Source of the DNA: Gaertneriomyces semiglobifer
Lineage: Eukaryota > Chytridiomycota > Chytridiomycetes > Spizellomycetales > Spizellomycetaceae
Direction of reading: 5' to 3'
Length of the DNA stretch: 64,000 bases
NCBI GenBank assembly: GCA_025558075.1
Contig: JAHLKF010000001.1
Span: forward strand, 186,001-250,000
Shown here: positions 1-64,000 of the stretch, piece after piece
How the letters are laid out: each line of letters starts with the position of its first letter
How positions within the stretch are numbered: the first letter of the stretch is position 1
Translations under genes and position numbers: made by a program
The notes under the pieces: generated by a model
Database searches by the model: none
Seen by the model: only the letters and a program-made list of their open reading frames with translations
Told to the model about the DNA's origin: nothing

Positions 1-2771
1 TTCACCTGCAATGTTTTCTCAGAGATAGTTCCCACAATCAAATCTGACCGCTGTTGTGACTTACGTCGAAGCTCACAATCATGTCCAAGAACGTATTCTT
101 CTGCTCAGCCGTGGGCTTTCGGAACTCGCGTGTCGCAGCGATAATTCTTCCTGCTGGTAGATGATATGTAACACGGATCTACAGCCGACTTTTAAGTTGA
201 CTGGGAGAATTAGCGCAGGCTTCAGTATTGATGCCTTACTTTATCCTCCCGCAGGAAGTATGTTCGTTTCGCAGCATCTTGAGATACGCTTACATCTGTG
301 GCAACATCAATTGAGTTCATATTCCCTTGATACATGCAATGCTTGTAGCTAATCCTCATACCCGGGTCGCGATCAAACTTCTCCGTCATTTTTATTATGG
401 CACCTCTGACAGGATCATCGTCTTCCTGCGAGAGCGTCATTGAAGACAACCGTCTACCTGCTCGAACCATGACCGAACCTACCGCGTCATCTTCAAACGT
501 CACACTTCTGTATACGAGACGGTCATCCCTTTCAGTGAAATACTCCATCACCTTGGTAATATCGTCTACTCGCTTGACGAGACCATCAGATCTGGCGCTA
601 GGATAAAATATCACCTCCTTGGTGTAGCCCTCAACAATAACATGTTCCTTCAACCCATGTGGACGACCAGGGTCAAAGAATTCATGCACGCGCCGCTCAA
701 AGGGTACTCGGATTCGCTGCCGCAGTTTATCCCTAACAGTTGTCAATGAAGCATATATCAATATGATAGCTGCAGCCAATAGTACCTTCGATTGGCGAAA
801 TACTCATGTATCTCTCCATTAAAGTCTGTAGCGTCATCCGCAAAGAATGTTACACGGCTAACCATTCCATCTTTGCGGCAATAATCTGCGAAGAGTTCCT
901 AGTCCAAAAGATAAATAAAAGAATTCATGGCGACTTTTCAGAGGAACGATACCAACATGTCGCGCGTTCTGATAAACGACACTTTTTGCACCGAGCGGGC
1001 ACCGGGCCTCAAAATCTTCTTTCGGAATGTGTAGGCGCTCTACCCAAGATGGTGGTAGGTCCAGCACATCTGGGGTGTTATCTTCATTGTCTTCTTCATC
1101 TGACGCATTATCTCCGACGTCATCTTCCTCACTGCGATTTGGATCCACCCCGCCAGGTTGCGTATTGTCCAGCAATACGAATTCCCATTTGGTGTTATCT
1201 CCCAAATCAAATGATATGCCCTTTGTAAACAAAGCGTCACGCACGCTGCGAAAAACCTTGGGAACCCCCGCATGTCAAGCTTACAACTAACCTTAAGACC
1301 CTCGTAGCAAACCTGCATATTCACCCAATAGTTGACCGAGCTGAACACGCTTTCGACTCCCAGATAGCATTCGTTCTCTGGCGAACATATTGCACCAGTG
1401 GTCGGCTCTAAGATATGAAGTCTTAGAAATCGAAGCCCGGACAGTAATTGGAGGCACTCTTACCGATGAAGAACGCCTCCGCAACCTCTCTTTTCCCAGG
1501 CAAAACGAGGACCCAAGAATGCACCCGAAGTCCCTTCAATTCATCATCGTCATCGTCCGACATCTGGTCACGTAATCTTAGCTGCAGCGCAACAATGAAC
1601 ACAAGCATAAGACATACCGCTTGTGCTTCCGCTTCTCTTTTCTGGCGTGCTTCTAAATCCTCTCGTTCTTTTACTTTAAGCTTCTCCTCTTGCTTCGAAA
1701 GGAACTGGCTTTTCAACTGCCGCGGGGGTTTAATTCTGTACTTATTAGGCGTGGCATCGGCCCCCTTTCCCACTCTTTGCAGTTTTTCTGACCCCTGCTC
1801 GCCACGCGCGGTCATTGGGGATGCTATGCCGACTGCATCGCTTGTAATTCTACTTTGGTCCATTAACGTCACTGACCGGCTAGCGTAGCCTGAAACAACA
1901 TAAGCATCGTAGCCTACACCGCGAAGCAGTGAGACCAAAAGAATGGAATAGTCAAAAGCGTTTCCTTGTTGCAGTCTGGCTGTATATGCGGGGCCAGGTA
2001 TCGTTTGCGGCTAAAGGACGGATGAGCCACAAGTTGTTTTCCCCAAGAACGCACACACACGACTTACAAGTTCGTGTGGCGGCTCTAGTGGGACATAAGA
2101 TAGAAACTCAGACAAAAACTTGGCACATCCTCGGTAATCGTAGAGTTCTCTGTAAGGAAGCTGTGACTGTCGAATACTTGTGCATACAAATTTCTACGAC
2201 ATTTCCATGAATAATGGCTTGAAGCGCAGGCATTCACCCCCATCATGAAGAATACCTTTGTTCCAAAATGATTGGGCGGAGACAGCAACAGCTCTTTCCT
2301 TCCCGGGTACAATTGAGTATACTGTCGGTTGAAGTTGTCGACAAATTCGAGAATCTGTTCTTCTTTCGGCGTGTTGGTGTAGTACGAGCTGGGAAACCTG
2401 GACTTATCCAGAAGTTCTTTGATTAACATGTCACGCTTTCGTTGCTGTTGTTCTCTAAACTCGGCTTCATGTGGGTCATTTTCGTCGGCCTGCCCCTCAT
2501 ACGATGATTCCGTCGAAAGTTGGCTAAGCTTTTTCTGCAAAGCCGACGTACTTTCAGCCGCAATTAAATCCGCCTGAAGAAAAGGGTCATCTCCAGGCTG
2601 TGCTTCTGGTGGTTCGCTGTCAGCCAAACCAGCCGGTGCATCCTGCACAGGCGGTGTGCTAGCCACATCAACTGCCTTGCTGGAACGACGAGAGATCTTT
2701 AACTGAGGAGTCCTTGCGCTCGGAGAAGATCTTCCGCCTGTGACGGCGTCCACCTCCGTCCCTGTAAGCAT
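1..2771 (-). CDS. DRC7: Dynein regulatory complex subunit 7 (DRC7/CCDC135), 3' part beyond left edge
   Basis: Subunit of the nexin-dynein regulatory complex that links outer doublets in motile axonemes, so it acts in the zoospore flagellum. The ATG is at 2771. Exon 1 has a disordered N-terminus and then SSYYTNTPKEEQ and FNRQYTQLYPGRKELLLSP (ends about 2256). A short exon follows with LPYRELYDYRGCAKFLSEF, then an exon with GNAFDY, GVGYDAYVVSGYA and YRIKPP. Later exons carry GLRVHSWVLVLPGKRE, SVNYWVNMQ, SFDLGDNTKWEFVLL and IRVTYHLPAGRIIAATREF. This order matches animal DRC7, a transglutaminase-like fold with long linkers. The last visible exon ends near the window start with a donor at about 60 and an acceptor at about 5, so the C-terminal third is outside. 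The GNAFDY motif has Ala where animal homologues have Cys. Family assignment is firm; exact splice sites are my reading. Confidence 0.9.
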
Positions 2772-3145
2772 GTTGATGGTAGTGTTATAATGACCATCTG
2801 AAGATTCGCCTCATGTTATTTCGTTTCCTTCAACGCGTTCGTGCTGCTTACGTGAACCAAAAGTCCGACATCGCGTGGGGTTAACCGCGATTTATCGAAT
2901 TTCTAACTACCAATTCGAAGAAAAGTCTAAATTCCTAGCAAGCATGTGTATCATTACAGACATGTTACTGTTGCGAGCTTCATGATGTTACGGCTACCTC
3001 ACCTCAAATTCATGCTGGATGAGCATTATTTAAAACAACCAGCTGCAAGAAAGCGCTTACTTTGGAGAACATCGTTGCGAGCTTCCGATCGTTGACTTCG
3101 ATGCATACTTTCGGTTGCTTATGTTCGCTCCGGTCATGCTGGATT
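2772..3145. other. Intergenic: DRC7 promoter side
   Basis: This stretch separates DRC7 from the 3' end of the next minus-strand gene. I see no coding exon, RNA gene or repeat in it. It should hold the DRC7 promoter. Confidence 0.5.
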
Positions 3146-5729
3146 TCAACGCCACTTGTAGCCGCGAACGGTTTCCGTTCGTATCCTTGACAACTTTGCG
3201 GGGCAGTTCGGCTTGGCCTCTCTACTTTCGCTAGAGCCCGCGGCTGCCATGTTTTCTTTGAAGCCGTGCCTTGCCCGGACAAGTTTCGATGACGCAGCTG
3301 GATGTTCGTGCTGTTTTTCTGATGGATATTCGTTAACGGAGTGTAGTCTCCTGAGCCTAACCATTTCATTGGTGGTTTGACCGATGACTACCGAACTACG
3401 GGAAGACGTCAGCTTTGGGTCAACGTTCGAGTGTGCATTCGATTTCCCTAGTGGCAAACGTGCATTTGAAGCGTCGTTTGCACAATTTATTGACGTCAAA
3501 ACCGAACGTTTTGTGTTGCTCGTGCAATTGGCGATAGCTTGTGGATAAACAGCCCGCAAACCTCGGCAGGCTGACACGGCTGCGGTTGATCGCCCTCGGG
3601 TACCGTCTGATTCTGAGCTTTTATTAAGAGAGTCCTTCTTTGCAAGAGAGACTGCGCCGTTGTTAGCGGTTCGCGTCGTACATGCTGAATAGGAAGATCT
3701 CGAACTGCGAACAATGGTAAGGGATGCAGTGGATTGTGTGCGGTCGAGGAAGCTCTTCGATGGCGATACTGGTAACGAACATGTTGAGAAGGTGGTGTCG
3801 CTAGTTGTATCACGTAAAGAGCTCGATCTTCGGACAAGGCCATGAGCAGGGTTGACAGAAATTCGCCCCAAGAGCTTACTGGTCCGGTCCCGGTTGATGT
3901 CAGGCAACGCTCCTGAATTAGCGCGACAGATAGAGCCAAGAATGCTCGCTGTCATGCCAGATTGCTTTGTAAATTTGTCCCTCAGGGCAGCCACAACCGT
4001 TTTAGCAGTTGACACTATTGAGCCCTTTGGAACAAATGGCCTCATTATGGGAGTCGCCTTTGGAATACTGGATGTCGTTGTAGATGCAACCACTGCTTCG
4101 CGCGTTGCATTAAGCGTCGTTTTCACAGCTCCTTTCGCAGCTGCATTCGAAGCAATGGAATTCAAGGATCTAGTTTTGGAGATATTGGCCCGTTTCTGGG
4201 CAATGGCTTGTTTTGCCGGTTGTTGAAGTTTAGGAACCACGTGACTGCTTGCCATTGAAACGCTGCAATTCGTTGATCCAGTTGTAGAAGCAACTTTCAA
4301 TTGTTCAGCTGTCTCTAGTTGCTCACGTACGGCGGTTATAGTGACTCCTTGTGCAATTTTGGAAGAACGGCCTGGAAGCCTTGTATCCGGTCGGGAGGCT
4401 GGAGTGTATCTCTGATGAATCATTCGTCGCAACCCGTTATCTGGAGGCGCAGCCACCTGAGCCTTTGCAGAGACACTAGAGCGGAAGCCTGCCTCAGCTG
4501 AGATCTGATCCTCTCGTGAAGTCGGAGGGACGTATCGTATATTACTATTGCTGCCAAAAAGTTTGGATGCTCTCCTTGCTGTCAATGTGCTGCAGGATGG
4601 CCTCGAGGACAAGGCGGGGCCATTGGTGTGGACTGGCGAGAAGAGCCTCCTACGGACCCTGTTGAGGCCTCGCAAGTGCGTCTGGACCTTGGGATCGCCT
4701 TCGGAAGTTGTCACAGAGTGTTCTGCTGGGTGATCCGTGACTGTGATCTTCAAATCAAACGAAGTCCACGCCGCTCCGCCTCTGATAAGGAATTTTTGGC
4801 TGAACGTTCCCGTGCTTATCGGCCGCACATAGATCGTAACCAGTGCGCGTTTTCCAGGTTCAATCACTCCCTCCGTGCTGTCCAGAACGAAGAGCTTCGA
4901 CTTGCACAACTCGGTACGTCGGTCGAATTGGGATGCATTAGCCAGCACTTTCTTGGCAGGGCCTTGATTGTAACACCGCCATGGCAGGTCGACTCCTGCA
5001 GGGTTCTCAATGACGCATACTAGCTTCGACGCATCGGCCGAGGTTATTGTCGGCAACGTAATGATGCCGATAGTAGCAAAGTCTGGTGGTGTTACCACTA
5101 TCTTCTTGAAATAAAGCTAGTGACGGGGGCTAGTCAATGAATGAGATTCTGGTGGAAAACGCGCGTAGGCCGGAAAGACTTACCTGTGACGGCTGCTTCT
5201 TCTTGCGGCCCTTTGGTGAATTGCCAATCACGTCAACGAACTTGCCGGTGGCATCGCGCCGCGGCGTCCCAAACAAGGGCTGTCAAAAGCAGAGTGATGA
5301 GAAGGTAGGTTTCGGAAAGTAGCTCTTCCTGACCCATACCCGTTCCTCTGGGGGAAGTCGTTGGTCCAAGGCCCCAAGACATTCAGAGCGCTCCTTGAAG
5401 TACGAGTCGGCGTGCCTTCGCTCTCCATCAACGAACAAGGTCTCCTGGGACGCGTCCGACATGCACGCATCGTCCGTCCCTAGGGACCACGGGTCATCGG
5501 TTGGTAATTCTGTGAAGCAGTCCGAAAGTCACCACCTTGAAAGAAATAGCGCACAATGCTCCAATCTAGTACTTACCATTAAGGTCGAGTGGCAGACCAG
5601 CGGCGGCCTGTTCTAAAATTCCAAAACAAAAAAAGAAACATTTTAGCTGTGAAGATTCATCAAAGATCGACAAACTTACCTACCTGCGGCCAACGCGGAG
5701 AATTCATCAAAGTCATGGAAGGCATCCAT
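3146..5729 (-). CDS. Protein with PapD/ASH-like domain and long disordered Ser/Arg tail
   Basis: A five-exon model starts at ATG 5729 (MDAFHDFDEFSALAAG), after an in-frame stop upstream. Small exons follow: EQAAAGLPLDLN, then ELPTDDPW through ALDQRLPPEER, then PLFGTPRRDATGKFVDVIG with GRKKKQPSQ. They join the long exon at KIVVTPPDF near 5100. Each join has a GTAGGT/GTAAGT/GTATGG donor and a pyrimidine-AG acceptor. Residues about 120-240 look like an immunoglobulin-type PapD/ASH (ASPM-SPD2-Hydin) domain: FATIGIITLPTITSADASK, VIENPAGVDLPWRCY, GVIEPGKRALVTIYVRP. The rest, about 450 residues, is basic, Ser/Thr/Ala-rich and probably disordered. ASH domains occur in centrosomal, spindle and ciliary proteins, which would suit a flagellated fungus. 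That is inference from one domain; I cannot name the orthologue. Confidence 0.6.
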
Positions 5730-5976
5730 GGCTGCAGACGGAATTCTCTGGGCGTGGTCTGTGCACAATCAATGTCGGTGGAGTGTTCATCTGCTGCGCA
5801 CGATTGTGACAAAAGCGCACATGTGTGGGTTGACGCGTTTCGTCCGAACCTGTCAAGGGCGATCACCACATTTTATGTGCCCTGGCATCAGACCTAGTGA
5901 GTAATGGAGACCAGGTGCGCGGAAACGCACGGATGTATGAATCAAGACTAGTGATATTCATTATAGTGACATTCTC

Positions 5977-9098
<3,122 letters not shown>

Positions 9099-9623
9099 CT
9101 ATCTCATTGCATTCCATTGTTTCTTTACTATCTCTGTGACTTTATCGAGTGTTTCCTGCCCAAAAACGGCTAAAACTGTCTGGTCAAACTCTCCCTCCAA
9201 AAACTCCTCATACGAGCATCGAATTTCAGTCGGATTCAGTCCGCCATCACGCGTCCATTTTTGACTGAGGCGCTTCCGAGGCCAGCTGCGTAAGATGCAA
9301 ATGTTATCTGATTGCACACGAAGCTGGTGATAAGTCTGAGAAGGAGCTGGCCCAAGGGACTGTGATTCAAAGAGAGTCTGCACGTTGGGCGACGGGTGGT
9401 ACGGTTGGAAAAAATCAGCCTCAGTGAGACTTTCCAAAGATGAACCGATGTTTGCTTGATTTAAGGGAACGGGAGTGGCTGATGCTCCTGCGAAACCGGG
9501 GACATCGCTCACGCTGCGAGGCGTTGTCGGCTTTCGCACGCGACTAGCTATAACAGGGTTGGGTTGTTGCGGAGGGTTTGTGATTGGTGCGCTAGGCGCT
9601 AGACGGCTCGAAGCTTTGGACAT
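9099..9623 (-). CDS. Hypothetical protein, 174 aa
   Basis: A single open frame from ATG 9623, which I do not recognise. The first 70 residues are Pro/Ser/Ala-rich and probably disordered (SKASSRLAPSAPITNPP). The C-terminal half looks folded and mixed in charge, with LRVQSDNICILRSWPRKRLS and then a helical YEEFLEGEFDQTVLAVFGQ and TLDKVTEIVKKQW. There is no signal peptide or membrane segment. No intron is needed, although most neighbours have introns. It is placed between PRP43 and the epimerase with no evident functional link. It is probably real because the frame is long, ATG-started and has ordered amphipathic segments. Confidence 0.55.
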   Translation of the reverse strand: MSKASSRLAPSAPITNPPQQPNPVIASRVRKPTTPRSVSDVPGFAGASATPVPLNQANIGSSLESLTEADFFQPYHPSPNVQTLFESQSLGPAPSQTYHQLRVQSDNICILRSWPRKRLSQKWTRDGGLNPTEIRCSYEEFLEGEFDQTVLAVFGQETLDKVTEIVKKQWNAMR

Positions 9624-10384
9624 GTTGGTCGTACGTCTTATCCGGACTTGCTATCCTAGCTGTACTTTGGTGAGAGTTCCTCGTCTCGTCGGAGTTGCTT
9701 ATATAACGATCGATCACGTGACCGGACCGGTAAACAAGACCGCGTACCAGAGGCTTGGTGAAAGGACGACGAGTGGAATGCATTAGAAAGTGGGTTCAGA
9801 CGGAGTATTGCTGATTTCTCTGGGTGCCCAACAGTTTGGACAGCCACTGGTGGGCTTTCTGGTTGAATCCGGGCTAACTTGGACAGGCTCGGCCATCTCT
9901 TTGAAATTCAAAGACATAACAAATGAATAAGAGTATCGATTGTAATCATGCCTGGCTTCGTCACATCTATCTGTACGGCATATGACCGGACGGGCATTTT
10001 CTGACATCTGCATCAACGCCCATCGTGACGTTCACGCAAACATACGTTGGTAAATGAATCCGCGGGTTCTGGGGCGCCCGTCCAGCTACGACTTGCATCC
10101 AGTGTGAGCGGGTGAGGCTAGTGTGACCGAGCTTAACCTATTGCTGGACTTTGTACCGGCCCCTCTGCGCACGGTCCAATGTCTCGCAGCTGCTTTGCAT
10201 ATTCACGTTGTCATTAAAGAACTTGGAACAAAAAAAACCGCGACGCGTCAAGATGGCCTCGAGCCGTTAGCATTCCTTCAGCCTGTCAACAGCAGGAAGT
10301 ACCTTCGAAGGCCCAGATCAGCAGGAGCGTCCTACGACAACAAGTGATTTCCATTAGTTGCGCGAGTCTGTTATATTAGTTACC
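9624..10384. other. Intergenic: divergent promoter region
   Basis: Lies between the divergent orphan (minus) and the epimerase (plus). Only short scattered frames without family features are present. No tRNA-like box pair or repeat was noticed. Confidence 0.4.
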
Positions 10385-11555
<1,171 letters not shown>

Positions 11556-11842
11556 GTCATAGTGAGCATTAACCGTCCCATGTTGTATAGTTACCGGGAC
11601 CTTGTGATTAGCTCATGTGAGCAACACCATATAATAGTGATGACAGGTTTAAACTTATTCCAGGTACTATGTGCTCACTTCTAGACAACTACCGGAAATC
11701 GTTTTCTCCATAACGTACCGTTACGTTTTGCACAGCAGCGATAACTGTCTAGCGTGCGATCTGAGGCTTTGCATGATCCTGGATGAATAACTCCTTGCAC
11801 TCTTTTGTTATGCCAGCCAGCGACATTCGTCTAGGAAGATCG

Positions 11843-13302
11843 TTACTCCCTGGGGGCATGGGATTTCCATCTTATCCTGGTGTCGTACTCCTTCCTAGCA
11901 AAAGCCTCTCGCCTATATTGCTCTTCCGAAGGCCCACGCTCCCGCGAATAACGCTCTCGTGAGTGAGATACTTCCGGATTCTGATGCTCCCACGAGTGAC
12001 TCTTCCGGGAGTAATGTGCTTCCGAGCTCGAACGCTCTCGCGAGTGAGGTAGCGGGTAATTTGCTTCCGAACCTTCCCTCTCCCGCGAGTAACGCTCCCG
12101 CGGATACCTGGCTTCCGGATTCTCACGCACTTGCGAATAACGTTCTTGAGGATAATAAGGTGCTTCCGAACCTTGGGGCCCCCGCGAGTAACGCTCCCGC
12201 GAATAACGACGCCGGTAACTCGCTTCCGAACCTTCATTCTCGCGGGAGTACCTGTCTTGCGGACAATTCGCTTCCATACGCTCATGTTCTTTCGAATAAC
12301 GCTCTCGGGAATACTGTCGTGGGTAACTCGCCTCCGGATTGTCACGTGCCCGTGGGTGCCATTCCTGCGGATGGTTCGCTTCCGGATCCTCATGCTGCCG
12401 CGGCTGACTCGATTGAAAGTACATCGGAAATAATCGCTGAAATTCTGGGTTTATTGCCAACGGTCCAAGCGGCACTCGCTTCTGGGCTGGAGGCAGATGC
12501 TCATCATGCGCAATCGCATATTTATCTACTGGATGTGTGGCTATTCCTGATTCGTCTAAATGGAACAGCTGATGTTCTCGCAGATATGTTCTGACGTCAG
12601 GAGGATTGTTGTGTTGGAGCTCGTCAAGGTACGCAAGTAAGCTGAGGAGGGACGTATCATTCACGCAGTCAAAGTTCGGATCGCATACGGTGTAGGGTGG
12701 GAGATGCAGTCCATTGTCCGGCGTATAAGCAGCCTTTGCTGCAGTGTCGTCGATCAATATGGTATTTTTCTTATGATCGGTAGTTAGGTCAAGTCATGTC
12801 CCATACAAGAGTGATTGCGTAGGCCTTCTGCCGGACTGTACCTCGTTCCATATGCCTTCTCGGTTCACCACAGGATCATGCCACACATTATATAAATCCT
12901 TGCGACAACTGTGGTCTCGGAAAGAGTTCTTAACGTCGCTGCAATGTGTCCGATCCCAGCCAAATGCAAGTTGTGGGGTATAATGACCGAAAATGGCCTG
13001 AGTCATCGGTTGACCATTCTTCGGATTGGCGGATGTCCATGCAGCTACTGCGTAATGCTTGAAAATGCCTTCTAGAAATGCATCAAGATACGGTCTGAAA
13101 TATGCGCTACAGTGATTCCGTTAAGAATGGCAGTATGAAGTTAACTGATGATCTGGCCAACATACTGAGCACGAGCCAAGACAAAGTCAGGAACGGGCGG
13201 GCAGCGTGGATTTGCATTCGCCGCTTGTCGATGTTTAGGTGTGACACGCTCGAGCAGAGTACCGTTCAAATCAAGTATAAGCAGTATCTTCTTTTTCGCC
13301 AT
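11843..13302 (-). CDS. FCP1/NIF-type HAD phosphatase with repetitive Arg/Ser/Glu-rich tail
   Basis: Three exons: 13302-13166, 13094-12842 and 12769-11843. The start MAKKKILLILDLNGTLLER gives the DxNGT motif I of FCP1/SCP (NLI-interacting factor) phosphatases. WTSANPK is the T/S motif II region and NTILIDDTAAKA is the motif III/IV Asp pair. These enzymes dephosphorylate Ser/Thr in proteins such as the RNA polymerase II tail; the substrate here is unknown. The first Asp lies in DLNGT, where most members have DLDGT. Fungal relatives with Asn are common in my memory, and the nucleophile is the first Asp, so activity is plausible. After the catalytic domain (about 230 residues) come about 170 residues of degenerate repeats resembling PEASYPRERYSRERE. 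The tail could bind RNA or be phosphorylated like an SR protein, which is inference. Confidence 0.8.
11900..12397 (-). repeat. Degenerate tandem repeat inside the phosphatase tail
   Basis: About nine units of roughly 15-20 codons, each near (P/S)EAxYPRERYSRERE(G/N). At the DNA level, plus-strand fragments such as cgagtaacgctcccgcg recur with variation. Units differ by substitutions and short length changes, so this is an old, diverged array under some protein constraint. Other frames are also open here because of the repeat. Confidence 0.75.
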
Positions 13303-13434
13303 GTTGGTAGTCAAAAGTAATAAATCAAGCTTCAAGAAAAAATCTTGGGAAAAAGTGTGGACGCGATGAACAACGTTCAACGCAAAAAAGAATAAAAAAT
13401 ACACGCACACTCTAGTCTAACCATCTATAGCACT

Positions 13435-14654
13435 CTATAGGCTTTCTTTCAAAGACCAGGGCAACCTCTTCCCAGCCATGAATGGCACTACAGATCTTGC
13501 ATTGCCATCATCATCGAAGAATTCGTATTCTGCTGGAACACTATATTCTTGACGGACCAGCGTCACACTATGTGCATTGCGGCTACCCGCCTCCAGTTTG
13601 TAGAACCGACGGCCATTTTCGCAGGCAAATGCGCGCAAGCTCGAGAGCGCATCAAATGACTCCAAAATTGTCGCCAGGTACGGCAGAACAAGCGGGGTGG
13701 TATAAACTCCGGCAACAGAGGTGCTAGACTCCTTTGTATGACGAGGGTGGGGAGCTGAGTCTGTTCCCAGGAAGAATTTTGGGTGTGCCTCCTTTACGAC
13801 GGCTCGTAGGGCATCCCGATCATGCGGATACTTTGCGACAGGTTTGCAGAAATGGTGGCACTGGCCAGCCCAATCGTCCACAATAAGGCTGAGGTGGTGC
13901 ACAGTAATGCTGCATGCGACAGTAGGCCCGAGAGATTTTACCATATCCACAGCGGCCTTTGTGGTCGCATGCTCTAAGACAATCCTCAACTTTGGAAAGT
14001 CCTCGTGCAGTTGTTTGAGATGTTTCAAGAACTTCTCTTCAGCATTCATCACACAGACATCATTCTCCGGATCGCTTGGAATTTCACCGTGCAGGTTCAA
14101 CACCATGTCAACCTCTTGCATAGCTTCAAAGACTTTATAGTAAGCGGTATAACTCTCAATACCGCTGTCGCTGTTCGTCGTAACTCCACGGGGATAAGAC
14201 TTTACGCCTGTCACGTATTCAGTATCAGCACATGCACTTCAACAATCGATCGTGCGTCGAGCTTGCAACTGACCCTTTATGCCGGCTTTGGCAGCCTTCT
14301 TGATTTCCTCCGGTGTCAATTCAGGCACCAGATATAACGTCATGAGAAATTCCACTCCAGGTGCGAGCTTCTCCAAGTCTGCTTTGTACGCGAGGGCTCT
14401 CTCTGTCGTGGTGACTGGTGGCTTCAAGTTGGGCTAGCAATGTAAAAAACGTCAAGATACCGTAAAAAAACCGCAGGACCGTACGGAGGGCATTCCGTTG
14501 CTCTTTCAACCCCCGCTGTATACCATACCATTACATAGGCAGTCTTGACGCCTCCCTTCAAGACATGAGGTGTCACGGCTCGCATGAGCGCATCTTGCCT
14601 CAGATGAACATGAAAATCATCGAGAAGTGGAAGCTCCAAAGTGGTCACTGACAT
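13435..14654 (-). CDS. URA4: Dihydroorotase (pyrC/URA4 type)
   Basis: Cyclises carbamoyl aspartate to dihydroorotate, the third step of de novo pyrimidine synthesis; cytosolic Zn enzyme. Exon 1 runs from ATG 14654 and holds DDFHVHLRQ (metal-binding HxH), ending at KTAYVM. Exon 2 covers PNLKPPVTTTERALAY to AGIKG. Exon 3 starts VKSYPRGVTTNS, whose Lys is the carboxylated metal bridge. NLHGEIP, VLEHATTKAA, ACSITVHHL and FFLGTDSAPH supply the other His and Asp ligands. Length of about 350 residues fits the monofunctional class II enzyme, not the CAD fusion. The second intron begins with GTCAGT. The complete gene starts only about 130 bp from the phosphatase start region. Confidence 0.95.
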
Positions 14655-15431
14655 TGTCGAATGGATAAGTCAATCGCTCGACTGGTTAAAGTATCTCGTC
14701 TGATGGTTTTCGGGTAACTCTCTGACTAGGACGCTTTGAGCAAAAGCTGCGAATGCCATCCTGAATGTGTTATTGATAAGTGGCTCTCACTACTCAAACC
14801 AAAGGCCGAGGCATCCCATAACGCCGAGTGCATCTGAATGGTTTGCGGTGAAGCCTACGGGAGGCCCGCCTTGACTCTCACCCACTAGCATACGGCATGA
14901 TACCCGAGGGAGGCTGCTTGTTGTGTGCGCCACCAGCGTGGATCTTGCAAAAACCCGCTGGCAACTAACACGCAACAGCTAAGAAGGGGGCCGTTAACCT
15001 CTAATTCCCGTCAGTGCAGCCATTGCAAGCGCTGATAAAATCCCTCGCAGCCGGTCACAGCATTCGAAACACGCATTGGAAAAAAAGCTCTAGGGATGGA
15101 GTGCTGCCAGACCTGAGGTGAGATACCGTTGAGGTGCCTCACAATTTTAAACCTTACAAGGAAACGATCATTGCGAACCGCCTGCTATGTTTTCCTTTCC
15201 TTGGATGATCCCCCATCTCCGTTTGGTTTGGGAGCCGTGATCAGTGTTGTGGGTTGGAATGTCGCCTTACCCGCCTCAAAAGGGCCATGTCATGTACGTA
15301 ATGGCTTGCGCGCGTGAAGCCAGCAAAGCCCAACCTTTGACTTTCGCATAAATAACAACCAGAGAACGACCGATAAACATTTTAGAACACTCTACACTCC
15401 TTATTACTTCTGTTGATCCGACGAAAACATT
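14655..15431. other. Intergenic: divergent promoter region
   Basis: Separates the divergent dihydroorotase and membrane-protein genes. No coding exon, RNA gene or repeat stands out. An A/T stretch (cgcataaataac, about 15345) could be a TATA-like element for the plus-strand gene. Confidence 0.4.
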
Positions 15432-16817
15432 ATGGCCGCCCCGCACACAGTCGGGCCGATGGCCCCTCCCGCTGATGTTCTGACAATGGATGACATTGAT
15501 GCGTCAGACAGATACGATGCTTTCGACAATTTAGCCCATGACCTCAACTCCCCTCCCGCCTACGAAGGGAAAGAACCCACCTTTGAAGACCGAGCTATGC
15601 TTGATCTGAATATCAAGGATCAGAAAGTAATCGCTAGCGTTGGGGTCGGGAAGGGGTCAGAACTCTACCTTGACGAGCCGGAATCCGACACAAGCGTTGG
15701 TGCTATATTGCAGACGCTTGATGACAGGCCACCTCCACTTCCCGTTCGATCACCTGCTGGTGTACTGCCAGAGCGTCCCAGGAGCTTTCGGGGCCGAGTG
15801 AAAACAAAGGTCACCAAGGCATGGGACGCCCTCACCAAGCCGCCGCCCAAAGACCCCACGATCAAGCATCCAAGGAGAGGATTAACACCGGCGAGTCTTA
15901 AGGATGTGGGGTTGAGATTGCGACATGCGGCGCAGCCGTATATGAATGTCATGGAGATTTTATTTTCAATCATGCACTGGCAGGATCCTTGGAGGACTGG
16001 TGCCTTAGCTACAGTAAGTACTTGGAAGCACTGCGTGTGGTACACGACATAACTCATGTGGAAACCCCTCGACAGGCATACTTTTATCTTTGGGCGTCGC
16101 ACCTGTTAACGCACGTCCTACTCTTTTCGCCCTTGCTTTTCTTTGCGGCAACCTTCTTGTATCGCAAGCCGTTGCTGACGCTGGAACACAGCCACGACAA
16201 GAATGGCGGAAACCACCGACTCAGCTTTCGCGAGGCCATTAAAGCGAGTATTCCCGACTCCTCGATTGCTGCAGCCATTGATCCGTTTAAAAGCAACCCA
16301 GCGACTTGGTGGAGGGCGCTGGGTGAGGTATACGGCCGCGGGCAAGAGGGCGTGGGCCTGCTTGGAGACACATGCGTGGCTTTAGAGAAGGTTAAAAAGT
16401 ACGTAGCTTTGACGGTCCGCTGTGTAACGCTAAGCTCGCAGAAGCTAACTCTTCATTACTCACGACAGCGTTCTAACTTGGAAACCACCGTACAAAACGT
16501 TGCACCTCTTTGGTGCGTACAGTTGTTTCCTTATATTCACGTACAGCATATCAGTGTCTACGTTCTTCTGGATCCTCCGTAAGTACCCCCGGATAGCTGC
16601 ATTACTACATCAGTAACGTTCACTCACATGGCCACCCGCAGAGTTCCTTATGGGTCTGTATGTCTTTGTCATACATGGTCTGCGGCATCATCATCCAAAG
16701 TACAAAAATCGCATGGACTTGGTGGTGTGGTTTTTCGAGGATGTACCTGCTGAGTTTGAAGAGTTTCTTGATGAGGCATTGTCCAAGGAGGGATCGGATT
16801 CAACCAAGGAGGAATAG
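15432..16817 (+). CDS. Multi-pass membrane protein, GRAMD4/MCTP-like hairpin topology
   Basis: Four exons: 15432-16013, 16076-16398, 16469-16578 and 16642-16817. The N-terminal 160 residues are acidic then Pro/basic and cytosolic in character. Two hydrophobic blocks follow. The first is HWQDPWRTGALATAYFYLW with LLTHVLLFSPLLFFAATFL. The second is TWKPPYKTLHLFGAYSC with FLIFTYSISVSTFFWILQFLMGLYVFV. Each begins with W-x-x-P-(W/Y)-(R/K)-T, a pattern of hairpins in GRAMD4, MCTP and Pex30-like ER proteins. It ends with an acidic FFEDVPAEFEEFLDEALS. It is likely an ER or other endomembrane shaping or contact-site protein, but no GRAM or C2 domain is visible, so this is only a topology-level guess. 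The gene at the right edge of the window has a similar block. Confidence 0.6.
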
Positions 16818-17041
16818 TTGGGGATGCGCCATTTTTTTTGGAAAACCTGTAATTGCTTGACTCGCAAAACCTTGTAAATAGGACTACCTTTTGTTTATGG
16901 ATCTGTTACTCACGAATCGCACGTGCTATCTGTTAGCAAGTGGCAGACCAGAGACTGCTTTGTGAGAATGATGTCTATTTGGGCGACTGTCAAGCAATAA
17001 TAAAGTATAGATACAGATTTCGGCAGTGGCAGAATGATGTC

Positions 17042-18301
17042 TCACGTACTGGGCGCTTTGGCCGCCTTGGCAACTTTGAATGGCTTCATTGGCAGCTTCA
17101 TACCAGGCGTGTGGTCAGCTGAGATGCTCACGGACTCTAGGAATTTGTTTGCTAACAGACGCGCATGTTAAAACCCAAAAAGTATCACCGATAACTGAGC
17201 GGGTGCATACCATCTGTCTTCGACGGCCGAACCTTCAAAATAGCACCAACCACGGCGTGTAAGTTTTCAAAAACATCCTGTTCCCGCCATGATGCCTTCC
17301 CTACATCTAGTTCAGGTGGATCTCGACTTAGCCTGATATAAAGACAAAATAACCATATAACTATTAAGCTCACCAATGTGAATGGATCCATCGCCGTCCA
17401 CCTCGAACTTTGTTACTGCCTTCAAGGAAGACATCATTGTGGCAATGTCGTCGGATACCGTCCCTATCAAAACCGTGAGAAAAACGTCGCAAAAACCACC
17501 AGAAGAACGGTACATACCCTTTGCAGGACTCGGCATAAGGCCTTTCGGTCCCAACACTCGTGCAATCTTGACAACTTGCGGGAACATCTCTTTTGTGGAC
17601 AGGACTTTATCGAATTTCACTTTGTCCGCCAAAATGTCCTGAATTAAATCTTCAGCACCAACAATGTGTGCGCCGCGCCGCTTGGCTTCCTCTGCGTGTT
17701 CTCCCTGTTTAAAACGCATCATCAGCGAGAGCTCAAATAGCGCGTTGCAGGGAATGGAGGTTAACCCACCTTAGCGAATACGAGAATAACAGAGTTATCT
17801 TCTGCAGAAACTTGATGCGGTAGTAAAACTTCTCCTCGTAGCGGTCGGTGCCCTTCCTCGTGTTTAGGTACTTGAATGTGTGCTTTGACGGTCTTATCCT
17901 CTCCTAAACAATATGTCTGAGAATAATCGATCAGTTCTTGTCCAAAAATGATCCCAGGTATTTCTGATGTTTCCTCCAAATCCAAAATGCATCACCCTCC
18001 GTTCTATCTCAACACTGATTATGTCCACATGCGTCTCACAGCCGATCCGCGCGGGCGAGTGGGTACGAACCTTGAATACGCCGAAGCTCTCTGCAAAAGA
18101 GATATCTTCTTGATTCTGCTGTGCTTTGAGCTTTTTCTTTTCCTTCAGGTAACGTTTCCGGTCATAATGCCTGATCGGTGCTAGTGACAAGGGAGCTGAA
18201 CATCTCAAGGTTGGCGAGTATGCTACGGGCGATTGCAAGTTGGGGCGGATAGCGGGTCGCATATGCCCTATCAGGCGTGCACAGGATCTTGAAAGGCTCA
18301 T
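17042..18301 (-). CDS. MRPL1: Mitochondrial large-subunit ribosomal protein uL1m
   Basis: L1 stalk protein of the mitochondrial ribosome. ATG 18301 opens an Arg/Ser-rich presequence (MSLSRSCARLIGHMRPAIRP). It leads to KRYLKEKKKLKAQQNQED, SFAESFGVFK, DKTVKAHIQVP, RPLRGEVLLPHQ and ILVFAK (exon end 17770). Then come EHAEEAKRRGAHIVGAEDLI, RVLGPKGLMPSPAKG (the L1 signature), TVSDDIATMMSSLKAVTKFE, GSIHIDVGKASWRE and ENLHAVVGAILKVRPSK. The last small exon (17151-17042) ends MKPFKVAKAAKAPST. Other exons are 17704-17518, 17463-17374 and 17306-17211. The splice between FGVFK and the next exon (17900-18110) is unresolved. A frame starting upstream at 18328 uses TTG and is not needed. Confidence 0.88.
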
Positions 18302-18781
18302 ACTAGCGATCCACCTCCCGCTAACCAATTGGAGAGACTGAGTTACTGCCTTGTCGGTGTCGTCCTCGCTTTCGAATGTTTATGGGTTGCTATGGATTAT
18401 GAGCTGTTGTTAAATTCTGTTATCGTTAACGTCGGAGTGTCATTCCAGGCGCGCTCAAGCGTTTGCGACTGACAGTGAGCTCCCCAGTGCAGATTTCTAT
18501 GATGGTGGAGCGAGACCTGGAGAAGCAACCCTTTCTGTCTCAGAAGCGAAGGAAAGATGCGGAGTGTAATAGCTATCAGCCAGGCAGGCACTTTGCGCGT
18601 TTCGGTTTCGCAGGTGCATAACCGTTGCACGGCCTGAAGAACGAGGTTGTGAATCTCACGAATACCGCACTTCAGAGAGGCGAGCGTTACATGCGACCTG
18701 CATTTGCATTGCCTTGTGCGGGCTGTTTTCAACATGGATTTTATTATCCAGCCGTAAGTTACTTCAACAATTTACACATCG
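18302..18781. other. Intergenic: divergent promoter region
   Basis: Between the divergent uL1m and oligopeptidase genes. Nothing beyond short chance frames was seen. Confidence 0.4.
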
Positions 18782-21192
18782 ATGGTCTTTGTTTTGAAAC
18801 CTTTTTGCGCAGCCGCCAGTTTACATGCCCCGCTAGGGAAAGCCCCCGCAGCAAAGCGAATTCGCGAAACAATTGTTCTTCATGACGTGGAAGTATGCGA
18901 CGATTTTGGATGGATGCGACTGTTGGATGTCGATCCTGATGTGAGGCGCTACATTGATGAAGAGACTGCATTTACAGACTCGATCATGAAACCGACATTA
19001 CCGCTACAGCAGAAAATCACCCGCGAACTGGAAGAAGCTCATGCCAATGTACAGAAGTTAAAGCTCCAACTCAGCAGCGTTGTGAACGATGGCTGTAGAG
19101 AGTTGCCCGTGGGAGTAACGAGCTTTTGGGAAGATGGATCGTACTTGTACATGATTGATACGCAGCGAACATATCCAGTGTACGTTAGGCGGCAGATATT
19201 TGACGATGCGGACAACTCAATGATCAAGTGCAATTGCCTTCCTGCTGGTATTGATGAGGTTGTTCTGGATTACAATCTGCTCCACTTGGAGGCACCATTT
19301 TTCCAACCCGGAGTGTTTGAAGTCAATAGGGACGATGAATCCATAATTGCTTTTTCTTACGATACAATTGGACAAGAAAACTTTGCCCTGTTTGTGAGAA
19401 ACGCAACCGGAGGACACACACTGGGAATGATCCATGGCATCAATGAGACATACTATTCTGCCCGCTGGAAGACGATCGCTACTCCGGGAAATAAGCAGCA
19501 TTGGCTTTACTACAATGTGGTTGACCGAAAATGGGGCGTACCACGACATGTTTACAAAACATGTGTTGTTGGTTGCAGCGATCCGACCCCTCAGCTGGTT
19601 TACTCGGAGGATGATCCAAGTTTAACAACTGAGGTTGATATGACCAGCGATGGGAAACTGGTATACATCAACGTACGTTTGCTCATGAAGTCAAGTGACT
19701 CTGACGGCGACAGCTGACTAAAAGCATTTTGAAGATTTCCGGGCAAGTTACCACTGAGGTCCGCCTGATAACCGACAGTGCCGCCCATCCCGAAAGGCGT
19801 GCACTGTTTCTGCGTGTTAAGGGCATCCGCTACCGAATAGAGCACGTTCATGGGTACCTTTACATTTTGACCAATGCGGGTGGGGCCGTAAATTATCAAA
19901 TTATTCGCCTAGTGGCGGACTGCGTGATGCTTCTGGAACCTCCGCCTGACATTGAAGCTGTCACAAGCGGAAGAACTCGGTGCAGTGTAGAGACAATAGT
20001 TCCACACTCGGATGACATTTTTATCGAACGCATGGAGATGTTTGCTGAGAAGCTGATATATTGGTTTCGCCAGAATGGCCTGCGGAAGTTTGCTTTGATT
20101 AATTTATCTAGTGGCGCCATTCAACTGATAGAGCAGCTGGGCGATACATACTCCATTTATCCTAGCACTGTCAACGACATGGAAGCGCGACTGTATCGCC
20201 GCTTTACCAGCAATTGCTTCACGTTTTCGAACTCGTCTTTCTTGGAGCCTCCTCGCACGTATGTTCTTCATCTTGACAACGGAGACATATATCCACTTAA
20301 CGACCTACCGGAGAACAATGACTGGAAAGTAGACCTCGAGATGCGGTACGAGCAAAAACGTGTGTGGGTTCCCTCCTCAACTACGCCCGAAACGATGATT
20401 CCTGTGTCGCTCTTCTACCCCGTCGGAGAAATGCAGGACCAACCCCGTCCACTCTTATTGAGTGCATACGGTGCATATGGTGGATTTCAAGACCCTTATT
20501 TTGATCCCGATCTGCTTCCTCTCGTGAATCGCGGCATAGTCTATGCCATCTGCCATCCGAGGGGTGATGCCGACATGGGAGCGGCCTGGTATACATCGGC
20601 CAAGTATGAGACGAAAAATCAAACCTTCGCGGATGTCGAAGACTGCCTCACTGGACTGATAGATTTGAACATCACACGCGCTGGGTCTATTGCAGTTGTG
20701 GGGCGCAGCGCCGGTGGCCTCTGTGTCGGAGATGTCATTTCCAGGCTTGGTTGGGTAAAGAAAGGTGACAGCAGTGAAGGCTATGTTAAGGTTGCAGTCG
20801 CTCATGTACCTTTTGTGGACCCCGTTCACGACATGATTGATCCAACGGTAGCCTGGACTGCATATGAGTGGTATGAATGGGGAAATCCTCAAGAGTCGAA
20901 AGCCATTTTGGATGCCATGTTGGCATACTCTCCGTATGAGAACGTGCCTCCAGTCGAACGCCTACCTGCTGTGTTTGTTACGGGTGGATTAGCGGACCCC
21001 AGAGTGGGATATTATGAGCCTTTGAAGTATGTCGCCAAGTTGCGTACCAGAGGTGCACACGCAGATGTGCTGATCCGTATACACAATAACGGGCATTTTG
21101 GCGGATCATCCGATGACGATAGTTGGAGGCAATTAGCGGAGTGGTACGCTTTTGTGATTACGGCTCTCAATGCCGAGAAGTATGATGAATGA
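18782..21192 (+). CDS. Oligopeptidase B-like serine peptidase (S9A)
   Basis: Prolyl-oligopeptidase family enzyme that cleaves short peptides, in oligopeptidase B after Lys/Arg; soluble. Two exons: 18782-19672 and 19735-21192, about 783 residues. The N-terminal beta-propeller part starts with AAKRIRETIVLHDVEVCDDFGWMR, the family's usual opening. The catalytic hydrolase domain has YGAYGGFQDPYFDP, HPRGDADMGAAWY, GRSAGGLCVG (nucleophile Ser in GxSxGG), FVTGGLADPRVGYYEP (Asp) and HNNGHFGG (His). The triad is therefore complete. The family's usual arrangement is GxSxGG with Asp and His in this order. The start MVFVLKPFCAAASLHAPLG could be a weak targeting peptide. The gene lies between mitochondrial uL1 and the small G gamma gene with no obvious link. 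Confidence 0.9.
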
Positions 21193-21336
21193 CCTCTTGA
21201 AAGTCGCGAGACACATCAGCACCTTATTGGCATGTCATAGAAAGCAATCATAAATTGTATTTTGGACATTAGCACTACTTTAAACATTTCCCGGCCGGTA
21301 TAATCCAATAGCTGAATGGTATCGATATCTGTAAGT

Positions 21337-21672
21337 CTAGAGAATGGTACAACCCCCACTCTTTTGCTTCTTTGTGAATGGGTTCTCCTCTGGCTTCAGG
21401 TTCGACGTCAAGGGATCCGAGGTTGATGTGATGAAAGTCATTAACCTAAAATGATACGAAAAGGTCAATGCCTCGTTGATCGAAATTGGTAATCAACTTC
21501 CCACATACGATTTGCTCGCTTCAGAAACCTTGACCCGGTTCAGCTCTTCTTCTTGTCGTAAGCGTTCATTGAGCGCTAGTGACATGAAAACCGTACTGTT
21601 AATAGGAGGACCTTGTCGTTGAGCAAGCTTTTATAACTTACCGAGGAGCTTTTGCAATTTCAGTTCAGACAT
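21337..21672 (-). CDS. Heterotrimeric G-protein gamma subunit
   Basis: A small three-exon gene: 21672-21642, 21575-21509 and 21445-21337. It encodes 68 residues starting MSELKLQKLLALNERL and then a coiled-coil stretch RQEEELNRVKVSEASK. It ends with ENPFTKKQKSGGCTIL. The NPF motif and C-terminal CTIL (a CAAX box ending in Leu, favouring geranylgeranylation) are the G gamma hallmarks. It pairs with G beta at the plasma membrane and carries GPCR signals. Donors are GTAAGT and GTATGT, acceptors CACTAG and TTTTAG, and the frame is kept across both joins. It is divergent with SEC61 beta, sharing 420 bp. No exon exceeds 110 nt, so a simple ORF scan misses it. Confidence 0.9.
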
Positions 21673-22094
21673 GACGGTATCTGTCTAGGTAGCTTCGTGT
21701 CTTACGCAGTTGTGTCGGGCTTAGCGAAGGCGCGGGATTATGGCAAGTGGTGTAACGAATCACTTGTATAGTTTTACAGTCAATGTCCCCTCGTCAATTG
21801 AGATGAAGAAACAATCCAGCTGGCAGCGCTTCCGGAGCACAATCTGGCACGGAGATGCCGACTTTGATATTGCCGGGATGAGAGGGTCGGATGAAGGTGC
21901 TGCTATAAATACGCGCCTCTTGCGTCGTGTTCTGAGAAGCGGAGTGCGCTTACGTAACGCGCCAGAGCCCTACCCCTAGTAATTTAGCCAACACGCAGAT
22001 CGCGCCCAGTTGAAAGTAGCCGCTACGCACGACATCTACTACGGATAAGCTAAGAATCTAGCTGCCAACCACTCATTCCGCATCTTCCCTCATC
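21673..22094. other. Shared divergent promoter of G gamma and SEC61 beta
   Basis: 422 bp between two divergent starts. An ATG-started 79-codon frame (21740-21979) lies here but has no family features and would sit inside the promoter, so I left it out. Confidence 0.5.
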
Positions 22095-22564
22095 ATGGTG
22101 AGTTCTTTGATAGTGGTGTACCCCGCTTCAGTTGCTGGCTTATGTCGGATGGGTTCCTGACATCTTGGTTCATTTACAGTCCGACACTGCCTCTCCAAGT
22201 GCCCCTCCGCGCACGGCCTCTGGCCTCAGGAGACGACAAGCCGGAAGTGTATCTAGGAACTCTGGTGCATCACGACCAAGCGGTGCCAGTGGTCCCGGTG
22301 GGATGATGCGAATTTACACCGATGACTCGCCGGGTATCAAAGTGTACGTTGTGAGGCGACCGTGGAAACTCTTCAATGCCCCTAAGATCTCATTCAAACC
22401 GTTTGTTTTACTTTAGTGATCCTGTTGTCGTGTTGATTGGGAGCTTGGTCTTCATTGCATCAGTTTTTGTGCTTCACATTGGTGAGTACTATGCTACAAA
22501 TAGCAGTTGAACGCGGAGACACTGACACGTCGATTGGTTGCTAGTTGGAAAGTACACCCGCTAG
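22095..22564 (+). CDS. SEC61B: Protein transport protein SEC61 subunit beta
   Basis: Tail-anchored beta subunit of the ER translocon. Four exons: 22095-22097 (only the ATG, followed directly by GTGAGT), 22180-22343, 22417-22481 and 22545-22564, giving 83 residues. The N-terminus is Ser/Ala/Arg-rich (SDTASPSAPPRTASGLRRRQ). GGMMRIYTDDSPGIKVDP is the diagnostic stretch. PVVVLIGSLVFIASVFVLHI is the single membrane anchor, and the protein ends VGKYTR. All joins keep frame and use GT-AG. Length matches the family. It is the divergent partner of the G gamma gene. Confidence 0.95.
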
Positions 22565-22973
22565 ATTCGGGAACGGCTATGGATACATGTGGTTACAGGC
22601 ATTATTTGCCCACAAGGATGCCGTGGGCGTTACGGCGTCATATTGTACGATTAAGGCTTCTCTCGGGAATGCATATGCAAAGTGCACAGGTGGTTTATTT
22701 TAATCAACAGCAACGTATGGAGATTATGTATGAAAAAGACGATGGTTTATCCACAAATTGCAGTGATAATCGATGCGCTTGTTACGTTGTAGATGACTTC
22801 AGCTGGTGACGTGGAATGCTCTTGTGACCTATCCTTATCCCAAAGTAGCTTGGTTTGATCCTCAATAGTAGCACCACCAGAACGCCTGGTTGGTTATGTG
22901 ATGCGCACTGGACGGCTTGGAAGATCGCGAAGTACGCGAAGTTTATGAATCTGTCGATCACTCAACAGCCGCC
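22565..22973. other. Intergenic before the NmrA-like gene
   Basis: No convincing feature. A plus-strand frame extends upstream of the NmrA-like start only by using a TTG codon. Confidence 0.4.
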
Positions 22974-23966
22974 ATGCTCATACTCACAGGGGTTACCGGA
23001 AATCTTAGCTCATCCATCCTGAGGCATCTGCTCTCTGCACCTATCTCATTTCCACTTGATCAGATAGTTGCAACTTCTGCTCATCCGGATTCGCAGAAAG
23101 CGAAGGACCTTCTGAAGTTGTATCCTGGCCTTCAATTAAGGCGAGCGGATTACTTAGCTCCTGAGACGCTCAATGAAGCTTTTGCGGGCGGCGACAAGCT
23201 CCTGTTGATTTCATACCCTGGCATCGACGATCAGCGCACAGTTGCCCATAAAAACGTGATTGACGCTGCAAAACGATGCGGCATTCAACATATCTACTAC
23301 ACGTCTCTGGCATTTGGAAATCCCACTGTCACTCATGTCATGCTGGCACATGTGGGAACGGAAAAGCTTCTCGCCGAGTCAGGAGTGTCGTTCACAATCA
23401 TCCGTGAAGGTATCTATCACGAGTCGTTCCCACTCTACCTGGGTTTCTGGACTCCTGGTGCGAGGGACTGTATCGTTGCTGGTGATGGGCCTGTTAGCTT
23501 TGCGAGTCGAGATGAATTAGCCGAAGCAACTGCTAAGATTGTGGCGGATGCAAGCGATCAATGGAAAAATAAAGTCGTGAAGCTAACAGGGCCTGAAGCT
23601 ATCACATTGAAGGACGCTGTTAAGATGATCACGGAAATCACTGGAGAACAGATACACTTCAAGGTTGTCAGCATCAACGAATACAGCGAAACGTTCAAGG
23701 ACCGCGGTGATTTCGTCGCCAAGTGGGCACTGTCCCATACTGGCATTGCGCAAGGTAGGTTTAGGAGCTCACAAATCGCTCGCTCTGCGAATTCACCGTA
23801 ACAATGCATGACGCGTGCAGGGGAGGCCGGCGAAGTAACGCCAACACTGGAAGCCCTACTCGGACGCAAGAGCACTAGATTCCGTAAATACTTGGAATAC
23901 ATGCTTGCGGATGTGGAGAAGGCAAAGGCACGAACAGAGACAGAGACCACGACGTATGCTTTGTAA
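22974..23966 (+). CDS. NmrA-like NAD(P)-binding protein (QOR2-like)
   Basis: Two exons: 22974-23754 and 23821-23966, about 308 residues. MLILTGVTGNLSSSILRHLL carries the atypical-SDR dinucleotide motif TGxxGxL. VDxR-type downstream elements are replaced by ATSAHPDSQKAKDLL. The body (GGDKLLLISYPGIDDQRTVAH, VIDAAKRCGIQHIYYTS, FTIIREGIYHESFP) matches the NmrA/HSCARG and bacterial QOR2 group, which bind NADP(H) and either sense redox state or reduce quinones. There is no catalytic YxxxK. I chose the ATG at 22974 because the glycine motif follows directly; the longer frame begins at TTG. The C-terminus KYLEYMLADVEKAKART is helical and charged. Substrate unknown. Confidence 0.85.
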
Positions 23967-24025
23967 ACCGAGACTTAATCAATTAAGAAAAATGTTTACT
24001 CGTAACAGCGGCCAAGCCAATCATC

Positions 24026-26282
24026 TCAGGTATCAATCCTGTTCTTCACCCAACTCTCTAACCCACCCTCAACAACTAGCTCCTGCGCGGCTCTGCCCAC
24101 TGGTGGAATGGAGTACTTCTGTTTACCCTGTCCGCCTTCTTTTAGAATAAGCTGACCATTCACTAGGTCAACGGTGCCCTTCCATCCAGTACGTTTAGTT
24201 AGGGCCTTCTTCGAAGCAAACACACTTCTTAAGTCACGGACTAATGCTGGTGCCTCTAGCACCACCAGTCCATTATTTATAGCATTCCGCTTGAATGTTT
24301 CCGAAAATGATCCCGCGAGGACGACTCGAATACCGGCATGGATAAGTGCTGTTGCCGCCTGTTCTCGAGACGATCCCGTTCCGAAGTTGAACCCGGTGAC
24401 AAGGACATCGTTCTAAGTCGCTTAAGTTAGTACGAGTGGCTTCAACATGAGGAAACTGCACAGTCACCTTCTGAACGATGCTGGCGAAGTTTTGGTCATA
24501 ATTCTCCATGACCACCTCGGCCATTTTCTCAGGCGGGATGTCATCGACATATGTGTATTTTCCCGGATATATACCGTCGGTATTCAAGTTATCCGCGTCG
24601 CAAAACAGGAGCTCCCCACGCAGCGTGGCCGGAAACCCGGTAACAACATCTGCAGTTGTCGTACGCGACGAGGACGAATCATTTGGGGATAGTTCGCGAT
24701 AGCTGATTTTTGGTGCGGTTGCAATTGTACTGCTGGGCCAGGCAATAGAAAGCGTATCATGCAAAGGGGGAAGTGATGCAGGCCCGCAAAGTTTGCCTGC
24801 TACGGCAGAGGCTGCCACAACTGCCGGAGATGACAGATAGGCTTGAGCCTGTGGCGAACCCATTCTTCCTTTGTAATTTCGGTTAGTAGCTGAAATTCCC
24901 ACCTCGCCGTCCTTCAGCAGTCCAGCGCCCAAACCGATGCATGGACCACAGCCTGCTGGCAAAGCCCTCGCTCCAGCGCGTAGTAATTCTGCCCAGTCTC
25001 CACTCTCCTCAACCTCACGTTGTACATCGGTGGACGCAGCTGCCACGTAAAACTCAACTCCCTCGGCGACTTTCCGACCGCGTAATATTCGGGCAGCAGC
25101 TCGCAAATCACTTGCTCGCGAATTTACACATGATACCAGGTATGCCTTGTGGATCTTGATGTTCTTAGCTTCGAGTTCCAAGAGGGGAGTAGCAACCTTT
25201 ACCGAGTTCGGTCCGGAGACGTGCGGAGACACCGTGGACAAGTCGATGGTCAAATGTTTAGCGTAATAGGCATCCATATCCGCGCGAACTGGATTGTTAG
25301 CTAAGTTGGCAATACGTTCGCTGTTGATGCGGGGATGCGGGTCACGGCGAGTGAGGGCCAGGTGTGCAGCTCGGGCTTTGAGCCAGTCAATTGTCACTGC
25401 ATCCACTGGGAACACTCCGGCTAATGCACCCCATTCTGTAGTCATATTGGCAATCGACAGACGCTCGTCAACTGATAAAGACGACACACCAGTGTCACCC
25501 GTGAACTCTATCGCTGTGTTCAGCACTTCATCCTTATTGAAAAGTCCGCACAACGCGACGATAACATCCTTTCCAGTGACACCTTCAGGTAAGGCGTTCA
25601 GCATCTCCACTTTGGCTACTGGCGGTATTTGCCACCAAGTTCGACCTGTTGCCCAAATCGCCGCGGCGTCCGTCCTCACGATCGGGGTCCCCAAAGCGCC
25701 AATACCGCCGTACATGTTGGAGTGAGAATCTGAAGCTACAGTCATGGTGTACGGAAAAGCGTATCCTTCTTCAATAAGGATTTGGTGCCCGATGCCCCTT
25801 CCGGCGGGATAAAAATCAACGTTATGACTTCGTGCGAATTTTTCTATCGACTTGTACTTTGCCAAATTCTAGAGACAAGTTTGATTAGAACGAGACAACT
25901 TTTATATAGACGCGGTACTCCTCACCTTTTCAGACCGGTTTTGCACGTCATGGTCAAGTGTGAAGACAGGCTGTTTGGGCTGAAAAAATGATGCGGCTCC
26001 AATGCTCTTGAACCTAGTCTCAATATATCAGCGCAACTGTTCATGGAACGCCTGCACTGTAAATCCTTACTTGCTCATAACGGCAGCAGTATTATCGTGA
26101 GTCATAACATGTTCCGGCTGAATACTGACAAAGTCTCCTTGCTTGACCTTTTGGTTGGGCGATAAGTTCACTGCGTATTTCTGAACTATCTTCTCAATGA
26201 CATTTTGAGGCGGAGATCCCGACGCTATCGTCGCTAGCGACCTCATAGGCGGTCGCCTCCACAAGTTGTGCGATAAATACAT
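24026..26282 (-). CDS. LYS4: Homoaconitase, mitochondrial
   Basis: Converts homocitrate/homoaconitate to homoisocitrate in the alpha-aminoadipate lysine pathway of fungi; [4Fe-4S] enzyme of the mitochondrial matrix. Four exons: 26282-26071, 26013-25926, 25868-24468 and 24412-24026. ATG 26282 opens a basic presequence ([20 protein letters not shown]). [25 protein letters not shown] and [20 protein letters not shown] are aconitase-family substrate segments. SCVNSR and CGPCIG supply the three cluster cysteines. The swivel domain carries [18 protein letters not shown]. Full length. It is convergent with the NmrA-like gene, 59 bp apart, and divergent from the glycine-rich RRM gene. Confidence 0.95.
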
Positions 26283-26976
26283 ATTTTTTCGTCCTGGTCC
26301 CTTCAAGCGTTTCTCGCGAAAGAACGTTGCGCGTAGGATTACCGTCGTCTCGCTTCTCGCCGTCGACGTTAAACTACTCGGTCGCTTCTGCTGAGATATC
26401 CACCCTCAAACGTGTCTCCACTGAAGTGCCAGCCTACCACCGTTTCCGCCTCGTTTCTCGTCTTTCTCGCCTTTGCCCTGTCCGCCTTAATAAAACCGGC
26501 CTCATCATTCCCACCACAATATCAAAACAGTGGTTCTGCACTTTGAAATCTCACATCTCCCATCTCTCATCTCGCGCGAGACACTTGAGTCACTAATTTC
26601 TCACTCGAGTCAAGCGTAGTTACGTAAGCGTTCTTATGTAATCAAAGAACCAGTCTAGGGATGCTGATATCGATAGCCATCGCTTGCCCATGTGTGCTCT
26701 GCCCAAAAAGGCAACTGCGGGGCCATCCGCATGATGGATTGCCCTCCACGATCGACACGTCTCAACGTGACTGTGCCATGAAAGGGGCTGTTGTTTCCCT
26801 CCCAATTAGTGAGTCAGCAGACTTTTTCTTTCAATTGCGACTCCAGAGGCTCCTTTCAACGGGGCCCCGTCGCCCACCCCTTCCCAGGCGCGCGCATATA
26901 AAAGGGCAAGCGTCTTCCCCTTCCCCCCTTTCTCGCTAAACGCTTTTTCACCAACATCATCACATATAACAACAAA
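26283..26976. other. Divergent promoter of LYS4 and the glycine-rich RRM gene
   Basis: Pyrimidine-rich DNA of 694 bp without coding signal. The right part holds a clear TATA box (26897). The segment 26380-26590 is rich in TCTC/CTC runs on the plus strand. Confidence 0.5.
26897..26905 (+). promoter_or_regulatory. TATA box of the RRM gene
   Basis: TATAAAAGG, 72 bp before the ATG at 26977 and followed by a C/T-rich stretch and CTTTTTCACCAACATCATCACAT-type leader sequence. This fits a strongly expressed gene. Confidence 0.65.
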
Positions 26977-27958
26977 ATGGCTACTAAAGTATTCGTCGGA
27001 AACCTTTCCTGGGGAACCACTGATGAGACCCTCCACGGTGCTTTCTCCCAGTTCGGTGACATTCAAGATGCTGTTGTATTGAAGGATCGCGAGACTGGTT
27101 AGAGCCTTTTGCTTTTTGTTGCGTTGCCCCGTATTATGTGCCATTATGGAGAGAGGCTTGGTCACTGAGGGTCTCGCCCGTACTGCTCGAGTGGTACATG
27201 GGTGATGACTGCTTGGGACTGAGGACGGGGTATGTTCGCGGTGTCCGGTGCCCAGTGTGTGCGTGCTCGAAGTGTGGTCTGGTCATAGAAAGAGTGTCTC
27301 TGGCTGCTGTGTTGCTGTGTGAACTCTTGCCTTCCGATCCCTTGAAGATGCTTGCTATCTCTGGCTGTTGCTGTGCATAAGACTGGACTCGTTCCTGTAC
27401 GGCCCGCGAAACTATGAGACATAATACACGAGCGTGTCAGCAAATCATGGATTCTTGTCCTTGGGTTTTGTGCTCTTATGTTTTGTGCCCTCGAGATCTC
27501 TTGTGTGATCGTGACCTCTGGCATCATACCTTCCCCCCTCACTTTTGAATGGTTGTCCTGATGCGTGTTTTAATGCAGGTCGCTCCCGTGGTTTCGGTTT
27601 CGTCACCTTCGGCACTGAAGATGCCGCCAATGCTGCCATCCAGGCCATGAACGACCAGGACTTGGACGGACGTACCATTCGTGTGAACCTTGCAAACGAG
27701 AGGCCCGCTGGTGGAAACGGCGGTGGCTTCCGCTCTGGCGGTGGTGGCGGCGGCTACCAGCGTGGAGGATACGGTGGTGGTGGTGGTGGCCGTGGATACG
27801 GGTAAATATCCTTTTTGTCTCTATATCTGACAAGAACATTGCTAACCGCGAGTAATTATAGCGGTGGTTACGGTGGTGGCCAGGGCGGTTACGGTGGTCA
27901 GGGCGGCTACGGTGGTGGTTACGGCCAGCAGCAGGGTGGTTACAACTCTGGCTACTAA
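26977..27958 (+). CDS. Glycine-rich RNA-binding protein (single RRM)
   Basis: Three exons: 26977-27097, 27579-27801 and 27862-27958, about 146 residues. One RRM opens at [15 protein letters not shown], where KVFVGNL is RNP2; [10 protein letters not shown] is RNP1. After [10 protein letters not shown] comes a Gly/Tyr tail ([33 protein letters not shown]). It belongs to the GRP/hnRNP A-like class that binds mRNA and acts in stress or cold response. Intron 1 is 481 nt, several times the usual length here. It starts with the weak donor GTTAGA and splits the RRM just before RNP1. Retention would read a TAG at once after ETG. The tail may be prone to phase separation, as in relatives. Confidence 0.92.
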
Positions 27959-28406
27959 GCGTCTAGTTACGAATGCGGTGTGCTTTTCTGATACGGCCTC
28001 TGCGTGATTGCTTGCTTGGGTGCGAATGAAAAAGACTCCTTTCGTTTTCGATGTATATACGATTTCTTTGAATCTTGATGCTCGGTTCGTCTGCGGATTT
28101 TGATGATTTAATTATACTTCATGACAAACAAACTTTAGTTTGCTTCTGCTCTCGGCGTTCAGACCTGTGCACCATAGCTCCACAGTATACACCTGCACGA
28201 TCATATCAGATGCCACCTGGAACTCCGTGTATCGTTGGGCCAGTGATGCTACGACAGCGACCGACGCTACTTCATATAAGCAATGAAGTGTCCAGTTTTA
28301 ACAATCAATTGGACAAGATCACGATGAAGCATGCCATTATCTGCGCGAAAGTCTCTTTCATTCAAGGTATATCACAAACAAAACCATTCCTCAATACCCA
28401 AGCCTC
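27959..28406. other. Convergent 3' intergenic
   Basis: Between the 3' ends of the RRM gene and V-ATPase subunit d. Nothing recognisable was found; a 111-codon plus-strand frame here lacks family features. Confidence 0.4.
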
Positions 28407-29759
28407 CTAAAAAATCGTAATGTAGTTGTTGATCCGATCTTTCTGTTGCTGAGAAATGCACTCGGCAATCCACACGATGTTTCGAATTTCTTGTTCTTTC
28501 AGTTTGACGTAAGAGTAGAACACTCCGAAGTGGAATTGTTGGAGGAATGACTTTTTGTTGAGGTACACTTCATGTTCGAAAAACTTGTCTTCTAGTGACT
28601 TGTCCGAACCCACGGGGATATCAAAAAAGGACTTGTATTCCTGGAGACAGGCATATTGAGTTTCGCTGAAAGCCAACGGAAACGCCTCGCAGACAGCTTA
28701 CCGGATATGCATCTACTGCTAATCTAACTTGATCGACATCATCGGCACGTGCAAGCTTCATCGTCCCTTCCGGATACAGTTTACCGCAGTTTGGAAACAG
28801 TTTCGCTCGATCGTCTTTGCTGAGTTCCGTGTTGAAAGAGTTTATGGTAATGTTGATGACACGGCGGTCTGCCTCAAACTAGGGTGGTCGATTAAGACTA
28901 GTCCCAGCACGGTGCAAAGCGCATCTAACGATACCTGTAGGATTTCTTTCATCACATCTGACGTTGCGCCTCCCAACTGCCCGCAGTAGTTGTAAAAATC
29001 TTCCAAATAGGCTTTGTACAACGTGTTGCGGATGATCTCAATGTTCATTTCATCAAGGTCCTGGGCAGAAAGGCACTTTTCAAAGTACGGAGCTGAGAGG
29101 TATCTGGCTTTATACACAGGCTGGAAGTGCAACTTTAATGATGGCGTTTCACTTACCAAGAGGTGACTCCACCAGAACGGTACTATACAATTCGGATACG
29201 TTCGTCGCCACGCAGAGGGCGGCAATGCCATCGAACATCCCCAAGGGGTGGCAGCGATCTAGCAGCTCGTTTGTGTCGCGCTCATGTAGCGTTCCCGTAA
29301 TCAGAAGAATTACATTGTCTATCATGTACGCATATCTTGAAAAAAGGAATCAGCTGATATGTTTTGACGAAGCGCTAACTTGTTGTTGACGAGCTTCTCA
29401 CGTAATGTAGTCCAGAAATTGAGCAAGAGGTTTAACCGCATTGGCACGCATATACTGAAAGTGAGATACTAATGTTTCTCGCGCTTTATCAGCGATCGTC
29501 GTTGTGGCAAGGGGAGATGGTTCATTTTGTAAGAAGTTTCCGTAGTCGGTGGACGCCAGCTGTAGCCTTAAATCTACCGACGATCTGGAGATTAGAAAAT
29601 GCCTACCTACTTTGAGCCGCGTTTAAGTGGTTACCTACCGTCTAAAGTTTCGCACTGCGTCAGGTTCATGTAATTGCCGGATGTTAGGATCCCAGCCTTG
29701 TACCCGCGCACGATAGCTTCCAAGAAGCCATCTTCGACATTGAAAAACAGGGCTTCCAT
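28407..29759 (-). CDS. VMA6: V-type proton ATPase subunit d
   Basis: Subunit of the membrane sector of the vacuolar proton pump, linking the central stalk to the c-ring. ATG 29759 begins [20 protein letters not shown] with [19 protein letters not shown], the family's conserved start. Further exons carry [54 protein letters not shown] with [14 protein letters not shown], and [20 protein letters not shown]. Then [20 protein letters not shown] and [19 protein letters not shown] lead to the last exon, with [20 protein letters not shown] and a final NNYITIF. At least six exons with short introns. Full length is expected at about 350 residues. Confidence 0.93.
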
Positions 29760-30153
29760 TACGAAGCGCGACAAGTAACTACAGAACCTGTGAAGTGATA
29801 GTCGAAAGTTCTTGTTGGGGGTTGCCCTACTGAAGTGTGCGTGTGCGGTTTGCGAGGACGAGGCTCGCATGCGTTAACCACCGTTCGACTTGTCAGTGAT
29901 GACATAAGCAGGACGGAGTTCATCTCGCGTAGCGTTTGCTTTTATCATGTTTCTGGAATCGGAAGAAGAAAGGCATTCGGCAGAGACGAACTCAACATGG
30001 CAAGGAGAGCGGTGGGTCGGACAAGCCCAGGAATCTTTTCAAACCTATCTGACCACAGATTTTTGAAAACCCGTACGATTCAGAGGTTAATTGGAAGGAC
30101 AGTTATTATGGGACCAGGCTCCTGTGCATTAAAACATGCTCCACCTAATGACG
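29760..30153. other. Intergenic: VMA6 upstream
   Basis: VMA6 promoter side; no feature identified. Confidence 0.4.
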
Positions 30154-31131
30154 TTAACTGTCGTGAAAGTTATAGACTACGTCGAGACCTAGTTCTCTAC
30201 CCAGTTTCTGTTGCACCTCCCGACTTGCACCAATGACACCTGCCACCGTCCGAATAACTACTGAAAGGTCGCTATCTCTCCAAACACCCAGTTCTAACAG
30301 TACGTCTATCACTAACTGCCGAAGATCTTCACTTCGCCTAGTGACCCCGGCATGACCTACCGCTCTCCGTATCAGCGGGATCGAGTCCGTTTCCACCCTC
30401 GCCGGTATAAACCCAATCCGTCGCCGCACCAACGCCGGGTTACGAACACATCCATCGACGATCCCCTCACGCCGACCACACACCCGCTTCCAAAGCCATG
30501 TTCTCTCCGCTGCCCCATGATTTCCATTCAAGCCCTTGGCCTGCAGCATTGAGTAAAATGCTCTGGGGCCATTCCATGCCTCATGATGCAGTTGCATCAA
30601 AGTTCCCTCTATGCGATCCATATAAATGACTTCAAGCGTTGCGCGCTCCAGCTGATCAGGCGCTTGCATGGCGTCCCGCAACGCTTCCACATCGTCCCAT
30701 ATCCCGCTCAGCAAGGATGCTAGCCGCGGCGAATGCCGAAAATAACGAGCTGGGATTTGACGGATGTGTTCAAGCAAACGCGCGAGGTCAGCAGCCTTGC
30801 CGGACTCGGGCAATTCGCGAGTGATACTGCTTTGCATCTCAGGTTCAACCGACGAAATGATCCCTGGTGGTTTAGCGCAGGCCAACGTCTGGTTTGGATT
30901 ATCCGCCGGAGGACCATCATCCCGGTTAGCACCAATTGTGATCTCCCATGTTCCAGCGGGAAGTATGGTGTCCCTGTCGATGTCACTCATCTCATTACCG
31001 TCACGGATGTTTTTCGCCATCGGTCGCTGTTCAAAAGGAATCTTGAGTGCAGCACATAATTTCCCATAAGGCATCGGTGATACCGGGCCATAAATCGAAC
31101 CGTCATGATGAATAACCACTTTAGACTGCAT
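30154..31131 (-). CDS. Hypothetical protein, 325 aa, intronless
   Basis: A single open frame from ATG 31131, not recognised. It starts MQSKVVIHHDGSIYGPVSPM. Residues 60-110 include TWEITIGANRDDGPP. From about 120 it is strongly helical: ADLARLLEHIRQIPARYF, LLSGIWDDVEALRDAMQ, ERATLEVIYMDRIEGTLMQL. The C-terminal third is Arg-rich with SEDLRQLVIDVLLELGVW and AGVIGASREVQQKLGRELGL. There is no signal peptide, membrane segment or catalytic motif I can name. Unlike most neighbours it has no intron and is richer in Arg and GC, so it may be lineage-specific or acquired; that is weak inference. Confidence 0.55.
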   Translation of the reverse strand: MQSKVVIHHDGSIYGPVSPMPYGKLCAALKIPFEQRPMAKNIRDGNEMSDIDRDTILPAGTWEITIGANRDDGPPADNPNQTLACAKPPGIISSVEPEMQSSITRELPESGKAADLARLLEHIRQIPARYFRHSPRLASLLSGIWDDVEALRDAMQAPDQLERATLEVIYMDRIEGTLMQLHHEAWNGPRAFYSMLQAKGLNGNHGAAERTWLWKRVCGRREGIVDGCVRNPALVRRRIGFIPARVETDSIPLIRRAVGHAGVTRRSEDLRQLVIDVLLELGVWRDSDLSVVIRTVAGVIGASREVQQKLGRELGLDVVYNFHDS

Positions 31132-31306
31132 CCCGTCAGAGACTCATTTCGTATTTTACAGGGCCTTTCGAGGCGAGACTTCCCACGCGGGGTATTTCTG
31201 GTTGGTAAAACACTCCACAAATAGAATATCCTAAGTGAAATTGTCCGACAACCTTCGCTATATTACAGCTTCCCTTGCATATAAAGAACCTGACCCAGAA
31301 AACACT

Positions 31307-33345
31307 TCATTTCCGCCCCCATAGCCCAAACACACTACCCAGCAAACCCTTTCTCTCACCACCGGCACCTCGTTCTTGCACGCTCTTCTTGGCTTCGTCG
31401 ACGCTTTCACCTCTCGCCCTTGCTTCCAAGATCTCAGTCCGGTATTCAATTCCATTGTATGCCATGTCGAAAAACATGGGCTTCGCAGGTACAGGCAAGA
31501 CCCTGTTCCAATCGACCACATAGGGCTTTCCGTCTTTCATAGGTAACTTGAATGAATGAAGGGTAGAAATCAGCGGAAGTGGCGTTTCCACAGTTTCATC
31601 GGATTGGTCCTGGCTAATTTCGAGCTTTGAGACTTGCTCAGAAACCTCATCGACAGCTTTGGCTTGCTTGACCGCCACACGCGCAGTTGCAATCACCACA
31701 CCCTGGCGTATCCTCATCTCAAGCTCCTTTAGCCTCTCGTCCAGGTCATTTAATCTCTTGGTATCCTCATCATTCAAGCCCGTCATCCGAGCGACCCCCG
31801 CGGCCATTGCCCGTGACTGTGTTAGATGCTCGCTTGCTCGTTCCAAAAGTCCTAGGGCATTCACATTGCCTTGATAGGATTTGTCTCTCATGTGCGTACT
31901 TGCCAAAAAGCGAGCGCGGCTCGACCTATAATACAACACGCGCGCGTCATTGATATGGGGATAAGTTGCATCGCCAATCACCGCTGGATGGGATTTGAGG
32001 GATGCAAGTTGCCCCAAGATGTTCTCGAACAAGCTTGTAACCTTTTCCAAGGGAGTCGAAAGGTCTGATTTCTCAATCAGTAAAGAGTCTCGCGCGATGA
32101 TGGTCTCTGCGCGTAAAGACATAACAAAGAATTCCAGGAGTCGCAGTTCCTTGAGCACTAGTTCTGATCGCGCTGCCGTCATTTTCACTGCACCCTTTGC
32201 CGCAGCTGCCACTTGCTTACGAATTGCTCGAAGAGTTAAAGTGTGAGCACTCGTTATTGGGGCGCATAACGCGAGAACGTCGGCTTTGGTGTCACCGGCA
32301 GGAGGCGCTTGGGGTTGGCGCAGAGACTGATGTACCAAGTCTTGTAAAGGCGTTGGTACTACCACATCCTCATCTCGTATTTGGATTCTAAGCTTCGAAA
32401 CGTCGTCCGTGTCAGAGATTGGGAGGCAAGTTCGCAGGTCTTCTACGAGCTTTTGCTCAACATGTCCTTGCATAAGTTCAGTTACAGCAAGCCTTTGGGC
32501 ATTCTTGTTGCCCTGTTGGTACGCAGAAAAACGAATAGCAGGATCAATTTCATCAAGCATATTCTGACTGAGCAACCGTTGATCCTTTGGTCCCACACTG
32601 GCCAAATGCGAAAAAATCGCGCGTGCTCGAGCAAACGATTTCAACGCGGCCACATGTTGCCGGCAATGTGACTGGTGATGAGCAGAAAGAAGTGCTGCAT
32701 AACCCTAAAGACGTAGGTGGTTCAGAGCTTCGTAAAGTATTTCTCGACGAAAATCATCCGTCATTCCTTACCTCAACTTCGTAAATGGATCGCACATCCA
32801 ATCGGTCCTTTTGGGCCGCCACCACTTCCTTCAAGGTGTTTCCAAACTTCACTGCACGAACCAACCTCTTCACTTGATGAAAGGTCTTTCGTGGTTCATC
32901 CCTTACAAACTCTTTTAGCTCCATCGCATACGCCCAATGCCGTTCGCATTCGAACAGTAAAATCATCAAGTGGCGTGATGTAGTGGCATTCTCCGGACTA
33001 ATAGGTTTGGAGAGGAACTTTGAGTGAGCTTTGGATTTTCCGCTGCTTTTAGCAGGTGTTGTGTTCTGAGATAAACCGACGGATCGACGAAGGGTGCGTA
33101 GTTTTTGTGTGCAGAATTGTCTATATCCAATGGTAAGCTACAGAGAAGATGGCGAACTTTTTAAGATCCGCTCACCTGTAGCGTTGGTAATCCTCATGCC
33201 TTAACCCATGCATTTGCCGGGCCTCAGATATCAGTTCTAGTAAGGGCAATACCATTTCCTGATCTTGATTAGCCTGCATGGCATCCTCAGTAGATCCAAC
33301 AGTCTGCTCGTGATCGTCCGCGTCCATCATTTCAGTAGAATCCAT
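31307..33345 (-). CDS. SRP68: Signal recognition particle subunit SRP68
   Basis: RNA-remodelling subunit of eukaryotic SRP; pairs with SRP72 in the S domain for co-translational ER targeting. Three exons: 33345-33176, 33120-32772 and 32704-31307. The start MDSTEMMDADDHEQTVGSTE leads to LLELISEARQMHGLRHEDYQ, the family's HGLRH-D-(F/Y)-QRYR signature. Next come CTQKLRTLRRSVGL, RHWAYAMELKEFVRDEPRKT and FHQVKRLVRAVKFG. The 3' exon has TPR-like helices, IDPAIRFSAYQQGN, KPMFFDMAYNGIEY and the ending LLGSVFGLWGRK. A 105-codon Ser-rich frame (33649-33332) overlaps the start in another frame and is not part of the model. Divergent from the SH3 gene. Confidence 0.93.
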
Positions 33346-33674
33346 TCTTATCCTCAGGCTGATGACCCGATAGCGCCTTTCTCCCTGAGCCTTTCCGATC
33401 GCTGGAGGCCTTCTCCGTTATGCTTTTCGTTGGTGGGCAGCGTTCGTTGCGAGGCGGCGCGCCAACGGTAATCGATAACACAAAGTTCAAGATTTTGTGA
33501 GCGCCGGACGAACTTGACGACGAAGGCTCAAAGCAATTATCGCCCGACGGAGAGGAGGTTTTCCAGCTACCACTGCCATACTGCCGCATTCTATTGCTGC
33601 TGAGTGAAGCACTAGGGCGCTCCGTTTTTTCTGAACTGGAATATTGCATTGTTCAACCCACTCTATGAGACAGA
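33346..33674. other. Divergent promoter of SRP68 and the FUS1-like gene
   Basis: 329 bp between two divergent ATGs. A minus-strand ATG frame of 105 codons starts at 33649 and overlaps the SRP68 start. It could be an upstream ORF of SRP68 if the transcript starts that far upstream. Confidence 0.45.
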
Positions 33675-34862
33675 ATGCATTCTAAACTATCGCTGCTAGC
33701 ACTGTACTTTTTGGCTGCTGCCATCCATCCTACGGCAATTCGAGCTCAAGAACCTTCTCTTGATGTTACTCAGGCCGAACCCGTGACGTCGGTAGTGGAC
33801 GTGCCGCGGACAACGCCGGTAACGCCGGTGACGGTCACGCCGATTTCCAGCGTTCCAAGCACCCCGCCTACCTCAATTCCAACCACCCGCTCGCCAACAC
33901 CTTCCAGAACGCCGTTGACAATCACGATTCCTGCTCGTCCTACAGAAGATCCTGATGATAAACCAGCTACCACGACACGTTCGCCGCCGAGAAGCCTCAC
34001 CTCTCGCTCCAGATCCAGCGTTACACGCACTACGCTCGCGACGATCACTTCGAATGGAGTTCCTATTGTTACCACCACTGTGATTGTTGATGTCGTGGAA
34101 CCTGCTGATGTGTCTCCTACCGGAGTGCCTGGTAAATCGTCAGCCATACCTGCAGAGGAAGATACCAATAGTAAAACAGCAGTGATCGCCGGAGCTGTAA
34201 TCGGCGCTGTGTTCGGCGTGGCCTTGCTGGGTGTCCTATTGACTGCAATCTTGCGCTGGCGAAGGAGCAAGTCATCCGACAGTAAGGATGATAGTTTGAG
34301 CAGGACCTCTCCCATGTCGGAGCTATTTGCCAAGGACAGCGCCGTTTTACGCAGCGTGCCTGTCGTGCACGAAGAACTGACTGTTTTGTCCGAAAATAGG
34401 CGAGCATCCGGCATGGGATCGTATGGCTATCCTCAGCGTAACAGCGGGTTGGCGGGAAGTTGGGGAAGCCAGGCCCCAACGGGCTTTGCTTATGCCCCGA
34501 TCCCCGTTGAAGTAAGCCAACCTCACCCGGGATATGCATACGGATCTGCCCAACCTTCCAACCCAGCATACTTGGTGCAGCCAGGTTACCAATCCGTCGC
34601 ATCCGACGGTATCCATGAGCATCGAACTGCTATGATGTCTTTTTCGCCCACACAAGAAGATGAAATTGAGGTTGCTGTTGGCGACGCCGTTATTGTGAAG
34701 TAAGTGTCGTGAGCCTTCACCGTTGCGCGTTCAGAAACTGATCTTCTTCACAGTCAAGCATTCAGTGATGGCTGGGCGACAGGCACGAATACCCGTACGG
34801 GCCAGTTTGGAGCTTTTCCCATGACTCTCTTTCTGGCGTCACATGACGGGCAGTTGCAGTGA
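33675..34862 (+). CDS. FUS1-like single-pass membrane protein with C-terminal SH3 domain
   Basis: Two exons: 33675-34699 and 34754-34862, about 377 residues. A signal peptide (MHSKLSLLALYFLAAAIHPT, cut near AIRA-QEP) is followed by about 140 residues rich in Thr/Pro/Ser, with ten or more TP/SP pairs: a mucin-like O-glycosylated ectodomain. TAVIAGAVIGAVFGVALLGV with LLTAILRW is the membrane span, then basic RRSKSS. The cytosolic part ends in an SH3 domain: MSFSPTQEDEIEVAVGDAVI and, across the splice, NQAFSDGWATGTNTRTGQFG with AFPMTLF (the DGW and G-x-FP signatures). This layout equals yeast Fus1 and similar fungal surface sensors used in cell fusion or wall signalling. The role here is inferred from architecture alone. 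Confidence 0.85.
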
Positions 34863-34984
34863 TTAATACTATCTATGTAGAACTTTTATGAGCGTATGAT
34901 TTAGTGCACATAGTTAAATAGTAGAACAAAATTCCTTTGTCTTATCCACAACTAGATGCCAAAAGCCGGGTTACAGTATAATAA

Positions 34985-36367
34985 TTAAAGCAAGTCTTGT
35001 TCCCACTCGTCGACGAATTCAGCGAAATGCGACGGCAATGCATCAGCGTCAAATTTCTGGGCCCTACGAAAGCACTCTATGGCTTTCTTGTAATATCCCT
35101 CGCTCAAACTCTCGCTTTCGCTCGGTCCATCATTGCCTTCGGTGTCATCAAAAACATTGCCGAGATTGACGTATGTCTCACCAACCTACAGTGCGGCATC
35201 AGCAAATCAGATGATTATGGAAACCTACTCATCGCGTCTGCTGTAGACTTACCAGACACAGTAAAGGCACGTGAGGTTTATCTGGATCATCCAAATTGCG
35301 TGCCGTGTCGAAATGCTTCAACGCCCGTTCTAGCGGCTCTCTAATCAAGCCCTTATCCAGATCCCCACCCTCCTCTGCCCTCTCAGCATAGTAGTTTGCG
35401 ATCGAAAGTTCACAGCTGCCCAGTCCTATACTGGCCTCCATTGAGGCGCCGCTGACCTGCTTGAATAGCTCTTGCGCAAATTCATTCCACTTCTTCCGCC
35501 CCTCAAGCTGGGGTACCATGTCCGCATAGCGTTGAGCTGCAGCAGCCGACTCAAGTAGTAAGGGATTGCGGTCGCTCTCATCCAGGCGACTGAAGTCAAC
35601 CATCAACAATGTTTCCGCCTGTGCAGCCAGCTTGGCCGACTCCGCCGTGGCCATGTCCACAGACCCCTCAAGCATCAAAGACGCTTTCTGTAGAAGTATC
35701 CGGCCAAGAGATGTTTTGACTGCCAGTGGTTCCGGTAAGCCATCTTCTAACGCTCGCTCCAGACCGCGTTCCAGTCGTTCGGCCGCCGCATTCAAGTAGT
35801 CCATCAGCGACTCTTCGCCTTCTTCTGATCCTGCCGTCAGAACACCCAGTTGGAACAGAGCATTTCCATAAACCAAATAGAATTCAGGCGGAATGGGAGC
35901 GTCTAAATTCGGCTGGCTTGTTGACGATGATGGTCCGTCCTCTCCGTCCTCACGTTCGTCTTTGGGTGCCGGGATTACACCGTCCTTGATCCGTAATATC
36001 TTATCACACTCATGAATGCATCCACGCAGAAGGTCAAGTGCACCTTCGATATCCCCATTCTCTGCAAAAGTAACCCGAGAACATTAACACAAGCTTCGAG
36101 CAACTTTGTGTGGGCAACGATGCGCATACCTTGCTTGTTCGAAGCAGAGTCATATAAGGATTTTAGAATAGATATCTCGTCTTCACCTTCAGCATCAATT
36201 GCTATTGTGCGCAAGGCCGGATCTTCAGCTTCCTTGTGCTGCTCGCCATTTTCAGTGTTTACAGTGGGGTCTTCCTCAGCTGCCTTCTGACGTTTTGCAT
36301 CCTTACCCAAAGACTTTTTCAAGCCACGTGGCCTCTTCTTACCAGCTGCTGCCCCCGCATCCGACAT
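34985..36367 (-). CDS. ETT1: ETT1/Nro1-like nuclear TPR protein
   Basis: Three exons: 36367-36130, 36061-35253 and 35185-34985. The N-terminus SDAGAAAGKKRPRGLKKSLG with KDAKRQK resembles the KRPLGLGK-type opening of fungal ETT1/Nro1. The body is all-helical: SILKSLYDSASNKQENGDIE, GALDLLRGCIHECDKILRI, PEFYLVYGNALFQLGVL, DYLNAAAERLERGLERAL, KTSLGRILLQKASLML, SIGLGSCELSIANYYAERAE. The 3' exon has VGETYVNLGNVFDD, YYKKAIECFRRAQKF and LPSHFAEFVDEWEQDLL, a typical family ending. Known members affect translation termination (yeast) or Ofd1-dependent oxygen sensing (fission yeast). Assignment is from the N-terminal motif, helical repeat pattern and ending, not from a search. Confidence 0.65.
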
Positions 36368-36597
36368 GGCTATATATCAGAAGCACCTTTCGCTGTCGTT
36401 GCTGCATACAAAGATTGAGCAGGATCAGGAAAACGCGAAGTGGAGCAGAAGTGACTTGTTTTGTTGTCAAGATCGTTGTCAACTTTTTGGAGTTGCCGTG
36501 GCCTCTCAGTGCAAGAGATCCACGGAGTAAAGACCGGTCAAGGGATTGTGGTGTCTTTAGCTCAATCATCTCGTAAAGAAACGAGCACATTTACGAA

Positions 36598-38212
36598 ATG
36601 CCACCTAAAAAGAAGGTCGAAAGTGTGGAGAAGCCCCTGTTGGGCAGACCTAGTAACAATTTGAAGATGGTATGTTGGTAAGGTCGTCCGGGGGGGTGAC
36701 CTGTTCTGTTTTCCAATCTGCCAAACAGAGGCACTAAATGGAGTGTGCTGTTTTGTCCAGGGGTAATTACGCTTGCGAGTTGCTCGTGCGTTCGTGGACT
36801 TCCATCTAAAGATACTCGTCCCACTTTCAGAATAGTGGGTCTACCCAATGTGGGAAAATCCAGCTTCTTCAATGCCTTGACCAACAGCTCTGTCGCCGCA
36901 GAAAACTTCCCTTTCTGCACCATTGATCCTTCCGAGGCTCGGGTTGCTGTTCCCGATGCGCGATTCGACTGGCTCTGCGACTTCTACAAGCCAGCGTCCA
37001 AAGTTCCCGCGTTTCTGACCGTAACCGACATCGCTGGTTTAGTGAAGGGAGCCGCCGAAGGTAGTTGCACTTTCTCCTCCGCGCATTGGGTCTTTTCATA
37101 ACCAAGATGTTCAGGCCAGGGACTTGGCAACGCCTTTTTATCCCACATTCAAGCTGTTGATGGCATTCTCCATCTGGTCCGTGCATTCGACGATGCAGAC
37201 GTTATTCACGTTGAGGGAGATCTCGACCCTGTGCGTGACATGGCCATCATCCATGAGGAACTTCGACTGAAGGACGAGGCCTTCCTGACCAAACAGGTGG
37301 AATCCCGTGCACGAGACGTAACGCGCCTCGGCAAGGGAGGAGGTGCTGCTGATAAGGCCAAGAAGGAAGAGTTTGAGATTCTGCAAAAGGTCCACAAGTG
37401 GGTGGTGGACGACAAGAAGGATGTTCGGGAAGGGCTTTGGAACGGCAAGGAGATTGAACTCATCAACAGCCTTCACCTCATTACCGCCAAGCCCGTTGTC
37501 TACCTGGTATGTTGAACCACCTGTTATGCTAGCGTCAATCAGAGTTGTTGACATCCTTTAGTGCAATCTGAGCGAGCGCGACTACTGCAGGAAGAAGAAC
37601 AAATGGTTACCGAAGATCAAAGCCTGGATTGATGAGCACCATCCTGGGGATCTCTTGATTCCCTACTCTGGTGTATTAGAGATGCAATTGACCTCCATGA
37701 CATCCGATGAGCGGAATGCGTATTTGAAGGGCTTGCAGGAAAAGTATGAGCTTCCTGTCGCTGTCACCTCCGTCCTACCGAAGATTATCGTTGCGGGATA
37801 TAATGCCCTGCAGCTTATTTACTGTAAGTGTTACTATTCAAGCAATGTACCTATAAACGTGGATTTGACGATGTTTGCATTAGTTTTCACTGGCGGTCCG
37901 GATGAAGTACGCGCTTGGACTATCCGAAAGAACACTAAAGCCCCACAAGCTGCCGGCACAATCCATACCGATTTTGAGAAGGTAAGCCTTTTGCGCCATG
38001 AACTGCGGTGTGTCCAACTAGGTGACCCCCACTTGCACTAGGCTTTTATCATGGCTGAAGTCATGAAATATGACGATCTCAAAGAATTGGGCTCTGAAGC
38101 CGCTGTGAAAGCCGGAGGAAAGTATGTACAAAAGGGTAAAGAGTATGTTGTCCAAGATGGAGATATTCTATACTTCAAGGCCGGCCAAGTGAACGCTGGA
38201 AAGAAGAAATAA
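36598..38212 (+). CDS. OLA1: Obg-like ATPase OLA1/YchF
   Basis: Ribosome-binding P-loop ATPase; cytosolic. Exon 1 (36598-36669) gives [20 protein letters not shown] ending NLKM. The next large exon (from 36831) continues as [20 protein letters not shown]. Joining these directly breaks the frame. A 2-nt exon GG at 36761-36762 would restore it and the conserved Gly ([14 protein letters not shown]). Later parts show [38 protein letters not shown] (switch 2 without the GTPase Gln, as in YchF), [25 protein letters not shown] and [16 protein letters not shown]. The TGS domain follows, with [20 protein letters not shown] and [14 protein letters not shown], ending GKKK. NLSE takes the place of the NKxD guanine motif, consistent with ATP preference. 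Six or seven exons. Confidence 0.93.
36761..36762 (+). other. Candidate 2-nt microexon (GG) in OLA1
   Basis: The bases GG sit directly between ...gttttgtccag and gtaattacg.... The left acceptor has a pyrimidine tract and an ACTAA branch-like site about 25 nt upstream (36733). The right donor GTAATT is followed 68 nt later by TTTCAG. The flanking introns would be 36670-36760 (91 nt) and 36763-36830 (68 nt). Only this, or a sequencing error, gives ATG-GG-A = Met-Gly in the invariant stretch. Confidence 0.6.
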
Positions 38213-38477
38213 ACGTTGCCATATATCTTGTAGCTGTAAATATATTCCTTGTCTGTTACTAAATCTTGACCGGAGAAAAGTTTACGTAATAAATCCCGCA
38301 ACGCGTCGTTCGTTCATGACCCGTAGTAAATTCTGCATAGACAAAGGTTCCTACAGCCCATCGGGGCCAGGGGTTGTTTATATCGGCGTTGGGTGTCGAT
38401 ATTTCGACTGTAGCTGGAATACTGACCGCAGGTAAAATGTGTAGTCTGTGACCGTAGCAGAATTCGAGACACTCAGC

Positions 38478-40562
38478 ATGGACATTACTTTTCAGAATAT
38501 CAGCTATCAGATTCCGCGGAAACGGCCGAAAGGTCAACGTGCCCGCACGGCCCATTCTCCCGACCCGGAATCCCTCGCGGATGGGAAGAACCGGAAAATC
38601 CTCGACAACATTAGTGGGTCATGGCGAAAAGGACAGCTAGTTGGCATCTTTGGAGTATCGGGAAGTGGCAAGAGCACGCTACTGGAATGCCTTGCCGGTA
38701 GGAAACGAGGGTCTTCTGTGACCGGCCGCGTATGGATTGATCAACAACCGCGAGAAAAATACGACATGCGCCAGCTCTCCGGATATGTCGATCAGGACGA
38801 CTGCTTCTTGAATAACCTGACCGTTCGAGAGACTCTACTCTACAGTTTGCAACTAAGAGTGAGCGACAAAGACATGCCGATAGAGAAAAAACATCGTCGA
38901 GTCCAGCGCATACTTGAGGTGCTCCACCTACAAAAGGCAGCCGACAGTCGCATTGGCGATCCAATGAAGCGTGGCATTAGCGGAGGTGAGCGACGGAGAG
39001 TTACCATTGGCTTAGAGCTCATTACTCTTCCGCCACTACTGTTTTGCGACGAAATTACGTCGGGATTATCCGCAAAAGACGCATTACGTGTAATGCGTAT
39101 TGTGCGGAAGCTGTGTGCCACTGGACGACACACAGTGGTCTGCACTATTCATCAGCCACGCTCCTCGATTTTCTACATGTTTGATCAAATATTGCTCCTC
39201 CATGAGGGTCGCACCGTGTATTGTGGTGCTGGAGGCGCGGACGCTTTGGAGTACTTCAATCGCCTTGGCATGCCGTGTCCGATGTACTCCAATCCTGCTG
39301 ATTGGTTGCTCGACCTCATGGTAGATGAAGATGAATACGCTCCAGATCCGGAACTTGATAACACATCGCCTGAGCCTCCTGTTGTTCAAAGGGGGCAGAG
39401 CCTCGAAGAGGGGCTAAGTGTGGGGCAAAGCGCACAACGGACAACATTGAGCCTCCACGGGGGAATACTCGCCACGGCGATTTCAGGCCCGGATTTAACA
39501 GCGCCACCAATCGGACATGCGCGCGAGCTCAGCAGCGCAAGCATTGATCTTTTTCGCGGCTTGCAAGGAGTTAAACAGCAACATCGATATTCCGCTGCGG
39601 ACCTCTCGAATCTCTTTCCAAAGTCGCGAGAATATGTTGCGCTTCAGGGCGCCATTTACGCGTTGGCTCAGTCGGAAGGGCAGGCTGGTATCCAAAAAAA
39701 GTGGGCTTCTCAGCGGACGCCTGTTTCGTACAGCAGAGAGTGTTATCTCCTGACGAAGCGGCAGTTCGTCGATAGTCGGCGAAGTCCCATCCTACTGTAC
39801 GCGCGTACATTTGTGACAGTACTGGTAGCCCTAATCGCCGGAGCCGTATTCATGCCAAGGGTTCGGCACAACGACTCGGATCCCTACTTGTCGGACCAGG
39901 AATCTGCCAACCAGAAGGTTAATTCCCTTCTTTTCCTGATGTGCGTGTTTTCGCTTTTCGCGCTGCCGGCGGTTGGGAAAATGGTTGATTGTCGGATTCT
40001 ATTTCATCGAGAGCGCCAAGCTGGGTACGTCCATCCCCTGCCGTACATCATATCCCTGACGCTTGTAGAGCTGCCAATTCTTTTGATGACCATCATCGTT
40101 TATGGCTGCATCAGCTACTGGATGGTTGGGTTAGTCGCGACCGCAGGACACTTTGCCTTCTTTTTGCTCACCATTACGCTCGTCATTCTGTGCTCGTTCT
40201 GCATTGCGCAAGCTGTGGCCGCCGGCGCGGGCAGTAATGCACTTGGGATGGCGCTATTTTGCGGTGTATTCGTATGGTCACTTCTATTGGGCGGTTTTCT
40301 CGTGCGCCGGCCGCTACTTCCCCACGGCATACAGTGGATTGTCTACACGTCTTACCTCTACTTTGGCTTCGAGGCTTTGGTTATTAATGAATTCAGCGGG
40401 CAAGGGTCCATCGGCGCTGAGTTTCTCAACTTCCGTGGCTTTTCTCCGGATGACCAGTGGCTCAGCATAGCAAAGCTCGCGGCCTGGGTAGTTTTCTGGC
40501 GTATAGTCGGTTACTTCATCCTGCGTTATCTGCAGCATGCCCGCAAACAGAACGTAAAATGA
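38478..40562 (+). CDS. ABC transporter, ABCG (White) half-transporter
   Basis: An intronless frame of 694 codons from ATG 38478 (the longer frame begins at GTG 38448). The nucleotide-binding domain comes first. Its motifs are GIFGVSGSGKSTLLECLAG (Walker A), YVDQDDCFLNNLTVRETLLY (Q-loop region), GISGGERRRVTIGLEL (signature), LLFCDEITSGLSAKDALRVM (Walker B and D-loop) and CTIHQPRSSIFYMFD (H-loop). A linker of about 200 polar residues follows. Six membrane segments come next, including FVTVLVALIAGAVFM, SLLFLMCVFSLFALPAV, LVELPILLMTIIVYG, GHFAFFLLTITLVIL and AKLAAWVVFWRIVGYFIL. NBD-TMD order with one set of each defines a half-size ABCG that must dimerise to export lipids, sterols or drugs. DEITSGLS replaces the common DEPTSGLD. 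Confidence 0.92.
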   Translation: MDITFQNISYQIPRKRPKGQRARTAHSPDPESLADGKNRKILDNISGSWRKGQLVGIFGVSGSGKSTLLECLAGRKRGSSVTGRVWIDQQPREKYDMRQLSGYVDQDDCFLNNLTVRETLLYSLQLRVSDKDMPIEKKHRRVQRILEVLHLQKAADSRIGDPMKRGISGGERRRVTIGLELITLPPLLFCDEITSGLSAKDALRVMRIVRKLCATGRHTVVCTIHQPRSSIFYMFDQILLLHEGRTVYCGAGGADALEYFNRLGMPCPMYSNPADWLLDLMVDEDEYAPDPELDNTSPEPPVVQRGQSLEEGLSVGQSAQRTTLSLHGGILATAISGPDLTAPPIGHARELSSASIDLFRGLQGVKQQHRYSAADLSNLFPKSREYVALQGAIYALAQSEGQAGIQKKWASQRTPVSYSRECYLLTKRQFVDSRRSPILLYARTFVTVLVALIAGAVFMPRVRHNDSDPYLSDQESANQKVNSLLFLMCVFSLFALPAVGKMVDCRILFHRERQAGYVHPLPYIISLTLVELPILLMTIIVYGCISYWMVGLVATAGHFAFFLLTITLVILCSFCIAQAVAAGAGSNALGMALFCGVFVWSLLLGGFLVRRPLLPHGIQWIVYTSYLYFGFEALVINEFSGQGSIGAEFLNFRGFSPDDQWLSIAKLAAWVVFWRIVGYFILRYLQHARKQNVK

Positions 40563-40694
40563 GTTCGTAGTGCGGCCCTCCGGTTTTGATGTCTATTGAT
40601 AACAACATGCAAATATCACTCAAGTTCCAGTCTGAAATATGTCTGCAGAAACAGATATGATACAATCTGTGCTGCCGCCCGACAAGACCCAAAA

Positions 40695-41238
40695 ATGCTC
40701 ACCCATAGATTGATGAAGTCCAGCTTGCTGTCGGTATGTCGGAGGTGTCCGGTCTTTCGGCGGCCGGTCTTGCTTCAGCCGACGCTGGTGCAGCGGGGTC
40801 ATTACGTGACAAAGTCGCATTTTGCACGAGACGCAGTGGATGTAAATAAGGAGGTTGAGACCATCTCAGAGTTGTTTGCGGCTGCTCGTGATGAGGTGTG
40901 CCATAGTTGATAATTTTCTCAGATGAGAACGTGTTACTTATCCGTGGATTATAGCTAGAGTATGCGGAAGAGGCCAAAGGAACTACATATTACAATGAGG
41001 ATCGTCAAACTGCACAGAAGGTAGGACGCCGTGCGGAAGGCATGTATTGTCACAATAGGCGTGATAAGCTTACTCTCTACACTAGGCAGTCGAAGATACG
41101 CTCGCTGCATACGTCCAATTGAAGGCACGCTTGAGTACGGACGCAGAACGTAAAGATGTAGAACGGCGTATTGGGCTGCGTATGGCCGAGTTACGAGCAC
41201 AATTAGATGCTTTAACTGAGGCAGAGGGAGATCACTAG
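40695..41238 (+). CDS. Small mitochondrial-type protein, unknown family
   Basis: Three exons: 40695-40895, 40961-41020 and 41086-41238, giving 137 residues. The first 45 residues (MLTHRLMKSSLLSVCRRCPV, RRPVLLQPTLVQRGHY) form a basic, Ser/Leu presequence typical of matrix import. The mature part is helical and acidic: VNKEVETISELFAAARDEYA, KGTTYYNEDRQTAQKAVEDT, LAAYVQLKARLSTDAERKDV, RMAELRAQLDALTEAEGDH. The second intron uses a TAGAG acceptor and the first a GTGTGC donor, so joins are slightly unusual but keep frame. I do not recognise the family. Convergent with the next gene at 55 bp. Confidence 0.6.
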
Positions 41239-41293
41239 AGGGATGCTGCTGTCAATGACCAATATTTACACGAACTATAAACATTTTGCTACA

Positions 41294-43207
41294 TCAAATG
41301 TTCCAGGACGCAAATCTGATCCTTCCGCGTGGCTTACGTCGGTAAGAATTCGGAGGAACTAGACGGCTTCGCTTCACCAGATGATCGTTCGAGAAGAAAT
41401 CTCCTACGGACGCGGACGATACCCCAGCAGGAGTCCCGGATTCTGGTGGGCCAGACAGGCCCAACCCGAGTCCCAACACCAGAGCCACTGCAGCGCACAT
41501 GAGAAGGAGTACCAAAGCAGCCCTTCCGATAGTCCTGTACAGACGATAGCGTTGGGACCTAACTCGTACACCCGCTTCTTCCACATCATACGAGGTGCAC
41601 GACTCTGCAGCTATGGAAATGGCAACCGACGATGCTTCATCATCCTTGACTTCAAGAGACTTTTGATATTCCACATAGCATGCGTCTGAAGTCAAGGGGA
41701 CAAAGGATTTTTCCCTGACCCATTTATTGCATTCGGCGTAACGGGCGTCGGCGGACTGCGAAACCCGCCTCATAGCACTAGATGTGAACGGGTCTTCGGT
41801 ACTTCTATAAGACAAGCAACCTTGGCAAAATTCGACGGAGTTAGCTGGAGATCATGCAGACCCCTGAGCTCAAAGTGTAATAGCTACCTCCAGGGAAAAA
41901 GCCCGCCTGATTCGTCCGACAGTTTTTACCTAAGATCCAGCCTAACGTACAAAACTCGAAGTAAGTATGCTAAATTAAAGGTGATGGCACAAGTCTAGCA
42001 TCAGAGACGCACCATCTTTGAACTGCTTGTAGATTTCCAAGACATCACCAGCTCGGATAGAAGTTTCATCTGACATGCCAGCAATGTGGCCAGCAATCGC
42101 TTTTTGCCTCGTTATGCATTCCCCTCGCTGACACAGCTGGCGCACTTTCTCTTGGGTATCATCGGTATGTGTGGACTCGTCCAATGAAACTTGCTCGCTA
42201 CTGTTCTTCGGAGGCTGATCACCTGCCTCAGAAGTTACTAGGCTTGATTCCCGCCGCGGTCGGGGTGTTGAAAGCGGCGTTTCGCTTTCCAGATAAAAAA
42301 ATTCGCTAAAGGTAGGTGACGGCAACGGAGGTAAGGTTGTAGGCAACGCCAACGAGTCTTTCGGCATTCCGTCATGGACCTCATGCCCAGGAGCATGAAT
42401 TTCGGCGGCATTGTTATCGGAAATAATTGGCGGTGTTTCCCCGCTGGGCGTAACAGTAATCTGTGGTGTGGTCGAAGGTACTGGAGAGCGGTCGCTCTCG
42501 AGAAAAAACATCTCACTAAACGTGGGCGACGGCAGAGGCGGCAATGGAAATGACGACGCTGACGATGTATCGGATGCGACACCAGTCTCTGCGGACAGAG
42601 CAATGTCCTCGTTATAACCTCCAGAAAAACTAGAGCCTCTAGTGTCTTTGCGATGCGATATTGTCGGTGATACAAATACGTGCGGCTGGTGCTTCCCGCC
42701 CACATCTGGTACCCTGGGTAACGGGGGCGATGAACTAGGCGAAAGCAACGAGTTCGAGCGAGGAGTCGATGGTAATGACTGATGGACCGCCTGTGGGGTT
42801 AACAGCCCGGGTGTATATGGCCTCCTGCCGCCCGGCTTATCGCCAACGGGTACATCTGGAACCTCCACGGGAGGTGTAACCACAACTTCAGCGGCTCGAA
42901 GAACTGGTGAGCTGAGGAATCGAGACAAGCGGTCTCCTAAAGGACGTCCAGCAATGGCGCCGGCGCCCACTGAAGAAGCATCCGGCAGGTCGGTCAAGCT
43001 GCTTGCATGGTATTCTTCGTCGGAAGCATCCGAAGTGCGAGATGCCTGCGAAAGCATACTCATTCCATCGTCCACCCACAATGAATGAATCGCCCCTGCG
43101 ACGGAGTCCAATGGGTGGTTGGTGGTGTATTTGACAGTATTTCGCCTGGCAGATTTCTTTTCGTCAAAAACAAGGTTCAACGGCGCGAAAGTCGCGCGCG
43201 GTGGCAT
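41294..43207 (-). CDS. SH3-domain protein with C-terminal membrane anchor
   Basis: Three exons: 43207-42013, 41941-41888 and 41844-41294 (about 600 residues). The N-terminal 370 residues are disordered, Pro/Ser-rich, with two copies of a short motif, LPPLPSPTFSEMFFLES and LPPLPSPTFSEFFYLES. The SH3 domain spans all joins: SDETSIRAGDVLEIYKQFKD, then GWILGKNCRTNQAGFFPG. A linker (DEASSVAISIAAESC) leads to RTIGRAALVLLLMCAAVALV with LGLGLGLSG, the only membrane span, and about 45 mostly basic residues after it. The SH3 domain thus precedes the membrane span, opposite to Fus1-type proteins. The middle exon of 54 nt is supported by the DGW and GFFP motifs it creates. The function is unknown, possibly cortical scaffolding. 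Confidence 0.75.
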
Positions 43208-43369
43208 CACGGCTTACGCAAGCAGGGGTTAAAGCCCTAGGCTCGTTCTTTTTGGCCGTGAAGATTCTGCAAAAAGAGTCAACGACAATTATATAGTTGA
43301 CACGAGAAGGCGGTGAACGGACAGGGCATTATTGTGCAGGGAAATTAGGGTGGTCTGCATATAGTCAGG

Positions 43370-46300
43370 ATGTCTAACGGTATGATGGCCCTTTATTGGG
43401 AATTGGCTTCGGTCGATCCCAAGGTTAGAGACGATGCTGCTCACACACTGCTGAGGGCCTTGCACCAATTTCAATGCACATTTACCCCACAAGAAGCGGA
43501 TATGGAGTCAGAAGATCTGGAGAAAGTGTGTGCCCCGGATGTGGCATATGGTGTCAAGCGTTTACTTAGAGGATTACCGTCAAGTCGTAAGGGTGCGCGC
43601 CAAGGATTTGCAGTTGCTCTCACAGAGGTGAGTTGGGGTTGTTCTCGTCTGTTCCCAGAAAGCGCGTGGTGAACTCATAAGAATCTCGCAGTTGCTGAGA
43701 AGTCTGGAATTTCTAAGAGTTTCAACGATTTTTCACCTTCTAATAAAGCTAACGCAAACAGCGGGGGCGAAGGGACAAGAGGAAAAGGACATTTTGTTTG
43801 GAAGAATATTTGGAATACTTGCCATATGCCAGGCCGACATGTTGAGGAGACCACATACCACTCTCGATGAAACGAAGGAGCTTGTCACTGCCCTGCTGAA
43901 ATACGCATCGAGTAAAAGCTACGTGCGCGAGACATGTTTCAAAGTTTTGATAACGATTCTCGAGAGCGTTCACGGACACGCGTTGGAGAATGAAGTGGTT
44001 GCATTTCTGGTACCAGCTGTACTTGCTAAAGAAGTTAGTACACCAGAGGATCTTTGGTTTGCTGTGGTAGCCCAATCCAAGCATCCAGAGTTTGATTGGG
44101 CATCTCCGCTACCATCGTGGAAAAGCGGATCCATATATAACCGAAATAACTTGGGAAAAGTCGTTGAGATTTTGAAAGACTCAACTTTTGTTAGCCCGAG
44201 AGTGCATTCGGTTTGGGAAGCCCTCTTGGACGTCCTACTAGCAACACCACGTCCGACGCAGGGTTTTACGCTGGAAGACTTATGGGTGTCGCTGGATGAA
44301 TCCCTTTTCAACTCAACGCTTGAGCGAAAGCATCTTGGATTGCTATTGTTCCAGAGAATACTCCCCCGCTTGGATGCGAAAGAAGTTCCATTCTTTTTCA
44401 CACCTCAATTCATGCGCACATTAATGAACCATCTCGCCAAACCGGACAACTATCTCCACAAGACTGCGAAACAGGCTGCTGCTTTTCTGTGTAAGACCGC
44501 ACAGGAGCGTAACGATATTGCCCTTCAGCTGGTGCTTCAATTAGTGGGCAAACATCAGCGCTTCGATAGCATCACAAAAACAAAAACGGTTGAAACGATT
44601 ATCGGCTCCCTCAAAGGAGAGTCTATTGCAGAATACGTTTCTTACCTGCAAGGAGTTTTTCTGAAGCCGATTGGTAAAGGTAACGATGTTAAGGGTGTTG
44701 ACCAACGTCGTCAATGGGCGTTAGATCAAATGATTTTGTTGCTGAAGAATGGTAAGCTTACCAAGGAAGAGAAGTGGGTTCAAAGCATTGCCGACTGCAT
44801 ATGCGTGCACGCCTTTTTCCATGTGAAAAAGACCGATGCCTCAATTCCTGCTCTGCAAGTACCCAGCCCGGAATTGTCGGAAGCATCTCGGGATAGTTGT
44901 AGGGACAAGTTCTTCAATGTCTTGGGTTACCTGGTATCACTGCCCCTTACTGTTGATGGAGCCAAGGTTGCCGGAGTGAAGGCGAATGGCAATTCGTGGG
45001 CATACGATTTGCACCTCCTCGTTTTGAAGTTATCACAGCGTCATAAGAGCACTACACTTGTGCAGCCGCTGGATGAGGAAGCAGTCCGAGCGATTCACAA
45101 AGGACAGTCGATTGTTCAATCCATTCACAAGAAGGCGGCAAACCCCGATGTTGCCCAGAACAAAGAGGCGTTAGCTAGATACAAGGCTTTTGAGTTATTG
45201 TTTGTTCATGTGTTCATTCAGGTATATGCCGATCCTGGAGAGGCGGTGGGACTTCTTGAAGAATTGGAAAGCTGTTACAATCTCGTCTTTGAAGATGCAA
45301 CAAAGTCTCAGAGCTCAAAGAAGCGCAAAGCAGCACACGACGATGACTCTAGCGATACTGAAGAGCCTGCACCCATGGAAGTGCTGTTTGATATTCTCGT
45401 CAGTTTCATGGCGAAGCCATCAGCGTTGATGAGAAGTTTGGCTGAAGAAGCGTTCAAAGTCTTTTGCAGTCAGATGACCAAACGCGGCCTGGAAGTAATT
45501 TTTGAGGTTCTATCTACAAAGAGCGGCGTTGCTGGCGCACAGGAGTTGTTCGAGAATGAAAATGAGGACCAGATGGAAATTGATGACGCCAACCTGCCTG
45601 ACGGCGATGCTCATAGCGACTCTGAGAGTGAAGACGATGAAGGGTCTGAAGAAGACGATGAGGATGGGGCGAATGCCGAGGTTGTTGATGAGGAATTGCG
45701 ACAGAAAATCCAGGAGGCGCTAGGCAACGCAGCCGTTGACGGCGAAGACGACTCTGAAGAAGAAGAGTTCCTCGACGATGACCAAATGGAAGCTTTTGAC
45801 GAGAAACTTGCGGAAATCTTCAGGCATAAGAAGGACATCAAAACACAGAAGAGAGATCTTAAGCAGCAAGTACTGCACTTCAAGTTCCGCGTTCTGGACT
45901 TGCTGGAGATCTTCATCAAAAAATGTCCGCAACATCCACTCATTCTCGACATCCTCATGCCGGTTCTGAAACTGTCGACGCAGACTTCGAGTACGGCGGA
46001 CGAGCTAGACCTTCACGCAAAGTTAGTTTCGTTGATCAAAAACAAGCTTTGCAAGCTGAAGGCTGTTCCTCCTGCAGACGCCGTCGATGCCGAACATGCG
46101 GCAACCACTCTGAAAGAAGTCCATGAATTTGCTCGAAAGGCGACGGACGGGGCCGTTGTTCAGTTATGCAGTGGAATTTCCATCCTTGTGGTTCGTGTAC
46201 TGGCACAATTCCGGGAGGATGCCGAGCCGCCGAAAGCGACTAAAAAGAATAAGAAGCGAAAGTCGGATGTGAAGGAGCAAGATGTCAAAGCTTTGAGCCG

Positions 46301-46908
46301 TGTCGCCTCCGTGTACAATGACTCGCTTGTGGATTTCTTATCAGCGAACAAAACCCGTCTGAAGCCTGTCATCTTCCTTGACCTTATCAATCGTTACCCC
46401 GCTTTTCTATGGGAGCTATTGCCGACCATGGTACATTTGACGTCCCAAGAGGCTGACCCCAAAGCGTATAACATGATTCAAGCGTACAATATCATGGCAC
46501 GGCTTATGAAGCAAACGCCCAAAAGCGACGAGCAGCTGAGGGCACCAATAGTGGAAGCAGTATGGGATGGGTTTACTGCAAACGTTCTTTGGACGCTCCA
46601 AGTAGCAACAGAGGATGCGGAGGGGTCGCGGGGCCTGAATAAGGATAGGGTGCGAGATTTGTTGAAGGACTTAGTAGTAATCGCAAGGCGGACGGTGAGC
46701 ATGATACCGTCTAAGGAAAAGGTAATTGTAATTCATGCCTTGGTTATCTTACCAATCCTGCTGACACTACGAATAGCTTTTACAGATGTGGAAAAGAGCT
46801 GAAATAGAAGTGGCCCTCACAGAGTTGGTCAAAAGCAAACGATTCGAGAATGTGCCGTCGATCAAGGCGCAAAGCAAACAACTGCTGGCGGTTCTGGCAG
46901 TTGCGTAA
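43370..46908 (+). CDS. POL5: DNA polymerase phi / MYBBP1A homologue
   Basis: Nucleolar protein needed for rRNA synthesis and large-subunit assembly; despite the name it is an all-helical HEAT-type protein. Three exons: 43370-43627, 43691-46721 and 46786-46908, about 1136 residues. The N-terminal part MMALYWELASVDPKVRDDAA, VKRLLRGLPSSRKGARQGFA, LLFGRIFGILAICQADML-like stretch and FKVLITILESVHGHALENEV match the POL5 family. The acidic low-complexity segment at about residues 710-800 (SESEDDEGSEEDDEDGA) and the basic clusters KKNKKRKSD are typical. The last exon gives WKRAEIEVALTELVKSKRFE and ends LLAVLAVA. It lies 47 bp from the convergent TBCA gene. Confidence 0.9.
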
Positions 46909-46955
46909 ATTATTCATGTATACATACGTATTTATATGTCGTTACATCCGTTCTT

Positions 46956-47435
46956 TTATATACTAAGTAGCGCTCGTGCGTTAGTGATCTCCTCGGGAAC
47001 ATCTGTAGTCTCATCTGCTGAAGTCTAAGCATTGGAGAACAAAATAGTGTATGAGCTCATGTGATAACCGCATAGAACTGCAACTTTGTTACCGAAAACT
47101 TGTCCAAAAGCTCTCTCAGCGCTTTCTGAGCGGTGGCCAAGCGTTGTCGGCTTTCTGGAAGCATTTGATTTGTCTCTTCAAGTACCTCTTCTTGTTTTCG
47201 TACGTCGTGCTCATCTGCACCCTCCGTTACCAACTTCTTAATACGTTCTTGCTGCTTCTCGGCCTCCTGCTCATAGTACGATAGATCTTTACCAATCCGC
47301 TTCACAGCGCCGGTTTGGACCTTGATCTTGCGTAGAAGATCGGCTTCAGGCTATTATTGTCCCTGGTTAGGCAACTGCGCCCATACTCTGCAGAAATATG
47401 GCAGTTTACAAGCTCACCTTGCTGTTTCTGAGCAT
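46956..47435 (-). CDS. TBCA: Tubulin-specific chaperone A
   Basis: Cofactor A captures beta-tubulin in the tubulin folding route; small cytosolic three-helix protein. Three exons: 47435-47418 (MLRNSK), 47350-47093 and 47024-46956. The middle exon has LLRKIKVQTGAVKRIGKDLS, YYEQEAEKQQERIKKLVTEG, DEHDVRKQEEVLEETNQMLP and RQRLATAQKALRELLDKF, the classic TBCA helices. The last exon gives TSADETTDVPEEITNARALL and ends SI. The protein is about 114 residues, normal size. The first exon is short and less certain; the rest is firm. Confidence 0.9.
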
Positions 47436-47655
47436 CTTTCCAAGGATATACCTAGTGTGCAGTTTTCACGACGAATGTTTTCGGTGGATTCGGTTTCCAG
47501 TTTTTGAAGAACGCGTCCCCGCAAAGGACTTGGAACACCGCAAAGAACAGAACAATTCACGGCGGAAAGCGACCTTAAACAACCTTGGTCGTTTGAGAGG
47601 CGGCGAACCCAGCTTTTCCATTGTCAGGCCGCGGTGTGAATACCGATAGGGCAAG

Positions 47656-49644
47656 ATGGACGTCCCCAAGGCGGTGCAGAACTATGTGAACAAGATGATC
47701 AATGAGGTGACAGGAATGAAGGTGTTACTCATGGACGCTGAGACGGTGAGACGAAATATTGGCAGGTCGCAATACTACAACGATGTTCTAAAACAATGAA
47801 TGGTAGACGTCGGTTATATCCATGGTCTTGACGCAGACCCAACTCTTGCAGCGCGAAGTGTACCTCATAGATAGACTGGACAACCGGCAAAGGGAGAAAA
47901 TGAGGCACTTGCGATGCGTATGCTTTGTAAGGCCAAGTCCGGAAAGCATACAGGCTCTAGTTGAAGAGCTTCGGGAGCCAAAATATGGAGACTACTACTT
48001 GTGTAAGTGACAAAGTGCCGTTGGCGTGCACCCACACGACTTCCAGTTGAGGCTCACCTTGTCTTCGTCTCAGATTTCAGCAACAGCCTGAGAAAATCTG
48101 ATATTGAGCGCTTAGCAGAAGTCGATGAGCATGAGGTCGTTCGCGAAGTTCAGGAATACTTTGCGGACTGCCTTGCCATCAACAGTGACCTATTTTCACT
48201 TAACATTCGCACTCCATTGTACACCGAGAACTTGCAAACCTGGGACCCGCGAACATTTCAGAGATCAACAGATGGAATTTTAGCGCTGCTGTTATCTTTG
48301 AAGAAAAAACCCTTAATTAGATATGAGCGCTCGTCTGCCCTGGCCCGGAAGCTCGCCGCCGAGGTTTCCTATCAGATGCAACAGGAAGGCCCTTTGTTCG
48401 ATTTTCGACGCCCGGACACCCCACCAATATTGCTAATTATGGACCGTCGGAATGATCCGGTTACCCCTTTGCTACTTCATTGGACCTACCAGGCTCTAGT
48501 CCATGAGCTTATCGGAATTGATAATGGTCGCGTGGATCTCAGTAATTTGCCAGACATTAGACCCGAGCTACGGGAAGTGGTTCTATCAGCGCTGCAAGAT
48601 CCCTTTTTCCAACAGAATATGTATCTGACAATAGGAGAACTTGGGACCAACATTAAGACATACGTGGACGAGTATCAGACGAAGCATAAGAGTAGCGCAG
48701 ATATCAAGAGTATTACAGACATGAAGCGCTTCGTCGAGGACTATCCGGAATTTAGAAAGCTTAGCGGGAATGTGACAAAACATGTCACTCTGGTTGGAGA
48801 AATCAGCCGACGCGTTAAGAATGAAAGTCTTATGGAGGTGAGCGAGTTGGAACAGGGCTTGGCAGTCAGTGAGAACCATACACAGGACGTGAAGGTGAGC
48901 TTGCCCATCCGAAGTCTTTAAGAACGCCAATCTAATCTCGAAATAGACATTACGGCAACTCCTTCCAAATTCTCAAATTCCTGTTGATCGCCGGATCCGA
49001 CTTCTTCTTTTATACGCACTTCGTTACGAAAAGTCTGTTAATAGCGTGACCAACGAACTAGTCAACTTGATGATACAATCGGGTGTACCTGAGAGTAAGC
49101 TTGCCGTTGTTTCCCAATTGATTCAATATGCGGGAACCGACTCGCGGCTGGAGGATATTTTCAGCAATCACAACCTTATATCTCGGACGCGGAATGTGTT
49201 CAAAGGATTGCAAGGGGTCGAGAACGTGTATACGCAGCACGTCCCACATTTGTTCACCGTGCTGCAAGATCTGGCCAAAGGACGGCTAAAGGACGCTTTG
49301 TACCCATTTATCAATGATAGCACCAAGGACAAGCCTCAAGACGTCATTGTGTTCTTTATTGGCGGGGTGACATATGCTGAAGCGGCAGAAGTGGCGAAGA
49401 TCAATGCCGGGCAAGTACAGGGTGTGAGCGGGTTGCGGGTGGTGATTGGCGGCACAAGCGTCCTCCGGGGAGAAAGGTGAAGTACCCTGGCTTCACACTG
49501 TTGCGTTTCACAATACTTACGATAAGCAATAGCTTCCTCAAGGACGCCGCAGACTCGGTCTCAATGTTCGGTGGAAAAGGAGCAAATATTTCAACCACCG
49601 GTAAGGACCTTGGGGAGAGGTTGAGGAGCAATCGGATTGCATGA
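47656..49644 (+). CDS. VPS45: Sec1/Munc18-family protein VPS45
   Basis: Binds the syntaxin Tlg2 and controls SNARE fusion at the trans-Golgi/endosome. Five exons: 47656-47745, 47807-48002, 48074-48894, 48947-49477 and 49533-49644. The start MDVPKAVQNYVNKMINEVTG with MKVLLMDAETTSVISMVLTQ and QLLQREVYLIDRLDN is characteristic. SM-protein features are RCVCFVRPSPESIQALVEEL, NSDLFSLNIRTPLY, PPILLIMDRRNDPVTPLL (the DRxxDxxTPLL motif with RRNDPVTPLL), DIKSITDMKRFVEDYPEF and KDKPQDVIVFFIGGVTYAEA. Full length, about 580 residues. It is probably not VPS33 or SLY1, since the N-terminal and FIGGVTYAEA stretches are VPS45-like. Confidence 0.94.
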
Positions 49645-50341
49645 TTCGTTTTGTCCTCTGTGCACCTCAATATATCACAGTTTTTGGTTTGGTGCGTTCA
49701 AGATCCTGATACCATTGATAACAGCGCGATGAGTGCAAGTTTACGCAAGTAATACGGTCATTATTTACTGGCTACAAATAGGCAATTGTCGTAACACTCG
49801 GAAGGGAACCGTGGCTCTTGGAAGAGTCAGTCATTGGAATTAGCGTCCTACGACGTGTCTGCAATGACACTACTTAGCTAGGCAGCGCAAATTGTCGGAT
49901 ACCCGGTAAGCGTAACGCCATAGCGGTGGCCAGGTAGGTAGCATAGACTTCTTACAATATGCAAATTTGTCCTCCCATCTGCAACCATCACTGCTGGCCG
50001 GAGACGTGGGTATCGCTCTAACTGAGCCGAAGTCTGTAATCAATTCATGATCCGGGGGATGAACTGAATTCAGGATATAATTCGTACGCTTCAAGGACGC
50101 CGCAGTGATTCTCTCCCAGTTTCGACTCTGCAAACTCAGGCTCCCATGCAATCCGTTGTTGCATTCCTACAAAGACATGGACAGCACTTGAGGTGACATT
50201 TGACATGTATTGATGACCTCAGACAACCCGTACAACCATCATCGCCAGTAATGAGCGGTCCATCAGCAACATAACTGGTATGGACACCTCTAAGCGCATC
50301 TCGAACTAATGAGCTAAATGAACGGTAGTCGCAATAGCTAC
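49645..50341. other. Long convergent intergenic between VPS45 and eS30
   Basis: Unusually long (about 700 bp) for a tail-to-tail gap here, where others are 47-60 bp. A minus-strand ATG frame of 93 codons (50151-49870) is present but unrecognised. No clear snoRNA C/D or H/ACA boxes could be defended. Confidence 0.35.
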
Positions 50342-50943
50342 TTATTTGCTGTTGGGGGAGGGGTTCATCTGAACGAAGATTATGGTTATCAAACCAGTAA
50401 ACTGACGGTATACTCGTTAAAGTACTCACCTTCCGCTTGCCGAAGGATGCAACAGCGTTGACGAAGCGGCGGTTGTAAAGAATTCTCTTCTTAGCACGGC
50501 CTGTTCAGAGCATCATTAGCGTGCTGCGTCGCAAGTGCATAATTACCACTAGCGGGCAAACATACCAGTCTTCTTCTTCTTCTTCTCTTGCTTCTCGACC
50601 TTGGGGCATTGACCCTTGACCTTACCGGCACGAGCGAGGGATCCGTGAACCTTACCCTATTATCATGACCTCGCATTAGAAATTGGCCTCCAAAAGTACG
50701 TTTCCAAACTTGCTCAACCCTGACATCAGCCAGACTACCCCATCCGAATCCAAATAATACTAGAGCCCATCAACGCATGCTGCTCGAGTCTATCGGTATC
50801 GGCGACATATCCCAACCCGCTAGCAAATCATTGCATCCCCCCAAGTGACAACCACTCCAAACAATCACACCCCATTCCAAAGCATCATCCTCAACATGGA
50901 ACCCATCACCACTCTGCAAATTCCACCTGTCCATACGCACCAT
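50342..50943 (-). CDS. RPS30: 40S ribosomal protein eS30
   Basis: Small ribosomal subunit protein. Exons: ATG-only exon 50943-50941 (followed by GTGCGT), then 50656-50566, 50500-50430 and 50368-50342, giving 63 residues. The exons encode [54 protein letters not shown] and MNPSPNSK, the full eS30 sequence pattern. There is no ubiquitin-like fusion, as in other fungi. Three exons are certain from protein similarity; the ATG-only first exon and its 284-nt intron are my best fit and could be replaced by another upstream ATG. Divergent from HOM6. Confidence 0.88.
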
Positions 50944-51287
50944 CGTGAATTATCTCTTTATTTCGAGCGACGGATGTCGGTTATTGTGAAAAGTAGAGCT
51001 TCTTTTGGCGTGGGCTTTCGACCGAGGGGGGACCTTTTGGCGACGTCGCCGGTCACGGCAGAAAAGGTCATGTGACACACATTTCGCAGCTCGCTTACGT
51101 ACGTGATGATATTGATAATAAGATCTGGTGGCACGTGATGTGTTTAATGATAAAGATCATAACGCGGCCCCCTGAACTTCCTTTCGAGATTGAGACTTGA
51201 AGCGCTGAAGCGACGACTCTGATCCACCTACTGCAGCGTTTGCACTGAATCGAAACGTCAACAGGGTGAGCGACACTGCGGAACAAG
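50944..51287. other. Divergent promoter of eS30 and HOM6
   Basis: 344 bp with CACGTGATG (51132) and no coding signal. CACGTG is a bHLH-type site; I infer only that it could regulate either gene. Confidence 0.4.
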
Positions 51288-52523
51288 ATGGTGCTCAATC
51301 TGGCAATTATTGGTCCTGGGCTGGTGGGGTCCGAATTCATTACTCAGGTGTCCCGATCACCGTTTCTGAGGATCGTCGCTGTAGCCAACAGCAAGCAGAT
51401 GGTGTACAACCCCGCAGGTCTAACAAAGGAGACGTGGACAACCGAACTCTCAAAATCTTCCGCCAAATCCGATCTCGATGCGCTTACCCGGCAAGTGGCT
51501 GCTAGTAAGCCGTGCGTCGTAATAGATTGCACCAGTTCGGACTCTGTGGCGGCCATGTATCCCTCATGGCTTAAACAAGGCCTCCATGTTGTCACCCCCA
51601 ACAAGAAGGGGTTTAGTGGCAGTCTCGGATTGTGGAAGGACATCTATGCTAGCACAACCGCCCAAACAAAAGTCTACCATGAGAGTACCGTGGGGTGAGA
51701 CCGTGCGTTGACGCTCGCTCTGGCGACGTGCTCTTACTGACAACCATCAATGACAGTGCCGGATTGCCCATCCTCAGCACTTTGAAGGACTTGGTTGAAA
51801 CAGGAGACGAAATCGAACGCATTGAAGGCATCTTTTCCGGCACCCTTTCTTACATCTTTAATAACTTCTCGACTGTGTCCGCTCCCGCAACAAAGTTCTC
51901 TGAAGTTGTTTCCGTAGCTAAAGAACGAGGATACACCGTAAGTCCCACCGGAGTTCTTGAGATTTTGATCAAGAGTTAATGAACGTGTGGTTTTAGGAGC
52001 CTGATCCGCGCGATGATTTAAATGGCATGGACGTTGCTCGTAAAGTTGTGATTCTTGGCCGCGTAGCAGGCATTGATCTGGACCTCAGCACTTTGAATGT
52101 GGAGAACATTGTTCCGGAGAAGCTGCGGGATGTTGCTACCGCTGAATCGTTCATGGACCAGCTCCCGACCTTTGACGACCATTTTGCAAAGCTAAATCAG
52201 GAAGCTGCTAAGGAAGGCAAGGTGCTTCGTTACGTTGGCCTCGTGGATCCCAAGGGAAATAGTTCCGTCAAACTCTTGAAGTAAGCGAAGCCTGGCGATC
52301 ACATACAACGCTCAAACTCGTATTGATACGCCCTTTATCTAGGTATCCCGCATCCCATCCGTTCGCATCATTGACTGGTAGCGACAATATCATCGCATTC
52401 ACAACCAAAAGGTTTCCAAGTCCGCTCATCATCCAAGGAGCAGGGGCAGGAGCTGCCGTAACAGCATTCGGCATGTTCTCCGATGTCCTGAAAATCGCTC
52501 GCAATCTTGGCCTCGTTGGGTAG
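51288..52523 (+). CDS. HOM6: Homoserine dehydrogenase
   Basis: Reduces aspartate semialdehyde to homoserine (threonine and methionine synthesis); cytosolic, NAD(P)-dependent. Four exons: 51288-51694, 51757-51937, 51997-52280 and 52343-52523. MVLNLAIIGPGLVGSEFITQ holds the nucleotide-binding GxGxxG. The active domain has GLHVVTPNKKGFSGSLGLW, VYHESTVGAGLPILSTLKDL, ERIEGIFSGTLSYIFNNFS, EPDPRDDLNGMDVARKVVIL and DNIIAFTTKRFPSPLIIQGA with GAGAAVTAFGMFSDVLKIA. It is the short fungal type of about 350 residues, without an ACT domain or aspartokinase fusion. Confidence 0.95.
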
Positions 52524-52718
52524 ACCTTTACTGTAACATGCTACTCGTACCATACTCGTAGAGCCAGCCTCGTTATGTTGATGTTTACTGCGTCGTTGAA
52601 ATTGTGGTTTCATTCTTCGATACTTTTGCAGGTTCATCAGCCAGAATGTCGGGTACGGACTGCCAGTAGTGGAAATGAAGGGTCAGTTCATGCCAACAGG
52701 GAGGGCAAACTAATGCGA

Positions 52719-52905
52719 TTATTTCCAAAGCAGCATACGAACCATATCCGGCTTCATTAGCCTGTGGATGAAAGCACTGCCTGACCGAACAGTTACAATC
52801 ATGATGGAGAGAAACCATTCCAAGCAGCTGAGAGAGATGATGCTTACCAGTAAACATGCCACCCAAAACGGCAGCAAATGTCCATCCTCTGTGAAATGTG
52901 TACAT
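52719..52905 (-). CDS. Candidate microprotein, 39 aa, two exons
   Basis: ATG 52905 starts MYTFHRGWTFAAVLGGMFTG. A GTAAGC donor at 52847 and a GGTCAG acceptor at 52781 join it to SAFIHRLMKPDM and an end LLWK. The intron is 67 nt, typical here, and the joined product has one membrane-like segment with a basic end, like small subunits of mitochondrial complexes. A longer ending (about 55 aa) is possible if a further intron joins KPDM to SVPDILADEPAKVSKNE. It sits between HOM6 (plus) and another plus-strand gene that starts 145 bp away, so a divergent promoter would serve it. No family assigned. Confidence 0.45.
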
Positions 52906-53050
52906 AGCTGTGTTGTGGTTTCCGTATGATGATGAAGTTTACAGTGGTTTCAAAGATCTCGGTTGGGCAAAATCATCCTGAAATTTCCAGGGCGACGAAC
53001 GAATTGCCGTCGCAGGTCTGATCACTTGCACAATCAAGACAACGAGGATC

Positions 53051-53644
53051 ATGTCTGCAGTCCCACTCGCTATCCAAGTTGGCGGATCTGCCATATCCGT
53101 CTGCGCCTTATATGGAACTTATACCGAATCACAACGGCTACTTCCACCAGGCCCTTACGCCCAAGTGGCCGCCGGAGCAGTCGGTGGGACCGTCCTTGCC
53201 ATGACATCGATTCCCATGAACATACCCATCTTCCCGGAAACTTCAAGTGAGCACGCTGTGAAGCTCCCTGGTACACATTTACGAAACATTGCGAAAACTG
53301 CGTCCGGCTATGCATGTTTTTTCGCGGTTTCTGAGGGGTTACGCACCGGAATCTACAAGGCAAGATTAACGGAGGCTGAAAGAAAGGGAGTTTCGTTGCC
53401 ACCGAGGGAAGATGACGCACAATGGCATATGACGAACTTTCTAGCTGGTGGTGTTGCTGGGATCGCTTATCGCGCAGCGACGCTACCATTCTTCAAGGGT
53501 ATTGAGAACCCTCTTCTTACAAGTAGTGGCTTTGGAATTTTAGCAGGAACTTTTATAGCGATGGGAACGATGATGGCTGGATTTGGTTGGGTTGATACGG
53601 CATTTAACATCGAGCCACATTCGGAGAGATGGATGAGGAAGTAA
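53051..53644 (+). CDS. Small Gly-rich membrane protein, Tim17/22/23-like or degenerate carrier
   Basis: An intronless frame of 197 codons from ATG 53051. Four weakly hydrophobic, glycine-rich segments can be seen: PLAIQVGGSAISVCALYG, QVAAGAVGGTVLAMTSIP, AKTASGYACFFAVSEGLRTG and NFLAGGVAGIAYRAATLPFF, followed by FGILAGTFIAMGTMMAGFGW. Gly-x3-Gly spacing, the FFxxxEGLR stretch and the small size resemble the Tim17/22/23 family (including complex I NDUFA11), while LAGGVAGIAYRAATLPF also resembles a mitochondrial carrier half-repeat. No cleavable presequence. A mitochondrial inner-membrane role is likely; the precise family is open. Confidence 0.55.
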   Translation: MSAVPLAIQVGGSAISVCALYGTYTESQRLLPPGPYAQVAAGAVGGTVLAMTSIPMNIPIFPETSSEHAVKLPGTHLRNIAKTASGYACFFAVSEGLRTGIYKARLTEAERKGVSLPPREDDAQWHMTNFLAGGVAGIAYRAATLPFFKGIENPLLTSSGFGILAGTFIAMGTMMAGFGWVDTAFNIEPHSERWMRK

Positions 53645-54188
53645 ACTAGAACTGAAAGCGCAACAGTAATTAGCGTTATACTATGATACCATCCTGCCAC
53701 GAGTTTTCGTCTCCGCCGTTGACTTCTCTGATATTCAGTTTCCCAACGTGTTCGGAACTTGCAACAGCATACCCGGGCGCTTTGTCCTTCCAATGACCTG
53801 CTCTTTTCTGAAAGACTTTACACCCATCCGAAGCACAGATCTCCAATCGCAGAAAACCAAAGGCCGCCAATGCATCCGGCTGCCAGATGGCACTGCCCAG
53901 CATGCAATGGACCCATAGTATTCATGCCTGCCATAATTTTTGTCCCAGATGAAGCCAGTGACAAAGGCGCGACGACCAACATACGCTAACCCTAACACTA
54001 CGATATCGAACGCGTCGCCTGGTGTGCGCACTCCAACCTCGCGAACTTATCTCAGTCTTTGCCGAACCTGCGACGACTTCAACGACGGACTCATTAGCGT
54101 AGAGTCAAGATCTTGGACGTTCCTGGTCCATCTCGCAGTTTCCGTGTGTCTACTCACCCCTTCTCTGCCTGCCATCTGACACTTCACA
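53645..54188. other. Intergenic before MCC beta
   Basis: Overlapping minus-strand frames (54031-53735 starting at GTG, and 53903-53676) are open, but the splicing and start remain unconvincing. It must hold the MCC beta promoter. Confidence 0.35.
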
Positions 54189-56135
54189 ATGATTCTGGCC
54201 CGCGCGCGTACCTCCCTCGCTTCCATTCGAGGTCCTTCTCGACAGGCCGCTGGTATGGTATTTGCAACCCGTTCGCCCATATCGAGATGGATTAATAGCG
54301 TTGCGGATATTGGCCCTGTCATCGAAAACACCATCGACGTGGACTCTGATCTCTTCAAGGTACGTAAACCTTACCGACATCCGACGATGTTTGACTGTGA
54401 TAGCTATTACGGATATTAAACGAGTTTGGCATGTGGTTGACTTTCAATAGGAGAATGCTGCTGCACAGGAACTGCTCATCAAGCAATTGCGCGCGGATGT
54501 AGATAAGATTAAACTAGGTACGTACGCCTGGTCTTGGCGCCTGTTAGATCCTTGCGCGACCTAATATGTATCGATGCGTAGGAGGTGGACCGGACGCACG
54601 GAAACGACACTTGTCACGTGGAAAGTTGCTTCCAAGAGATCGTATTGATGCTTTGATTGACCCCGGCTCGCCATTTCTGGAACTTTCCCAGTTTGCTGGA
54701 TACGAACTTTACGAGGATGATGTCCCTGCCGGCGGTATTATTACAGGCATTGGTCGTGTCAGTGGTGTGGAGTGTGTTATAGTGGCAAACGATTCGACGG
54801 TGAAGGGTGGCTCGTACTACCCAATCACTGTCAAGAAGCATCTTCGCGCGCAGGAAATTGCAAAGGAAAACCGACTTCCGTGCATTTACCTTGTCGACTC
54901 TGGAGGTGCCAACTTGCCAAGGCAGGCGGATGTCTTCCCTGACAAGGAACACTTTGGCCGCATTTTCTACAATCAGGCGAACCTCTCTGGTGCTGGTATA
55001 CCTCAAGTGGCCATCGTCCTTGGATCTTGCACCGCTGGCGGTGCTTATGTGCCAGCAATGGCCGATGAAAGTGTCATTGTACGCAATCAAGGAACCATCT
55101 TCTTGGCCGGTCCTCCTCTCGTTAAGGCCGCTACGGGTGAGGTAGTTTCCGCCGAAGAGCTTGGCGGTGCCGACTTGCACTGCAAGACATCTGGAGTGAC
55201 GGATTACTACGCGCAATCTGACGAGCACGCTCTGCACATGGGGCGCCAAATTGTGGCTAACCTCAATTTCCAAAAGCCCAAGCAGGTAACAATTACCCCT
55301 CCGGAGCCACCTGTATACTCGCCCAGTGAGATGGGCGGGATTGTGGGTGACAACCTGCGCAAGCCTTTTGACATGAAACAAGTTATTGCGCGTATTGTGG
55401 ATGGTAGCAGGTTCAGTGAATTCAAGGAGCACTACGGCAACACCTTGATTACTGGTAAGTAAGAAAGCCCTCAGTCCCGAGTTATCAAACGGCGTAGCTT
55501 ATAACTGTCTGTTAGGCTTCGCGCGTATCCACGGCTATCCGGTCGGTATTCTTGCAAACAATGGGATTCTGTTCTCAGAGTCCGCCGTAAAAGGAGCACA
55601 TTTCATTGAGCTCTGCTCTCAAAGAAAAATACCCCTCATTTTCCTGCAAAACATTACCGGATTCATGGTTGGGAAGAACGCAGAAGCGGGTGGTATTGCA
55701 AAGAACGGAGCAAAGCTCGTCACTGCTGTCGCGTGCGCCAATGTACCAAAGTTTACGATTTTGTGCGGTGGTTCGTTTGGCGCTGGTAACTATGGGATGT
55801 GTGGTCGTGCGTACAGCCCGCGTTTCCTCTGGACATGGCCCAACTCTCGCATCAGTGTGATGGGTGGAGAACAAGCGGCGAATGTATTGGCTCAAATCAC
55901 CCGGGATGCCAAGGAGAAGAAAGGTATCAACTGGCCGGTAGAAGAAGAAAAGGCATTTATGGACCCTATTCGGGCGAGATACGAAGCAGAAGGGCACCCA
56001 TACTTTGCTAGTGCCCGGTTGTGGGACGACGGAATCATTGAACCGGCCGCAACACGCGATGTTCTTGGCCTTGGTCTCTCCGCCGCGATGAACGCCCCCA
56101 TGGAGAAGACCAACTTTGGTGTGTTTAGGATGTAG
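54189..56135 (+). CDS. MCCB: Methylcrotonoyl-CoA carboxylase subunit beta, mitochondrial
   Basis: Carboxyltransferase subunit of the biotin enzyme in leucine degradation; mitochondrial matrix. Four exons: 54189-54359, 54451-54517, 54582-55454 and 55516-56135. A presequence ([20 protein letters not shown]) is followed by [20 protein letters not shown]. Next come the N-terminal crotonase-like domain ([60 protein letters not shown]) and the C-terminal one ([60 protein letters not shown]). It ends [13 protein letters not shown]. The [12 protein letters not shown] stretch separates MCC beta from propionyl-CoA carboxylase. The alpha subunit is not in the window. Confidence 0.95.
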
Positions 56136-56244
56136 AATCTAGATAGCGTCGTCTAGAATGTCGCGATTGATGGGCCTGTGGCATGTTATACACAATATAT
56201 ATTTTGATATGGTTACAGGAAGCGTTATTGTCACAAGTGCAAAT

Positions 56245-56930
56245 TTACATGAAGCCCATAGCTGCAACGGCGGCCAATGCGCCAGCGCTGACCATACTGC
56301 TAACACCCCAGTGAGCAGCACTGCTGTCTTGTGCTGCGGTTCGGAGGTTGGAGGACATGAGGGGAAAGTCCTCGACTTTCAGAAGGGTGTTATTTCTGAA
56401 GAAAGTCAGCTTGGGTGCGGAGGGGCCGTTCCAGTTGGTGACCTCGCCGTTTTCACAACTTTGTACGGTTTCAAAGGCCAGAGTATCACCGTCAGTGGCA
56501 TTAGGCAGTTTGCATTGTATGTTGAAGTCAAGGTAGTATGCGTCAGGAAGGTATCCGCCAAACCAAGTCACAGTGTCGAGAGTCTTGTTGATGAGCGTGC
56601 CGTGTGAGTCAATTGGTGGGTTCAGGTCACGTTCTGCAAGCTGGATTTGCCAGCCAGCGAGCATCTCTGGCTTGACGGAGGTGACACCATCGGGGATCTT
56701 GACAGTAACGCGAGTGGTTGATGTCTTGTTGCATCCATGTGCTGGAAGGGTTTCATCAGCGAACAGTCCGAGAGGGCATTTGATGAAGAACAAGTCGGAT
56801 ACTCACGAATACGGATGCCAATTTGGGTGCTCCTGTTGGGAATGGCAACCGGTGGTTGAAGAGAGGCATGGCCGCTAACGCCGGCCACACCGGCGGCAAC
56901 AAGAAGAATCAGAGAAGTGAAGGAAACCAT
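56245..56930 (-). CDS. YcnI-domain (DUF1775) copper-binding surface protein
   Basis: Two exons: 56930-56807 and 56741-56245, giving 206 residues. The signal peptide MVSFTSLILLVAAGVAGVSG is followed at once by HASLQPPVA. Bacterial YcnI uses such a mature N-terminal His as a mono-histidine brace for Cu(II). Across the splice reads RIPHGCNKTSTTRVTVKIP and DGVTSVKPEMLAGWQIQL, then TVTWFGGYLPDAYYLDFNIQ, LPNATDGDTLAFETVQSCEN and NWNGPSAPKLTF, the DUF1775 signatures including the Trp near the metal. The last 35 residues end in Ser/Ala and VSSMVSAGALAAVAAMGFM, like a GPI-attachment signal. It is probably an extracellular copper-binding or copper-handling protein. The family is mostly bacterial. Confidence 0.85.
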
Positions 56931-57008
56931 TGTGGGTCCGACGGATATGAGTGAGATAAAGTGGAAAGTTGAGTGAGGTTGCTGGTTCTGAGTGAGCAAA
57001 CGGTCGAG

Positions 57009-57085
57009 GGCAAAAATCCCGCACGCTCCATTTATAGCCGCGAGCTCGTCTAATTGACGACCTTGCGCTCAGTGGCAAAAATCCC
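57009..57085 (-). promoter_or_regulatory. Paired GGCAAAAATCCC direct repeats and TATA box
   Basis: GGCAAAAATCCC occurs at 57009-57020 and again at 57074-57085, 65 bp apart, on either side of a minus-strand TATAAA (57031-57036). That TATA lies about 100 bp before the ATG at 56930. The exact 12-bp repeat in one promoter suggests a transcription-factor site, possibly metal-responsive; that is inference. Confidence 0.5.
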
Positions 57086-57692
57086 TCATTTACCTGAAAC
57101 GGAAGGGTGACACGCGGAGTGACGCGCCCATCTTTTGCCCCTGAACACTCCGACGCTCCGGTGTGTGATAACGACGTGGAGTTATTGGCGTTATCGATTG
57201 AAGCCACTGCCAACTGAACGGTCTGGACCCAGAATTCATGAAAAATAGGCGTGACAGTGGGCTTATTTAATCAAGTGTCCTCTGTTGAGGTCTTCGTTTG
57301 GAGGAGACAGATGAATGCCATAATCGATGTGGCGTGCCAATTGGTGAGAACGTTTGGAAAGGGAAATTATCAGGCAAGTTATTAACTGTTGCAAGAGCCA
57401 GAATGCGGCTTCTTCGTTCTATAATGGATGAACAGGGCTCTGAACTCTCGCGTCCAGTACTAGCTAGATATAGAGATTGTTTGGACAATGGATTTCGTAA
57501 CAACTTGCAATCAAGTTCAGAGAGGTTAAATAATCCTCCAGTCGCTCCACTGAACCGTCACATCATCGGAGCACAACTAGGCTTGCGAAGCCAAATGGGC
57601 TGTCTTAGCTCATAGAGAGCACTGCGAGCAATCATGGCTCTGCCGAGGAGGGTGAGTCCTTACCTCGCAAAACCCCAAACGCCAGCAGTTTT

Positions 57693-57732
57693 ATTGATAT
57701 CAATAGTTCATTATATCAATAAGAGTCACGTG
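57693..57732 (+). promoter_or_regulatory. Palindrome and E-box upstream of uL22m
   Basis: ATTGATATCAAT at 57693-57704 is a perfect 12-bp palindrome. A half-like TATATCAATAA follows at 57711, and CACGTG lies at 57727-57732, about 80 bp before the ATG. Function unknown. Confidence 0.4.
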
Positions 57733-57812
57733 CCTCGGAACATTTGAGCTCTTTTGAAGCTAGATTTTGAAAGTTCACCACTCGGCACATTTGACAAACG
57801 TGAAGCGAAGCC

Positions 57813-58736
57813 ATGATGCTGCGACAGCTGCTAAATGCGCCGATAGGGCGATCTGCTTGTAATGCTGGACGAAGGGCCTTCCATGCTTCCCGGATAAAGT
57901 TGGACGAGGCGTCGCGGACCCAGGAAACACTCGAGCAGGCTGCTTCCTCACTCAGCCGCGATCCCAACAAGCCAGGAGTCTATCCCCGCATTCGTCAGGC
58001 GTTGGCTCACGGATACGAACCCCCAGCACATACCACTCCAGTTCCAGAACAGCTCGCTGCCATTAAGCGCGCGCAAGAAGCTGTTGCCAAGGGAGAGTAT
58101 CCCGTTCTCCAACCACATTCTTCCCATTCGAAACCGCGGAAGCCTCATCAAGCATTCCTCGAACGGCTACGAGCAGATGGTGGAGACAAAATTGTCGGAT
58201 TTAAGAGAAACGTCTTGCACGTGGAGCACACACGATTTTTGACGTTGTGCGATCAAATCAAAGGTCTCAGTTTGGATCAAGCTTTGCTACAGCTGAGATG
58301 GCACCGGAAACCGATAACGAAAAAGGTTGAAGCTGCGTTACAAGAAGCTGTTGTCAAGGCTAAAGAAGCCGGCTTCGACCTTTCCAAGACCTATGTTGGT
58401 AGGTAACAACTGATTCTACTGTCGGAATCATCACATACTGACCGGTTTGGGAATTTAGCGGACGCATATGTTAAAGATTCAGCTATACTTCAGATGCAAA
58501 TGGTCAAAATGTACTTGCGAGGACGTGGTCGTTATGGCGCTACCCCGCATCCAAAGTCAGCACTGTTAGAGATAACCTTGCAGGAGCGGGAGAAACCTTT
58601 CGCAGTACGTGAGAATGATCCGCTCGAATGGGTGCGGGAAAAACTGCGAGACAAACAAAGACAGTTCACCAAGAGCGCGGAGGAGGTATATGCGGAAACG
58701 AGATCCAAGCGACCAGTCAAGGAAGTATATTGTTGA
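57813..58736 (+). CDS. MRPL22: Mitochondrial large-subunit ribosomal protein uL22m
   Basis: Two exons: 57813-58398 and 58459-58736, about 287 residues. The start MMLRQLLNAPIGRSACNAGR with RAFHASRIKLDE is a matrix presequence. A fungal-type extension of about 90 residues follows, then RNVLHVEHTRFLTLCDQIKG, LSLDQALLQLRWHRKPITKK and ALQEAVVKAKEAGFDLSKTY. After the intron come ADAYVKDSAILQMQMVKMYL and RGRGRYGATPHPKSALLEIT, which include the L22 beta-hairpin that lines the exit tunnel. It ends basic (TRSKRPVKEVYC). It is the second mitochondrial ribosomal gene of the window. Confidence 0.92.
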
Positions 58737-59582
58737 TAAGGCATCTTGTACCTATAGAATTAGCGAGGGCATTTTTCAACACTGGAACATTCTCCCAGTT
58801 TTGTGCGATTTATATGTGCGTGGCTGGGATGGTTGAGCTTCGCCCGTTCGTCGTCCAATATTTCCCAGGTACAGAGAACCGTAGTCCGTACTATTCGAGA
58901 ACCCTTCCCGTTACAGCAGACTAAGCTCAGCGGAAAGCGGTATATGATGAATTTCACGAGCATCCAACACAGGACATCTCAAACTGACGCCTTTTGCGGA
59001 AGGCTGATGCCCTGCTCCAGTTGGACATGGAGACATAATTCTTATAGGAATATGGTTTACAATCCTCAACGCGGAATCCAAGTCCAGTTAGTACATTTAA
59101 CTTCCAATGTTAGCCCAGATCTTCAATGCTACGGGTTTTTCTTAGATGAACGCCTCGTCACCAAGTCGCACCACCTAACGCTGGGATTACCACAAGACCC
59201 GTTGGCACGCTGTTCCGTACCCACATTTTGCATCTTCGGGAATCGCCTGCGTGTGAATTACCAGTGTGCACACTGTACGGCAAGGCACCCTTACGACTCT
59301 AAACCGCAAACGTGCGCATGCACAAGGTGTGAGCTCGCCGTCTCGATGGCCATCCCACATCCTGGTTTGACCCTGTTCAACAAGAGCATGCAGAGGAAAG
59401 TTAGGAGCTTGTGGACTTCTCGCGTGTGATGAACTGCGACCTGTAATCGATTACTGAGGTCTGATCTTTTTACCTTCAAATTTTTGAACATTTTTCGACA
59501 AAGTTCATCTGTAGCGACGACGACCACAACGACGATCTACCAGAGTACTAGCAATAGTTAACGCCAGGTTCATCCATCTGCA
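58737..59582. other. Region with ambiguous Cys-rich open frames
   Basis: The plus strand is open from 58803 (GTG) to 59429; the first in-frame ATG is near 58943. The end is Cys-rich (YQCAHCTARHPYD, CACTRCEL). On the minus strand an ATG at about 59491 (MFKNLKVKRSDLSNRLQ) can splice to GQTRMWDGHRDGELTPC. Neither product is recognised, and both cannot be right. It also holds the SNU13 promoter. Confidence 0.3.
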
Positions 59583-60034
59583 ATGAGTGCTCCCGTGAAC
59601 CCCAAGGCTTTTCCTCTAGGTACGTCTTTGTTCTGAGCATGAGGATGCCAGAACACCGATTCACTCCTCCGGTTTTATTACATCCAGCCGACGCCCAGTT
59701 GTCAAACAAGATCCTTGACCTTGTCCAGCAGGCATCCCACTACAAGCAATTGAAGAAGGGTGCCAATGAAGCCACCAAGACGCTTAACCGGGGTATCTCC
59801 GAGTTCATCGTCATGACCGCCGACACCGAACCCCTTGAAATTCTTCTTCATCTTCCCCTCTTATGTGAAGACAAGAACGTCCCTTACGTCTTTGTTCCCT
59901 CAAAAACCGCACTGGGACGTGCTTGCGGAGTCTCCAGGCCCGTTGTCGCCTGCTCTGTTACCACCAACGAGGGGTCCGAACTCAAGGCGCAAATTCAAGC
60001 CATCAAGAACGAAATTGAAAGGCTTTTGATCTAG
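59583..60034 (+). CDS. SNU13: U4 snRNA / box C/D snoRNA binding protein SNU13 (15.5K)
   Basis: L7Ae-family protein that binds the kink-turn of U4 snRNA and C/D snoRNAs; nuclear. Two exons: 59583-59619 and 59688-60034, 127 residues. [20 protein letters not shown] joins across the splice. Then come [80 protein letters not shown] and [20 protein letters not shown], ending ERLLI. This is an almost invariant family and the match is very clear. It distinguishes itself from Nhp2 by the [15 protein letters not shown] and RACGVSRPV stretches. Confidence 0.97.
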
Positions 60035-60319
60035 AGGAAGAACTCTCTTCTAGCCTCAAACACCATCTGAAGATTATTCACCTGAGTGGACGGTAATATG
60101 GTCAACCGCAGTGAAGGTGTCAACCCCGAGTGCGCCTGAGATTGCCAGGTGTTACGACGGACACATCCGGAGCCCAGCCCTGCATTTAGTTTTGCAATCT
60201 CATTCTCTGGGGATCCTTGTGTGAAGAGGTTGTAATTTACAAAGTGAACGAAAAAGCATGTAACAATCACTATGTGTGGGAGGGTCTACGGATCACTTCT
60301 GACTTATCTATGGGTTGCT

Positions 60320-63203
60320 CTATATCCCTACCAGTGAACGCAGCCATCCGTAAAGTGATGTCTTCGCAACCTGACTCTCGCGGGGCTTTAGGGTCAATGC
60401 GTGCTTTATGTGTCCGCTAGGTACTCGTTCCTCTTCTGACCAATATGTCCAAAGCCAACTCCACCAACTACGTGCACTCGGATCTACCGCGGGCTTATAC
60501 GTCGGGTCGTAGTACCAATACAGCGTTTGCCGATCTCGGTCGTACTTCCACTCTCCATCTGACACAATGACATCCACTGCGGCGTCGTGATAATGGAAGT
60601 TCGGAACAAAAACTTCTGTAATATGGTCTGGTGAACTCCACTCGACTCGAAGGCCGTTTGTCGTTGGAGCGCCAATGTCCGGTGTAGTGAATGCAAGCTG
60701 GAATTCCAACTTCTTCAAGTCGAATTTCATGTACAGTGGGTCGCCAGCAATCTTGGCTGCGTAGGGACGGATAACTGCATCCAAAGCCCGTCCTCCGACA
60801 TGGTGATGGTGGCTACGGTCGCCTTCTTTGAAGTAAGCGCCTGTGAGGTCGAATGGCGTGATCGGCGTATCGCAGTCATCGACGGAGGCAGTTGAGCTTA
60901 AGTTCTCTTCACTAGCACTGACAGTCAGTTTCCCACTTGCCCGGACGGCAACGTCTTCATTGCTACCAAACTGCGAAAACGTGAAAGCCTCCTTCACCAT
61001 ATTGGCAACACGAGCTGCTGGACCCCAGGCATTCGGCACATGCGAAGGCCGCGGCGAGAAAATGGAAAAGTCTTCACCGTTCCAATGATCCCCGTGCGCA
61101 TTATCGTTGTGCGGGTTATAGTTCCAGAGCGTAAAGCTTACCATACTCGCCTAGATAATGCCGTTTGAGCTGCCAACGTTGAACATTCTCAAATGCACAT
61201 AGCGAAATTACCTCCATGGCGTTAATCATTGCATCAAGGAAAATGGTATGATGGGTATAATCACCAGTCTCAAACGCTTGCTTTTCGTTCATATCCATTG
61301 GAATCCCGCATTCGCCGAATAAGATCGGTCTCCGGCCAACCTTAGTACAGCCCGTCTGCACAATATTCCGAATCTGTCCAGTGTAGTTTCTGTTGGCGCC
61401 TGCAACTCCGAAGTATGTTGCTTCCAACACGTTTTTTGTACCCTGTCACAAGAGTAAGTATGACACTCATTAGAAGCATATTTACTCTCCCATACCCTGC
61501 TCAGTCCTTGAACGTCGTGTGTGACGAAGCTGTTAAACGACTGGATAGCCAATGAGCATGGCCTCTCGGTAAAACGACATATAGCAGAATGTACCTTATT
61601 GAAAAGCGCCTTGAGGTCATACCAATGCGGGGAATATATGAGCTGAGGATCGTCATCGGCAGGAGGTAGAACCGGTGGGTCCTCATTTGGTATTGGCTCA
61701 AAGAAAATGAGATAGTCGGATCGTACACTGAGAATGGCCTGTTTGAAGCGGCGGACCAGCGGCAGGTAACAGTCTTGCCCAAAATCAACTATGGAGCCAT
61801 CCCGTCGGCGGGTGAAATAATCTGATGCGAGTGCCTGAGGTTGACCATTTGTATCAACGTCCCAAACACCGTGCTGTCGCCTGCAGCAACCAGAGAGACA
61901 CGGTTACTCTCACTCGCGGCCAAGGATAGGGCGCTGGAGGTCAACATACCAGATGCAGGGACGGCCAGGAAGCCAAGCGGAGATTCCACCAGCGTTTATG
62001 GTACGCGTGCGAGCCTTTCGTGTAGGCCACGGCCAGCTTTTAACCCACACCCCGACTTGCTATAGGACAAAATATGAATCATGCGGCTGGGTTTCCTTGT
62101 GCGGCACATGGATGTTCCCTACCTGTGGTATACCGGATGCCAGTGCCATCGACTGTAATGCTGAAGGAGCATCGCCATAATGCAAATCCTTCATGGGATC
62201 AAAGTTGTGCAGTGACTTGAGACCGATATAACCAAAGTGAGGCTCATTCATGACTTCAAACCCCACAACCGTATCAAGGTGCTTAACTCGTCTAGCTCAA
62301 AAGTGAATATCAACCATAAGGCTCGCCATGCCCGCGCTGATTCAAAAGGATACATACTCTGCAAGATGTTGATAACACGCGCAGAAATGCCTTTGCAAAA
62401 ACTCCTGGGGATGTTCCCCATTGTAACGAGCATTCGGAGCAAAGATGCTCCCTCCAAAAAAAATAGTAAACATGGTTGCAGATGCCAATTTCTGGTAATT
62501 GGTGGGCCACGCGGCATGGCCACTGTCAGTTGGGCGAGCTGACTGGTGTACGTAGGCAGCACCTGTGACCATGAACTTGGTCAAGTCCAGCCCGACCGTT
62601 TCAAATGTCCATCCTGGTGCACCCGAACCGCCCGAAAAGCGGCTCCATGTGTCTTGATGCGGATCAATAAAGCACCTGATGCCATACTCTTTTGCCTTTG
62701 CAAGCAGCGTTATTAGGTAGTCAATGTATTCTTCGTCATATATGCCAGGACCGGCATGTTCCAGCGATTCCCACGGCACTAGTAACCGGATAAACGTCAA
62801 ACCCCAGGATCGTAGGCGACCAAAGTGCTCATCAGCTTCTTCCAAAGCAAACGGTCTGCCAACGAAAGACACATTTTTGTGGTCAAAGAAGCCTTCACTC
62901 AGATGCGTTGAACCAGGAGGACTCGTTGGCAATTTCGAATGTCCGGCCAAGTTCACTCCTCGGAGCAGCAAACGGCGGTGATGTTGGTCTTGAAAGTAGC
63001 CATCTTTGGAAAAAATCGGTCCGATCCAATCCTGTGCTCTTTCCAACTGTGTAGAATTGTCCGTCAGTATAAGCACTCTGTTGCGGGAAGGATATTGCGG
63101 AAAGCCGACTTCTTACCATGACTCTTTCATCTACATCGTAACCATTGAGGGACGAGGTGCTCGTACCACCGTGTGCTAAAGCACTGCCGACTGCTTCGGG
63201 CAT
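60320..63203 (-). CDS. EGH1: GH5 steryl-beta-glucosidase (EGH1/EGCrP2 type)
   Basis: Hydrolyses steryl glucosides; members of this fungal group also act on glucosylceramide. Exon 1 is 63203-63117 (MPEAVGSALAHGGTSTSSLN). A 70-nt intron with a CTGAC branch site leads to LERAQDWIGPIFSKDGYFQD at 63046. Then come LLLRGVNLAGHSKLP, LTFIRLLVPWESLEHAGPGI, CFIDPHQDTWSRFSGGSGAP and PTNYQKLASATMFTIFFGG. VVGFEVMNEPHFGYIGLKS holds the acid/base Glu (NEP). RPILFGECGIPMDMNEKQAF holds the nucleophile Glu. The last exon (61144-60320) has SFTLWNYNPHNDNAHGDHWN with GEDFSIFSPRP, a beta-sandwich part and a basic end. Between 62340 and 61150 at least four short exons occur. About 780 residues; no signal peptide, so cytosolic or lipid-droplet associated. 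Confidence 0.92.
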
Positions 63204-63548
63204 GTTGGAGGCTCATGCAAAACCAATGGATGAGGTCGTTGTTTCTCCGTCCGTACACACCGTGTGTTGTTGCTGCTGGCTGCTGGCTAGCTTCGATCCT
63301 GTGTTGCTGTCGTGTTGCTGTGATGTGCGAGCGATGAGATGCGGGAAACGTCGGTGAGGCGCGAACCGAACGACGCCGTTCCCATTTTGACATTGAAAGG
63401 TGTTCGTTACTTACGTAGCGGTCGAAAATGGTTCTTTTTTAAAACCAACTCGCTGAAGACCTTGCTATTGCTGGCAACTTCATCAGTCAATTCCAAGTAT
63501 AAGCGGGTTGGGTACAGCAGCAGTGCGTAATAGAGGCACCTCATAGCA
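63204..63548. other. Divergent promoter of EGH1 and the right-edge gene
   Basis: 345 bp between two divergent starts; contains a CTG/TGC-rich stretch (63250-63320) and no defended feature. Confidence 0.4.
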
Positions 63549-64000
63549 ATGTCGACAGCTGCCCTACATCATCGGGACAGACGACATCCCTCGCAAACGA
63601 CGGTGGTCTCAAAGTCCTCCTCCTCATCTTCGTCCTCTCCTTCAGCACATGCATCAGCGGATATTCAAGTTGCGCTTGCGCAGTTTCTGGTTCTGCTTCA
63701 ACGCCTCATAATACGTTTGAGTCCGTACGTCTCGCCGTTGCTGCATTGGATCACCTTTATTGTTACATGGCAGAACAATTATGTCTCGTTCTTGGCCATC
63801 TGCAATTATTGTTTCTTGTGCTTTGTGTTGGGTAGAGGATACTTTGGATCACTTATTCTGACCATGGTTGTAACGGCTTGCGCTTACGGATACGCTAAAA
63901 GGCTGTCTGGAAAGGCTTCTGGCAAGGCACGAACTAACAGGACGCTGGATGTACGAGACCTGGTTCAGTACGGAATGTCGATCGTGTCTGCTATGCATGA
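63549..64000 (+). CDS. Membrane protein, 5' part only (cut by right edge)
   Basis: Open from ATG 63549 to the end of the window. The N-terminus is Ser-rich (SSSSSSSSPSAHASADIQVA) and then hydrophobic: LAQFLVLLQRLIIRL, PLLHWITFIVTWQNNYVSFL, AICNYCFLCFVLG and YFGSLILTMVVTACAYGYA, followed by basic KRLSGKASGKARTNR. The W-Q-N-N-Y-x-S-F-L stretch ahead of a hairpin resembles the WxxP(Y/W)xT hairpins of the protein at 15432-16817, a feature of GRAMD4/MCTP/Pex30-like membrane proteins. No stop or splice is forced within the visible part. Family is a guess. Confidence 0.55.
   Translation, partial: MSTAALHHRDRRHPSQTTVVSKSSSSSSSSPSAHASADIQVALAQFLVLLQRLIIRLSPYVSPLLHWITFIVTWQNNYVSFLAICNYCFLCFVLGRGYFGSLILTMVVTACAYGYAKRLSGKASGKARTNRTLDVRDLVQYGMSIVSAMH

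Follow-up and report, generated by a model that had tools for sequence, protein, structure and literature searches.

A two-nucleotide exon predicted in the OLA1 gene of the chytrid Gaertneriomyces semiglobifer

The pre-mRNA of the OLA1 gene of the chytrid Gaertneriomyces semiglobifer very probably contains a constitutive exon of two nucleotides, GG, at positions 36761-36762, which would be flanked by two GT-AG introns that are removed sequentially. Positions are those of the window, the whole stretch of 64,000 nucleotides that we analysed (C1:186001-250000), which belongs to an assembly of 20.86 Mb in 66 contigs. On the plus strand, 36598-38212 comprises a complete gene for OLA1, the eukaryotic YchF-type ATPase, with a product of 408 amino acids when the GG exon is included. 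In particular, this product scored 443.1 bits against TIGR00092 over residues 21-400 (curated cutoff 279.2), which places it in the OLA1/YchF family at full length, and 537 bits against the solved structure 2ohf; moreover, the peptide encoded by exon 1 is similar to the N-termini of 20 aligned OLA1 proteins. (The public record of the OLA1 protein of Powellomyces hirtus, P0004, bears the product name 'threonine---tRNA ligase', which is apparently wrong.) The parts of the gene as we read it are listed below, all on the plus strand.

36598..36669, plus strand: OLA1 coding exon 1, 72 nt, 24 residues, ending ...AAC AAT TTG AAG ATG, phase 0
36670..36760, plus strand: predicted intron 1, 91 nt, GTATGT...TTTTGTCCAG
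36678..36683, plus strand: competing donor GTAAGG, which with acceptor 36830 leads to a TGA stop
36732..36738, plus strand: CACTAAA, putative intron 1 branch site with its A at 36737, 23 nt upstream of the intron's 3' end
36761..36762, plus strand: predicted microexon of 2 nt, GG, supplying bases one and two of the glycine codon GG|A
36763..36830, plus strand: predicted intron 2, 68 nt, GTAATT...CCACTTTCAG
36804..36810, plus strand: ATCTAAA, putative intron 2 branch site with its A at 36809, 21 nt upstream of the intron's 3' end
36831..37060, plus strand: P-loop coding exon, (GG)A ATA GTG GGT
37115..37506, plus strand: coding exon
37562..37823, plus strand: coding exon
37884..37981, plus strand: coding exon
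38042..38212, plus strand: last coding exon, stop codon included

The argument for the GG exon begins with the reading frame. Exon 1 ends in phase 0, and the sequence that follows acceptor 36830, A ATA GTG GGT, lacks two bases for the frame from exon 1, just as a sequence-only reading of this DNA had stated. That reading had also held that a single intron occupying the interval between exon 1 and the P-loop exon (36670-36830, 161 nt) shifts the frame; indeed, if GG is skipped and all 161 nt are removed, a stop follows after 55 amino acids. The two bases GG sit between TTTTGTCCAG and GTAATT, and their inclusion leaves the protein unbroken, with the P-loop intact within a 15-residue junction segment that includes LKMGIVGLP. 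Since retention of intron 1 or of intron 2 would produce just 27 or 25 amino acids, respectively, and skipping of GG just 55, correct splicing of this transcript is presumably obligatory. We enumerated the two-intron arrangements of the junction, allowing GT-AG, GC-AG or AT-AC introns of at least 30 nt and requiring an open frame, and obtained 845 combinations. Both introns are GT-AG in 247 of the 845, and 33 of the 247 retain NLK together with a 10-residue downstream segment. Exactly one of the 845, that with the GG microexon, yields the full 15-residue junction segment, and the other 844 were rejected on protein sequence.

The further claim, that the phase fits no other donor, is not strictly correct, as 18 single GT-AG introns leave an open frame (donor 36639 with acceptor 36830, for example, or donor 36674 with acceptor 36835). 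One such intron, with another donor and acceptor, could give a slightly altered OLA1; intron 36674-36835, with MVLGLPN at the junction, is what our own gene model (described below) falls back on when exons shorter than 3 nt are forbidden. However, none of the 18 retains LKMGIVGLP, and all were rejected on protein sequence. Each would lose or displace the glycine before the P-loop, yet 116 of the 117 matches that carry the segment, among the best 120 of 7,996 matches, have this residue. We therefore give a single GT-AG intron of this kind a very small chance. The same count bears out the earlier claim that GG restores a conserved glycine, which is also present in 2ohf (KIGIVGLP). Three of the 120 listed matches are gene models without the junction segment, and the sole match among the 117 that lacks the glycine is the gene model of Gaertneriomyces sp. 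JEL0708.

The JEL0708 protein is the closest among the matches listed (98% identical; Gaertneriomyces is a genus of Spizellomycetales) and differs from OLA1 of the window by five residues outside the junction. At the junction it is annotated NLKM-VCC-IVGLP, a reading that, judged from the protein, requires ATG GTN TGY TG before the intron and Y ATH GTN after it. In the window, ATG is followed by GTATGTTG and then by the donor GTAAGG, and the same choice of donor here leads to the TGA stop. A splice at the counterpart of donor 36678 is the most probable origin of the JEL0708 annotation. As far as the protein tells, JEL0708 would have the same donor region and the same two missing bases. The third base of the glycine codon, A in the window, seems to be C or T in JEL0708, a difference that would be silent if GG precedes. 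The annotation thus carries what looks like a frame scar, and suggests that a gene finder tripped over the same microexon in JEL0708.

This scar bears on the simplest objection to the GG exon, namely that an assembly or sequencing indel has corrupted TTTCAGAATAG and that the true exon begins GGA after one ordinary phase-0 intron. A two-base error would give a frame break of the kind seen, and one intron is simpler than two. However, the JEL0708 protein is encoded on a contig of 1,054,020 bases, whereas the window lies on one of 1,960,441 bases, so the two come from different assemblies; the scar, which by the protein would require the same two missing bases, points to an equal break of the frame in another assembly and makes an indel error unlikely. 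Nor does the junction contain a long homopolymer (seven consecutive G at 36690 fall within intron 1), and the well-scoring split around GG would have to be mere chance. An indel accordingly strikes us as highly improbable. As a separate observation, the gene models of Borealophlyctis nickersoniae and Dinochytrium kinnereticum (P0019 and P0074) break right after NLKM and lose the P-loop segment, with P0074 resuming at SSFFN; an intron or a hard-to-model exon at this position may be common to more chytrids.

The splice signals were assessed with a gene model of our own that uses no homology. It was trained on 264 kb (C1:1-180000 and 186001-270000), starting from long open reading frames and from donor and acceptor matrices that were set by hand from consensus sequences and then re-estimated; the two introns flanking the GG exon were outside its training set. 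The model yielded 149 confident predicted introns with a median length of 63 nt, and it picks the 2-nt exon unprompted (111.4 nats; the best path that avoids exons shorter than 3 nt reaches 104.3 nats). With parameters taken from 180 kb outside the window, though with gene calls from the joint model, the GG exon was chosen again at all four intron penalties tried, by small margins of 1.2 to 4.8 nats.

Ranked against the 149 predicted introns, intron 1 has its donor at the 88th and its acceptor at the 85th percentile, whereas intron 2 is weaker (donor at the 11th, acceptor at the 25th percentile). Indeed, 7.7% of all GTs score as well as the intron 2 donor, and the competing donor 36678 stands above it at the 57th percentile. 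The branch-like ACTAA that the sequence-only reading had pointed out is found as CACTAAA, and both putative branch sites lie within the usual distance range of predicted introns. They fall at the 43rd (intron 1) and 39th (intron 2) percentiles, though equal best sites occur in 21% and 23% of random 65-mers, respectively. With 125 of the 149 predicted introns measuring 50-95 nt, lengths of 91 and 68 nt are ordinary; only 13 of the 149 measure 161 nt or more. (The predicted lengths form a main cluster at 50-79 nt and smaller groups near 150-166 and 237-246 nt.)

How often chance would supply such a split was estimated from 20,000 dinucleotide-preserving shuffles of 36676-36815, in which we counted splits of equal or better score. 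A GG exon scoring equally well arose in 2 shuffles, a 2-nt exon of any bases in 6, and an exon of 2, 5 or 8 nt that keeps the phase in 51. None of the 31 other predicted introns of at least 110 nt contains an exon of 1-3 nt with an equal score (the best reaches -3.8, compared with +1.2 here). At 2 nt the candidate is well under 15 nt and has AG and GT flanks with usable introns on both sides, as judged by sequence signals that include the weak donor of intron 2; it is also needed for the frame of a conserved protein, for which one alternative that keeps the protein has to be weighed.

That alternative is a single non-canonical TA-CA intron, 36671-36829 (159 nt), cut one base inside each canonical end. 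Its excision would leave G and G, and hence an mRNA identical to that produced with the microexon; among single excisions of any motif that start at 36640-36719 and end no further than 36844, no other restores the 15-residue segment, and this one fits the JEL0708 protein too. Against it, the arrangement AG-GG-GT with well-spaced good signals, as rare in the shuffles as we have described, is left unexplained, and introns as long as about 160 nt are infrequent among those predicted. We know of no established class of spliceosomal introns with TA-CA ends, and regard this reading as highly unlikely. Because the two mRNAs are identical, cDNA, RT-PCR or RNA-seq alone would be ambiguous as to the source of GG.

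To place the microexon among other calls of the gene model, we note that the model yields 8 internal exons of at most 12 nt in 70 genes, the GG exon included, and that in one gene with two tiny exons the joint gain is 6.8 nats, compared with 7.1 nats for OLA1, although the 3-nt exon of that gene looks false. When frame breaks were simulated at predicted introns, 8 of 298 were rescued by an exon of at most 5 nt and 4 of 298 by one of at most 3 nt; two of the eight rescues (4 and 5 nt) gain more than the GG exon of OLA1. Four of the seven other tiny exons, in three genes, were examined, the remaining three being in a gene on the minus strand of A at 164767-173305. One of the four, the 3-nt exon of a WD40-like gene (C1:264892-264894, minus strand; L021 about 4892-4894), has a longer-exon alternative that looks more complete, and by comparison with WD40 proteins it seems to lose part of a repeat; it is probably an artefact. 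Since this exon looks false, we take the gene model as support for the GG exon and not as proof by itself. Taken together, the frame, the conserved glycine, the splice signals and the frame scar in JEL0708 concur, and the two-nucleotide microexon that had been proposed from the sequence is upheld as the best explanation of the junction.

If the GG exon is used, each of the two short GT-AG introns, with its own branch site, would be recognised by intron definition, and the two would be excised one after the other in separate reactions, joining ATG|GG|A and so restoring the conserved glycine before the P-loop. We propose sequential removal because splicing complexes cannot occupy splice sites two bases apart simultaneously. 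Stepwise intron definition is likely, since an exon-defining complex does not fit on two bases and the AG of intron 1 would share bases with the U1 site of intron 2. Guo and Liu likewise suggest stepwise removal by intron definition in the case of the 1-nt Arabidopsis exon (PMC4674806). Stepwise removal would also be a property of a stwintron or a recursive splice site, in which an inner intron interrupts an outer splice signal and no sequence remains between the two; fungi are known to have stwintrons (PMC9024468, PMC12403724). Here, however, the frame requires two bases in the mRNA, the loss of all 161 nt leading to the early stop, and what lies between AG and GT is GG and not zero bases; we find this explanation scarcely credible.

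The GG exon perhaps originated in the Gaertneriomyces lineage, where a second intron may have been gained two bases from an older one. Three DNA queries against the organism's own genome, meant to reveal a duplicate of the 5' region of OLA1 or relatives of either intron, returned the locus itself only; BLAST among the long predicted introns gave no match at E 0.01, and the Spizellomyces protein, run against viral contigs, brought up no relative. In a protein search with the open reading frame that reads through intron 2 (7,980 matches), LKxG precedes the segment in 89 of the 120 listed matches, and nothing resembling the read-through of intron 2 was seen in the other 31. A few of these 31 start in what may be an intron of other organisms.

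If the proposed splicing is correct, an early-diverging fungus whose introns are short needs a two-base exon for a conserved ATPase, and this exon would offer a compact natural substrate on which to study intron definition at splice sites two bases apart. Frame scars in close relatives' gene models of conserved proteins would be a cheap route to such exons. There is also a general pitfall, as a GG microexon inside a GT-AG interval mimics a TA-CA intron, so that cDNA alone can mislead; conversely, if the TA-CA reading were true, the apparent microexon would be hiding a new class of intron. Spliced as we propose, the GG exon of OLA1 would be among the smallest exons known. In the open-access literature, judged partly by titles and abstracts, we found no case of a 2-nt exon, a 2-nt microexon or a chytrid microexon. 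One candidate for the wording '2-nt exon' was a table entry on exon 2, and a candidate for a chytrid microexon concerned a relative of animals in which microexons were sought at 3-15 nt.

Several known systems resemble the predicted arrangement in part. Fungal stwintrons, like the OLA1 junction, involve two U2 introns removed in consecutive reactions, and use of the most distal sites leads to a frameshift; they keep no exon sequence between the introns, whereas OLA1 would keep two bases (PMC9024468). Zero-nucleotide recursive splice sites similarly bring together an adjacent acceptor and donor that are used successively, but they retain no bases, whereas in OLA1 two coding bases would be retained between short introns (PMC13149111). 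Among fungi, a paper on Trichoderma Xlr2 describes microexons as 3-30 bp long, usually multiples of three and often linked to isoforms, cites microexons of S. pombe and calls work on fungal microexons limited (PMC11121469). The GG exon of OLA1 shares the fungal setting of these Trichoderma and S. pombe microexons and differs in being 2 nt long, frame-restoring and presumably constitutive. The closest parallels in size are the 1-nt exons of plants: that of Arabidopsis APC11 has been proven to be constitutive (PMC4674806), which contradicts the earlier suggestion that 2 nt is the extreme lower limit, and those of APC11 and VPS55 are reported to be conserved in plants (PMC8831610). The plant exons are, like the predicted GG exon, ultra-short internal coding exons that are needed for the frame, were missed by annotation and have AG and GT flanks, and for both APC11 and OLA1 intron definition with stepwise removal has been proposed. 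Ultra-short exons are thus already known, and the OLA1 case is unusual in its size and host: compared with the plant exons, it is a predicted exon of 2 nt in a chytrid, set between short introns of 91 and 68 nt.
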